DNA from: Thermoanaerobacteraceae bacterium
GTDB taxonomy: Bacteria > Bacillota > Thermoanaerobacteria > Thermoanaerobacterales > UBA4877
Direction of reading: 5' to 3'
DNA: 39,828 nt
Assembly (NCBI GenBank): GCA_030016635.1
Contig: JASEJQ010000017.1
Location: 1 to 39,828 of the forward strand
Positions 1-39,828 of this stretch are shown in pieces. Made by a program: the position numbers and the translations under genes. The notes under the pieces are model-generated. The model did not search any database. It worked only from the letters and a program-made list of their open reading frames with translations, and was not told the DNA's origin. Position 1 is the first letter of the stretch. Each line of letters begins with the position of its first letter.

Positions 1-101
1 AGGTTGCATTTGATGCTCACTATCATTCTTTATTGGGTTCTTACACCACAATCACTTTTTTATTATAACATAAGAATAAAGATATTTTAACAATGTATTT
101 A

Positions 102-126
102 AAATAAAAAAGCGGGTTACCCCGCT
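102..126 (-). terminator. Intrinsic terminator of the rnf operon
   Basis: Read on the minus strand, a six-base-pair stem AGCGGG/CCCGCT with a four-base loop (111-126) is followed by a run of six Ts and further AT-rich sequence. It sits about 20 bases after the rnfB stop codon, so it most likely ends the six-gene rnf transcript. The roughly 100 bases beyond it, to the window edge, are AT-rich and show no gene. Confidence 0.8.
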
Positions 127-148
127 AAGTAATTTTTATTTCTCAAAT

Positions 149-973
149 TTAAGAAACGACTACCTCTGAGATCATATTGTCAAGATTTAATATTGTGTTC
201 GTCGGACATCTTGGTATACATGCGCCGCAGTTGGTACAACCATCGTAGTTTATTATGGCAAGGTCTTTATCCATCGTAATTACCTTCTCAGGACATTGCC
301 TTACACATATGCTGCATGCTATGCACCCTACCTTGCATATCTGTCTTACCCTCTTCCCCTTGTCATGATTATTGCAGAATATAATAACTCTCTTGCTGAT
401 GTCGATTAGCTGAATGACATTCTTAGGACATACATCAACGCATACACCACATCCGGTACATTTTTCCTCGTCAGACTCTGCGATGCCCTCAGGCGTCACA
501 TGTATAGCATCAAATTGGCACGCCTTCTCACATGTGCCAAGGCCAAGGCACCCATACTCGCATTCCTTGTCACCGCCTGCCAGGGCATTGGCTGCTCTGC
601 AGTCCTCTATGCCATGATATTTATATTTCTTTACTGCATTATTATCGGTACCCTTGCACATTACCCTTGCTATCTTCTTTTCTACCTTTCCTGCTTCTGT
701 ACCCATGATTGCAGCAAGGGCTTCTGCAACGGCCTGGCCACCAACAACACACTTATTGGTACCGGCTTTCCCCTCAGCTACCGCCTGAGCATAGGCATCA
801 CATGAAGCAAAGCCGCAGCCGCCATCATTAGCTCCTGGCAGCGCATCTCTAACCTTCTGCTGCAGTGGATTTACCTCCACATAGAACTTCTGAGAAGCAT
901 AGGCCAGTATGGCGCCAAACAGAAGACCCATACCACCCAGAACCAAAAGCGGATACAATATTTCCTGTAGCAA
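149..973 (-). CDS. rnfB: Rnf complex iron-sulfur subunit RnfB
   Basis: Polyferredoxin subunit of the membrane-bound Rnf complex, which receives electrons from reduced ferredoxin and passes them toward NAD+ while ions are pumped. The 274-residue protein begins with one hydrophobic membrane anchor (about residues 5-27). A cysteine cluster with CGFASC around residue 55 follows, as in the RnfB/RsxB family, then several 4Fe-4S ferredoxin motifs, including CTGCGVCVDVCP, CIACSICVRQCP and CTNCGACIPRCP. The start is a TTG preceded by GGGGG at good spacing. It is the last gene of the operon, 12 bases after rnfA, and is followed by a terminator. The family assignment is secure; the pumped ion (H+ or Na+) cannot be read from the sequence. 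Confidence 0.97.
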   Translation of the reverse strand: MLQEILYPLLVLGGMGLLFGAILAYASQKFYVEVNPLQQKVRDALPGANDGGCGFASCDAYAQAVAEGKAGTNKCVVGGQAVAEALAAIMGTEAGKVEKKIARVMCKGTDNNAVKKYKYHGIEDCRAANALAGGDKECEYGCLGLGTCEKACQFDAIHVTPEGIAESDEEKCTGCGVCVDVCPKNVIQLIDISKRVIIFCNNHDKGKRVRQICKVGCIACSICVRQCPEKVITMDKDLAIINYDGCTNCGACIPRCPTNTILNLDNMISEVVVS

Positions 974-985
974 TTTATTACCCCC

Positions 986-1564
986 TTATACGAGTCCTCT
1001 AAATCCTAAAAACGCCAGAGAAAGAAGCCCTGCACCTATTAATGCAGAAGGAAAGCCTTCCAAAGCCTTTGGGATAGGAGCCAATGCAAGTCTCTCCCTG
1101 ATACCTGCATACGAAATCAAAGCAAACGCAAAACCCACAGATGAGCCAAAACCATTCACAACAGCCTCTATAAAATTATAAGGATTCTGTACGTTTAGAA
1201 GCGCCACTCCTAAAACTGCGCAGTTAGTAGTTATAAGCGGGAGATAAATTCCCAGGGCTTGATAAAGTGTTGGACTTGTTTTTTTAATTACCATCTCAAC
1301 AAATTGCACCAGTGATGCAATAACAACTATAAAAGCTATTATCTGCAAATATTCCAAACCAAATGGAACAAGAATGTAATTATTAATTAAATAAGTGATT
1401 GCCGCAGTCATGGTCATGACAAATATAACAGCAATGCTCATCCCTGTAGCAGTTTCTACCTGTTTGGAGACTCCAAGGAATGGACATTCACCCAAAAATC
1501 TGGATAGCAGAAAGTTATTTACAAAAATAGAACTAACCAATATTAACAGCAGATTCGTCAACAT
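986..1564 (-). CDS. rnfA: Rnf complex membrane subunit RnfA
   Basis: Integral membrane subunit of the Rnf complex. The 192 residues form about six transmembrane helices and match the RnfA/RsxA family in length. Two conserved cysteines are visible, in GECPFLG near residue 27 and TTNCAVLG near residue 112. In this family the RnfA and RnfE cysteines together hold an iron-sulfur cluster inside the membrane. The ATG start lies 32 bases inside the end of rnfE, with AGGAGGG about seven bases upstream, so the genes overlap and are probably translationally coupled. Confidence 0.96.
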   Translation of the reverse strand: MLTNLLLILVSSIFVNNFLLSRFLGECPFLGVSKQVETATGMSIAVIFVMTMTAAITYLINNYILVPFGLEYLQIIAFIVVIASLVQFVEMVIKKTSPTLYQALGIYLPLITTNCAVLGVALLNVQNPYNFIEAVVNGFGSSVGFAFALISYAGIRERLALAPIPKALEGFPSALIGAGLLSLAFLGFRGLV

Positions 1565-2189
1565 TTACAGCCCTCCTTTTCTGAGCCCCTTTTCTTTTGG
1601 CAGATAAAGCCGTCATCATGTTAAAGAAACCTATTAGCAATCCTAACGTTAAAAAGGCTCCTGGTGGAAGCACCATCAACAGTACAGGTTGAAATGAATC
1701 AGGCATCACCTGGATTCCAAGGAATGTCCCATTACCAAGTATCTCTCTTACAGTACTGATAATTACCAACGCCAATGTAAAACCAAGTCCCATTCCTAAT
1801 GAATCAAAAAACGTATTGATTACCGGATTTTTTGAGGCAAAACCCTCTGCTCTTGCCATTATTATACAGTTGACAACTATCAACGAAATATACAGCTTCA
1901 GTACATTATATAAGCTTAAAAAATAGGCATTCATAAGCATAGCAATTATAGTTGTAAATGTTGCAATACTTATAACAAAAATAGGCATTCTAATTTTCTC
2001 TGGTGTTATTTTTCTCAACGCAGATATTATCACAGTGGAACCAATCAAAACAAATGTAGTAGCAAGCCCCATAGCAATACCATTGGCTACAGCATTGGTT
2101 ACAGCAAGGGTAGGACATAGACCTACAACCATTCTGAATGTAGGATTCTCTCTCCATAATCCACGTGTTAAGTCAACTAAATAACCCAT
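1533..2189 (-). CDS. rnfE: Rnf complex membrane subunit RnfE
   Basis: Integral membrane subunit homologous to RnfA, with about six transmembrane helices. It carries the paired conserved cysteines in GLCPTLAVTNA and VVNCIIMARAE, which with those of RnfA bind the intramembrane iron-sulfur cluster in studied Rnf complexes. A longer frame begins at a GTG at 2198, but that GTG is part of AGGAGGTG. The ATG at 2189, eight bases after AGGAGG, is the better start and gives 218 residues. The C-terminal tail is basic and hydrophilic and is encoded where the gene overlaps rnfA. Confidence 0.96.
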   Translation of the reverse strand: MGYLVDLTRGLWRENPTFRMVVGLCPTLAVTNAVANGIAMGLATTFVLIGSTVIISALRKITPEKIRMPIFVISIATFTTIIAMLMNAYFLSLYNVLKLYISLIVVNCIIMARAEGFASKNPVINTFFDSLGMGLGFTLALVIISTVREILGNGTFLGIQVMPDSFQPVLLMVLPPGAFLTLGLLIGFFNMMTALSAKRKGAQKRRAVNVDESAVNIG

Positions 2190-2208
2190 AATTTTCACCT
2201 CCTACACG

Positions 2209-2808
2209 CTATTTATTTATCTTTTTAAATGTTTCAATTGCAGTTTGGACGCCATTCGTAACTGCAGTCGAAGTAATTGTTGCCCCTGTCAATGCCTCTA
2301 CTTCCTCAGGACTTGAAACAGGTCTCTTGACCAATTTTAATTCCATATCAGCAGTCTTCCCTTTAAACTGACCCTGCCACTCAGGGTCCTGAGCTTTGGC
2401 ACCAAGGCCCGGCGTCTCAGAATGATTGACTATGTTTATACCTGTCAGTTTGCCATCCTTTGTTATTCCAACTATTGTTTCAACAGGTCCACCATAGCCT
2501 TGCGGTGCCACCTTTATAACAAAGCCTAACACATTGCCATTATCCTTAGCCATATCCACTGTCTTTACTATCTCTTTTTCTTCGCCTTCTAAAAGTGGCT
2601 CCCATTCTGAAGCATCCATAGGGGCAAATTCTTTTGCTTCAGGGAAAGCTGCCATCTTGGCCTGATCCTCAGCGATTTTATTCTGTTCTGCAATAGGACC
2701 CTTTGTGATAGCATTTACATACCCCAAGGCCACACCGGCAACACCGGCAATCAGAAGAAGAATAAGACCGGTTACTATTATATCTTTTACTCCACCATTC
2801 TTAGGCAA
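2209..2808 (-). CDS. rnfG: Rnf complex FMN-binding subunit RnfG
   Basis: RnfG subunit, with one N-terminal membrane helix (about residues 9-30) followed by an extracytoplasmic FMN-binding domain. The motif TGATITSTAV near the C-terminus contains the threonine to which FMN is covalently attached in this family. The start is a TTG at 2808, placed about eight bases after GGGAGG and inside the last codons of rnfD, so the two genes overlap by eight bases. The length of 199 residues is normal. Covalent flavinylation needs an ApbE-type transferase, which is not encoded in this window. Confidence 0.95.
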   Translation of the reverse strand: MPKNGGVKDIIVTGLILLLIAGVAGVALGYVNAITKGPIAEQNKIAEDQAKMAAFPEAKEFAPMDASEWEPLLEGEEKEIVKTVDMAKDNGNVLGFVIKVAPQGYGGPVETIVGITKDGKLTGINIVNHSETPGLGAKAQDPEWQGQFKGKTADMELKLVKRPVSSPEEVEALTGATITSTAVTNGVQTAIETFKKINK

Positions 2809-3766
2809 CTTTCTTCACCTCCCTGGTACCAAACACTCTTGGCATTGTATATCTGTCTATAAGAGGTGTTACCATGTTCATTAGCAGTATCGAGTAGGAA
2901 ACACCCTCTGGATAACCTCCCCAGAGCCTTATGACACTGGTAAGAAGCCCGCAGCCTATACCCATTATTACCTGTCCCAACGGAGTAACCGGTGACGTGG
3001 GATAGTCTGTAGCCATAAAGAAAGCACCCAGAATGAGTCCTCCACCAAGTATATGATAAAGGAAAGGTCCTGTAAACATACCATTTGGCCCAAAAATCCA
3101 TGTCATAACACCCACTGTAATAATAAATGAGAGTGGTATCCTTAAATTAATAACTTTTCTGTAAAGCAGGTACGCTGCACCAATCAGTAAAGCCAGCGCT
3201 GATGTTTCACCAATAGTACCGCCGATGTTACCCACAAACATTGTCCATAGATTAGGGAGCTGCGCGCCAGCTACCTCTGTCCCCTTTAATATGGCAAGAG
3301 GTGTAGCAGAGGATACCCCGTCCACGGCCCCCGGCACTGCCCAGGTTGTCATCTGTACAGGCCATGAAGCCAGGAGAAATGCTCTGGCCGCAAGAGCCGG
3401 GTTTACAAAGTTATTACCTATACCGCCAAAACACATTTTTACAATTGCTATAGCAAAAAATGAGCCTACAGCAGGAATCCACCATGATACAGTAGGAGGT
3501 ACATTAAAAGCGACCAGCATTCCAGTAACGACCGCGCTGAAATCATCTATGGTAATCTCTTTGTGCAGCAGGACCTCAATAACATACTCTGTAAGAACCG
3601 CTGCAGCAACCGATATGATTGTCAAAAGCAGTGCTCTCATGCCAAAAAATATTGTACCAGCAATTAATGCCGGTATTAAAGCTATAACAACATCAAGCAT
3701 TATGCGCTCTATCTTGAATTCAGAACGAAAATGTGGTGACGATGTGACAAGAAATTGATTATCCAT
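2801..3766 (-). CDS. rnfD: Rnf complex membrane subunit RnfD
   Basis: Multi-spanning membrane subunit of the NqrB/RnfD family, 321 residues. The motif SSATPLAILKG includes the threonine that carries covalently bound FMN in Rnf and Nqr complexes. Long hydrophobic helices alternate with short loops across the whole length, consistent with a central part in ion translocation. The ATG is preceded by AAGGGGGG and lies 12 bases after the rnfC stop codon. Confidence 0.96.
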   Translation of the reverse strand: MDNQFLVTSSPHFRSEFKIERIMLDVVIALIPALIAGTIFFGMRALLLTIISVAAAVLTEYVIEVLLHKEITIDDFSAVVTGMLVAFNVPPTVSWWIPAVGSFFAIAIVKMCFGGIGNNFVNPALAARAFLLASWPVQMTTWAVPGAVDGVSSATPLAILKGTEVAGAQLPNLWTMFVGNIGGTIGETSALALLIGAAYLLYRKVINLRIPLSFIITVGVMTWIFGPNGMFTGPFLYHILGGGLILGAFFMATDYPTSPVTPLGQVIMGIGCGLLTSVIRLWGGYPEGVSYSILLMNMVTPLIDRYTMPRVFGTREVKKVA

Positions 3767-3778
3767 TCAATACCCCCC

Positions 3779-5110
3779 TTAAGCCTGTTTTCTTCTTTTG
3801 GCCAGTATTTCTCTTTTAGCCTGTCTTATGGATTCTACAAGCGGTCTCTTGCACGGGCAGATATATGAACAGCAACCGCATTCAATACAATCCAGGGCAT
3901 GGTATTTTTCTGCAGTGTCAAAATCATCGTTTAATGAATACATGCTTATAAATAACGGCATTAAGTTCATAGGACATACGTCCACGCACTTAGCACACTT
4001 TGTACACGGCCTTACTTTTTCTGGCTTTGTCATATCATCAGGAAGTATGAGCACACCGGATGTACCTTTTATTGCAGGTATCTCCAGAGTGAACTGAGCA
4101 ATGCCCATCATAGGTCCGCCGGTAATTAGTTTACCTGGATTGCCATTAAAACCGCCGCAGTATTCTATCATATCTTTTAACATTGTCCCGATCCTCACAA
4201 GGAGGTTCTTAGGATTTTTAACGGCCTGGCCGGTTATCGTAACTACCCTTTCCACGAGTGGCATTCCTTGCTGTATAGCTCTGGCTATAGAATATGCTGT
4301 GCCTACATTGTCAACCACAACACCAACGTCTGCAGGAAGCCCACCCGAAGGTACCTCCCTTCCTGTTACAGCCTTTATCAGCTGTTTTTCACCGCCTTGT
4401 GGATATTTTGTAGCCAGCCTTACAACTTCAACACCTTCTGCCCCTGCTGTCGCCTTCTCCATTGCCTCTATAGCGTCTGGCTTGTTTACCTCAATAGCTA
4501 TAAATCCATTCTTAACATTTAAAGCCTTGAGGATAGCCTTCAGTCCAAAAACAATCTCCTCTGGATGTTCTACCATTAGCCGATGGTCACATGTGAGATA
4601 CGGCTCACACTCAGCACCATTTATTATCACTGTGTCTACCTTTTTGTCAGGAGGAGGCGATAATTTCACGTGTGTCGGGAATGCAGCTCCGCCCATGCCT
4701 GCTATCCCGGCCTCTTTGATTATGTTTTTGATATCATCTGAAGTCAGGCTTTCCAGATTTCCCTTGGGCTTTATACTCTCATCTAAAGTATCCAGGTTAT
4801 CGTTTTCAATCACAACGGCGTTGACAAATCTGCCGGAAGGATGCAGTCTGGGTTCTATTGCCTTTACCTTACCAGAAACACTGGAATGTACCGGTACAGA
4901 AACAAAACCTTTTGCTTCTCCGATCTTCTGACCCAGTTTTACCTCATCCCCAACCTTGACAAGAGGCTCACAGGGTGCACCTGCATGCTGCGAAAGCGGT
5001 ATTATAACCTCTTTAGGTACAGGCATGACCTCTATAGGCAAGCGGTTTGTGAGCTCTTTATTATATTGAGGATGAACACCGCCTTTAAAAGTCAGTATCT
5101 GAACGCTCAT
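3779..5110 (-). CDS. rnfC: Rnf complex NADH-binding subunit RnfC
   Basis: Peripheral subunit that holds FMN and binds NAD(H), making it the exit point for electrons on their way from ferredoxin to NAD+. The 443-residue protein has an N-terminal RnfC barrel domain, a glycine-rich GMGGAAFPTHVKL segment typical of the NuoF-like flavin/NADH domain, and two C-terminal 4Fe-4S motifs (CTKCAKCVDVCP and CIECGCCSYICP). It is the first gene of rnfCDGEAB, the usual clostridial order. The ATG follows AAAGGAG at acceptable spacing. About 150 non-coding bases upstream hold the probable promoter. Confidence 0.97.
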   Translation of the reverse strand: MSVQILTFKGGVHPQYNKELTNRLPIEVMPVPKEVIIPLSQHAGAPCEPLVKVGDEVKLGQKIGEAKGFVSVPVHSSVSGKVKAIEPRLHPSGRFVNAVVIENDNLDTLDESIKPKGNLESLTSDDIKNIIKEAGIAGMGGAAFPTHVKLSPPPDKKVDTVIINGAECEPYLTCDHRLMVEHPEEIVFGLKAILKALNVKNGFIAIEVNKPDAIEAMEKATAGAEGVEVVRLATKYPQGGEKQLIKAVTGREVPSGGLPADVGVVVDNVGTAYSIARAIQQGMPLVERVVTITGQAVKNPKNLLVRIGTMLKDMIEYCGGFNGNPGKLITGGPMMGIAQFTLEIPAIKGTSGVLILPDDMTKPEKVRPCTKCAKCVDVCPMNLMPLFISMYSLNDDFDTAEKYHALDCIECGCCSYICPCKRPLVESIRQAKREILAKRRKQA

Positions 5111-5179
5111 CTAATCTTATCACTCCTTTAATTTTAAATGGACTTCTTATTATTCTACATAGAACGCCAAAAATCCTGT

Positions 5180-5202
5180 TTGTTAAAATTTTAATTATTA
5201 TA
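5180..5202 (-). promoter_or_regulatory. Probable rnf promoter -10 with Rex-like operator
   Basis: On the minus strand TATAAT lies at 5202-5197, about 90 bases before rnfC; no convincing -35 is visible at the right distance. Directly downstream, at 5180-5197, the plus strand reads TTGTTAAAATTTTAATTA. This agrees with the Rex consensus TTGTTAA-N4-TTAACAA at 12 of 14 defined positions, with a perfect left half. A site covering the transcription start would suit repression by Rex, the NADH/NAD+-sensing regulator. A perfect 10-base palindrome, CTGTATACAG, lies at 5212-5221. Rex control is inferred, not shown. Confidence 0.45.
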
Positions 5203-5261
5203 TCTTGAGCACTGTATACAGATATATTTTAACATAAAGTTTATCCATATGAAAGTTCAAT

Positions 5262-6020
5262 TTAAAAATTATACAATTCAATATCCTCAAGTCTTAGCAT
5301 TAACATCTTATACAGGTTTAATGATTTATATATTACTTCCTGTATAATGTAAAAAGACTTGTCATCATTCAGCATAATAGAAATCTCCAGCTTCCCCAGG
5401 GCTTCTTTCTGTAATCTCACAAAGTCTTCAATTTCCGTTAGTTCATTATTCTCAAAGGTCATGCTTTCTAACACGTTATTTATGTTCTCTACCCTTTTTA
5501 AAAGGTCCGCCAAATTGTTTCCACTATCACTACCATTAATTATATGTAGACTTAGTTCACTTTCTTTATCAATTATTGAAATAATATCTCTGATGCATTT
5601 GTTTAATGATTCAATCATATTTTTATTATTTTTGAGGTATGCAACAGTGATGCTGCCTGCCCTTTGTTCTTCTACTTTTGTTTCTATCCCCTTCGAAGTC
5701 AAAAAATTTTCTACTGTAGAGGTTTCTTCCTTTGAAAGTGTACAGGCTATCAATCCGTCTTCATTCAGAAGGTATAAATCTGGAAATATTTCAGGTTCGT
5801 TTATATAGATTTCATAATAAATAAGTGGACTTATTTCGTAACTATCTATAGCATCAGCAGATGCAGGTTCAAGCCTCTTATATAGCGGAGTAACAATTTT
5901 ATATAATAGTTGTTGTGATAAATAAAATGATAAAATCGGTAGAACTAATATGAAAAGCAATAAAATCAAGCTCAATCTTAATCTCTGTCTTTTGTTAACG
6001 GCTGCTCTTTTTATTCTCAT
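5262..6020 (-). CDS. Membrane-anchored protein of unknown function
   Basis: I do not recognise this 252-residue protein. A basic N-terminus (MRIKRAAVNKRQRLR) precedes one hydrophobic segment at about residues 15-36, predicting an anchored protein with its body outside the cell. The remainder is acidic and mostly helical, rich in Leu, Ile, Glu and Asn, with no recognised catalytic motif. One short stretch, VAYLKNNKNMIESLNKCIRDI, resembles the amphipathic helices of structural or sensory modules. The ATG has GGGGG six bases upstream. It is separated from typA by a terminator and from rnfC by the rnf promoter region, so it is probably transcribed alone. The start and reading frame look sound. 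Confidence 0.75.
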   Translation of the reverse strand: MRIKRAAVNKRQRLRLSLILLLFILVLPILSFYLSQQLLYKIVTPLYKRLEPASADAIDSYEISPLIYYEIYINEPEIFPDLYLLNEDGLIACTLSKEETSTVENFLTSKGIETKVEEQRAGSITVAYLKNNKNMIESLNKCIRDIISIIDKESELSLHIINGSDSGNNLADLLKRVENINNVLESMTFENNELTEIEDFVRLQKEALGKLEISIMLNDDKSFYIIQEVIYKSLNLYKMLMLRLEDIELYNF

Positions 6021-6072
6021 GAATATCCCCCAATATTTTGTATTTATGGTATATATTGTAAAATAAAATGAT

Positions 6073-6098
6073 AAAAAAATAAAGGGTATTAACCCTTA
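6073..6098 (-). terminator. Intrinsic terminator after typA
   Basis: A minus-strand stem AAGGGT/ACCCTT with a four-base loop (6082-6097) is followed by TATTTTTTTA. It overlaps the typA stop codon at 6096-6098 and would end typA transcription before the unknown gene at 5262-6020. Confidence 0.75.
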
Positions 6099-7928
6099 TT
6101 TTTGTCCTGATTTTATTATTCTACCCGTATTTTTATACCTGTCTTTTTGAGATAATATTTTTTTCCTTATCCGTATAGATTGAGGTGTAACCTCCATCAA
6201 TTCGTCCTCTGCTAAAAAGTCAAGGGCCTCCTCCAAACTTAAAATCCTTGGAGTAGTTAACCTTATTGCCTCGTCAGCGGTAGCTGACCTGAGATTGGTA
6301 AGATGTTTCTTTTTACACACATTTACATCAATGTCCTCTTCCCGGCTGTTTTCACCAACTACCATACCCTCATATACTTCTACGCCAGGGCTAATAAAAA
6401 GTTCTCCTCTTTCCTGAGCATTATTAAGACCATATGTGGTGGTGGTACCTGTCTCTGAAGCAACTAAAGAACCACGGTTTCTTTCCTTGATATCTCCTTT
6501 ATATGGCTGGTATTCTAAAAACAGATGATTCATTATGCCATTTCCCTTGGTATCTGTCAAGAAATCCGCTCTGTACCCCATTAGACCTCTTGAGGGTATA
6601 TTAAACTCCAGCCTTACAGAGCCTCTATCATTGGGTACCATGTTTACAAGTTCTGCCTTTCTTGGGCCCAGTTTTTCCATGATAATTCCCATATATTCTT
6701 CGGGGACATCTATGATAAGAGTCTCTACAGGTTCATATTTTTTGCCGTTTATAATCTTATATATAACCTCGGGTTTCGACACCTGAAACTCGTATCCTTC
6801 TCTTCGCATAGTCTCTATAAGTATAGATAAATGCAGTTCTCCTCTCCCGGATACCTTAAATGTATCAGGTGTATCTGTCTCCTCCACCTTCAGCGATACA
6901 TTTGTCTCAAGTTCCTTATACAGCCTTTCTCTCAGATGTCTTGAGGTAACATACTGGCCCTCTTTACCCGCAAAAGGGCTGTTGTTGGTAGAGAAGTTCA
7001 TTGAAATGGTAGGCTCCTCTATCTCTACAAAACTTACAGATTCAGGGAAATCAACATCAGCTATTGTCTCTCCAATCTCTATGTCGGAGATTCCGGATAC
7101 TGCAATAATATCTCCCATAAGGGCTTCATTGCTTTCTACCCTCTTTAATGCCTCATACTGATATACTATGCCTGCTTTCCCCTTTTGAACAGAGCCGTCC
7201 TTTTTTACAATGCTTACCTGCTGCCCGCCAGTTATTTTGCCCCTTATTATCCTGCCTATAGCCAGCCTTCCCACATAGTCGTCATAATCCAAATTGGTAA
7301 CCAAGAATTGAAGTGGTGCATCAATTTCTCCTTCAGGTGCCGGTATACTCTCTATTATAGTATCAAAAAGTGGCTTTAAATTATTGCTTTCATCCTTGAG
7401 GTCATACTTGGCTACAGCCTCTCGCGCCGATGTATAAACTATAGGAAATTCTAACTGTTCTTCTGATGCACCAAGCTCAATAAAGAGATTGAGGACCTCG
7501 TCAATCACCTCGTACGGTCTGGCATCAGGTCTATCGATTTTATTTATAACCACGATGGGCTTTAAATTTAGGGAAAGAGCCTTACCAAGGACAAAACGTG
7601 TTTGAGGCATGGGACCCTCGCTGGCGTCTACGAGCAGCAGCACACCATCCACCATTTTAAGAACCCTTTCCACTTCACCCCCAAAATCAGCATGTCCCGG
7701 CGTATCTACAATATTTATCTTAGTATTGTTATATCTAACTGCAGTGTTCTTCGCCAGTATGGTTATTCCTCTCTCTCTTTCCAGCTCGTTGGAATCCATA
7801 ATCCTTTCATCTACTTTTTGATTCTCTCGAAATATGCCGCTCTGTTTCAGCATACCGTCTACCAGTGTAGTCTTCCCATGGTCTACATGGGCTATAATTG
7901 CTATATTCCTAATATCATTTCTTTTCAT
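6096..7928 (-). CDS. typA: Ribosome-associated GTPase TypA/BipA
   Basis: Translational GTPase of the TypA/BipA family, which binds the ribosome and supports 50S assembly and stress or cold adaptation in studied bacteria. The N-terminus carries the GTPase motifs AHVDHGKTT (G1), DTPGH (G3) and NKID (G4). EF-G-like domains and the BipA-specific C-terminal domain follow. The frame can be extended to a TTG at 7946, but GGAAGGGG lies about eight bases before the ATG at 7928, so I use that ATG (610 residues, normal for the family). The leader contains a consensus promoter and a terminator-like hairpin. Confidence 0.95.
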
Positions 7929-7947
7929 AGTATATTCCCCTTCCAAA

Positions 7948-7974
7948 CAAAAAATGGATACGATCCGTACCCAT
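7948..7974 (-). other. Terminator-like hairpin in the typA leader
   Basis: On the minus strand a nine-base-pair stem (one G-T pair) with a three-base loop at 7974-7954 is followed by a run of Ts. It lies between the consensus promoter at 7992-8020 and the typA start at 7928. It could be an attenuator in the typA leader, or the terminator of the upstream NlpC/P60 gene placed downstream of the typA promoter. Confidence 0.6.
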
Positions 7975-7991
7975 TTATTAATCAGTATTTA

Positions 7992-8020
7992 ATTATATAC
8001 CAACAACTCGTCTCTGTCAA
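7992..8020 (-). promoter_or_regulatory. Consensus SigA promoter for typA
   Basis: TTGACA (8020-8015) and TATAAT (7997-7992) are separated by exactly 17 bases on the minus strand, a perfect match to the vegetative promoter consensus. Transcription would start near 7985, about 57 bases before the typA ATG. The promoter lies just after the NlpC/P60 stop codon. Confidence 0.9.
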
Positions 8021-8029
8021 TAAATCGCA

Positions 8030-8704
8030 TTATTTTACACGCCTTGCAGCAGCATAATGCTCATTATAATATCCTGTGAGCAGAGTATCTATGCGAACCT
8101 CCCCACCGCCTGATGAACTATGAATAAAATTGCCCTCTCCAATATATATCCCGGCATGGTTTATTTTCTTTGACCCTAAGGTCTTAAAGAAAACGAGATC
8201 GCCCACTTCTAAATTGCTCTTATCGACAGCTTCACCGGTCTCTGACTGTTCAAATGCTGTCCTTGGCAGTTCAATACCAAAGTTTTTGTAAATATATGAG
8301 GTAAATCCCGAACAATCAAATCCTTTAGGGGACGAACCACCATATACATACTTGACTCCTAAAAACCTTTTAGCAAAATCTACAATGTCTCTCAAACCGC
8401 CACTTCTTGAGATATCTTCCTCTCTGAGTGAAACATAAGATGCACTCATCCATCCTTCTGTACCATCCGAAAGCCTTATTTGATACCAACCGTCAGTCTT
8501 TCCCAATACCATAATAATATTATTGATATCTACCTGAGTAATAACTTTTGATTCCAGGCCGGGATTTTCCCTTAAATTGACGTCATCACCAGTAACTATT
8601 CCTTTTGGAAATTCATCTGCAAGAACAGGGTTAAAAAAGCCTGAAAGCATAAGCGACGTGGACAGTACAGAAGCCCCCACAATAAGTTTACCATAAGTCT
8701 TCAT
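8030..8704 (-). CDS. Secreted NlpC/P60 peptidoglycan hydrolase with SH3 domain
   Basis: Cell wall endopeptidase that probably cuts peptide stems of peptidoglycan. From the ATG at 8704 (224 residues) it has a signal peptide ending near VLADEF. A bacterial SH3 domain follows (VNLRENPG to EGWMSASYV), then an NlpC/P60 domain with the catalytic cysteine in FDCSGF and histidines in NHAGIYIG and FIHSSS. The open frame extends upstream, but that stretch is the riboswitch, and GGGAG lies just before this ATG. NlpC/P60 hydrolases are a classic target of c-di-AMP riboswitches, which matches the leader here. Confidence 0.93.
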   Translation of the reverse strand: MKTYGKLIVGASVLSTSLMLSGFFNPVLADEFPKGIVTGDDVNLRENPGLESKVITQVDINNIIMVLGKTDGWYQIRLSDGTEGWMSASYVSLREEDISRSGGLRDIVDFAKRFLGVKYVYGGSSPKGFDCSGFTSYIYKNFGIELPRTAFEQSETGEAVDKSNLEVGDLVFFKTLGSKKINHAGIYIGEGNFIHSSSGGGEVRIDTLLTGYYNEHYAAARRVK

Positions 8705-8719
8705 TAGCTTTCTCCCTTC

Positions 8720-8833
8720 CCATGCCTCCGAGGTTAGTTGTCGGGTTTGGGACGAAGGTATCCCTACCATCAATAAATGATGGATTCACCCCATTTTTAA
8801 TCCCCCGTACCTTTTAGAAGGACTCGGCAATCA
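8720..8833 (-). ncRNA. c-di-AMP riboswitch (ydaO-yuaA class)
   Basis: The minus-strand leader of the NlpC/P60 gene contains, in order, the signature blocks of the ydaO class: TGCCGAGTCC, ACGGGGGA, ATGGGGTGAATC, GTAGGGATACC, CGTCCCAAACCCGAC and CTAACCTCGGAGGC. This class binds cyclic di-AMP and usually turns expression off when ligand is high. The final paired segment ends about ten bases before the GGGAG ribosome binding site, leaving no room for a separate terminator hairpin, so control may act on translation. Exact ends are approximate. Confidence 0.92.
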
Positions 8834-8866
8834 TAGATAAATATGTATTGTATCAGGATATAAAAA

Positions 8867-8953
8867 TGGTGCCGAGAGCGGGACTCGAACCCGCATGAGG
8901 AATCCCTCACTACCCCCTCAAAGTAGCGTGTCTGCCAATTCCACCATCTCGGC
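8867..8953 (-). tRNA. tRNA-Leu (GAG anticodon)
   Basis: An 87-base tRNA including an encoded CCA end. The acceptor stem is GCCGAGA/TCTCGGC, and the T-arm (GCGGGTTCGAGTCCCGC), a long class II variable arm and the leucine-type D-loop are all clear. The anticodon loop reads TTGAGGG, giving anticodon GAG, which reads CUC and CUU codons. Confidence 0.96.
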
Positions 8954-8969
8954 ACATTCAACGTTACCT

Positions 8970-8998
8970 ATTATAATATAAGTTTGTAGGCAAGTCAA
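8970..8998 (-). promoter_or_regulatory. Promoter of tRNA-Leu(GAG)
   Basis: TTGACT (8998-8993) and TATAAT (8975-8970) are 17 bases apart on the minus strand, and the tRNA begins 16 bases after the -10. No terminator separates the pncB stop codon (9007) from this promoter. Confidence 0.88.
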
Positions 8999-9006
8999 TA
9001 TAGTAT

Positions 9007-10041
9007 TTATAACATTTTTATCAGTTTAGGGTTTTCAATTATACCTGGTATCCTTCCTCTCTTAGCTATTGGAGCACCATTTACTTCTTTAATATCCATA
9101 GTCATATCAATAGGTCTGGCATCTGAAATAAAACTACCTACTCCAAATGCATCAACCCCTGCATCTGCAAGCTCAGATATCTTTTCAGGATATAAACCAC
9201 CAGAAACTATAATCTTTACATTCTTATATCCTTTCTGGTCAAGTCTCGCCCTAAGCTCTTTTATAAGCTCGGTAGTTACTCCGCCCCTTTCACTTGGTGT
9301 ATCCACTCTTATTCCATATAGCTTATCTCCCAATAGTTCTGCAACCCTGAGGGCCTCTTCCGCTTCATCTTTAAATGTATCAATAAGTATTGTCCTATTT
9401 TCATCAGGTTTTGATATTTCATCATATGCTTTAGCTACAGTCAATGTGTCACCAGCAATCAAAAAAGCTGCATGAGGCACTGTACCGGTTGGATCTTTAC
9501 CAAATAACCTTGCTCCAAGGATGCAGCTCGCATTATCAGCTCCTCCAACCAGTGCAGCCCTTTCCATCACAGGGGCAACAGATGGGTGTACATGCCTTGC
9601 ACCAAAACATAATAATGGCTTCCCTTTACATGCGTCTTTGGCTTTTCTTGCTGCTGTTGCCCAGGCACACGAGCTGGCAAGTATGCCAAGTATTACAGTT
9701 TCGTATATGCCAAACTCTGAATAAGGGCCCTTAATTCTTACCAGTGTATCCTTGGGTGAAAAGGTCTCGCCCTCTTTCAATGCCCAGACTTCAATATTTC
9801 TATCCTTTAAAACATTTAGTGCTTCTGTTATTCCGGCGAATATCCCTTCCTCTCTTGCAAAAATCTCTGCAGTGACCGGAGTATTTTCGATGTTGAGATG
9901 GGACAATATATCCATAGTCCTCAAGAAATAGATATCCGTGGTCTTTCCTTCCAGTATTTCTTCATGTGTTGCAGAAAACAATTTCCTGTCTGGTTCTATT
10001 TTTACTCTGTCAAGGTCTTTTAGGCTTTTCATTTGTTTCAT
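9007..10041 (-). CDS. pncB: Nicotinate phosphoribosyltransferase
   Basis: Converts nicotinate and PRPP to nicotinate mononucleotide in the NAD salvage pathway. The 344-residue protein is the short form found in clostridia and archaea. Recognisable segments are FSATHEEI near the N-terminus, the central FGARHVHP and GADNASCILGARLFG, and the phosphate-binding VSGGLYPEKI followed by DAFGVGSFI. The first ATG (10041) has AGAAGG about ten bases upstream and is preferred over the ATG three codons in. The gene starts 32 bases inside the end of the lytic transglycosylase gene, so translation is probably coupled. Assignment to the nicotinate rather than the nicotinamide enzyme rests on overall family resemblance. 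Confidence 0.9.
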   Translation of the reverse strand: MKQMKSLKDLDRVKIEPDRKLFSATHEEILEGKTTDIYFLRTMDILSHLNIENTPVTAEIFAREEGIFAGITEALNVLKDRNIEVWALKEGETFSPKDTLVRIKGPYSEFGIYETVILGILASSCAWATAARKAKDACKGKPLLCFGARHVHPSVAPVMERAALVGGADNASCILGARLFGKDPTGTVPHAAFLIAGDTLTVAKAYDEISKPDENRTILIDTFKDEAEEALRVAELLGDKLYGIRVDTPSERGGVTTELIKELRARLDQKGYKNVKIIVSGGLYPEKISELADAGVDAFGVGSFISDARPIDMTMDIKEVNGAPIAKRGRIPGIIENPKLIKML

Positions 10042-10633
10042 TTATACTGATACCTTCTTTCTTTTGCTCTTTATAAAGTCTTGTGTACATTTTATAGTTT
10101 CTTGTAATTTTTTCTATATAATCCCGCGTTTCCTTAAATGGGATATCGCTTAGTTCTTTCCCGTCTTTGCTATACTTTGTGTTATTTAGCCATTTAAGCA
10201 CATTACCACTGCCGGCATTATATGCTGCAAGTACAAGGACCGGGTCTTTAAATTCCTGATTCAGGTTATTTAAATACCAGCACCCAAATCTGATATTTGT
10301 TTCAGGGGCGTAGAGAATATTGTTGCTATATCTATTTATACCAAGATTTTTCGCAATCCATTCCCCTGTATCAGGATGTATCTGCATGAGACCAACGGCT
10401 CCTCTAATTGAGACAGCTTCTGGATTAAAGTTGCTTTCTGCTTTTATTACAGCCAATACAAGGTATGGGTCAATGCCGTACTCATCCGCATATTTTTCTA
10501 CTATATCCATGTATTTTAGTGGATACCTGAACCTTAATATAGTGTCGTAAATCTTTAATGAGACGGGTATAGTTAGTGCTAAAATTAAAAAGATTATTAT
10601 AATAAACACCCATTTACGAGGAATAAAGATCAA
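10010..10633 (-). CDS. Membrane-anchored lytic transglycosylase (SLT domain)
   Basis: Cleaves the glycan strands of peptidoglycan. An N-terminal hydrophobic helix (IIIIFLILALTIPVSL) anchors it in the membrane. The SLT domain shows the catalytic glutamate in AVIKAESNFNP, then GAVGLMQIHPDTG and LAAYNAGSGNV, the standard family signatures. The frame extends to a TTG at 10657, but GGGGG lies about nine bases before a second TTG at 10633, which I take as the start (207 residues). It lies between coaE and pncB in a compact minus-strand group, an unrelated mixture that probably reflects shared transcription rather than shared function. Confidence 0.9.
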   Translation of the reverse strand: MIFIPRKWVFIIIIFLILALTIPVSLKIYDTILRFRYPLKYMDIVEKYADEYGIDPYLVLAVIKAESNFNPEAVSIRGAVGLMQIHPDTGEWIAKNLGINRYSNNILYAPETNIRFGCWYLNNLNQEFKDPVLVLAAYNAGSGNVLKWLNNTKYSKDGKELSDIPFKETRDYIEKITRNYKMYTRLYKEQKKEGISINETNEKPKRP

Positions 10634-10690
10634 TGAATTATACCCCCACAACAGCAAATACCATATATCATAATTCTATGTAAAATCTAT

Positions 10691-11296
10691 TCAGTTATTC
10701 TCCATAATCACCCTTTCCCAAAGTTTGCTTACCTGGTTTCTAATATATCCTATGTCTTTACTGTTGTCAATTACGTAGTCAGCATATTTAACTTTTTCAC
10801 TTAATGGCATCTGGACACGAATACGGTTTATGGCATTTTCATAGGACAGCTTGTCCCTCTCTATAAGTCTCTTTATCTGCATGTCTTTATCCACTGATAC
10901 TACCCATATTTCATCCACCATGCTTTGTAAACCCATCTCAACCAGTATTGCAGCATCTAGTACTACTGCCTTTTCTTTGCCTTTCTTTTTCTCTTTTTCA
11001 ATAATCTCTGTAATCCTCTTGATAATTCTTGGGTGAGTTATCGCATTGAGTTTATCCAGCTTCTCTTTATCCGCAAAGACTATATTGCCCAGTTTTTTTC
11101 TGTCAATTTCTCCGTTGGGAAGCAGTATATCGCTGCCAAAGTAATCTACTATCTCTTTCCATGCTTCGCTTCCTTTTTTGATTATCTCTCTGGATATTTC
11201 ATCGGCATCTATTATATAAGCACCTAATCCTTTTAATATATTTGACACTGTACTCTTGCCGCTGGCAATTCCTCCCGTAAGACCTATTACTTTCAT
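10691..11296 (-). CDS. coaE: Dephospho-CoA kinase
   Basis: Catalyses the last step of coenzyme A synthesis, phosphorylating dephospho-CoA with ATP. The 201-residue protein starts with the P-loop [12 protein letters not shown] (residues 5-16) and continues with DADEISREI and the [10 protein letters not shown] segment typical of CoaE. The ATG is preceded by GAGGTGATGTT. It begins nine bases after the polA stop codon; the polA-coaE pairing is common in Firmicutes. Confidence 0.95.
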
Positions 11297-11305
11297 AACA
11301 TCACC

Positions 11306-13930
11306 TCATTTGGCATCATACCAGTTTTTGCCATAATTAACCTCAGCAATGAGGGGCACCTTTAATAAAAGGGCATTTTCCATCTCTTGCTTCACAATTT
11401 GCATTATCTCTTCCAGTTCATTTTTTATTACGTCAAAAATGAGCTCATCATGAACCTGAAGTATTAGCCTGGACTTATAGTCTTCTATCCTTCGATGCAC
11501 ATTTACCATGGCTATTTTTATAATATCTGCAGCACTTCCCTGTATTGGAGTGTTCATTGCAATGCGTTCCCCAAATAACCGTATATTTCTGTTTTTCGAG
11601 GTTATCTCTGGAATGTAGCGCCTTCTGTTCATGATGGTTGTAACATAGCCTACCTCCTTGGCTTTTTTTACACACTCGTCCAGATATTCTTTTACCCTGG
11701 GATATCTTTTAAAGTAATTTTTGATATATTCTGATGCCACCTCTCTTGGTATCCTGAGGTCTCGGGCCAGGCCAAAATCACTAATACCATATACAATTCC
11801 AAAGTTTACAGCCTTGGCACTCCTCCTCATTTCCGAAGTCACCTTATCCAGAGGCACATTGAAGACCTCTGAGGCGGTCCTTGTATGTATGTCTTCCCCG
11901 GAAATAAATGAATTTATCAGGTTTTCATCCCCGGATAAATGGGCTAATACCCTGAGCTCTATTTGAGAATAGTCTGCAGAAAGTATCATGTGGTCATCAT
12001 CAGAGGGAATAAATACCCTTCTTATCTGTCTGCCCATATCTGTCCTTATAGGGATATTCTGCAGGTTCGGCTCGGTACTGCTTATCCTGCCGGTGGCAGT
12101 CACAGTCTGATTGAAACTGGTATGTATCTTCTCGCTTTTCTCTGTAAGTTTTATAAATCCATCAATATAAGTGGACTTTAATTTCGATATCTGCCTGTAT
12201 TCCAGTATTCTGGCTACTATATCATGCTGAGATGCCAGCTCCTCCAGGACTTCGGCATCTGTAGAGTATCCTGTTTTGGTCTTTTTAATCACCGGAAGGT
12301 TGAGCTTTTCAAAAAGTATGTGAGAAAGCTGCTTCGGTGAATTAATGTTGAACTCCTCTCCAGCAAGTCTGTAAATTTCTTCTGTAATTCTGGATAGCTG
12401 CTCAGTAAATTCTTTATCCAGCCTTAAAAGTTCGTCCCTATCTATATTAAAGCCCGTGCACTCCATATCAGCCAGAACTATAATCAGAGGCATTTCTATT
12501 TCATTGAACAGCCTGTCCATAAAAAGTTCGTCAAGCCTCTCCTTCATGAGAGCTTCTGATTCATTTATGACCTCTGCTTCTTCTCCAAGAAGCTGGTTTA
12601 GAGTTTCTTCATCTATCTCATGAAAATCTACCCTATTTCTTCCCTTGCCAAAGATTGAGTCATCCAATATATCTTTGTTTAGAAAATCTTTTGCTATCTG
12701 TCTTATGGTATATTCAGATTCAGTTGCATTTAAAAGATATGCTGCAATGGCGGAGTCAAAGCTTATATTTTCCGGCCTAAAGCCTTTACTTATAGAAAGA
12801 TTCAAAAGTCCTTTTAAATCGTGTCCAAGCTTCTTTACACTGCCGTCGGACAGAAGCTTATAAAGAACATCCCTCATCCTTTCATCAAGCCTGTATAGGG
12901 GCAAAAAAACCGTCTCATGTCTTTGATTGCTGAGGGCTGCCATGGCCAGGCCGCCATCGTAAATCCTGTAACTTATGGCTATCCTTTCAACACCCTTTGT
13001 GTATTCATTAAAATCATCCACGTTATCTATTGTCTTGTAAACAACCTTATCTACAACTATTCTGGCATCCTCTGCCGGTATTTTATTTAACAAAGACTTA
13101 AACTCCAGCTCTTCAAAAATATGCCTGATTTTATCATTGTCCGGTCCCTTAACAGCATATTCACCTATATCAAAGTCCAGCGGTATATCCCTGACTATGG
13201 TGGAGAGCCTCTTACTCAACAATGCCCTGTCCATATTTTCTGCAATTGATTCCCTAACCCTTTTATTTTTAACCTTCTCAACATTTTCAATGACTTTATC
13301 AATTGAGCCATATTCTTTTATAAGTTCAAGGGCTGTCTTTTCACCTATGCCAGGTACTCCAGGTATGTTGTCGGATTTATCACCCATTAATCCCTTAAGG
13401 TCTATGAACTCTTCAGGCGTAATACCATATTTCTCTTTGAACAGGTCAAGGTCATATACCTCCACATCTGTCATGCCCTTTTTGTTCAGTATAACTCTCG
13501 TTTTTTCAGAAACCAGCTGCAATGAATCCTTATCACCTGTAACTATGTACGTCTCATATCCATTTTCTTCTGCTATCCTGGACACCGTACCCAGTATATC
13601 GTCAGCTTCGAAACCAGGCATTTCTATTATTTTGATATTTAATGCAGATAATATATCATGCAGAATGGGTATTTGACTGGATAATTCATCAGGCATTTTT
13701 TCTCTCGTGGCCTTATAGGCATCATACTCCTTATGACGGAACGTAGGGGCTTTTACGTCAAACGCTACTGCGATATAGTCTGGTTTGTAGTCGTCTATCA
13801 CTTTAAAAAGCATTGTCATAAATCCATATACTGCATTCGTCCTTATACCCTTACTGTTCATAAGAGGGGGAAGGGCAAAAAAAGCCCGGTACAGCACACT
13901 GCTTCCGTCTATAAGCATCAATCGTTTCAA
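11306..13930 (-). CDS. polA: DNA polymerase I
   Basis: Repair and Okazaki-fragment polymerase of 874 residues. It has an N-terminal 5'-3' nuclease domain (DGSSVLYRAFFALPP, GDKDSLQLVS, GDKSDNIPGVPGIGEKTA) and a C-terminal family A polymerase domain (LSADYSQIELRVLAHLSGD, RRSAKAVNFGIVYGIS, QVHDELIFD). The middle 3'-5' exonuclease-like domain lacks the DxE acidic motif at its start: the equivalent strand reads RIAISYRIYDGG. Proofreading is therefore probably absent, as in the Bacillus and Thermus enzymes. The start is a TTG with GGTGG six bases upstream; an ATG four codons later is possible. Confidence 0.96.
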   Translation of the reverse strand: MKRLMLIDGSSVLYRAFFALPPLMNSKGIRTNAVYGFMTMLFKVIDDYKPDYIAVAFDVKAPTFRHKEYDAYKATREKMPDELSSQIPILHDILSALNIKIIEMPGFEADDILGTVSRIAEENGYETYIVTGDKDSLQLVSEKTRVILNKKGMTDVEVYDLDLFKEKYGITPEEFIDLKGLMGDKSDNIPGVPGIGEKTALELIKEYGSIDKVIENVEKVKNKRVRESIAENMDRALLSKRLSTIVRDIPLDFDIGEYAVKGPDNDKIRHIFEELEFKSLLNKIPAEDARIVVDKVVYKTIDNVDDFNEYTKGVERIAISYRIYDGGLAMAALSNQRHETVFLPLYRLDERMRDVLYKLLSDGSVKKLGHDLKGLLNLSISKGFRPENISFDSAIAAYLLNATESEYTIRQIAKDFLNKDILDDSIFGKGRNRVDFHEIDEETLNQLLGEEAEVINESEALMKERLDELFMDRLFNEIEMPLIIVLADMECTGFNIDRDELLRLDKEFTEQLSRITEEIYRLAGEEFNINSPKQLSHILFEKLNLPVIKKTKTGYSTDAEVLEELASQHDIVARILEYRQISKLKSTYIDGFIKLTEKSEKIHTSFNQTVTATGRISSTEPNLQNIPIRTDMGRQIRRVFIPSDDDHMILSADYSQIELRVLAHLSGDENLINSFISGEDIHTRTASEVFNVPLDKVTSEMRRSAKAVNFGIVYGISDFGLARDLRIPREVASEYIKNYFKRYPRVKEYLDECVKKAKEVGYVTTIMNRRRYIPEITSKNRNIRLFGERIAMNTPIQGSAADIIKIAMVNVHRRIEDYKSRLILQVHDELIFDVIKNELEEIMQIVKQEMENALLLKVPLIAEVNYGKNWYDAK

Positions 13931-13962
13931 TGATTTCCACCACCCAAAATATTATTATCTTT

Positions 13963-13968
13963 ATTATA
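13963..13968 (-). promoter_or_regulatory. Probable -10 element for polA
   Basis: A perfect TATAAT on the minus strand lies 33 bases upstream of the polA start, in the short gap after the L,D-transpeptidase terminator. The TTGACC inside that terminator stem is only 14 bases upstream, too close for a good -35, so the promoter is only partly supported. Confidence 0.45.
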
Positions 13969-13971
13969 CTA

Positions 13972-13996
13972 TAAAAATAAGCGGTCAATACCGCTT
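13972..13996 (-). terminator. Intrinsic terminator after the L,D-transpeptidase
   Basis: A minus-strand stem AAGCGGT/ACCGCTT with a four-base loop, followed by ATTTTTAT, overlaps the stop codon of the gene at 13985-15163. Confidence 0.82.
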
Positions 13997-15163
13997 AATT
14001 TGTATAATACCATATCTGGAACTGATTTCATAGTTGAATTTAAAGATATCCGAAAGCTCTTTTATTCCCATATATGAGATGCCATTTAAAATCACCGGTG
14101 ATACTGGCTGATTGTCAATACTTACCGTATTTGTTGCCTCATCCCATTTAACCTCATATCCAAGATATTCTCCAAGGGATTTTAGTGGCAGTTTTATATC
14201 CCGGCTATCATAGTTGGCATAATATACCTGTGAAACATATTTCCCATTCAAGAAGACCATATCATTTTTAATATCTATTATTTGCGCACTCTGGTCCAGC
14301 TCATAATCTAAATTTAATAAATCAAGCAGATGAATAAGATTTACATATATCCTGTTCTTATTTACATACTCGATACCTTCCCCATTTATAGACATTATGC
14401 CCGTATCCAGATTCAGGAGATAGTCTATTCCAAAAATACTTTTTAAAGCATCAGCAGATAGATATACAGCCTCATTATCTGCTAAAATATCGGCCGAGAG
14501 GTATTTGTCTCCTTTAGTCAATACCCAGCCGTCTGAATAAAAAGCAGCTTTCTTTTTATAATTAGTGAAAATATGTTTAAATCTTTCCTCATCTATGGTC
14601 AGGCCCATTTCAATTAACTTTGACCTTATTTTTTCTTCTGTATTTACTCCTCGACCGTATATATCCGGGTATACCTCCAGAACCTTTTTTTCACCATTGC
14701 TTATCTCAAACATGGTTTGATAGGTTATTGTGATTGGCATGCCTACCTCAACCATCTCATAAAGCTCCTCTACATCGCTGTTGTACATACGCACGCATCC
14801 CAGCGAAGCCATTGTGCCTATGGATTTTGGATTGTTATTCCCATGGATGCCATAGCCGGGATAAAAGTTTATCCAGCGGTGGCCAAGAGGGTTATTTTTG
14901 CCGGGAAGAACAGGCTTGCCGCCATCAGGAGGATACCATGTGGGATCTTTAACCTTGACTTTAACATTATAACTTCCGTCTGGAGTATTGGTCAGTGCCT
15001 TGCCTATAGCTACCGGATAGTCCCTGTGTACATCTCCCTTATCAAAATGCAGGGCGAGACTGGGAAGATTTATGGTAATTCCATCACCGGGTGCAGCAGC
15101 CCCTGCAGTACAAGTTGAAAATACAAGTAATAAAATTATTCCAATAAATAATAACCTCTTCAT
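13985..15163 (-). CDS. Secreted L,D-transpeptidase (YkuD) with copper amine oxidase-like repeats
   Basis: A secreted 392-residue protein with a signal peptide (residues 1-24). A YkuD catalytic domain follows (about 28-150), with the HGNN motif at His107 and the nucleophile Cys123 in SLGCVRM. These enzymes make 3-3 cross-links in peptidoglycan or attach proteins to it. Residues about 210-392 look like tandem copper amine oxidase N-terminal-type modules, such as LNGKYVSQVYY and LPLKSLGEYLGYEVKWDEATNTVSI. In clostridia these modules accompany extracellular enzymes and probably bind the wall. The ATG has AGGGG seven bases upstream, but that site lies in a strong stem. Signal, catalytic and repeat regions are all intact. 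Confidence 0.93.
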   Translation of the reverse strand: MKRLLFIGIILLLVFSTCTAGAAAPGDGITINLPSLALHFDKGDVHRDYPVAIGKALTNTPDGSYNVKVKVKDPTWYPPDGGKPVLPGKNNPLGHRWINFYPGYGIHGNNNPKSIGTMASLGCVRMYNSDVEELYEMVEVGMPITITYQTMFEISNGEKKVLEVYPDIYGRGVNTEEKIRSKLIEMGLTIDEERFKHIFTNYKKKAAFYSDGWVLTKGDKYLSADILADNEAVYLSADALKSIFGIDYLLNLDTGIMSINGEGIEYVNKNRIYVNLIHLLDLLNLDYELDQSAQIIDIKNDMVFLNGKYVSQVYYANYDSRDIKLPLKSLGEYLGYEVKWDEATNTVSIDNQPVSPVILNGISYMGIKELSDIFKFNYEISSRYGIIQIKRY

Positions 15164-15171
15164 ACAAAGTC

Positions 15172-15211
15172 CCCTTTTAATAGCATTTCTTTATATGCTT
15201 ATTAAAAAGGG
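15172..15211 (-). promoter_or_regulatory. Leader hairpin covering the L,D-transpeptidase ribosome binding site
   Basis: On the minus strand, CCCTTTTTAATAAGCAT (15211-15195) can pair with ATGCTATTAAAAGGG (15186-15172) around an eight-base loop, with two single-base bulges and about 15 pairs. The 3' arm contains most of the AGGGG that serves as ribosome binding site for the gene starting at 15163. There is no T-run after the stem, so it does not look like a terminator. Confidence 0.6.
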
Positions 15212-15281
15212 ATTACTATTATGACGCATTTAATTAATTTTAACCAAAATTTAACCTTACTGCAAATAGTCAATTATATAC

Positions 15282-15490
15282 ATGGCCATAACATCCCGGC
15301 ATCTGGGCGCTCGTCTTGATACACTACGGATTCGTGTCTGTATTCCGCCAGGTGCGCCTCCATTCGGCGTCCTGCCTCAGCGTCGGCTCATCTGGCGTCC
15401 ATGCCAGATGTCCTGGCTATATTTGCTACTCATCAAGAGTATCATAGACTCGCTTTAAGGCTGCCTTTGGATGTTGTATGCCATGTCTGG
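15282..15490. repeat. GC-rich structured intergenic segment, candidate dispersed repeat
   Basis: The 331-base gap between the L,D-transpeptidase gene and aroC has an AT-rich half (15164-15280) and a distinctly GC-richer half. The second half contains a perfect eight-base-pair hairpin, CATCTGGC/GCCAGATG, around 15397-15418 and repeated GACGC(C/T) blocks on the minus strand. Its composition differs from the flanks, and it interrupts no gene. A 58-codon open frame (15282-15458, plus strand) has no ribosome binding site and is probably chance. Terminal repeats or target duplications are not obvious. It may be a copy of a dispersed intergenic element or a structured RNA; only one copy is visible here. 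Confidence 0.35.
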
Positions 15491-15494
15491 TTAG

Positions 15495-16655
15495 TTATTG
15501 CAACTGAGTCAGATTTAACCTCTTGATATAATGATCGTATGCATTTTTTACTTCGTCGATATTATCTCCACCGAACTTATCCAGAAATGCTACTGCTATC
15601 TCCCACGCCACGACAGCTTTAAGCACTACAGATGCGGCAGGTACAGCGCAGACGTCACTTCTCTCCACCTGTGCCCTTACGGGCATCTTTGTATGAATGT
15701 CTACACTGTTTAATGGTCTTAGAAGGGTAGGTATCGGCTTTAAGGCACATCTTATAACTATATTCTCACCATTGGATATGCCGCCCTCTATCCCACCAGC
15801 ATTATTGGTCTTTCTGTAAAATCCACTTTCACCGTGGAAAATCTCGTCATGGACCTCACTTCCATATCTCTTGGCAGCTTCAAACCCCATGCCAATTTCC
15901 ACACCCTTGACGGACTGCACGCTCATACACGCTGCCGAGAGACGTGTGTCCAGCCTTTTATCCCACATAGTATGGCTTCCCAATCCTGCTGGTACATTCA
16001 TAGCCACAATCCGCACCACTCCACCCACCGTATCGCCAGATTCTTTAGCCTTATCTATCTCTGATATCATTTTCTTTTCAGTCTCTCTATCTCCACACCT
16101 TAAGAGAGAAGCATCGACATTGTTCCAGAAAGCCTCATCCATATTGTCCGGAACGGAGACAGCATGTCCTATGCTTACAACGTGAGATTTTACCTCAATA
16201 TGAAATAATTTTAAAAGTTCCATGGCAATGCCGCCTATGGCAGTCCTGATGGCAGTCTCTCTTGCACTTGCCCTTTCCAGTATATTCCTTGCATCATCAA
16301 AACCAAACTTCAGCATACCGGCAAGATCGGCATGGCCTGGCCTGGGCACTGTAACCTCTTTCCCTTCCTTTATTTCTCCCAAAGGGTCTATATACTCTTT
16401 CCAATTCTCATAGTCCCTGTTTTCTATCATCAATCCGATAGGCCCGCCTGTGGTTATTTTCCCTCTTACCCCGGATAGTATTGTAGCACTGTCATTTTCT
16501 ATCTCCATCCTCTTGCCTCTTCCATATACATTCTGCCTCTCACTTAGAAGCTTATTAACGCTCTCTATATTTATTTCTATGCCAGCAGGCATACCATCAA
16601 TTATACCCACATAGCATCTGCCATGAGATTCCCCTGCGTCCAAAAATCTCAACAT
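15495..16655 (-). CDS. aroC: Chorismate synthase
   Basis: Last enzyme of the shikimate pathway, converting EPSP to chorismate with reduced FMN. The protein carries the family signatures GESHGRCYVGIIDGMPAG near the N-terminus, VPRPGHADLAG and ERASARETAIRTAIGG. The frame extends to a TTG at 16670, but that TTG precedes GGGGG, and the ATG at 16655 sits eight bases after it; this start gives 386 residues, normal for the family. No other aromatic pathway gene is nearby, so it is an isolated member of the pathway here. Confidence 0.95.
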   Translation of the reverse strand: MLRFLDAGESHGRCYVGIIDGMPAGIEINIESVNKLLSERQNVYGRGKRMEIENDSATILSGVRGKITTGGPIGLMIENRDYENWKEYIDPLGEIKEGKEVTVPRPGHADLAGMLKFGFDDARNILERASARETAIRTAIGGIAMELLKLFHIEVKSHVVSIGHAVSVPDNMDEAFWNNVDASLLRCGDRETEKKMISEIDKAKESGDTVGGVVRIVAMNVPAGLGSHTMWDKRLDTRLSAACMSVQSVKGVEIGMGFEAAKRYGSEVHDEIFHGESGFYRKTNNAGGIEGGISNGENIVIRCALKPIPTLLRPLNSVDIHTKMPVRAQVERSDVCAVPAASVVLKAVVAWEIAVAFLDKFGGDNIDEVKNAYDHYIKRLNLTQLQ

Positions 16656-16677
16656 GATTTTTGCCCCCAAAAATACC

Positions 16678-16706
16678 TTGAAAAATATTACGGTTTATGT
16701 TATCAT
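16678..16706 (+). promoter_or_regulatory. Promoter of tRNA-Leu(CAA)
   Basis: TTGAAA (16678-16683) and TATCAT (16701-16706) are 17 bases apart, and the tRNA begins 15 bases after the -10. The promoter fires away from aroC, whose start is close by on the other strand. Confidence 0.8.
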
Positions 16707-16720
16707 ATCATACGTAATGT

Positions 16721-16809
16721 GCCGAAGTGGTGGAATTGGCAGACGCGCTGGACTCAAAATCCAGTAGGGCTCACACCCTGTGCGGGTTCGACTCCCGCCT
16801 TCGGCACCA
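16721..16809 (+). tRNA. tRNA-Leu (CAA anticodon)
   Basis: An 89-base tRNA including an encoded CCA end. The acceptor stem is GCCGAAG/CTTCGGC, with a long class II variable arm and a T-arm GCGGGTTCGACTCCCGC. The anticodon loop is CTCAAAA, giving CAA, which reads UUG codons. Its 3' end lies three bases from the stop codon of the convergent darA gene, with no clear terminator between them. Confidence 0.96.
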
Positions 16810-16812
16810 TTT

Positions 16813-17139
16813 TTATATCTTTATAAGCTGTTCCATATCCAGGACAAATACTGTGGCACCTCCTATAGTCACTTCCATAGGATAGGAAAGATACACTTCA
16901 CCTGCTCCACCCATAATAGGTGGTGTTATGAGCTGTTTTCTGCTTTTGCATATATTCTCTATACAGTCTAAAGACTCTTGCAGACGCTCATCTTCCAGCC
17001 CCATAATCAGAGTTGTGTTGCCAGCTCTTAAAAAGCCTCCAGTTGTAGCAAGTTTTGTAAATTGAAAACCTGGCCTGGTAAGCTTCTGCATCAGTTCACC
17101 TGCATCTTCATCCTGTACAATTGCAATTAATAACTTCAT
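16813..17139 (-). CDS. darA: Cyclic di-AMP receptor DarA (PstA/YaaQ family)
   Basis: PII-like protein that binds cyclic di-AMP. The 108-residue sequence has the family features: the first strand MKLLIAIVQDEDA, then KLATTGGFLRAGNTTLIMGLED, which includes the ligand-binding loop region, and a glycine-rich GGATVFVLD near the end. Its downstream partner is unknown in the family. The frame extends to a GTG at 17148, but AAAGGAGG eight bases before the ATG at 17139 decides the start. The gene stands alone, between a convergent tRNA gene and a divergent secreted protein gene. The c-di-AMP riboswitch at 8720-8833 shows that the same messenger also acts on RNA in this organism. Confidence 0.95.
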   Translation of the reverse strand: MKLLIAIVQDEDAGELMQKLTRPGFQFTKLATTGGFLRAGNTTLIMGLEDERLQESLDCIENICKSRKQLITPPIMGGAGEVYLSYPMEVTIGGATVFVLDMEQLIKI

Positions 17140-17282
17140 TAGCAGCACCTCCTTTAATCTCTATACCAAAATTATACTTAAAAAATGAATATATTACCAG
17201 CAATTTTAAACTAAATTTAACTTTTTTTATGCCTGCTTTTCTTATACAATGTATATGTAAACATCATAAGGGGGATACATAA

Positions 17283-18536
17283 ATGAAGAGAACAGGCATT
17301 GCAAACATAATATTTTTATTGGTTTTAATAATCTCTGGTGTACTTTTTTCATTAAAGGGATATTCGCCCACCAGTGCCTATGAAAACAGCCAGCCTTCCT
17401 ATCAGGAGCTGATTGAAGAGAAGCTGGCTATTCATAAAGCAGACAGAGATGAAGCTATCCAGAAACTGAAAGAGTGGGAGGAAAAAGACAAAGTCTTAAA
17501 GGAAGAACTGAAAGAATACTATGTACCCCTTCCTAAGGACGAACTTCCCAAACCCAATCCGCCTGTAGTTAAAGGCATATATGTTACGGGAGACACAGCA
17601 GGAAGCACGAAAAATATTGAACATCTTATTGACCTGCTGGACAATTCTGAGCTGAACACAATGGTCATTGATGTAAAAGATGATAACGGCCTTATGAGTT
17701 ATAAAAGCAATATACAGATTGTAGATGATGTGGAGGCAAACAGGCATGTGCGGATAAGGGACATTCAGTCATTTATTAAGACCTTAGAAGACCACAATAT
17801 ATACCCAATAGCACGAATAGTGACTTTTAAAGACCGCAACCTGTCAGAGCATCGACCAGACTTGTCTATACAGAAAAAAACCGGAGGGATATGGCGCGAC
17901 AGAAAGGGAGTATCATGGGTCAATCCATATGACAAACGAGTATGGGATTATACTATAGCTGTAGCTAAAGAGGCTGCTTTAAATGGTTTTAAAGAAATAC
18001 AATTTGACTATGTCCGTTTCCCTGAAAACGGTGCAAGGGTAGACGCCGAAGCTTTCCTCCCCGGTCAAAACGGAAAGTCTAAAGACGACTGCATAGCAGA
18101 GTTTCTGTCCTACGCCAGGGAACAGCTGAAAGATTACAATGTTATTATATCTGCCGATGTTTTTGGACTTACTACCAGTGTAGAGGATGATATGAACATA
18201 GGGCAAAAATGGGAAAAAATATCCCCTGTTGTGGACTATATAAGCCCGATGATATATCCTTCCCACTACTATGCAGGCAACTATGGGTTTGATAATCCCA
18301 ACGCTCATCCTTATGAGGTTGTAGATAAGGCAATAAAAGATGCCTTTAAAAAGAATGAAAGCTTAGAAAAGAAAGCTATTATACGTCCATGGATACAGGA
18401 CTTCACCCTTGGCAAGCCAAAATATACAGGAGAAGATGTATTAAAGCAAATAAAGGCTCTGAATGACAATGGAATAGAGGGTTATATGCTCTGGAATGCT
18501 GGTAATAAATATTCAGAGGATGTCCTTATAAAATGA
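17283..18536 (+). CDS. Secreted putative glycoside hydrolase (DUF4015 family)
   Basis: A 417-residue protein with an N-terminal hydrophobic signal or anchor (about residues 7-27). A charged helical linker (30-85, probably coiled coil) and a proline-rich hinge precede a barrel-like domain of the DUF4015 family. Family-like segments are KGIYVTGDTAG, NTMVIDVKDDNG, EIQFDYVRFPENG, DVFGLTTSVEDD and YISPMIYPSHY. Members are predicted glycoside hydrolases of the cell surface; the substrate is not known, and I infer a wall or surface polysaccharide role only from location. The ATG follows GGGGG at good spacing. A strong terminator follows. Confidence 0.85.
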   Translation: MKRTGIANIIFLLVLIISGVLFSLKGYSPTSAYENSQPSYQELIEEKLAIHKADRDEAIQKLKEWEEKDKVLKEELKEYYVPLPKDELPKPNPPVVKGIYVTGDTAGSTKNIEHLIDLLDNSELNTMVIDVKDDNGLMSYKSNIQIVDDVEANRHVRIRDIQSFIKTLEDHNIYPIARIVTFKDRNLSEHRPDLSIQKKTGGIWRDRKGVSWVNPYDKRVWDYTIAVAKEAALNGFKEIQFDYVRFPENGARVDAEAFLPGQNGKSKDDCIAEFLSYAREQLKDYNVIISADVFGLTTSVEDDMNIGQKWEKISPVVDYISPMIYPSHYYAGNYGFDNPNAHPYEVVDKAIKDAFKKNESLEKKAIIRPWIQDFTLGKPKYTGEDVLKQIKALNDNGIEGYMLWNAGNKYSEDVLIK

Positions 18537-18556
18537 AGACCATATAAAATTTATTA

Positions 18557-18590
18557 AAAACAAAGCCACCATGACGGTGGCTTTGTTTTA
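18557..18590. terminator. Strong bidirectional terminator
   Basis: A perfect ten-base-pair stem CAAAGCCACC/GGTGGCTTTG with a five-base loop is flanked by AAAA on the left and TTTT on the right. It can end transcription of the DUF4015 gene (plus) and of the ferredoxin gene (minus), which converge here. Confidence 0.92.
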
Positions 18591-18597
18591 CCTGAGC

Positions 18598-18786
18598 CTA
18601 CTTCTCTTCACCTTCCAGAATAATACAGTCCACAGGACATACACTGACGCATGTTGCCTCCTCAGTGCACTTTGCTGGATCTATTACGTATACAAAATCC
18701 TCAGTAGCTGAAATAGCATTTTCAGGGCACTCTGGCTCACAAGCACCACACCCGATGCACTCTTCTGCTATAATTTTATATGCCAT
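18598..18786 (-). CDS. 2[4Fe-4S] ferredoxin
   Basis: Small soluble electron carrier of 62 residues with two 4Fe-4S cysteine motifs. The first, [12 protein letters not shown], is canonical. In the second, [12 protein letters not shown], the spacing between the first two cysteines is longer than the usual two residues, as in the clostridial subtype with an insertion there. The longer frame from 18819 is rejected because GAGGGGGTG lies just before the ATG at 18786. It may be a partner of Rnf or of other oxidoreductases, but it is about 13 kb from rnf and transcribed alone. Confidence 0.93.
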
Positions 18787-18899
18787 TTTTTCACCCCCTC
18801 GCATATCAAAAAACTTCAACTATATTTTAGCATAATTTTTCCCTTTGAAAAGGGTATATCTAAAATTTTATCTAAAAATATCTCTGAAGACTTATCCCG

Positions 18900-18928
18900 G
18901 TGAAATCAATCCTAAAATTTGTTATAAT
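18900..18928 (+). promoter_or_regulatory. Promoter of the PHP phosphoesterase gene
   Basis: GTGAAA (18900-18905) and a perfect TATAAT (18923-18928) are 17 bases apart. They lie inside the longest possible reading frame, which supports the downstream TTG start at 18951. Two TATCTAAAA direct repeats, 12 bases apart, lie further upstream (18857-18877). Confidence 0.65.
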
Positions 18929-18950
18929 ATGTGACGAGGAGGCGACAGTA

Positions 18951-19760
18951 TTGATTGACTATCACATACATACCCAGTTTTCAAAAGACTCAAAGTTGAC
19001 TATGGAAGATGTCTGCAAGCAGGCAATTGAAATGGGCCTGCAAGAAATTTGTTTTACTGACCACTGGGACCTAAACCCTTCTGGCGAGTATTTTGATTTT
19101 GACTTAAACTATCAAAGCTATACCATGGAGTATATAAGATGCTCAGAAATGTATGGGGATAAAATTAAAATTAAGAAGGGATTAGAAATAGGTCTCCAAT
19201 CCCATCTATTGGATAAGATAGACAAATTATTAAAAGATAAAAACTTTGATTTTATCCTCGGGTCAATACATTATGTAAATAAAGTAGACCTGTTTAAAGA
19301 AGATTTCTATAAAAACAGAGAAAAAAGTGAGGCTTTTAATGAATATTTGCAGGAAGTATATACCTGTATAACTGAGTTTGATAATTTTGATTGCCTTGGA
19401 CATCTTGACGTAATAAGAAGATATTGCATCTATAATGATAAAAGTTTGCTCTACGATGATTACATGGAGATTTTGGATAAAATATTGATTATGCTTGTTA
19501 ATAAGAATAAGGGCCTAGAAGCTAATATTTCTGCTGAAAGGTACGGTCTGGGCAATATACTTCCTTCTGAAGAAATATTTAAAAGATACGGAGATTTAGA
19601 AGGTAAAATTGTCACATTGGGCTCTGATTCACACTTAAACGAACATTTTAAAATTGAAAGAAAAAAATACATCAATATCTTAAAAGAATGTGGCTTTACC
19701 CATGTTGCATCCTTTGAGAATCGAAACCTATGCCTTATACCTATAGACGAGCTTGAATAA
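18951..19760 (+). CDS. PHP-domain phosphoesterase, histidinol-phosphatase-like
   Basis: Metal-dependent phosphoesterase of the PHP family. The N-terminus has the metal-binding DYHIHTQFSKDS, then CFTDHWD, LGSIHYV, CLGHLDVIRR and, near the end, TLGSDSH, so all the expected His/Asp clusters are present. Proteins of this type are usually labelled histidinol-phosphatase (HisK/HisJ), but no histidine gene is nearby, so the substrate is open. The frame extends to a GTG at 18900, but the promoter covers that stretch. A TTG at 18951 has GAGGAGG eight bases upstream, giving 269 residues. Its 3' end overlaps the convergent glycosyltransferase gene by 20 bases. Confidence 0.86.
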   Translation: MIDYHIHTQFSKDSKLTMEDVCKQAIEMGLQEICFTDHWDLNPSGEYFDFDLNYQSYTMEYIRCSEMYGDKIKIKKGLEIGLQSHLLDKIDKLLKDKNFDFILGSIHYVNKVDLFKEDFYKNREKSEAFNEYLQEVYTCITEFDNFDCLGHLDVIRRYCIYNDKSLLYDDYMEILDKILIMLVNKNKGLEANISAERYGLGNILPSEEIFKRYGDLEGKIVTLGSDSHLNEHFKIERKKYINILKECGFTHVASFENRNLCLIPIDELE

Positions 19761-20832
19761 TATTGAGCTCGTCTTCAAAGATCTTTTCCCACATGAAGCT
19801 CTTAGCAAATTTAATACCTTTATCCGTCATTTCCAGCCTTTCCTCCATATCCATGTTAAGAAGACATAAAATTGCATCCTTTATTTTATTTTTTTCATAA
19901 TCTACCAGTATGCCGCAACCCGATTGACTTACTATACCCTCCATATCGCCATGTTTAGTTGTTACAACCAGTAGGCCTGATGCCATATACTCAAGAAGCT
20001 TTATGGGAAAACTGTATCTGACTACCTCTGTGGGTTTTAATACACAGAGTCCTATCAGAGACCTGTTATATACCTCAAGCAATGTTTCATGGGGTATTTT
20101 GCCTTTTATAAATGCCCTGTCGGCTATATTTAATCTGTTTATCATATTCTTATATTCGTTTATCTTCTTACCGTCCCCGTATATTAATAGTTTACTCTTT
20201 CTCTCAGTTGGGACAACCTCGCTATAGGCTTTTAAGACCATATCAAGCCCTGACCATTCGTCTATGGTCCCGGCATATATAATAGTATTATCCCTAATAC
20301 ATGTTGTTGTATTTATCTTCTCAATTCCATTGGGACTCAGGAATATCTTATTACTATCAAGGTAGGAACTTCTAAGTTCCTTTAAAGTTTTACTGACTGA
20401 AAATATAAGGTCTGCTTTTTCCATGCAGCGATTTTCCATGCGCCTCACGGTTTCGTAAATAAAATCATATTCGAAAAATGCCGGGAAGTAATCTATATCT
20501 TCATATACATACAGCCTGGCCTGGCCTTTATCCTTCAACCTCATACCTAAAAGTCCCGCCCACGGTCCCTCACATATAACAACATCGTAAAAACTGTCAG
20601 GTCCCAACCTTTCATATAAAAAATTTTCATTGAAAAGGTCCATAAAACGACATTCAATTATGGTGTTCACATAATCGCAATAATCCTTTATTTCCCTACG
20701 CCCAATCCGCTGGCCATATTTTACAGATAATACATGGAGAGACCCCTTACCTTTCAGATAATCAACAAGATAATGGGGCCTTTGTTTCAAGGACCTCTCC
20801 ATATCAATAAATGTTACTAATAAATATCTCAT
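19741..20832 (-). CDS. Glycosyltransferase, GT4-like
   Basis: A 363-residue GT-B fold glycosyltransferase. The C-terminal half has the nucleotide-sugar signatures NTIIYAGTIDEWSGLDMVLKA, LLIYGDGKK and SFPIKLLEYMASGLLVVTTKHGDMEG, which includes the usual glutamate-containing motif. The N-terminal half begins LLVTFIDMERSLKQRPHYLVDYL, similar to transferases acting on surface polysaccharides or spore sugars. The acceptor is unknown. The ATG has no Shine-Dalgarno site and follows directly on the T-run of the terminator of the preceding coat-like gene. No membrane segment is evident. Confidence 0.85.
   Translation of the reverse strand: MRYLLVTFIDMERSLKQRPHYLVDYLKGKGSLHVLSVKYGQRIGRREIKDYCDYVNTIIECRFMDLFNENFLYERLGPDSFYDVVICEGPWAGLLGMRLKDKGQARLYVYEDIDYFPAFFEYDFIYETVRRMENRCMEKADLIFSVSKTLKELRSSYLDSNKIFLSPNGIEKINTTTCIRDNTIIYAGTIDEWSGLDMVLKAYSEVVPTERKSKLLIYGDGKKINEYKNMINRLNIADRAFIKGKIPHETLLEVYNRSLIGLCVLKPTEVVRYSFPIKLLEYMASGLLVVTTKHGDMEGIVSQSGCGILVDYEKNKIKDAILCLLNMDMEERLEMTDKGIKFAKSFMWEKIFEDELNIIQARL
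19747..19774. terminator. Palindromic hairpin over two convergent stop regions
   Basis: GACGAGCT and AGCTCGTC pair around a short centre, and with two G-T pairs and one more A-T pair the stem reaches 11 pairs. It overlaps the 3' ends of the PHP gene (plus) and the glycosyltransferase gene (minus). The T-run after the stem is poor on both strands, so terminator activity is uncertain. Confidence 0.45.
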
Positions 20833-20866
20833 AAAAAAGTAACCAGCAACATGTCAGTCGCTGGTT
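20833..20866 (-). terminator. Intrinsic terminator after the coat-like gene
   Basis: On the minus strand AACCAGC pairs with GCTGGTT (20866-20841), extended by two further pairs after one mismatch, and is followed by ACTTTTTT. The T-run ends exactly where the ATG of the glycosyltransferase begins (20832). Confidence 0.8.
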
Positions 20867-20875
20867 TTATTGATT

Positions 20876-21562
20876 TTAGAAGCAGTATGGACTGTACGGA
20901 CCATAGGGCGGGCAGATTTCGAATATCTGCGGTGGGAAAAACTCCGGGAATGGAGCCGTCATAAACTGTTTGCAAACATTGGTCGGGAATTCCTCGCATT
21001 CTGGTGGTACCGGGCAGAATCCGTAAGCTGGTATCAAGAGCTGTACAGATATAGCTGCCTTTAGTATTACAAACACACCAACAATTACATCAATTGTATT
21101 GTTGGGATTTATCCGTCCAAACAAACATTCAGCCAAAGCCTCAAACCTGATATTTGCTGGGCTGGGCTGAGGTACGTAGAGTATTACATCTTTGTCAAAT
21201 GTTGTAGTTACAGGGACCAGTTGTGTAGTATTAGTGCCCGCATTCCTTAAGATCACATTAAAACATACCTGGAATGTACCTCTTACTCTGGCAAAACCGT
21301 CTCTGTCGGGTATGGGGGTCACTGTAAATCCTGCAGGTACAGTAATGACAAAGTCGCTGCATCCCGCAAAATCAATAGGTGTTGGGATTGTTGGTATAAC
21401 GGGAATCGGGGGAATCGTATCGATACATACCCTTTGTGAACATGCGTCATATACCTTATCGGTTATAATACAGGCAATTTCAGTAGGATCAGGAACCTGA
21501 CCTGGCTCTACCGGTCCAGGAACAATCTGAAACTGACCAACCTGCTTTTTGGAAAAGGCCAT
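20876..21562 (-). CDS. Cysteine- and proline-rich protein, probable spore coat component
   Basis: A 228-residue protein without signal peptide or enzymatic motif. It opens with MAFSKKQVGQFQIVPGP and has proline-rich runs (IPPIPVIPTIPTP). A beta-rich middle (FARVRGTFQVCFNVILRN, VTTTFDKDVILYVPQP, IRFEALAECLFG) and a cysteine/aromatic tail rich in P, Y and F follow. The middle resembles the small beta repeats of SPOCS/DUF3794-type spore proteins, and the cysteines and tail fit a cross-linked coat layer. This is inference from composition and neighbours. AAGGAGG lies about ten bases before the ATG, and a terminator follows. Confidence 0.6.
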   Translation of the reverse strand: MAFSKKQVGQFQIVPGPVEPGQVPDPTEIACIITDKVYDACSQRVCIDTIPPIPVIPTIPTPIDFAGCSDFVITVPAGFTVTPIPDRDGFARVRGTFQVCFNVILRNAGTNTTQLVPVTTTFDKDVILYVPQPSPANIRFEALAECLFGRINPNNTIDVIVGVFVILKAAISVQLLIPAYGFCPVPPECEEFPTNVCKQFMTAPFPEFFPPQIFEICPPYGPYSPYCF

Positions 21563-21694
21563 ATCCTTAAAACCTCCTTTTCTGTTATTTCTATTCTAAT
21601 ATACGTACCACGTGCCTAATGTGTTACACCCAAACCAACAAGTTCAATTAATGTTTTTATGTGCATATATATTGTAGTGAAAGGTGGTGGGAAA

Positions 21695-22990
21695 ATGTTA
21701 AAATATAAAAATTCTTACGTAATAGAAGATTTAAAAGGGACTCACTGGTACTTTTATTTTGAACCCGATGAGGGAATTAATTGTATTATTAAGCCCATAG
21801 ATGAAAAAGAATCAGCTCCAGAAAACCTTGTTAATACCAGTACCGATGAATTTTCTGTAGATATAGATAGAGATTTTATATATCTTCTATATAGCGACAT
21901 TAACAATGAATTAAATCTACTGATATGGAATGGGAAGATATGGTCCAAAAGTCCGCTAATGAAAAACCCTATAAATGGCAGCATCCAAAGTCCTAATATA
22001 ATCTTAGACAACGGCTTTGTCCATATAACATATGAAGTAAATAACAAGAAAGATAATGGGTATTATTTAGTTCATCATTTCTGGAATAAGAGCAAATGGT
22101 CATCCTATGTAGTAGCCAACAGCAGTAATAAAATACCGTATTTTTTAACTAAAGGTTCATCTGGACTCTATGGAATGTACATAGAAAAAGAACAATTAAT
22201 GTATTCAAACTTTAATTATACATCTAACAGCTGGACAAAACCTGTCATAATTGGCAATGCTCGAGACACAGATAATCCTTTCATATATATGAACAGTGCA
22301 AATAACAGCATCCACATTCTTTACTCTATTGACGATAAACTCCATTATGTCAGAAAAACCTCAGGAAATTGGCCCAGTAATAATGAACAAAATAAGATAT
22401 TATTTTCTGATGGTGTTGAGTATCCAAATATACTTTTTATTGGTGGAAATCTATGGGCTTTATGGTATTCAAAAGGATTTCTCTATACCTGCCTTTCGGC
22501 CGATAATGGAGATACATGGTCAGAGCCTTTTAAAATCTCATCAGAGGTGGATAGCCTATCTATATGTAATTTTATCTCTCTCAAAAAACCAGAATTCAGT
22601 CGTACACGTGCTTTTTATCATATTAAAAATCCTTACTATCTGATTTTAATTGATGATATATTTGAACCTCACAGCTCCGGATTCAGTTATTTTACTTTTT
22701 ATATAAATCAGATACAGCAATATATAAATCAGCTTAGCAATAGCCTGCAGGAAGAAAAAAATAAGAACAAAGAGCTAATTAAAAACATGCAGAAAATAGA
22801 ATCATATTATAAAGACCTGAGCACGCAGTACAGTCTATTAAAAAATAGTTATGGAAATCTCCTCAGAATCGTTGATAATCTTAAATCTGAATATGAGAAC
22901 ATAAAAAAAGAAAACACTGCATTAAAAAAAGAACTGGAGAAAGCCAACAGTGGGCTTATAAAAAAGATTTTCCCCTGGAGCCGGTCATAG
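21695..22990 (+). CDS. Beta-propeller (Asp-box) protein with C-terminal coiled coil
   Basis: Unknown function. Residues about 1-320 contain repeated tryptophan-ended strands spaced like a propeller (NGKIWSKSPL, NKSKWSSYVV, TSNSWTKPVIIG, TSGNWPSNN). One classic Asp-box, SADNGDTWSEPF, matches the sialidase/BNR type, but I see no sialidase catalytic set. Residues about 345-430 form a long charged coiled coil rich in Lys, Glu and Asn, ending in LIKKIFPWSRS. There is no signal peptide. The frame extends to 21659, but AAAGGTGGTGG before the ATG at 21695 decides the start (431 residues). It diverges from the coat-like gene, so a spore-surface role is possible but unproven. Confidence 0.72.
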   Translation: MLKYKNSYVIEDLKGTHWYFYFEPDEGINCIIKPIDEKESAPENLVNTSTDEFSVDIDRDFIYLLYSDINNELNLLIWNGKIWSKSPLMKNPINGSIQSPNIILDNGFVHITYEVNNKKDNGYYLVHHFWNKSKWSSYVVANSSNKIPYFLTKGSSGLYGMYIEKEQLMYSNFNYTSNSWTKPVIIGNARDTDNPFIYMNSANNSIHILYSIDDKLHYVRKTSGNWPSNNEQNKILFSDGVEYPNILFIGGNLWALWYSKGFLYTCLSADNGDTWSEPFKISSEVDSLSICNFISLKKPEFSRTRAFYHIKNPYYLILIDDIFEPHSSGFSYFTFYINQIQQYINQLSNSLQEEKNKNKELIKNMQKIESYYKDLSTQYSLLKNSYGNLLRIVDNLKSEYENIKKENTALKKELEKANSGLIKKIFPWSRS

Positions 22991-23236
22991 AATTTTCTGA
23001 TATGATTCTTTGCCAAACACCACTACTTTTTTATAAATGCCGTGAATTTTAATGTTATATGCAGATACCATCTTCTTAACTGTTTCAAGACAGTTTTCAT
23101 TAAAATAATAGGAATAGGCACATGTTTTAACCAAACCTCTGGGTGTAGGCGTTCTGTCAAGACTACAGCCCTGAGTCAAGGCTTTAACCTGTAATAACTG
23201 AGCTTGCTGTGGTGAATATACTATAACCATATACAT
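22985..23236 (-). CDS. DUF3343 family protein (putative Se/S carrier-like)
   Basis: An 83-residue protein that fits the small DUF3343 family: a strand with VIVYSPQQAQLL, then the conserved TPTPRGLVKTCAYSYYF block with a cysteine a few residues after PTPR, and a C-terminal helix and strand. Members have been proposed as carriers of selenium or sulfur, usually near cysteine desulfurase or selenium genes, none of which is here. AAAAGGAGGG lies seven bases before the ATG. The 3' end overlaps the convergent propeller gene by six bases. Confidence 0.7.
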   Translation of the reverse strand: MYMVIVYSPQQAQLLQVKALTQGCSLDRTPTPRGLVKTCAYSYYFNENCLETVKKMVSAYNIKIHGIYKKVVVFGKESYQKIL

Positions 23237-23380
23237 ATGTCATCCCTCCTTTTAATTATTTTATTAATAAAATTAACCAGTGTTACAAAGATATTACCAG
23301 TATATCCATAACTTACTTAAAGGTTTTACTTAATTTGTATAGAATATAAATCATATAACAAAAAAGGAGGTTATAACATA

Positions 23381-24079
23381 ATGAAGGGAAAATTTTTTGC
23401 AACCACCTTATGTATTACAGGCTTAGCAATAATTACGCTTCCTACCAATCATGCAGATGCAAGCTGGGCCACTCAATATTTAAAGAACAATGGGTATGGA
23501 AGTGTAACTCAGCCAAAGATCGTTGAGGTTTCTAAACCTGCAAGCAATCCAGCCCCAACTGCTAATATGTATTATTCATACTATTATTACAGGAAGTATT
23601 TCAATACTAAACCAGTAAGTCAGCCCGCTCCGGTTACTACGCTTGCAGAACCAGATATACAGGATGATAAAGAAGTTAGTGACACTAATTACCATGTATC
23701 ACAAGATGAGGCATATATGCTGCAGCTTATAAATAGCGAAAGAGAAAAATTGGGAGTAGACAAACTAACTATGGATGAAAATTTAGCAAAACTCGCCAGA
23801 TTAAAGTCAGAAGACATGGCTAAAAATAATTATTTTAACCACGAATCCCCAACCTATGGCAGCCCTTTTGAAATGATGAAAGATAATGAAATAAGCTATC
23901 AGATGGCTGCAGAAAATATAGCCAAAAATTCATCTGTATATAAGGCTCACGTATCATTAATGAATTCGGAGAGTCATAGAGCCAATATATTAAATCCAGG
24001 TTATAACAAGGTCGGCATAGGCATAGTAAAGGGACAGAATAATACATATATAATCACTGAGATGTTTATAAAAAACTAA
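23381..24079 (+). CDS. Secreted CAP-domain protein (YkwD-like)
   Basis: A 232-residue secreted protein: signal peptide to about residue 27 (ADASWATQYLKNNGYG), a low-complexity Pro/Ser/Tyr linker (about 40-105), and a C-terminal CAP (SCP/PR-1) domain. The domain carries the usual blocks LQLINSEREKLGVDKL, LARLKSEDMAKNNYFNHESP and AAENIAK, then SESHRANILNPGYNKVGIGI. CAP proteins of the YkwD type are common in spore formers. Their biochemical role is unclear and varies. AAAAAGGAGG precedes the ATG. A bidirectional terminator follows. Confidence 0.9.
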   Translation: MKGKFFATTLCITGLAIITLPTNHADASWATQYLKNNGYGSVTQPKIVEVSKPASNPAPTANMYYSYYYYRKYFNTKPVSQPAPVTTLAEPDIQDDKEVSDTNYHVSQDEAYMLQLINSEREKLGVDKLTMDENLAKLARLKSEDMAKNNYFNHESPTYGSPFEMMKDNEISYQMAAENIAKNSSVYKAHVSLMNSESHRANILNPGYNKVGIGIVKGQNNTYIITEMFIKN

Positions 24080-24102
24080 AAGAGGGGGCTTCCCCTCTTT
24101 TT
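24078..24102. terminator. Bidirectional terminator
   Basis: AGAGGGG (24081-24087) pairs with CCCCTCT (24092-24098), with As before and Ts after. It lies between the convergent CAP-domain gene and M18 aminopeptidase gene and touches the stop codon of each. Confidence 0.88.
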
Positions 24103-25519
24103 AAGCATTATAATAGAATGCGTTGTATGCCCTGTGAGCCATGTAGACATCCGCTTTCGAGGAAACCTCATAGGGTGAATGCATGCTCAACAGTGCCACG
24201 CCACAGTCAACTACTTCCATACCATAGCTTGCGACAAACTGTGCAATTGTTCCACCGCCACCCACATCTACCTTGCCAAGTTCTCCTGTCTGCCAGATAA
24301 CACCACTGGCGTTAAATATAGCTCTTACCTTGCTTACGAACTCTGCATTGGCATCATTGGATCCGCTTTTGCCTCTTGCTCCCGTATATTTTGTAAGTAC
24401 AATGCCTCTACCCAGAAACGGCGTATTGGTCTTATCATAAGCATCCGCATACAACGGGTCATACGCACCATTCACATCAGCTGATAGAAGTCTGGAATTG
24501 GCCAGTGCTCTCCTCACATATATGTCTCCATCATTGCCCGTAAGTGCAAGAAGCTCTGCCACCGCATTTTCCATGAAACGTGATTGCAAACCAGTGTTGC
24601 CCATGCTTCCCACCTCTTCCTTGTCTGCGAACACTGCAAGGCATGTATATTTAGGGCTTTCCACACTTAAAATAGCAGTGAGGGCAGTATACGCTGATAC
24701 CCTATCGTCCTGGCCATATCCACCTATCATGGATCTATCCAGACCTATATCTCTTACCTTTAGTGCAGGTACAATCTCAAGTTCAGAACTTATCAGATCC
24801 TCTTCAGTTATATCATACCTTTCTTTTAGCATATTCATTATGTTCAGTTTAACCCTCTGCTCGGCCTCTTTGTCTGGATATGGTATACTTCCGGTAAGGA
24901 CATCCAGTCCCTCACCCGTGATGACTTCTCCAGCCTTCTTTTCCATCTGGTCTTTGCCGAGATGTGGCAAGAGGTCGGATATGTAAAGGGCTGGATCGTT
25001 TTCATTTTCACCAATACTTACGTTTATTTTATGACCATCACTTTTAATTATTACACCATGAATAGCAAGAGGAATAGCAACCCACTGATATTTTTTAATT
25101 CCTCCATAATAATGGGTATTAAAAAGGGCCAGGCCGGCTTCCTCATAAACCGGTGTAGGTTTTAAATCTATCCTTGGTGCATCTATATGTGCAGCAACAA
25201 TATTCATACCCTTTTCAATTGGTGTTGATCCAATAACAGCAAGTATTACTGATTTGTCTTTATTATTAAAATAAACCTTGCTACCAGGCATAAGTTTAAT
25301 ATCTCTCTCTATTGCTTCATCTAAAGATACAAATCCATTTCTTATAGCCCGGGACAATATATACTGGGTGCTTTCCCTCTCTGTCTTACAACTATTTAAA
25401 AAAAACTTATATCCTTCGCAATAATTGAATATCTCCTCCTTTTCCCTCTCATTCACCCTTTCCCATATGGTTTCATTTTTAATCATCAATTCTTCCCTTA
25501 ACTTTTTAGCATCCTCCAT
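24101..25519 (-). CDS. M18 family aspartyl aminopeptidase
   Basis: Zinc aminopeptidase of the M18 family (472 residues, normal length), removing N-terminal residues, often acidic ones, from peptides in the cytoplasm. The metal and catalytic motifs are all present: the first histidine in AAHIDAPR, GQDDRVSAYTAL, the glutamates in DKEEVGSMGNTG, LLSADVNGAYDP, and the final histidine in LSMHSPYEVSSKAD. It starts 15 bases after the DegU-like gene and appears to be the last gene of the tyrS-yunB-thpR-degS-degU run. Confidence 0.93.
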   Translation of the reverse strand: MEDAKKLREELMIKNETIWERVNEREKEEIFNYCEGYKFFLNSCKTERESTQYILSRAIRNGFVSLDEAIERDIKLMPGSKVYFNNKDKSVILAVIGSTPIEKGMNIVAAHIDAPRIDLKPTPVYEEAGLALFNTHYYGGIKKYQWVAIPLAIHGVIIKSDGHKINVSIGENENDPALYISDLLPHLGKDQMEKKAGEVITGEGLDVLTGSIPYPDKEAEQRVKLNIMNMLKERYDITEEDLISSELEIVPALKVRDIGLDRSMIGGYGQDDRVSAYTALTAILSVESPKYTCLAVFADKEEVGSMGNTGLQSRFMENAVAELLALTGNDGDIYVRRALANSRLLSADVNGAYDPLYADAYDKTNTPFLGRGIVLTKYTGARGKSGSNDANAEFVSKVRAIFNASGVIWQTGELGKVDVGGGGTIAQFVASYGMEVVDCGVALLSMHSPYEVSSKADVYMAHRAYNAFYYNA

Positions 25520-25534
25520 TTTTAGTCCTCCAAT

Positions 25535-26149
25535 CTAATTTAGATTATTTTTTATCGCATATAAGACAGCTTGCGTTCTATCCTGCACGCCAAGCTTTTT
25601 AAAAATACTGTATAAATGGTTTTTTACAGTTTTTTCACTAATAAGCAGCTTATGTGCTATTTCCTTATTAGTGAGTCCCCGGGTAAGCAAATCCAGCACC
25701 TCCAATTCCCTGGTAGAAAGTTCACATATCTGGCCGTACTCTTCTCCAGGCTCATATATAGCAGGATATGTATAATTACCCCCTTTATAAACTGTCCTGA
25801 TAGCATCTGTCAGAACACTGCTATCAGCATCTTTTAAGATATACCCTCCGGGCCTCAGTTTTAAAGCCTCGTTGACATACGCCCTATCATCATGGATAGT
25901 CAAAAAGATTATCCTGCTGCATGGCATTTCCTTTTTTATAGTTTTGGCAGCTTCTATGCCATTAATACCCGGCATGGAAATATCCATTAAAATTATGTCT
26001 GGCCTTAATTTTATGGCATTATCTATTGCCTCCTGTCCACTTCCCGCTGTGGCTATCACCTCCAGATCGTCTTCCATATCTATAAGTTTTTTAAGACCTT
26101 CCCTAATCATAGCATGGTCATCCACTATCATTATCTTAGTCTTCCCCAC
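25535..26149 (-). CDS. NarL/LuxR-type response regulator, DegU-like
   Basis: A 204-residue response regulator. The receiver domain has the acidic pair Asp10/Asp11, the phosphoacceptor Asp56 in LMDISMPG, a threonine in FLTIHDD and a conserved lysine in YILKDAD. The C-terminal LuxR-type helix-turn-helix (about 140-200) reads LSTRELEVLDLLTRGLTNKEIA followed by SEKTVKNHL. It begins three bases after its kinase partner. DegU-type regulators control secreted enzymes, motility and development in Bacillus; the target genes here are unknown. I do not use the gene name, since orthology rests on context and length only. Confidence 0.92.
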   Translation of the reverse strand: MGKTKIMIVDDHAMIREGLKKLIDMEDDLEVIATAGSGQEAIDNAIKLRPDIILMDISMPGINGIEAAKTIKKEMPCSRIIFLTIHDDRAYVNEALKLRPGGYILKDADSSVLTDAIRTVYKGGNYTYPAIYEPGEEYGQICELSTRELEVLDLLTRGLTNKEIAHKLLISEKTVKNHLYSIFKKLGVQDRTQAVLYAIKNNLN

Positions 26150-26152
26150 TTT

Positions 26153-27295
26153 TTACAACTCCCCACCATTCAAAGGTATATTGACATTAATTATCGTACC
26201 TTTTGTAGAACTCTCTATGTTAAAATTGCCATCCAATAAGGCAACCCTTTCTTTTATGCCCATCAGTCCATAGTGATCTTTGATTGAATCCTTCATTACT
26301 TCAGTGTTGAACCCCACACCATCATCTTTGATAATAAGAGTCACTTTTCTATCCGCATATTCACACCTGATATAGGCATTTTTAGCCTTTGAATGTTTTT
26401 TGATATTGCTGAGACATTCCTGAGAAATACGGAAAAGAGCGGTCTCTATCTCATCTCCAAGCCTTCTTTCAATACCAAATACTGTAAATTCTGTGTTTAT
26501 GCCAGTCTCCATCTCAAAATCAGAAATATATGTCTTTAAGGCAGCAATAAAACCCAGTTCACTCAGCCCATGGGGTTTTAATCCATAAATAATCCCGCGC
26601 AGATCCCTTATGCATTGTTTAACAGACTGTTTTAGATCTTCAAGTTCTTCCATGGCTTCGTCAATATTTCTTGACATCAGTTTTTGACATATTTCAACCT
26701 TGTACAGGAGATTGGCAATATCTTGAGCTGGCCCATCATGAAGGTCTATAGCTATCTTCTGCCTCTCTTCTTCCTGAGCCCTAAAGATGTGGAATATCAG
26801 TTCTTCCCTATTCTTAAAGTCCACAATCTGGTTGTTAATGCCGTTTAAAGAATCCTTTATAAATTTAAATGCAATATCTATATTTTTATATAGATGCCTT
26901 GCTCTTTCCAGCAATTCTTCTTCATTTTTTAGTCTTCGCTCAAGCTCATTTCTCTTCTCAATCAGTATCCTCTCTTCCTGCTTTCTCATTATAAGCTTAA
27001 CCTGAACATCCCTTGCCTCATCATAGGCATTTTTGATATCCTCTTCACTATATTTATTAAACTCCTTACTTACAACCATAAGCCTGTATCTTGCGGAGCG
27101 GTCCAACCTCTCAAGACTGTCAACCTCATCTATTATAGCTATTACCCTTTCTTTAACTGATTGAAGCTCATTTTTTATCTCATTAAGCCCTTTTTCCACA
27201 TTCTCTACAATAGAAATGACATCTACTTTGCTTTCATCAATAGACTTCAGCACCTTATCTACAATATTTTCCAGATCTTCAACTGCATCATTCAT
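26153..27295 (-). CDS. Cytoplasmic sensor histidine kinase, DegS-like
   Basis: A 380-residue kinase without transmembrane segments. Residues about 1-165 are a long coiled coil (alternating Glu/Lys/Leu), as in the DegS sensor domain. The HisKA_3 dimerisation motif EEERQKIAIDLHDGPAQDIAN carries the phosphorylated His186. The C-terminal ATP-binding domain shows FRISQECLSNIKKHSKAKN, IIKDDGVGFN and GLMGIKERV. Lack of a membrane anchor means it senses a cytoplasmic signal. It is coupled to the regulator gene, three bases apart, and follows thpR by nine bases. Confidence 0.93.
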   Translation of the reverse strand: MNDAVEDLENIVDKVLKSIDESKVDVISIVENVEKGLNEIKNELQSVKERVIAIIDEVDSLERLDRSARYRLMVVSKEFNKYSEEDIKNAYDEARDVQVKLIMRKQEERILIEKRNELERRLKNEEELLERARHLYKNIDIAFKFIKDSLNGINNQIVDFKNREELIFHIFRAQEEERQKIAIDLHDGPAQDIANLLYKVEICQKLMSRNIDEAMEELEDLKQSVKQCIRDLRGIIYGLKPHGLSELGFIAALKTYISDFEMETGINTEFTVFGIERRLGDEIETALFRISQECLSNIKKHSKAKNAYIRCEYADRKVTLIIKDDGVGFNTEVMKDSIKDHYGLMGIKERVALLDGNFNIESSTKGTIINVNIPLNGGEL

Positions 27296-27304
27296 AATTT
27301 TACC

Positions 27305-27844
27305 TCATAATTTAAATGTATAAAGAGGCGTATAGTAAAAACCTTTCCCCTTATTCTCACTCAACATGAGTGAAACCTCATTTACATAAAGTTCGTCCAG
27401 TTTTATTGCAAAAGAAGAAATGTCTATCTTCCGGGTCATTATTACATCCCTGGCTATAGTAATATGAGGTTTAAAACCCTTTTCATCCGATGAAAAACCA
27501 TAGTCACTGAAACTCATCTCAATTCTATTTTGAAGCGAAACAAGTTTATCTGCATTTTCATTCATGCCTATCCATATTACCCTCATGTTTTCATAAGTTC
27601 CAAAGTAACCTATCCTGTCAAAGTTGATTTCAAAAGGTTTTAAACCATTACATGCCTGCTGTATTGCCTCAATAGCAAATTCTTTTCCTCTTTCGTCAAT
27701 TTCGCCGAGAAATTTAATCGTAAGATGAAAGTTGTCCATTCTGATCCACCGGGCTACTTTTACATAAGACTTTAACGAATTCTGGATATCCTGTATTTCA
27801 TTTTTTAGAGAATCAGGAAAATTGATAGCCACAAAAGTTCTCAA
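27305..27844 (-). CDS. thpR: RNA 2',3'-cyclic phosphodiesterase (2H family)
   Basis: Member of the LigT/ThpR 2H phosphoesterase family, which opens 2',3'-cyclic phosphate ends on RNA and was first described as 2'-5' RNA ligase. Two HxTx motifs define the active site: FHLTIKFLGE (His40, Thr42) and FKPHITIAR. The open frame reaches ATG 27895, but no ribosome binding site precedes it. GAGGTGG a few bases before the TTG at 27844, and the family's typical RTFVAI start, favour that TTG (179 residues). It sits between yunB and the histidine kinase gene. Confidence 0.9.
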   Translation of the reverse strand: MRTFVAINFPDSLKNEIQDIQNSLKSYVKVARWIRMDNFHLTIKFLGEIDERGKEFAIEAIQQACNGLKPFEINFDRIGYFGTYENMRVIWIGMNENADKLVSLQNRIEMSFSDYGFSSDEKGFKPHITIARDVIMTRKIDISSFAIKLDELYVNEVSLMLSENKGKGFYYTPLYTFKL

Positions 27845-27938
27845 CCACACCACCTCAGATATAATTCTAATATTTTCTATCATTAATTTCAACATAAAAT
27901 AAATGTTTCAAAGTATATTGAGAAATTTAATTATTACT

Positions 27939-28664
27939 TTACTTCATCGGCATTATCGGTGAAGGATACGGCAGCGCCGTTGGTGCATTCTCATCGTTTA
28001 CATCAATGTAACTCTGAGGTACGTCTCCTACTATAATCATCTCCGCTATAGGGACATTATTAGAGACATCCACACTGTTGCTTATAAACGGAGCGACTAT
28101 TTGCATTTTGACATTTACAATAAGCTCCAACATATACCTGGTCTGATTAATTCCTGCCTTATCAAATGTGGTACGATAGTCAACACTTACGCTTCCCACA
28201 GGATACAACTTTAGATTTATTTTAGGCCCTACATTAGCGAACAATTGACTATTAAAAATAGAACCAAAATAAATATAGCTATCTGTTGTATCCAATTCAT
28301 TTAATCGTTTTTGAACCAGATCTACAGTACTGGCTACAAGATTATTTATCTTTACCGTATTGGGTTCCACCATAGCTACCCTTTTATTATTATCAGTGCT
28401 AACATAAAATAAGTCTTTATACCCATCATATCCCAGAGCATCTTTAACAGCATTGTTAATAATTTCAGTAGCTATGGCACGTGCCTTAGCCTGGCCGATA
28501 GTTACTACTGTCGGTCTTATCCGTTCCTCAATGAATAAAAATATTAATGAAATGAGTATTATTATAAGTAAAAAATAGATAAAAAACCGATTAACCCTCA
28601 TTTGACCACTTGATAGTCTGTGGCGAAAAGCTTTATGTATTTTAAACCTGATACGCCTTCTCAT
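27939..28664 (-). CDS. yunB: Sporulation protein YunB
   Basis: Conserved in endospore formers; in Bacillus yunB is part of the mother-cell SigE regulon and its loss affects sporulation. The protein has a very basic N-terminus (MRRRIRFKIHKAFRHRL), a single transmembrane helix (about residues 26-50) and an extracytoplasmic domain with the characteristic AKARAIATEIINNAVKDAL. The later segments KLYPVGSVSVDYRTTFDKAG and GINQTRYMLELIVNVKM also fit the family. The frame reaches a TTG at 28682, but GGGGGG ten bases before the ATG at 28664 fits better (241 residues). That site lies in a strong stem. Confidence 0.9.
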   Translation of the reverse strand: MRRRIRFKIHKAFRHRLSSGQMRVNRFFIYFLLIIILISLIFLFIEERIRPTVVTIGQAKARAIATEIINNAVKDALGYDGYKDLFYVSTDNNKRVAMVEPNTVKINNLVASTVDLVQKRLNELDTTDSYIYFGSIFNSQLFANVGPKINLKLYPVGSVSVDYRTTFDKAGINQTRYMLELIVNVKMQIVAPFISNSVDVSNNVPIAEMIIVGDVPQSYIDVNDENAPTALPYPSPIMPMK

Positions 28665-28665
28665 A

Positions 28666-28709
28666 ATATATAATCCCCCCAATTATTTTATGATGGGAGG
28701 ATTATATAT
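28666..28709 (-). promoter_or_regulatory. Hairpin between tyrS and yunB covering the yunB ribosome binding site
   Basis: On the minus strand ATATATAATCCTCCC (28709-28695) pairs along its full 15 bases, with one T-G pair, to GGGGGGATTATATAT (28680-28666) around a 14-base loop. The second arm contains the GGGGGG ribosome binding site of yunB. No T-run follows. It begins one base after the tyrS stop codon. Confidence 0.7.
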
Positions 28710-28710
28710 G

Positions 28711-29937
28711 TTACCCTATTATTATCCTTACAAATTTTCTCTTACCTACCTGGAGTATGTCACCGCTTTTAACCTCAACATCCCCATCAGCATCCACAAC
28801 CCTTTCTCCGTTCATTCTGAAAGCACCCTGTTCTATCATCCTGCGTGCTTCACTGTTTGTAGATGTAAGCCCCACAGCAGTCAAAAGTTTTGGAAGCCAT
28901 ACCCTGCCGTCAATTAATATACTTGATTCCACGGCTATTTCCTCGATATCTTCCGGTATCTCATTTTTCTGGAAAATCGTCTTAAAGTTCTCCTCTGCCT
29001 CAAGAGCCTTATCAGATCCATAATAAAGAGAAACTATTTCCCTTGCCAGTGCCATCTTTGCATCTCTCGGATTTAGCGAACCCTTCTCCATCTCTGCCTT
29101 TATCTCTTCTATCCTGTCCGGGTGAACATCCGTTACAAGATTATAGTATCTGATTATGAGTTCATCAGGGATTGACATGACCTTCCCATATATATTGTTG
29201 GGGTCCTCATCTATTCCAATGTAGTTGCCAAGGCTCTTGCTCATCTTTTTTACACCGTCTATGCCCTCAAGAATCGGCATCAGAATGGCAATCTGGCCCT
29301 CGGCCATACCATACTCTTTCTGCAGCATCCTTCCCATGAGGATATTAAATTTCTGATCAGTACCACCAAACTCAATGTCACAACCCAGTGCCACAGAGTC
29401 GTAACCCTGCATAAGAGGATACATAAACTCATGTATATATATAGGAGTATTGGATTTGAATCTTTTCTCGAAATCATCTCTTTCCAGCATCCTGGCTACT
29501 GTATATTTTGATGCCAGCTTTAATACATCCTCAAAATTCAATTTGGAAAGCCATTCACTATTATACCTTATTATGGTCTTTTGATGGTCCAATATCTTAA
29601 ATGCCTGTTCCTGATATGTCTTTGCATTTTCCATTATCTGCTCCCGGGTCATAGGCTTTCTGGTCTCAGATCGGCCGGTAGGGTCACCAATAAGTGATGT
29701 GAAGTCGCCTATGAGGAGTGTAACCTCATGACCCAGGTCCTGAAACTGTCTCAATTTGCGCAGAATAACTGTATGCCCGAGATGTATATCTGGAGCTGTA
29801 GGATCCATGCCAAATTTAATTTTTAGAGGCCTATTTTCTTTAATAGACCTCTTTAACCTATCTCTAAGCTCTTCTTCTGAAATTATTTCAGCAACACCTT
29901 TTTTAATTATTTTCATCTGTTCTTCCAGTTCCAACAT
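28711..29937 (-). CDS. tyrS: Tyrosyl-tRNA synthetase
   Basis: Class I aminoacyl-tRNA synthetase charging tRNA-Tyr. The HIGH motif is HLGH (residues 52-55) and the second signature KMSKS lies near residue 235. [14 protein letters not shown] and the tyrosine-pocket segment [22 protein letters not shown] are present, and the C-terminal 65 residues form an S4-type RNA-binding domain. The length, 408 residues, is standard. The ATG follows GGAGG by seven bases. The leader is too short for a T-box, so regulation differs from most Firmicutes tyrS genes. Confidence 0.96.
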
Positions 29938-29971
29938 CTTATGACCTCCATGTCCTTCGCTATTTGGGTTT

Positions 29972-30001
29972 ATTTTATCATAGATTAAATGAAATATTCA
30001 A
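29972..30001 (-). promoter_or_regulatory. Probable tyrS promoter
   Basis: TTGAAT (30001-29996) and TAAAAT (29977-29972) are 18 bases apart on the minus strand, about 35 bases before the tyrS start, just downstream of the terminator at 30005-30038. Confidence 0.65.
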
Positions 30002-30004
30002 CAT

Positions 30005-30038
30005 AAATAAAATGCAGCCTTTCGGCTGTATTTTATTT
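30005..30038 (-). terminator. Terminator after the rubredoxin-domain gene
   Basis: A 15-base-pair stem (one G-T pair) with a TTTC/GAAA-type loop. Its outer part is AAATAAAAT/ATTTTATTT, so it supplies As and Ts on both sides. It overlaps the stop codon of the gene at 30037-30366. Confidence 0.85.
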
Positions 30039-30366
30039 AACCCCACTTGCTCTTGTTCATATGGGTCTGAAGCTCGGCCATGATCTTTCTCTGGAACATC
30101 TGTGCTGCCTCTTTCTCTTCTTTAAATATCTTCACACAGCCAGGATCAAGATCATCATCAAGACCCTTTTGAGTTAATTCTATAAGTTCGGTCATCATAC
30201 CATAAATCTTCATGTGAAGGCCATTTGTAAATCTGGATCTGTTAATCAAGGTCTCCTTATCTTCTGCCGCCTTTTCAAACTTGTCCTTGCTGGCTCCGCA
30301 TTTGGGGCATACCTCAGGAGCCTCTTCCCCTTCATAAATCAAACCGCATACTGAACATCTCCACAT
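30037..30366 (-). CDS. Rubredoxin-domain protein with helical C-terminal region
   Basis: A 109-residue protein starting with a rubredoxin-like iron site, MWRCSVCGLIYEG followed by EVCPKCGASK, so two CxxC pairs bind one iron. The remaining 70 residues are mostly helical and charged, and lack the ExxH ligand pairs of a rubrerythrin diiron site. The usual rubrerythrin order has the rubredoxin part at the end, so this is a short relative with reversed order or a stand-alone electron carrier. A role in oxygen or peroxide tolerance is plausible but inferred. AAAGGAGG precedes the ATG. Confidence 0.85.
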   Translation of the reverse strand: MWRCSVCGLIYEGEEAPEVCPKCGASKDKFEKAAEDKETLINRSRFTNGLHMKIYGMMTELIELTQKGLDDDLDPGCVKIFKEEKEAAQMFQRKIMAELQTHMNKSKWG

Positions 30367-30489
30367 AATAATACCTCCTTTACAATTATTCTTTTATAAA
30401 TATTATTTTCTACATTGATTTAAAAAATCCTTCTTTATTTTTCATTTTATAGAAAAAAACCTTTGTTTATTATTATGTCCACATTATGT

Positions 30490-30495
30490 TATAAT
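30490..30495 (+). promoter_or_regulatory. Probable -10 element for the PBP gene
   Basis: A perfect TATAAT lies 42 bases before the PBP start codon. No good -35 is seen at 17-18 bases, so the promoter is only partly supported. Confidence 0.45.
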
Positions 30496-30536
30496 TAAAA
30501 GACGTAGGGTGCTTTCCTATTAGGAGGGATAGTTGA

Positions 30537-33035
30537 ATGAGTGAAGAAAATAGCCGAAGAAGGAATGCTTCAAAAAAAAAGAAAAAAAGACATTATAACA
30601 TATTATATTTAATTCTTATAAGCATACTGCTGGCAGCAGTTATAGCAGCAGGTGCTGTTGGTGGATATGTACTGGCAGTGATAAGAAGTTCACCACCATT
30701 AAATCCTGATAATTTTTTGACGCAGAGCCAATCGTCTATAGTATATGCACCCGATCCCAAAAATCCGCAGTCATTTGTTCAGGTGGCAAACCTGCATGGG
30801 GGTCATAATAGACTCTGGGTCAGTATAAACAAGATACCTGATAATCTAAAAAATGCTTTTATAGCTGTAGAAGATGCCCGATTCTATAAACATCATGGCG
30901 TAGACTTTATAAGAATTGCCGGTGCTTTAATAGCTGACATAAGGACAGGAGACTTCTCCCAGGGCGGCAGTACGATAACTCAGCAGCTTATAAAAAATAC
31001 CATGCTTAGCCCGGAAAAAACTTTAAAGCGAAAAATACAGGAGGCATATCTTGCCTATCAGCTTGAGAATGTATTTTCCAAGGATCAGATACTGGAGGCA
31101 TATTTGAATACAATTTATCTCAGTGGACCTGGTGTAAATGCCTACGGTGTAGAAGCCGCTTCACTGGTTTATTTCGGCAAGCACGTAGACCAGCTGGATC
31201 TTGCCGAATCAGCAGTAATCGCCGGTATAACAAAGAACCCTTCAAAATATTCGCCCTATGCCAGTAAAGAAAATGCCAAGGAAAGGCAGGAACTTGTATT
31301 AAATCTCATGCTTGATCAGGGTTACATTTCTCAGGACGAATACGAAAAAGCAATAAATGAAGAACTGGTTTATAAGAGTGCAACATGGGTAAATGATTAT
31401 TCTCACGCTTATTTTGTGGATCAGGTTATCAATGATGTGGTTGAAGCTCTCCAGCAAAAATATAATTACTCCAGGGAAGACGCTGAAAATAAAGTATATA
31501 ATGGTGGATTGAAGATATACAGCACAATGGACATTAAGATCCAGGAAGATGTTGAAAAATCTTTCGAAAACAATGAGTTGTTCCCGCAAAATAAGCAGGA
31601 CGAAAACGGAAATCTCCAGCCGCAAGGTGCCATGATCATAATAGACTACCACACCGGTGAAATAAAAGGTATAGTTGGTGGGAGAGGCCATGAAGGTAAA
31701 AGACTTTTAAACAGGGCCACGCAGTCTAAAAGGCAGCCAGGTTCTTCTATCAAACCCCTTACCGTTTATACACCAGCCATAGATAATGGTTTTACAACCC
31801 GTTCACCGATAGATGATACTCCTTTTGTGGTACACCAGAAGGGTGGGGATTGGCAGGTACACAATTATGAGAATGACTATTGGGGTAGAATAAGCCTGAG
31901 GGAAGCAATACAATATTCCAGAAACATACCTGCTGCAAAGCTCGTAATGTCCCTCGGGGTCGATACATCGGTAAATTATGCCCAGAAATTTGGCCTTGAT
32001 ATAGACCCCGAAGACAAATATCCTGCCCCTATGGCTTTAGGCGGGCTAACTCACGGCGTTTCACCCCTACAGATGGCCGCAGCATATGGAGCACTGGCCA
32101 ATGGTGGCGTTTATATTGAGCCGCATACCTATTCTAAGGTAGTAGACAGGGACGGAAATGTGTTGCTGGATAATAATCCCGACAAGCATGTGGTCGTCAG
32201 CAAACAGGTATCTTATATAATGACAAGTCTGATGCGCAGTGTTGTTTCTGGCGGTACAGGTACAGGTGCACAGATACCAAATATGCCTGTAGCAGGTAAA
32301 ACAGGTACTACAAGCAACTACAAGGACGCATGGTTTGTAGGTTTCACTCCATATTATTCCGCTGCAGTATGGATGGGGTATGACCAAAATGAGGTCTTAA
32401 AGGGACCCAATGGCAGATATGTTACCGGCGGTAGTTATCCCGCCAGATTATGGAAAGATGTCATGGCTAAGGTACATGAGGGGCTTCCATCAAAAGAATT
32501 TGATACTCCCAGCGGCCTTACATGGGTTGATGTATGCAGAGACTCTGGAGAACTTCCAACTGACCTGTGCGCCATGGACCCAAGGGGATCCAGGGTTGTA
32601 AACGACGTATTTATTCAAGGAACAGAGCCCAAGGAATACTGCACATTGCATCAGGTAGCAAATGTGGACGTCGTCTCAGGTAAACTGGCAACCGAATATT
32701 GCCCACCCGAGAATGTCCAGACTAAGGTTTTTATGAATATACCTGACAGGGACCCATCCTTAAACACCAGGGATAAGGCATATATATTGCCGGTAGAATA
32801 TTGTGATATACATGGGCCAGAAACTCAGTGGCCCTGGCCTGGCCAGTCTGGAACCCCGGGCAGTGGAGAAAACCAGCCAGATAACGGTCAGCCCGGCAAT
32901 GGATTGGAAAATCCCGAATCCAGTCCTCCTAACGATAATACTGGTCAGGGTGAAAGCAACAACAATTCTGCAGGTGCTTTAAACCAGCTAAGAAATTTTT
33001 TAGATAACAACAAAAGAAACAAAGACAAAAATTAG
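30537..33035 (+). CDS. Class A penicillin-binding protein 1A
   Basis: Bifunctional wall synthase of 832 residues. A short basic cytoplasmic tail leads to a membrane helix (about 22-45). The GT51 transglycosylase domain has EDARFYKHHG and GGSTITQQLIKN. The transpeptidase domain follows, with the active-site serine in QPGSSIKPL, SRN and the AGKTGTT motif. The last 70 or so residues are a disordered tail rich in Gly, Pro, Asn and Gln. It polymerises and cross-links peptidoglycan outside the membrane. The ATG follows GGAGGG by about eight bases, and a terminator follows. Confidence 0.95.
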   Translation: MSEENSRRRNASKKKKKRHYNILYLILISILLAAVIAAGAVGGYVLAVIRSSPPLNPDNFLTQSQSSIVYAPDPKNPQSFVQVANLHGGHNRLWVSINKIPDNLKNAFIAVEDARFYKHHGVDFIRIAGALIADIRTGDFSQGGSTITQQLIKNTMLSPEKTLKRKIQEAYLAYQLENVFSKDQILEAYLNTIYLSGPGVNAYGVEAASLVYFGKHVDQLDLAESAVIAGITKNPSKYSPYASKENAKERQELVLNLMLDQGYISQDEYEKAINEELVYKSATWVNDYSHAYFVDQVINDVVEALQQKYNYSREDAENKVYNGGLKIYSTMDIKIQEDVEKSFENNELFPQNKQDENGNLQPQGAMIIIDYHTGEIKGIVGGRGHEGKRLLNRATQSKRQPGSSIKPLTVYTPAIDNGFTTRSPIDDTPFVVHQKGGDWQVHNYENDYWGRISLREAIQYSRNIPAAKLVMSLGVDTSVNYAQKFGLDIDPEDKYPAPMALGGLTHGVSPLQMAAAYGALANGGVYIEPHTYSKVVDRDGNVLLDNNPDKHVVVSKQVSYIMTSLMRSVVSGGTGTGAQIPNMPVAGKTGTTSNYKDAWFVGFTPYYSAAVWMGYDQNEVLKGPNGRYVTGGSYPARLWKDVMAKVHEGLPSKEFDTPSGLTWVDVCRDSGELPTDLCAMDPRGSRVVNDVFIQGTEPKEYCTLHQVANVDVVSGKLATEYCPPENVQTKVFMNIPDRDPSLNTRDKAYILPVEYCDIHGPETQWPWPGQSGTPGSGENQPDNGQPGNGLENPESSPPNDNTGQGESNNNSAGALNQLRNFLDNNKRNKDKN

Positions 33036-33061
33036 GGCCGGTTAAAAACCGGTCCTTTTTT
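33035..33061. terminator. Terminator after the PBP gene
   Basis: GGGCCGGTT and AACCGGTCC pair (one G-T pair) around a short A-rich loop, followed by TTTTTT on the plus strand. On the minus strand it overlaps the stop codon of the DUF523 gene and is followed by TAATTTTTG, so it may work both ways. Confidence 0.88.
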
Positions 33062-33503
33062 CTAATTCCTCATCATTAATAACTATAATCCCATTATCTT
33101 TTAAAAGCTTCGCTGTAATGCCATCACCCTCGATAAGTCTCCCGCTGAAATCCCCACTGTATATCTTTCCTGTACCGCACGATGGACTTCTCGCCTTCAA
33201 TATAGCTTTCCTTATACCATAAAGCTCAGCTAATTTTAATGTTTCCCTGGCCCCTCCGTAAAATTCCCTCGTTACGTCTATCCCATCAGTGTCATAAACC
33301 CTTATGCTTCCGTCTTCCAATACCTTTATTTCTGAAGGATTTCGTGGCGTAGAGAGTCCGCCAAGCTGCTCGGGACAGACAGGTATTGCTTTCCCATCCA
33401 TCACAAGTTTTACTATTCTCTCATCTTTATTATTGCCACCATTATATTTACAGTTAAAACCGGCAAGGCATGCGCTCACCAGTATTTTTTCATCATTGCC
33501 CAT
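33042..33503 (-). CDS. DUF523 family protein
   Basis: A 153-residue protein of the DUF523 family, whose function is not established. Conserved blocks are VSACLAGFNCKYNGGNN, PVCPEQLGGLSTPR and KARSPSCGTGKIYSG. They contain four invariant-looking cysteines that could bind a metal or an iron-sulfur cluster. It follows mutS2 by two bases in the same direction, so it is probably co-transcribed with it. GGTGG lies about ten bases before the ATG. Confidence 0.88.
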   Translation of the reverse strand: MGNDEKILVSACLAGFNCKYNGGNNKDERIVKLVMDGKAIPVCPEQLGGLSTPRNPSEIKVLEDGSIRVYDTDGIDVTREFYGGARETLKLAELYGIRKAILKARSPSCGTGKIYSGDFSGRLIEGDGITAKLLKDNGIIVINDEELEKRTGF

Positions 33504-33505
33504 TG

Positions 33506-35857
33506 TTAAAGTTCCACCACCGTAACACCATCTCCACCTTCACTTAACATCCCCAATCTAAATGAAGAAACTCTCCTGTTTCCCTTAAGGAATTCTTTGA
33601 CACCATTTCTCAGAACCCCTGTACCTTTGCCATGGATGATTGTCACCTGCTTTAAACCTGCAAGGTATGCATCGTCAAGATACTTATCTATTGCAATAAG
33701 CGCATCATCTAAGTTCATACCCCTGACATCAATTTGAGGGGAAATCGTACTTACCTTGCTTAGCTTAAGTTCCGTCTGCCTCTGGACAGTCTTTTTCTTT
33801 TTTGTCTCACTCTCAAGAAGATCTACCCTGTCCACAGTAATTTTTATAATCCCAACCTGTACCTCTACTTTGTCCTCATCCGTTCTGAGCACAATACCAT
33901 TCTGCCCTATAGACTTTATATATACATCCATGCCGGGAGCAAGATTTTCAGGTACACTCCTTGTCCCTATTTCCTCTTCTTCATCTGTTCCAAGCTTTTC
34001 GGCTATCTCTTTTCGGAGTCTCTCTATCTCTCTATCCCTGTTTGAACGATCTTCTATCTTATTCAACTCTCTTATCTCTTTTATAATTCTATTGGCCTCT
34101 TTTTTTGTTTCGGAGATCAATCTGTTGGCCCTATCCCTCGCTTCCTTCAATATTTCTGCCCTCTCCATCTCCAAGCGTTTTTTCTCTTCCTCTATTTCGG
34201 ACTTCGTCACCTCTATTTCCCTTGATAAAATCTCTGCCCTCCTCTTATCCTCTTCAGCCTTTATCCTGTCTCTTTCCAGCTCTATTATCAAATCCTCCAT
34301 CTTTATTTCCTCTGAGGATATATATTCCCTTGCCCTTTCAATAATATTCCTATCCAGCCCCAGCCTTTCAGATATAAGGAAGGCATTGCTCTTGCCTGGT
34401 ATACCAATCATAAGTCTGTATGTTGGTCTTAACGTATTCACATCAAACTCTACGCTGGCATTTTCCACCCCTTCCGTTTTTAAAGCATAGGCCTTGACTT
34501 CGCTATAATGCGTGGTAGCTATTACCTTAATCCCATGCTCTCTAAAGAATTCAAGGATGCCAAGACCCAGAGCGGCACCTTCCGTTGGATCAGTACCTGC
34601 TCCAAGCTCATCCAGAAGAACAAGGCTATTTCTGTTAACATTGTTTATTATCCTTACTATATTAGATATATGGGATGAAAATGTACTCAAGGATTGTTCT
34701 ATACTTTGTTCATCGCCTATGTCCGCAAATATATTATCAAATACGGCTACCTCAGAGCCAGGCGCAGCAGGAATATAAAGTCCAGAAAGAGCCATAATTT
34801 CAAGCAAACCGGCTGTTTTTAAAGAAACAGTCTTGCCACCTGTGTTAGGTCCAGTTATCACCAGTATATCAAAATCTTTGCCCACTTCTATGTCTATGGG
34901 GACTACATTCTCAGGTGATATAAGCGGATGCCTGGCCTTCAAAAGTCTGAACACACCACTGTCATTTAATTCTGGTTTTATGGCATTCATCTTTTGAGCA
35001 AGATATGCCCTGGCAAAGATAAAATCAAGCTCTCCTAAAATGTCAATGTCATCCTCTATATCACCCCGGACTTCTCTCACCTTTTCACTTAATTCTTTTA
35101 ATATCCTCTGTATTTCATCCCTTTCTTTGAGTTCAAGCTGTCTAATTTCATTATTCATCTCAACTATAGGCATAGGCTCCATATAAAGAGTGGCACCGCT
35201 GGCTGATTGATCGTGAATTATGCCGCTTATTGCCCCTTTGAACTCCTGTTTTACCGGGATGACAAACCGCCCTTCCCTTATGGTGATTATTGGGTCCTGG
35301 AGTATTTTCTGATATTGTGGAGAGGTAATCATTGAATTTAGCCTCTCCCTTATAGAGGTGTTGAGGTTTTTTATCTTTCTCCTGATAGAATAAAGCTCAG
35401 GGCTTGCATTATCGTCCATCTCTTCTTCAGATATAATTTTTGCATCTATCTCTTTTTGCAATTCCCTGTGTGGCTTTATTTTTCCTGCCAGGCCTGTTAA
35501 AAGCTCACATCCAATCTCATCATCGAGTACATAATCCCTCAAAATACTGCAGGCATTTAATACCCCGGCAATGTCGAGAAATTCACCCTGGTTGAGATCA
35601 GCCCCTATCCTCAAGCTGTTTAATATCCTTCTTATATCCTTGATTCTGCCGATGGATGGAAACCCTTTCATCCCTATCATCTTAAGGGCCTCGCCGGTCT
35701 CATTTAGTTTTATCCTTATTATGTCCATCTCATATCCAGGCATCAAGCCATCTGCAAGCTCAAAACCCATAGGTGTAAAGGTTAGTTCTTTCAACATATC
35801 AACGACTTTATTATATTCTAATGCTTTCAAATCTCTTTCAGATATTTTGCACTTCAA
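33506..35857 (-). CDS. mutS2: Endonuclease MutS2
   Basis: MutS2 family ATPase, about 783 residues. Unlike MutS it lacks the mismatch-recognition domain. It has the MutS core, the Walker A GPNTGGKTVSLKT, the Walker B-type VLLDELGAGTDPTEG, a long charged coiled coil (about 510-640) and a C-terminal Smr nuclease domain (DVRGMNLDDAL and IIHGKGTGVLRNGV). MutS2 proteins suppress recombination and, in Bacillus, help rescue collided ribosomes. The longest frame starts at TTG 35869, but the AAGGAG directly abuts that codon, so the next TTG at 35857 is more likely; the true start is uncertain. It lies just behind zapA. Confidence 0.93.
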   Translation of the reverse strand: MKCKISERDLKALEYNKVVDMLKELTFTPMGFELADGLMPGYEMDIIRIKLNETGEALKMIGMKGFPSIGRIKDIRRILNSLRIGADLNQGEFLDIAGVLNACSILRDYVLDDEIGCELLTGLAGKIKPHRELQKEIDAKIISEEEMDDNASPELYSIRRKIKNLNTSIRERLNSMITSPQYQKILQDPIITIREGRFVIPVKQEFKGAISGIIHDQSASGATLYMEPMPIVEMNNEIRQLELKERDEIQRILKELSEKVREVRGDIEDDIDILGELDFIFARAYLAQKMNAIKPELNDSGVFRLLKARHPLISPENVVPIDIEVGKDFDILVITGPNTGGKTVSLKTAGLLEIMALSGLYIPAAPGSEVAVFDNIFADIGDEQSIEQSLSTFSSHISNIVRIINNVNRNSLVLLDELGAGTDPTEGAALGLGILEFFREHGIKVIATTHYSEVKAYALKTEGVENASVEFDVNTLRPTYRLMIGIPGKSNAFLISERLGLDRNIIERAREYISSEEIKMEDLIIELERDRIKAEEDKRRAEILSREIEVTKSEIEEEKKRLEMERAEILKEARDRANRLISETKKEANRIIKEIRELNKIEDRSNRDREIERLRKEIAEKLGTDEEEEIGTRSVPENLAPGMDVYIKSIGQNGIVLRTDEDKVEVQVGIIKITVDRVDLLESETKKKKTVQRQTELKLSKVSTISPQIDVRGMNLDDALIAIDKYLDDAYLAGLKQVTIIHGKGTGVLRNGVKEFLKGNRRVSSFRLGMLSEGGDGVTVVEL

Positions 35858-35874
35858 ATCCCGGGTCAACTCCT

Positions 35875-36225
35875 TTATAACTTTAAATTTCTTGTCCTAT
35901 CAAAAGCAGTGATAAAATCATTCAGTTCTTTTGTAAGCTCTTCTATATTCCTCTTTAAACCCTGATTCTCTGACTGCAGTTTTGACAGGGCATCCCCCAG
36001 TTCTTTTGCTTCATCCTCTTTTTTCATAAGCCTATCGGCAAGATTTAAAGCTGTGAGAACTGCAAGGTCTTCTCTGTTCAGCTTGTTGTTCTTTTTACGT
36101 ATATCAGCCATCATGCGGTCTACTGTGAGGGCTATCTCTTTCATATATTCTATCTCATTGTAACTTTTCATTTTATAAGGTTTACCATTTATCATTACCT
36201 CAACCAGATTGGCATTTTCCTCCAT
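35875..36225 (-). CDS. zapA: Cell division protein ZapA
   Basis: FtsZ-associated protein that bundles FtsZ filaments. The N-terminal domain reads LVEVMINGKPYKMKSYNEIEYMKEIA, then the conserved TALNLADRLMKKEDE block, and a C-terminal coiled coil (about 75-112). From the ATG at 36225, nine bases after GGGAG, it has 116 residues; an upstream frame to 36246 has no ribosome binding site. The pheT-zapA-mutS2 order is common in Firmicutes. Confidence 0.92.
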   Translation of the reverse strand: MEENANLVEVMINGKPYKMKSYNEIEYMKEIALTVDRMMADIRKKNNKLNREDLAVLTALNLADRLMKKEDEAKELGDALSKLQSENQGLKRNIEELTKELNDFITAFDRTRNLKL

Positions 36226-36254
36226 CGTTATCATCTCCCGTAACAAATACTAAT

Positions 36255-36260
36255 ATTATA
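36255..36260 (-). promoter_or_regulatory. Probable -10 element for zapA-mutS2
   Basis: TATAAT on the minus strand, 30 bases before the zapA start. No good -35 is present at the right distance. Two near-identical direct repeats, TAACAAATA and TTACAAATA, lie on either side (36241-36274, plus strand). Confidence 0.45.
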
Positions 36261-36292
36261 GTTTCGTTACAAATATTTATTTTCCTTCTTTG

Positions 36293-36327
36293 ATAAAAAA
36301 TAAAAGGTTAAGGAAAAGCCCTTAACC
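36293..36327 (-). terminator. Intrinsic terminator after pheT
   Basis: A perfect eight-base-pair stem GGTTAAGG/CCTTAACC with a six-base loop overlaps the pheT stop codon and is followed on the minus strand by TTTTATTTTTT. Confidence 0.9.
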
Positions 36328-38715
36328 CCTCAGTGCCCCTTTAAACTCTAAAATAATTTTTTCTATTATTTTATCCATCAGTTTATCTACCTCTTCTACA
36401 GTCAGGGTTCTGTCTGCCGTCCTAAATTTTATGGAAAATGCCACACTCTTTTTGCCATCTGGTATCTGCCTGCCTCTATATATGTCAAAGAGAGATACAT
36501 CCTCCACCAGTTTGCCGCCAGTATCCTTTATGGCTTTTGTCATATCACCGACACTAATACCCTCATCAACTATAAAAGCAGCATCCCTCTCAACGGCAGG
36601 ATATTTGGGCAAAGGTGAATATTTCTTCATGGTATCAGCTCTTTTGAATATAGCATTCATATCCAGTTCCGCCACATATGTTTCCCGGGAAATATCATAA
36701 TTGTCTGCAACCACAGGATACAGTTTGCCGGCGGAACCGATAATCTCACCATCTATCTGTATATCGATAGATATACCAGGGTGGAGATACGGCTCATGTG
36801 AACGTACATATTCAACACCATTAATATTTAGACCTTCAAACAGATACTCTATGCAACCTTTGATATCATAAAAATCAGCATTTTCTCCAGCAAGTCCTAT
36901 GCAGAGCTTTTTCACCTGCTCCGGCAGTTCTTTCAGCTCATCATTGGTCCTGAAATATACAGGGGCCAACTCAAACATAAATGATCTTTTTATGCCTCTC
37001 GATATATTCAGCTTCATTGTTTTTATCATATCAGGAATGAGGGTGGTCCTCATAACACTCTGATTTTTACCAAGGGAATTTAATATGGGCACAAATTTCC
37101 TTCTAAAGTCTCCTGTATTAATGTTAAGCCTGTCCAGATCCTCCGGGTCAGCAAAGGAAAATGTGCTGGCCTCATATAGTGAAAAGGCCGATAGAAGATT
37201 TTTAGCCATATATTCCAGCATCTGTTCCCGCGTTTTTCTGCCCTGTACCATCCTTTTGCCGTCCAGTATTGTCTCCGGTATCCTGTCGTATCCATAAAAT
37301 CTCGCAATCTCTTCTGCTATATCTGCCTCACCCTCTATATCTCCGCGGAAATATGGCACAGTAATGTCCATTATATCGTCATGGCTGTCTACATCAAACT
37401 CTAATTTCTCCAGGATGGCTGACATTGTTTCGGTATTTAGATTAAGCCCCAGGAGGCCGTTTACCCTATCAGACTTTACATGGATAACCGATTTTTGAGG
37501 TATTTCTTTATAAACGTCTATTCTACCGGAAAGCAGCACTCCACCCCCCAGTTCGCAGATAATAGCTGCACACCTATCAGCAGCCAGGGGTGCTATATGA
37601 GTGGCCAGGCCTTTTTCAAATCTGGAAGATGCTTCGGAGCGTAACCCCAGTGCCCTGGATGTACGTCTGATATTGCTGCCGTGAAAGTTAGCCGACTCAA
37701 TAAATACCCTTTTTGTTTCCTCGGTTATCTCAGTATTCAGTCCTCCCATCACACCGGCAACACCTATTGGCCCTTCGGGGTCAGTAATAAGGAGCATATC
37801 GTCATTCAGTTCTCTCTCCTTATGGTCTATGGTTATAATCTTTTCACCTTCTTTGGCCCTGCGTACAATAATCCTACCATTATTCACCTTATCCAGATCA
37901 AAGGCATGCAGCGGTTGCCCCAGCTCAAGCATAACGTAATTGGTTGAATCAACAATGTTATTAATTGGCCTTATACCACATTTGACAAGTTTCATCTGTA
38001 TGTCCCAAGGAGATTCTTTTATTTGAATATTATCAATCACACGGCCAACATACCTTTTGCAAAGGTCATAATCCTCTATCTCAACGACAACCGGCAGACC
38101 ATCTGCTTTAATTTCATTCGGCAGATTGAAGTCCGGCATTTTCAGCTCCTTCCCCAGTGTCACTGCAACCTCACGGGCAATTCCAAATATGCTCAGTTCA
38201 TCCGGCCTGTTTGGAGTGATTTCAAACTCAATGACATAATCATCAAGACCCATAGCCTTTACGGCATCCTCTCCTATGGACAGATCAGGCAAAAGCAATA
38301 TCCCACCTCGCTGGTATTCTGGCAAAAGTGACTCATCTATGCCAAGCTCCTCTGCAGAGCACATCATACCCATGGATTCTACCCCTCTGAGCTTGTTCTT
38401 CCTGATCTTTACCCCACCAGGCAGCTTGGCTCCAATCTTAGCAACAGGTATAAAAGCCCCCTCATATATGTTTGTAGCGCCTGTAACAATACTCAGGACT
38501 TCACTACCTGTATCCACGCTTCCAACAAGAAGGTTATCTGCATCAGGATGTTTCTCTATCTTCAATATTTTCCCTATAACCACATTCTCTATGCCCTCAC
38601 CCAGGTATTTGAATGTTTCCACCTTGGTACCGGTCATAGTAAGCCTGTCGCAAAGCTCTCCTACCGGTATATCTATATCGACAAATTCCTTAAGCCAGCT
38701 CAACGGTACAAGCAT
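36322..38715 (-). CDS. pheT: Phenylalanyl-tRNA synthetase beta subunit
   Basis: Beta subunit of the alpha2-beta2 synthetase for tRNA-Phe, 797 residues. It has the N-terminal tRNA-binding OB domain (IGKILKIEKHPDADNLLVGSVD), the B3/B4 editing region, the B5 domain, a catalytic-like core (ENADFYDIKGCIEYLF) and the C-terminal FDX-ACB anticodon-binding domain (YSPLPKYPAVERDAAFIVD to FRTADRTLTVEEVDKLM). AAGGAGGG lies six bases before the ATG. It follows pheS by 12 bases in one transcript. Confidence 0.96.
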   Translation of the reverse strand: MLVPLSWLKEFVDIDIPVGELCDRLTMTGTKVETFKYLGEGIENVVIGKILKIEKHPDADNLLVGSVDTGSEVLSIVTGATNIYEGAFIPVAKIGAKLPGGVKIRKNKLRGVESMGMMCSAEELGIDESLLPEYQRGGILLLPDLSIGEDAVKAMGLDDYVIEFEITPNRPDELSIFGIAREVAVTLGKELKMPDFNLPNEIKADGLPVVVEIEDYDLCKRYVGRVIDNIQIKESPWDIQMKLVKCGIRPINNIVDSTNYVMLELGQPLHAFDLDKVNNGRIIVRRAKEGEKIITIDHKERELNDDMLLITDPEGPIGVAGVMGGLNTEITEETKRVFIESANFHGSNIRRTSRALGLRSEASSRFEKGLATHIAPLAADRCAAIICELGGGVLLSGRIDVYKEIPQKSVIHVKSDRVNGLLGLNLNTETMSAILEKLEFDVDSHDDIMDITVPYFRGDIEGEADIAEEIARFYGYDRIPETILDGKRMVQGRKTREQMLEYMAKNLLSAFSLYEASTFSFADPEDLDRLNINTGDFRRKFVPILNSLGKNQSVMRTTLIPDMIKTMKLNISRGIKRSFMFELAPVYFRTNDELKELPEQVKKLCIGLAGENADFYDIKGCIEYLFEGLNINGVEYVRSHEPYLHPGISIDIQIDGEIIGSAGKLYPVVADNYDISRETYVAELDMNAIFKRADTMKKYSPLPKYPAVERDAAFIVDEGISVGDMTKAIKDTGGKLVEDVSLFDIYRGRQIPDGKKSVAFSIKFRTADRTLTVEEVDKLMDKIIEKIILEFKGALRG

Positions 38716-38727
38716 CTGCGTCCCTCC

Positions 38728-39741
38728 TTAAAACTGCTTGATAAATCTAATATCATTTTCAAAGAAAAGCCTCAGGTCATCTATACCATATTTGAGCATT
38801 GCTATCCTGTCGAGGCCCATTCCGAAAGCAAAACCAGAGTATTCATTGGGGTCAATCCCTGACATGGATAGGACCCTGGGGTGTACCATACCTGAGCCCA
38901 GTATCTCTATCCAGCCTGTGCCCTTGCATACCCTGCAGCCCCTCCCCTTGCAAGCCATACAGGTAACGTCCATCTCGGCGCTGGGCTCTGTAAATGGAAA
39001 ATAGTGGGGTCTGAATTTTGTTTTAGTATCCTCACCAAAGAGCTGCCTTGCAAAGAGACTTAATACCCCTTTGAGGTCTCCCATGGTAACTCCCCGGTCT
39101 ATCACCAGCCCCTCCACCTGATGGAATACAGGGGAATGGGTAGCATCTATGTCATCGGACCTATATACCCTTCCCGGCACTATAACCCTTATGGGAGGTT
39201 TTTGTTTTTCCATCGTCCTTACCTGAACAGGGGATGTATGGGTTCGCAATACTATATTGTCATTGATATAGAAGGTATCCTGTATATCCCTCGCCGGGTG
39301 GTCTCTGGGAATATTGAGGGCCTCAAAGTTATAGTAATCATACTCTATCTCCGGCCCCTCTGCTATGCTGAAGCCAAGTCCCATGAATATTTCTGTTATT
39401 TCTTCCCTAACTATGGTGAGTGGATGCAGGTGCCCCAGGCCAGGCCTCCTGCCTGGGACTGTAATGTCAATGTATTCCTGTTTTAATTTTTCTTCCAGTT
39501 CCTTTTCTTCTAATACCTTTAGCTTATGATTCAGCTTCTCCTCTATGGCAACCTTAACTGCATTTATCCTTTCACCGGCGGCTGGCCTATCCTCCTTCGG
39601 AAGCCCACCTATCCCCTTGAGTGCAGAAGTTATTATACCCTTTTTACCAAGGTATTTAACCCGGATTTCCTCTAATGCCCTTCTATCATGGGCACCCTCA
39701 ATTTCACTTTCTGCCTCGATCCTGATTTTATCAAGGTCCAT
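38728..39741 (-). CDS. pheS: Phenylalanyl-tRNA synthetase alpha subunit
   Basis: Catalytic alpha subunit, 337 residues. An N-terminal coiled coil is followed by the class II core with [10 protein letters not shown], the motif 2 region [24 protein letters not shown] and the ATP-binding motif 3 [22 protein letters not shown] lies upstream of the ATG. Four cysteines in [14 protein letters not shown] are unusual for a housekeeping synthetase core, though such cysteine insertions occur in clostridial PheS. The 87 bases upstream to the window edge show no T-box core; a leader further out cannot be excluded. Confidence 0.96.
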
Positions 39742-39828
39742 TACATCACGTCCTTTCTAATGTGTAAATCGAGATTGATTTTAGTGTACAAAGCAGTATT
39801 CCACGAATGATAGCAACATCTATGCACC

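Follow-up and report, generated by a model that had tools for sequence, protein, structure and literature searches.

A predicted sigma-H promoter adjoined by a Rex-like box in front of the rnf operon of a Thermoanaerobacteraceae bacterium

The window, by which we mean the whole analysed stretch of 39,828 nucleotides, is contig C23 of a 2.35-Mb genome in 114 contigs (the own genome, G000). NCBIfam profile matches identified an rnf operon on its minus strand with the gene order rnfC-D-G-E-A-B. The region in front of the operon was compared with that of a sister genome (G001) and of a genome from the same order but another family (G021). The features of the locus are as follows.

149–3766, minus strand: rnfD, rnfG, rnfE, rnfA and rnfB, in that order (NCBIfam).
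3779–5110, minus strand: rnfC, the first gene of the operon rnfCDGEAB (TIGR01945, 596 bits; start at 5110).
5123–5129, minus strand: likely ribosome binding site of rnfC, AAAGGAG, judged from its position; 5111–5125 is identical to G001 in 15/15 columns.
5150–5179, minus strand: sigma-H type promoter ACAGGATTT-N12-GTAGAATAA, with −35 AGGATTT at 5171–5177, −10 TGTAGAAT at 5152–5159 and a predicted start at ~5145.
5180–5197, minus strand: Rex-like operator, TAATTAAAATTTTAACAA on the coding strand, with a perfect half-site TTAACAA and a degraded half TAATTAA.
5197–5202, minus strand: TATAAT of the preliminary description, with no recognisable −35 at the usual spacing.
5198–5261, minus strand: conserved upstream block, identical to G001 in 60/65 columns (92%) against 57% in the flanking CDS.
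5212–5221, minus strand: 10-base palindrome CTGTATACAG, whose inner TGTATACA is kept in G001; a candidate regulator site or chance.
5226–5234, minus strand: possible second, sigma-A promoter with extended −10 TGTTAAAAT, from a consensus scan, within the block conserved in G001.
5262–6020, minus strand: ORF of 252 aa located 5′ of rnfC, family unassigned (NCBIfam and Pfam gave no match).

The rnfC leader (5111–5261) is 151 nt long and has a GC content of 24%. Searching Rfam over 3700–6200 gave no match, and no RNA leader element was found in this region. The 252-aa ORF lies between rnf and typA and precedes rnfC in both G000 and G001, with 43% identity between the two; the upstream CDS is identical to that of G001 in 338/596 columns (57%).

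The leader was compared with the sigma-H consensus, which we take to be RNAGGAWWW-N11/12-RNNGAATWW from B. subtilis. It satisfies this strict consensus at all positions and contains the sole match on either strand of the 39.8-kb window; an equally strict match arose in 22 of 20,000 shuffles of the leader. Alignment with G001 showed identical columns at 7/7 positions of the −35 and 10/11 of the −10, compared with 5/11 of the spacer. The strict pattern is found in the rnf leaders of G000, G001 and G021. These three were the real matches among ten leaders of the order (200 nt each), whereas 500 rounds of shuffling gave one match in nine rounds and two in none. The gene for the sigma factor, sigH, is present (G000:C1:280–873; 367.9 bits against a cut-off of 294.8) and was detected in 24/24 genomes of the order examined. 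Judged from these sequence data, rnf is very probably transcribed by sigma-H.

The promoter module was revealed by aligning the rnf and V-ATPase leaders, in which AGGATTT and then TGTMGAAT follow 3′ of the Rex-like box. A genome search with AGGANNT...TGTCGAAT, a pattern that leaves out the rnf promoter since its −10 reads TGTAGAAT, returned 8 sites, whereas its reversed form returned 5. The gap is 10 or 11 in each of the eight, with 4–18 permitted, and an ORF of at least 60 aa follows each of them at a distance of 25–70 nt; 6/8 also conform to the strict sigma-H pattern. The ORFs behind this set include DivIC, a succinate-type CoA transferase, a glycerate kinase, a Trp/Glu-type dehydrogenase and V-ATPase. 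At two loci (L262 and L266), AGGANNT-N10-TGTCGAAT stands before the succinate-type CoA transferase and an amino-acid dehydrogenase, and because of these promoters fermentation genes may be sigma-H driven in this lineage. Across the wider rnf leaders (best 80 of 570 loci), the strict pattern occurs in 2/80 (L044 and L045), neither of which is among those with a Rex-like box at ≤3 mismatches. TGTCGAA in the V-ATPase and G021 leaders was also considered as a Spo0A box; this reading was dropped, as AGGANNT precedes the motif at fixed spacing.

Adjoining the promoter on its upstream side, positions 5180–5197 read TTGTTAAAATTTTAATTA. Direct reading confirmed both the coordinates and the match count of this 18-base box as first reported, namely 12/14 defined positions of the Rex consensus TTGTTAA-N4-TTAACAA (2 mismatches). 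A box with ≤2 mismatches appeared in 40/5000 dinucleotide shuffles of the 151-nt leader (0.8%), so that the rnf box taken alone looks weak and only modestly above chance. In its degraded half (TAATTAA), the G at position 3 (G3) is replaced by A, in G000 and G001 alike; according to an excerpt of PMC8836258, Arg48 in the reading helix of T. maritima Rex contacts this position-3 G. The G001 box differs by one spacer base and by an extra A in the AACAAA run (17/19 alignment columns identical), and conservation in this genome spans the whole upstream block and does not single out the box. In G021, whose rnfC is 64% identical to that of G000 (88% for G001), the leader carries TTGTTATTTAAATAACAA, a perfect palindrome with both G3 and C16 intact. 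We also scored the rnf box with a PWM built from 17 hand-chosen sites of G000 and G001, rnf excluded, all of which keep G3 and C16. It obtained 13.5 bits, within the leave-one-out range of the training sites (11.2–19.7), two of which lie below it. With a score inside the training range and G3 missing, the rnf box would be a weak Rex site, yet not an impossible one.

Among relatives, the box proved to be kept in G001 and canonical in G021 but absent from most rnf leaders of the order: it was found in 3/10 genomes examined (G000, G001 and G021), and in the remaining seven, with rnfC of at least 60% identity, the best box within 300 nt has 3 to 5 mismatches. A wider survey drew on the best 80 of 570 rnf loci, 79 leaders of which were scanned (L067, too short, was dropped). 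At ≤2 mismatches these 79 leaders gave 3 boxes versus 0 for the reversed pattern, and at ≤3 mismatches 9 versus 9. The Rex box as a general trait of rnf leaders was rejected on these counts.

Each of the ten rnf leaders of the order contains either both elements, the box and the sigma-H promoter (3/10), or neither (7/10; p = 0.008, with G000 and G001 not independent), and the distance between the two is 2–3 nt in the three paired leaders. We collected 26 distinct strict sigma-H matches from loci L001 and L082–L267 and the window; part of these loci had been fetched with the Rex pattern, which biases the following fraction. Four of the 26 have a box of ≤2 mismatches ending 2–6 nt before AGGA, these being the three rnf leaders (G000, G001 and G021) and the V-ATPase leader of G000. 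The other 22 have boxes with at least 4 mismatches (range 4–9), and the reversed pattern never fell below 4 mismatches beside the same promoters (4 versus 0 of 26, p = 0.055). In this collection of sequences, the gap between 2 and 4–9 mismatches stands out despite the sampling bias. Within the TGTCGAAT set, the seven promoters other than V-ATPase show at least 5 box mismatches in the 40 nt upstream.

The leader of the V-ATPase operon (L085:1334–1382) carries a Rex-like box and a sigma-H promoter of the same kind as rnf. Its G001 counterpart reads AGGATTT-N10-TGTCGAAT, in which a single flanking base deviates from the strict pattern; the aligned box has 3 mismatches and keeps G3 and C16. For G021 and G002, the three V-ATPase subunit I loci showed neither box nor sigma-H promoter up to 900 nt upstream.

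The genome encodes the repressor that the preliminary description presupposed. Its single rex gene has as best PDB match the Rex of 3wg9/3wgi (222 residues, E 2e-109), and the two sequences have the DNA-reading helix QIRQD in common; 3WGI is the Rex of T. ethanolicus, as stated in an excerpt of PMC8836258. The Rex DNA-binding family was matched in 24/24 genomes of the order examined, so the presence of rex is no predictor of the box. In three genomes of one genus (G016, G020 and G022), a second gene encodes a DNA-binding domain of the Rex type.

Scanning G000 for the Rex pattern at ≤2 mismatches gave 32 sites against 20 for the reversed pattern (42 against 30 in G001), and given these numbers most of the 32 are background. 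The count at ≤3 mismatches was uninformative (296 versus 269 control). The genome also has a coherent group of boxes at fermentation genes. In G000, 15/32 real sites fall outside any ORF of 60 aa or more, compared with 1/20 control sites (Fisher p = 0.001), and 18/42 do so in G001, a figure without a control set. It is this position outside ORFs, and not match quality alone, that makes the rnf box notable.

The intergenic boxes precede genes for an acyl-CoA dehydrogenase, which we read as bcd, an enoyl-CoA hydratase, read as crt, a CoA transferase and a short-chain dehydrogenase; the ORF after the acyl-CoA dehydrogenase is read as a probable etfB, judged from its start. Others precede an NADH:flavin oxidoreductase, the V-ATPase operon, a sulphur transporter and an ECF transporter, and a further box lies ~250 nt upstream of a set of ORFs, the third of which is glycine reductase component B. 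Boxes recur before the G001 orthologues of the enoyl-CoA hydratase, the acyl-CoA dehydrogenase, the sulphur transporter and the ECF transporter. One match within a coding region is also paired between the two genomes (L171/L225; proteins 99% identical), so that such pairing alone is no proof. G3 and C16 are kept in 13/16 intergenic versus 7/16 coding sites of G000 (p = 0.03), a tally that adds the site before the NADH:flavin oxidoreductase as intergenic, its ORF probably starting later; the rnf box is one of the three exceptions. The figure for G001 is 12/18 intergenic sites. Like the promoter match, rex, sigH and the conservation, these boxes are read directly from the DNA, and across the genome they appear to form a sensible Rex regulon. 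For C. difficile, an excerpt of PMC11481553 lists adhE and grdE among the known targets of Rex. Identical boxes stand 13 nt before the ECF transporter gene in G000 (L174:1538–1555) and G001 (L227:1471–1488), which is not an obvious redox gene.

The interpretation that we favour, with some reserve, is that rnf is transcribed from the sigma-H promoter and has a Rex operator at its upstream edge; taken as a separate question, Rex control of rnf appears somewhat likely from the sequence. The sigma-H promoter might instead work alone, the box being a relic or an AT-rich upstream stretch unbound by Rex. This is a real but doubtful possibility. It would account for the G3 missing from one half in both G000 and G001, the base contacted by Arg48 in T. 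maritima (PMC8836258, excerpt), for a leader of 24% GC in which 0.8% of shuffles match equally well, and for the 7/10 order leaders without a box. It would leave to coincidence that the box adjoins the −35 in 3/3 order leaders with a sigma-H promoter, that the G021 box is fully palindromic and keeps both G and C, and that the seven other TGTCGAAT-set promoters (V-ATPase excluded) have at least 5 mismatches in the 40 nt upstream.

The preliminary description had Rex repress a sigma-A promoter with TATAAT at 5197–5202 as its −10, in which case the sigma-H match would be incidental. The hexamer is present on the minus strand, any start that it drives would have its −7 to +11 region under a Rex dimer bound at the box, and the block 5198–5261 is conserved at 92%. 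However, TATAAT has no recognisable −35 and is not in the promoter list of the consensus scan, and the sigma-H boxes are kept across a diverged spacer and recur in G021. TATAAT was wrongly taken for the rnf promoter, the strongest promoter-type signal being the sigma-H promoter that adjoins the box, and this arrangement as a whole is very improbable. The consensus scan pointed to a different extended −10 site, TTCATA-16-TAAAAT with TG, ending at 5226; its total of 3 sites against a shuffle mean of 2.7 is not above chance. From their sequence, TGTTAAAAT and the TGTATACA palindrome within the block may represent a second promoter and a regulator site. The perfect 10-base palindrome was indeed read at 5212–5221 on the minus strand as CTGTATACAG, and one could suppose that another regulator acts through it and that the likeness to Rex is chance. 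That 60/65 columns upstream of the box are conserved, with the palindrome core TGTATACA kept, fits such a regulator, which could also coexist with Rex and is compatible with our preferred interpretation. As a replacement for Rex it is most unlikely: the exact arrangement has no second copy in the genome, and such a regulator would leave unexplained why a box again stands next to a sigma-H promoter in G021 and at V-ATPase. A single regulator for TGTATACA...CAAGATATA was sought and rejected, the genome holding 21 matches, 11 of them forward and 10 reverse, and the control giving 23; the rnf copy alone is exact and the other 20 carry 3 mismatches.

Bcd-Etf uses up NADH while reducing ferredoxin, Rnf couples the oxidation of that ferredoxin to ion pumping, and the ATPase draws on the resulting gradient. 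For the rnf locus we infer sigma-H use, Rex binding, repression and their physiology as follows. Sigma-H RNA polymerase would initiate at the 5150–5179 promoter, with a predicted start at ~5145. The NAD+ form of the Rex dimer would sit on 5180–5197, 35–52 nt upstream of this start and adjoining the −35, and would hinder the polymerase. When NADH rises, Rex would leave the DNA, which would lift repression from rnf and likewise from Bcd-Etf, Crt and the V-type ATPase. Bcd-Etf would then turn NADH into reduced ferredoxin, from which Rnf would build an ion gradient for the ATPase to harvest. The proposal that Rnf is tuned by the NADH/NAD+ ratio through Rex is in part borne out, by rex, the regulon and the boxes in G001 and G021, but the missing G3 and the boxless leaders in 7/10 genomes weigh against it. 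The reason offered for it, that Rnf makes NADH and hence follows the same ratio, would by itself amount to positive feedback; it becomes sensible only together with the co-regulated, NADH-consuming butyrate genes.

Rnf is a main energy-conserving complex of many anaerobes, and the control of its expression is poorly known. Our results suggest joint control of Rnf by redox state and growth phase. If true, one promoter would place Rnf under a transition-phase sigma factor and a redox repressor, an arrangement shared with the V-type ATPase; the decision to sporulate would be tied to energy supply, and a short, testable DNA target would be at hand. More tentatively, a dedicated composite Rex/sigma-H promoter might couple the pump (Rnf) with the user of its gradient (V-type ATPase), so that anaerobic energy conservation would come on when NADH is high and cells pass into stationary phase and sporulation. 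In late stationary phase, RnfABDE proteins of C. difficile are down by up to 7.7-fold, according to an excerpt of PMC6110889 that does not state the type of rnf promoter. This counts against a simple role in stationary phase. The main text of a C. difficile start-site paper makes no mention of rnf (PMC7438776).

Several known systems resemble parts of this arrangement. Desulfovibrio is a sulphate reducer from a phylum other than that of our genome. Its rnf lies inside the Rex regulon, according to an excerpt of PMC4215793 citing Ravcheev 2012. A Rex site is also predicted before rnfCDGEAB of Caproicibacterium lactatifermentans, with the same operon and consensus; the site, TTATTCAATCTTTAACAA, likewise has no G3 in one half, and it is a prediction alone, for which the excerpted text of PMC9600882 does not name a sigma factor. 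On lactate, rnf of this organism changed by a log2FC of −1.04, opposite to thl-crt-hbd (2.79; PMC9600882, excerpt). A parallel in promoter architecture is fdpF of C. difficile, a redox gene whose promoter depends on an alternative sigma factor and has its −35 overlapped by a Rex box, and for which a rex mutant together with a reporter fusion showed repression by Rex; there the sigma factor is sigma-B and the product a flavodiiron protein, whereas here they are sigma-H and Rnf (PMC11481553, excerpt). In E. limosum, in contrast to the present locus, the rnf promoter at the mapped start has a housekeeping −35/−10 and not a sigma-H type (PMC5651825, excerpt). Rex–rnf links are already known as predictions, and Rex action on a sigma-B promoter has been shown by experiment. 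No report of a sigma-H promoter of rnf, or of a Rex/sigma-H pair, was found in titles and abstract openings, a coverage that takes in few subscription journals. What our analysis suggests as new is the sigma-H promoter of rnf paired with a Rex box, a variation on a known theme.

The use of sigma-H for energy metabolism has precedents. SigH has been reported on formate dehydrogenase and glycogen genes of C. difficile (PMC6384274), and TGTAGAAT is the −10 of two P-SigH promoters of this species (PMC7438776, excerpt). Sporomusa sphaeroides KIAC has an expanded SigH regulon with SigH promoters on energy-metabolism genes, those named being Wood-Ljungdahl, hydrogenase, ack, aor and pfor; the excerpted text does not call Rnf or ATP synthase SigH targets and does not mention Rex (PMC12456013). 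The distance from AGGA to GAAT is 17–18 nt in Sporomusa (PMC12456013, excerpt) and 18 in the rnf promoter described here.
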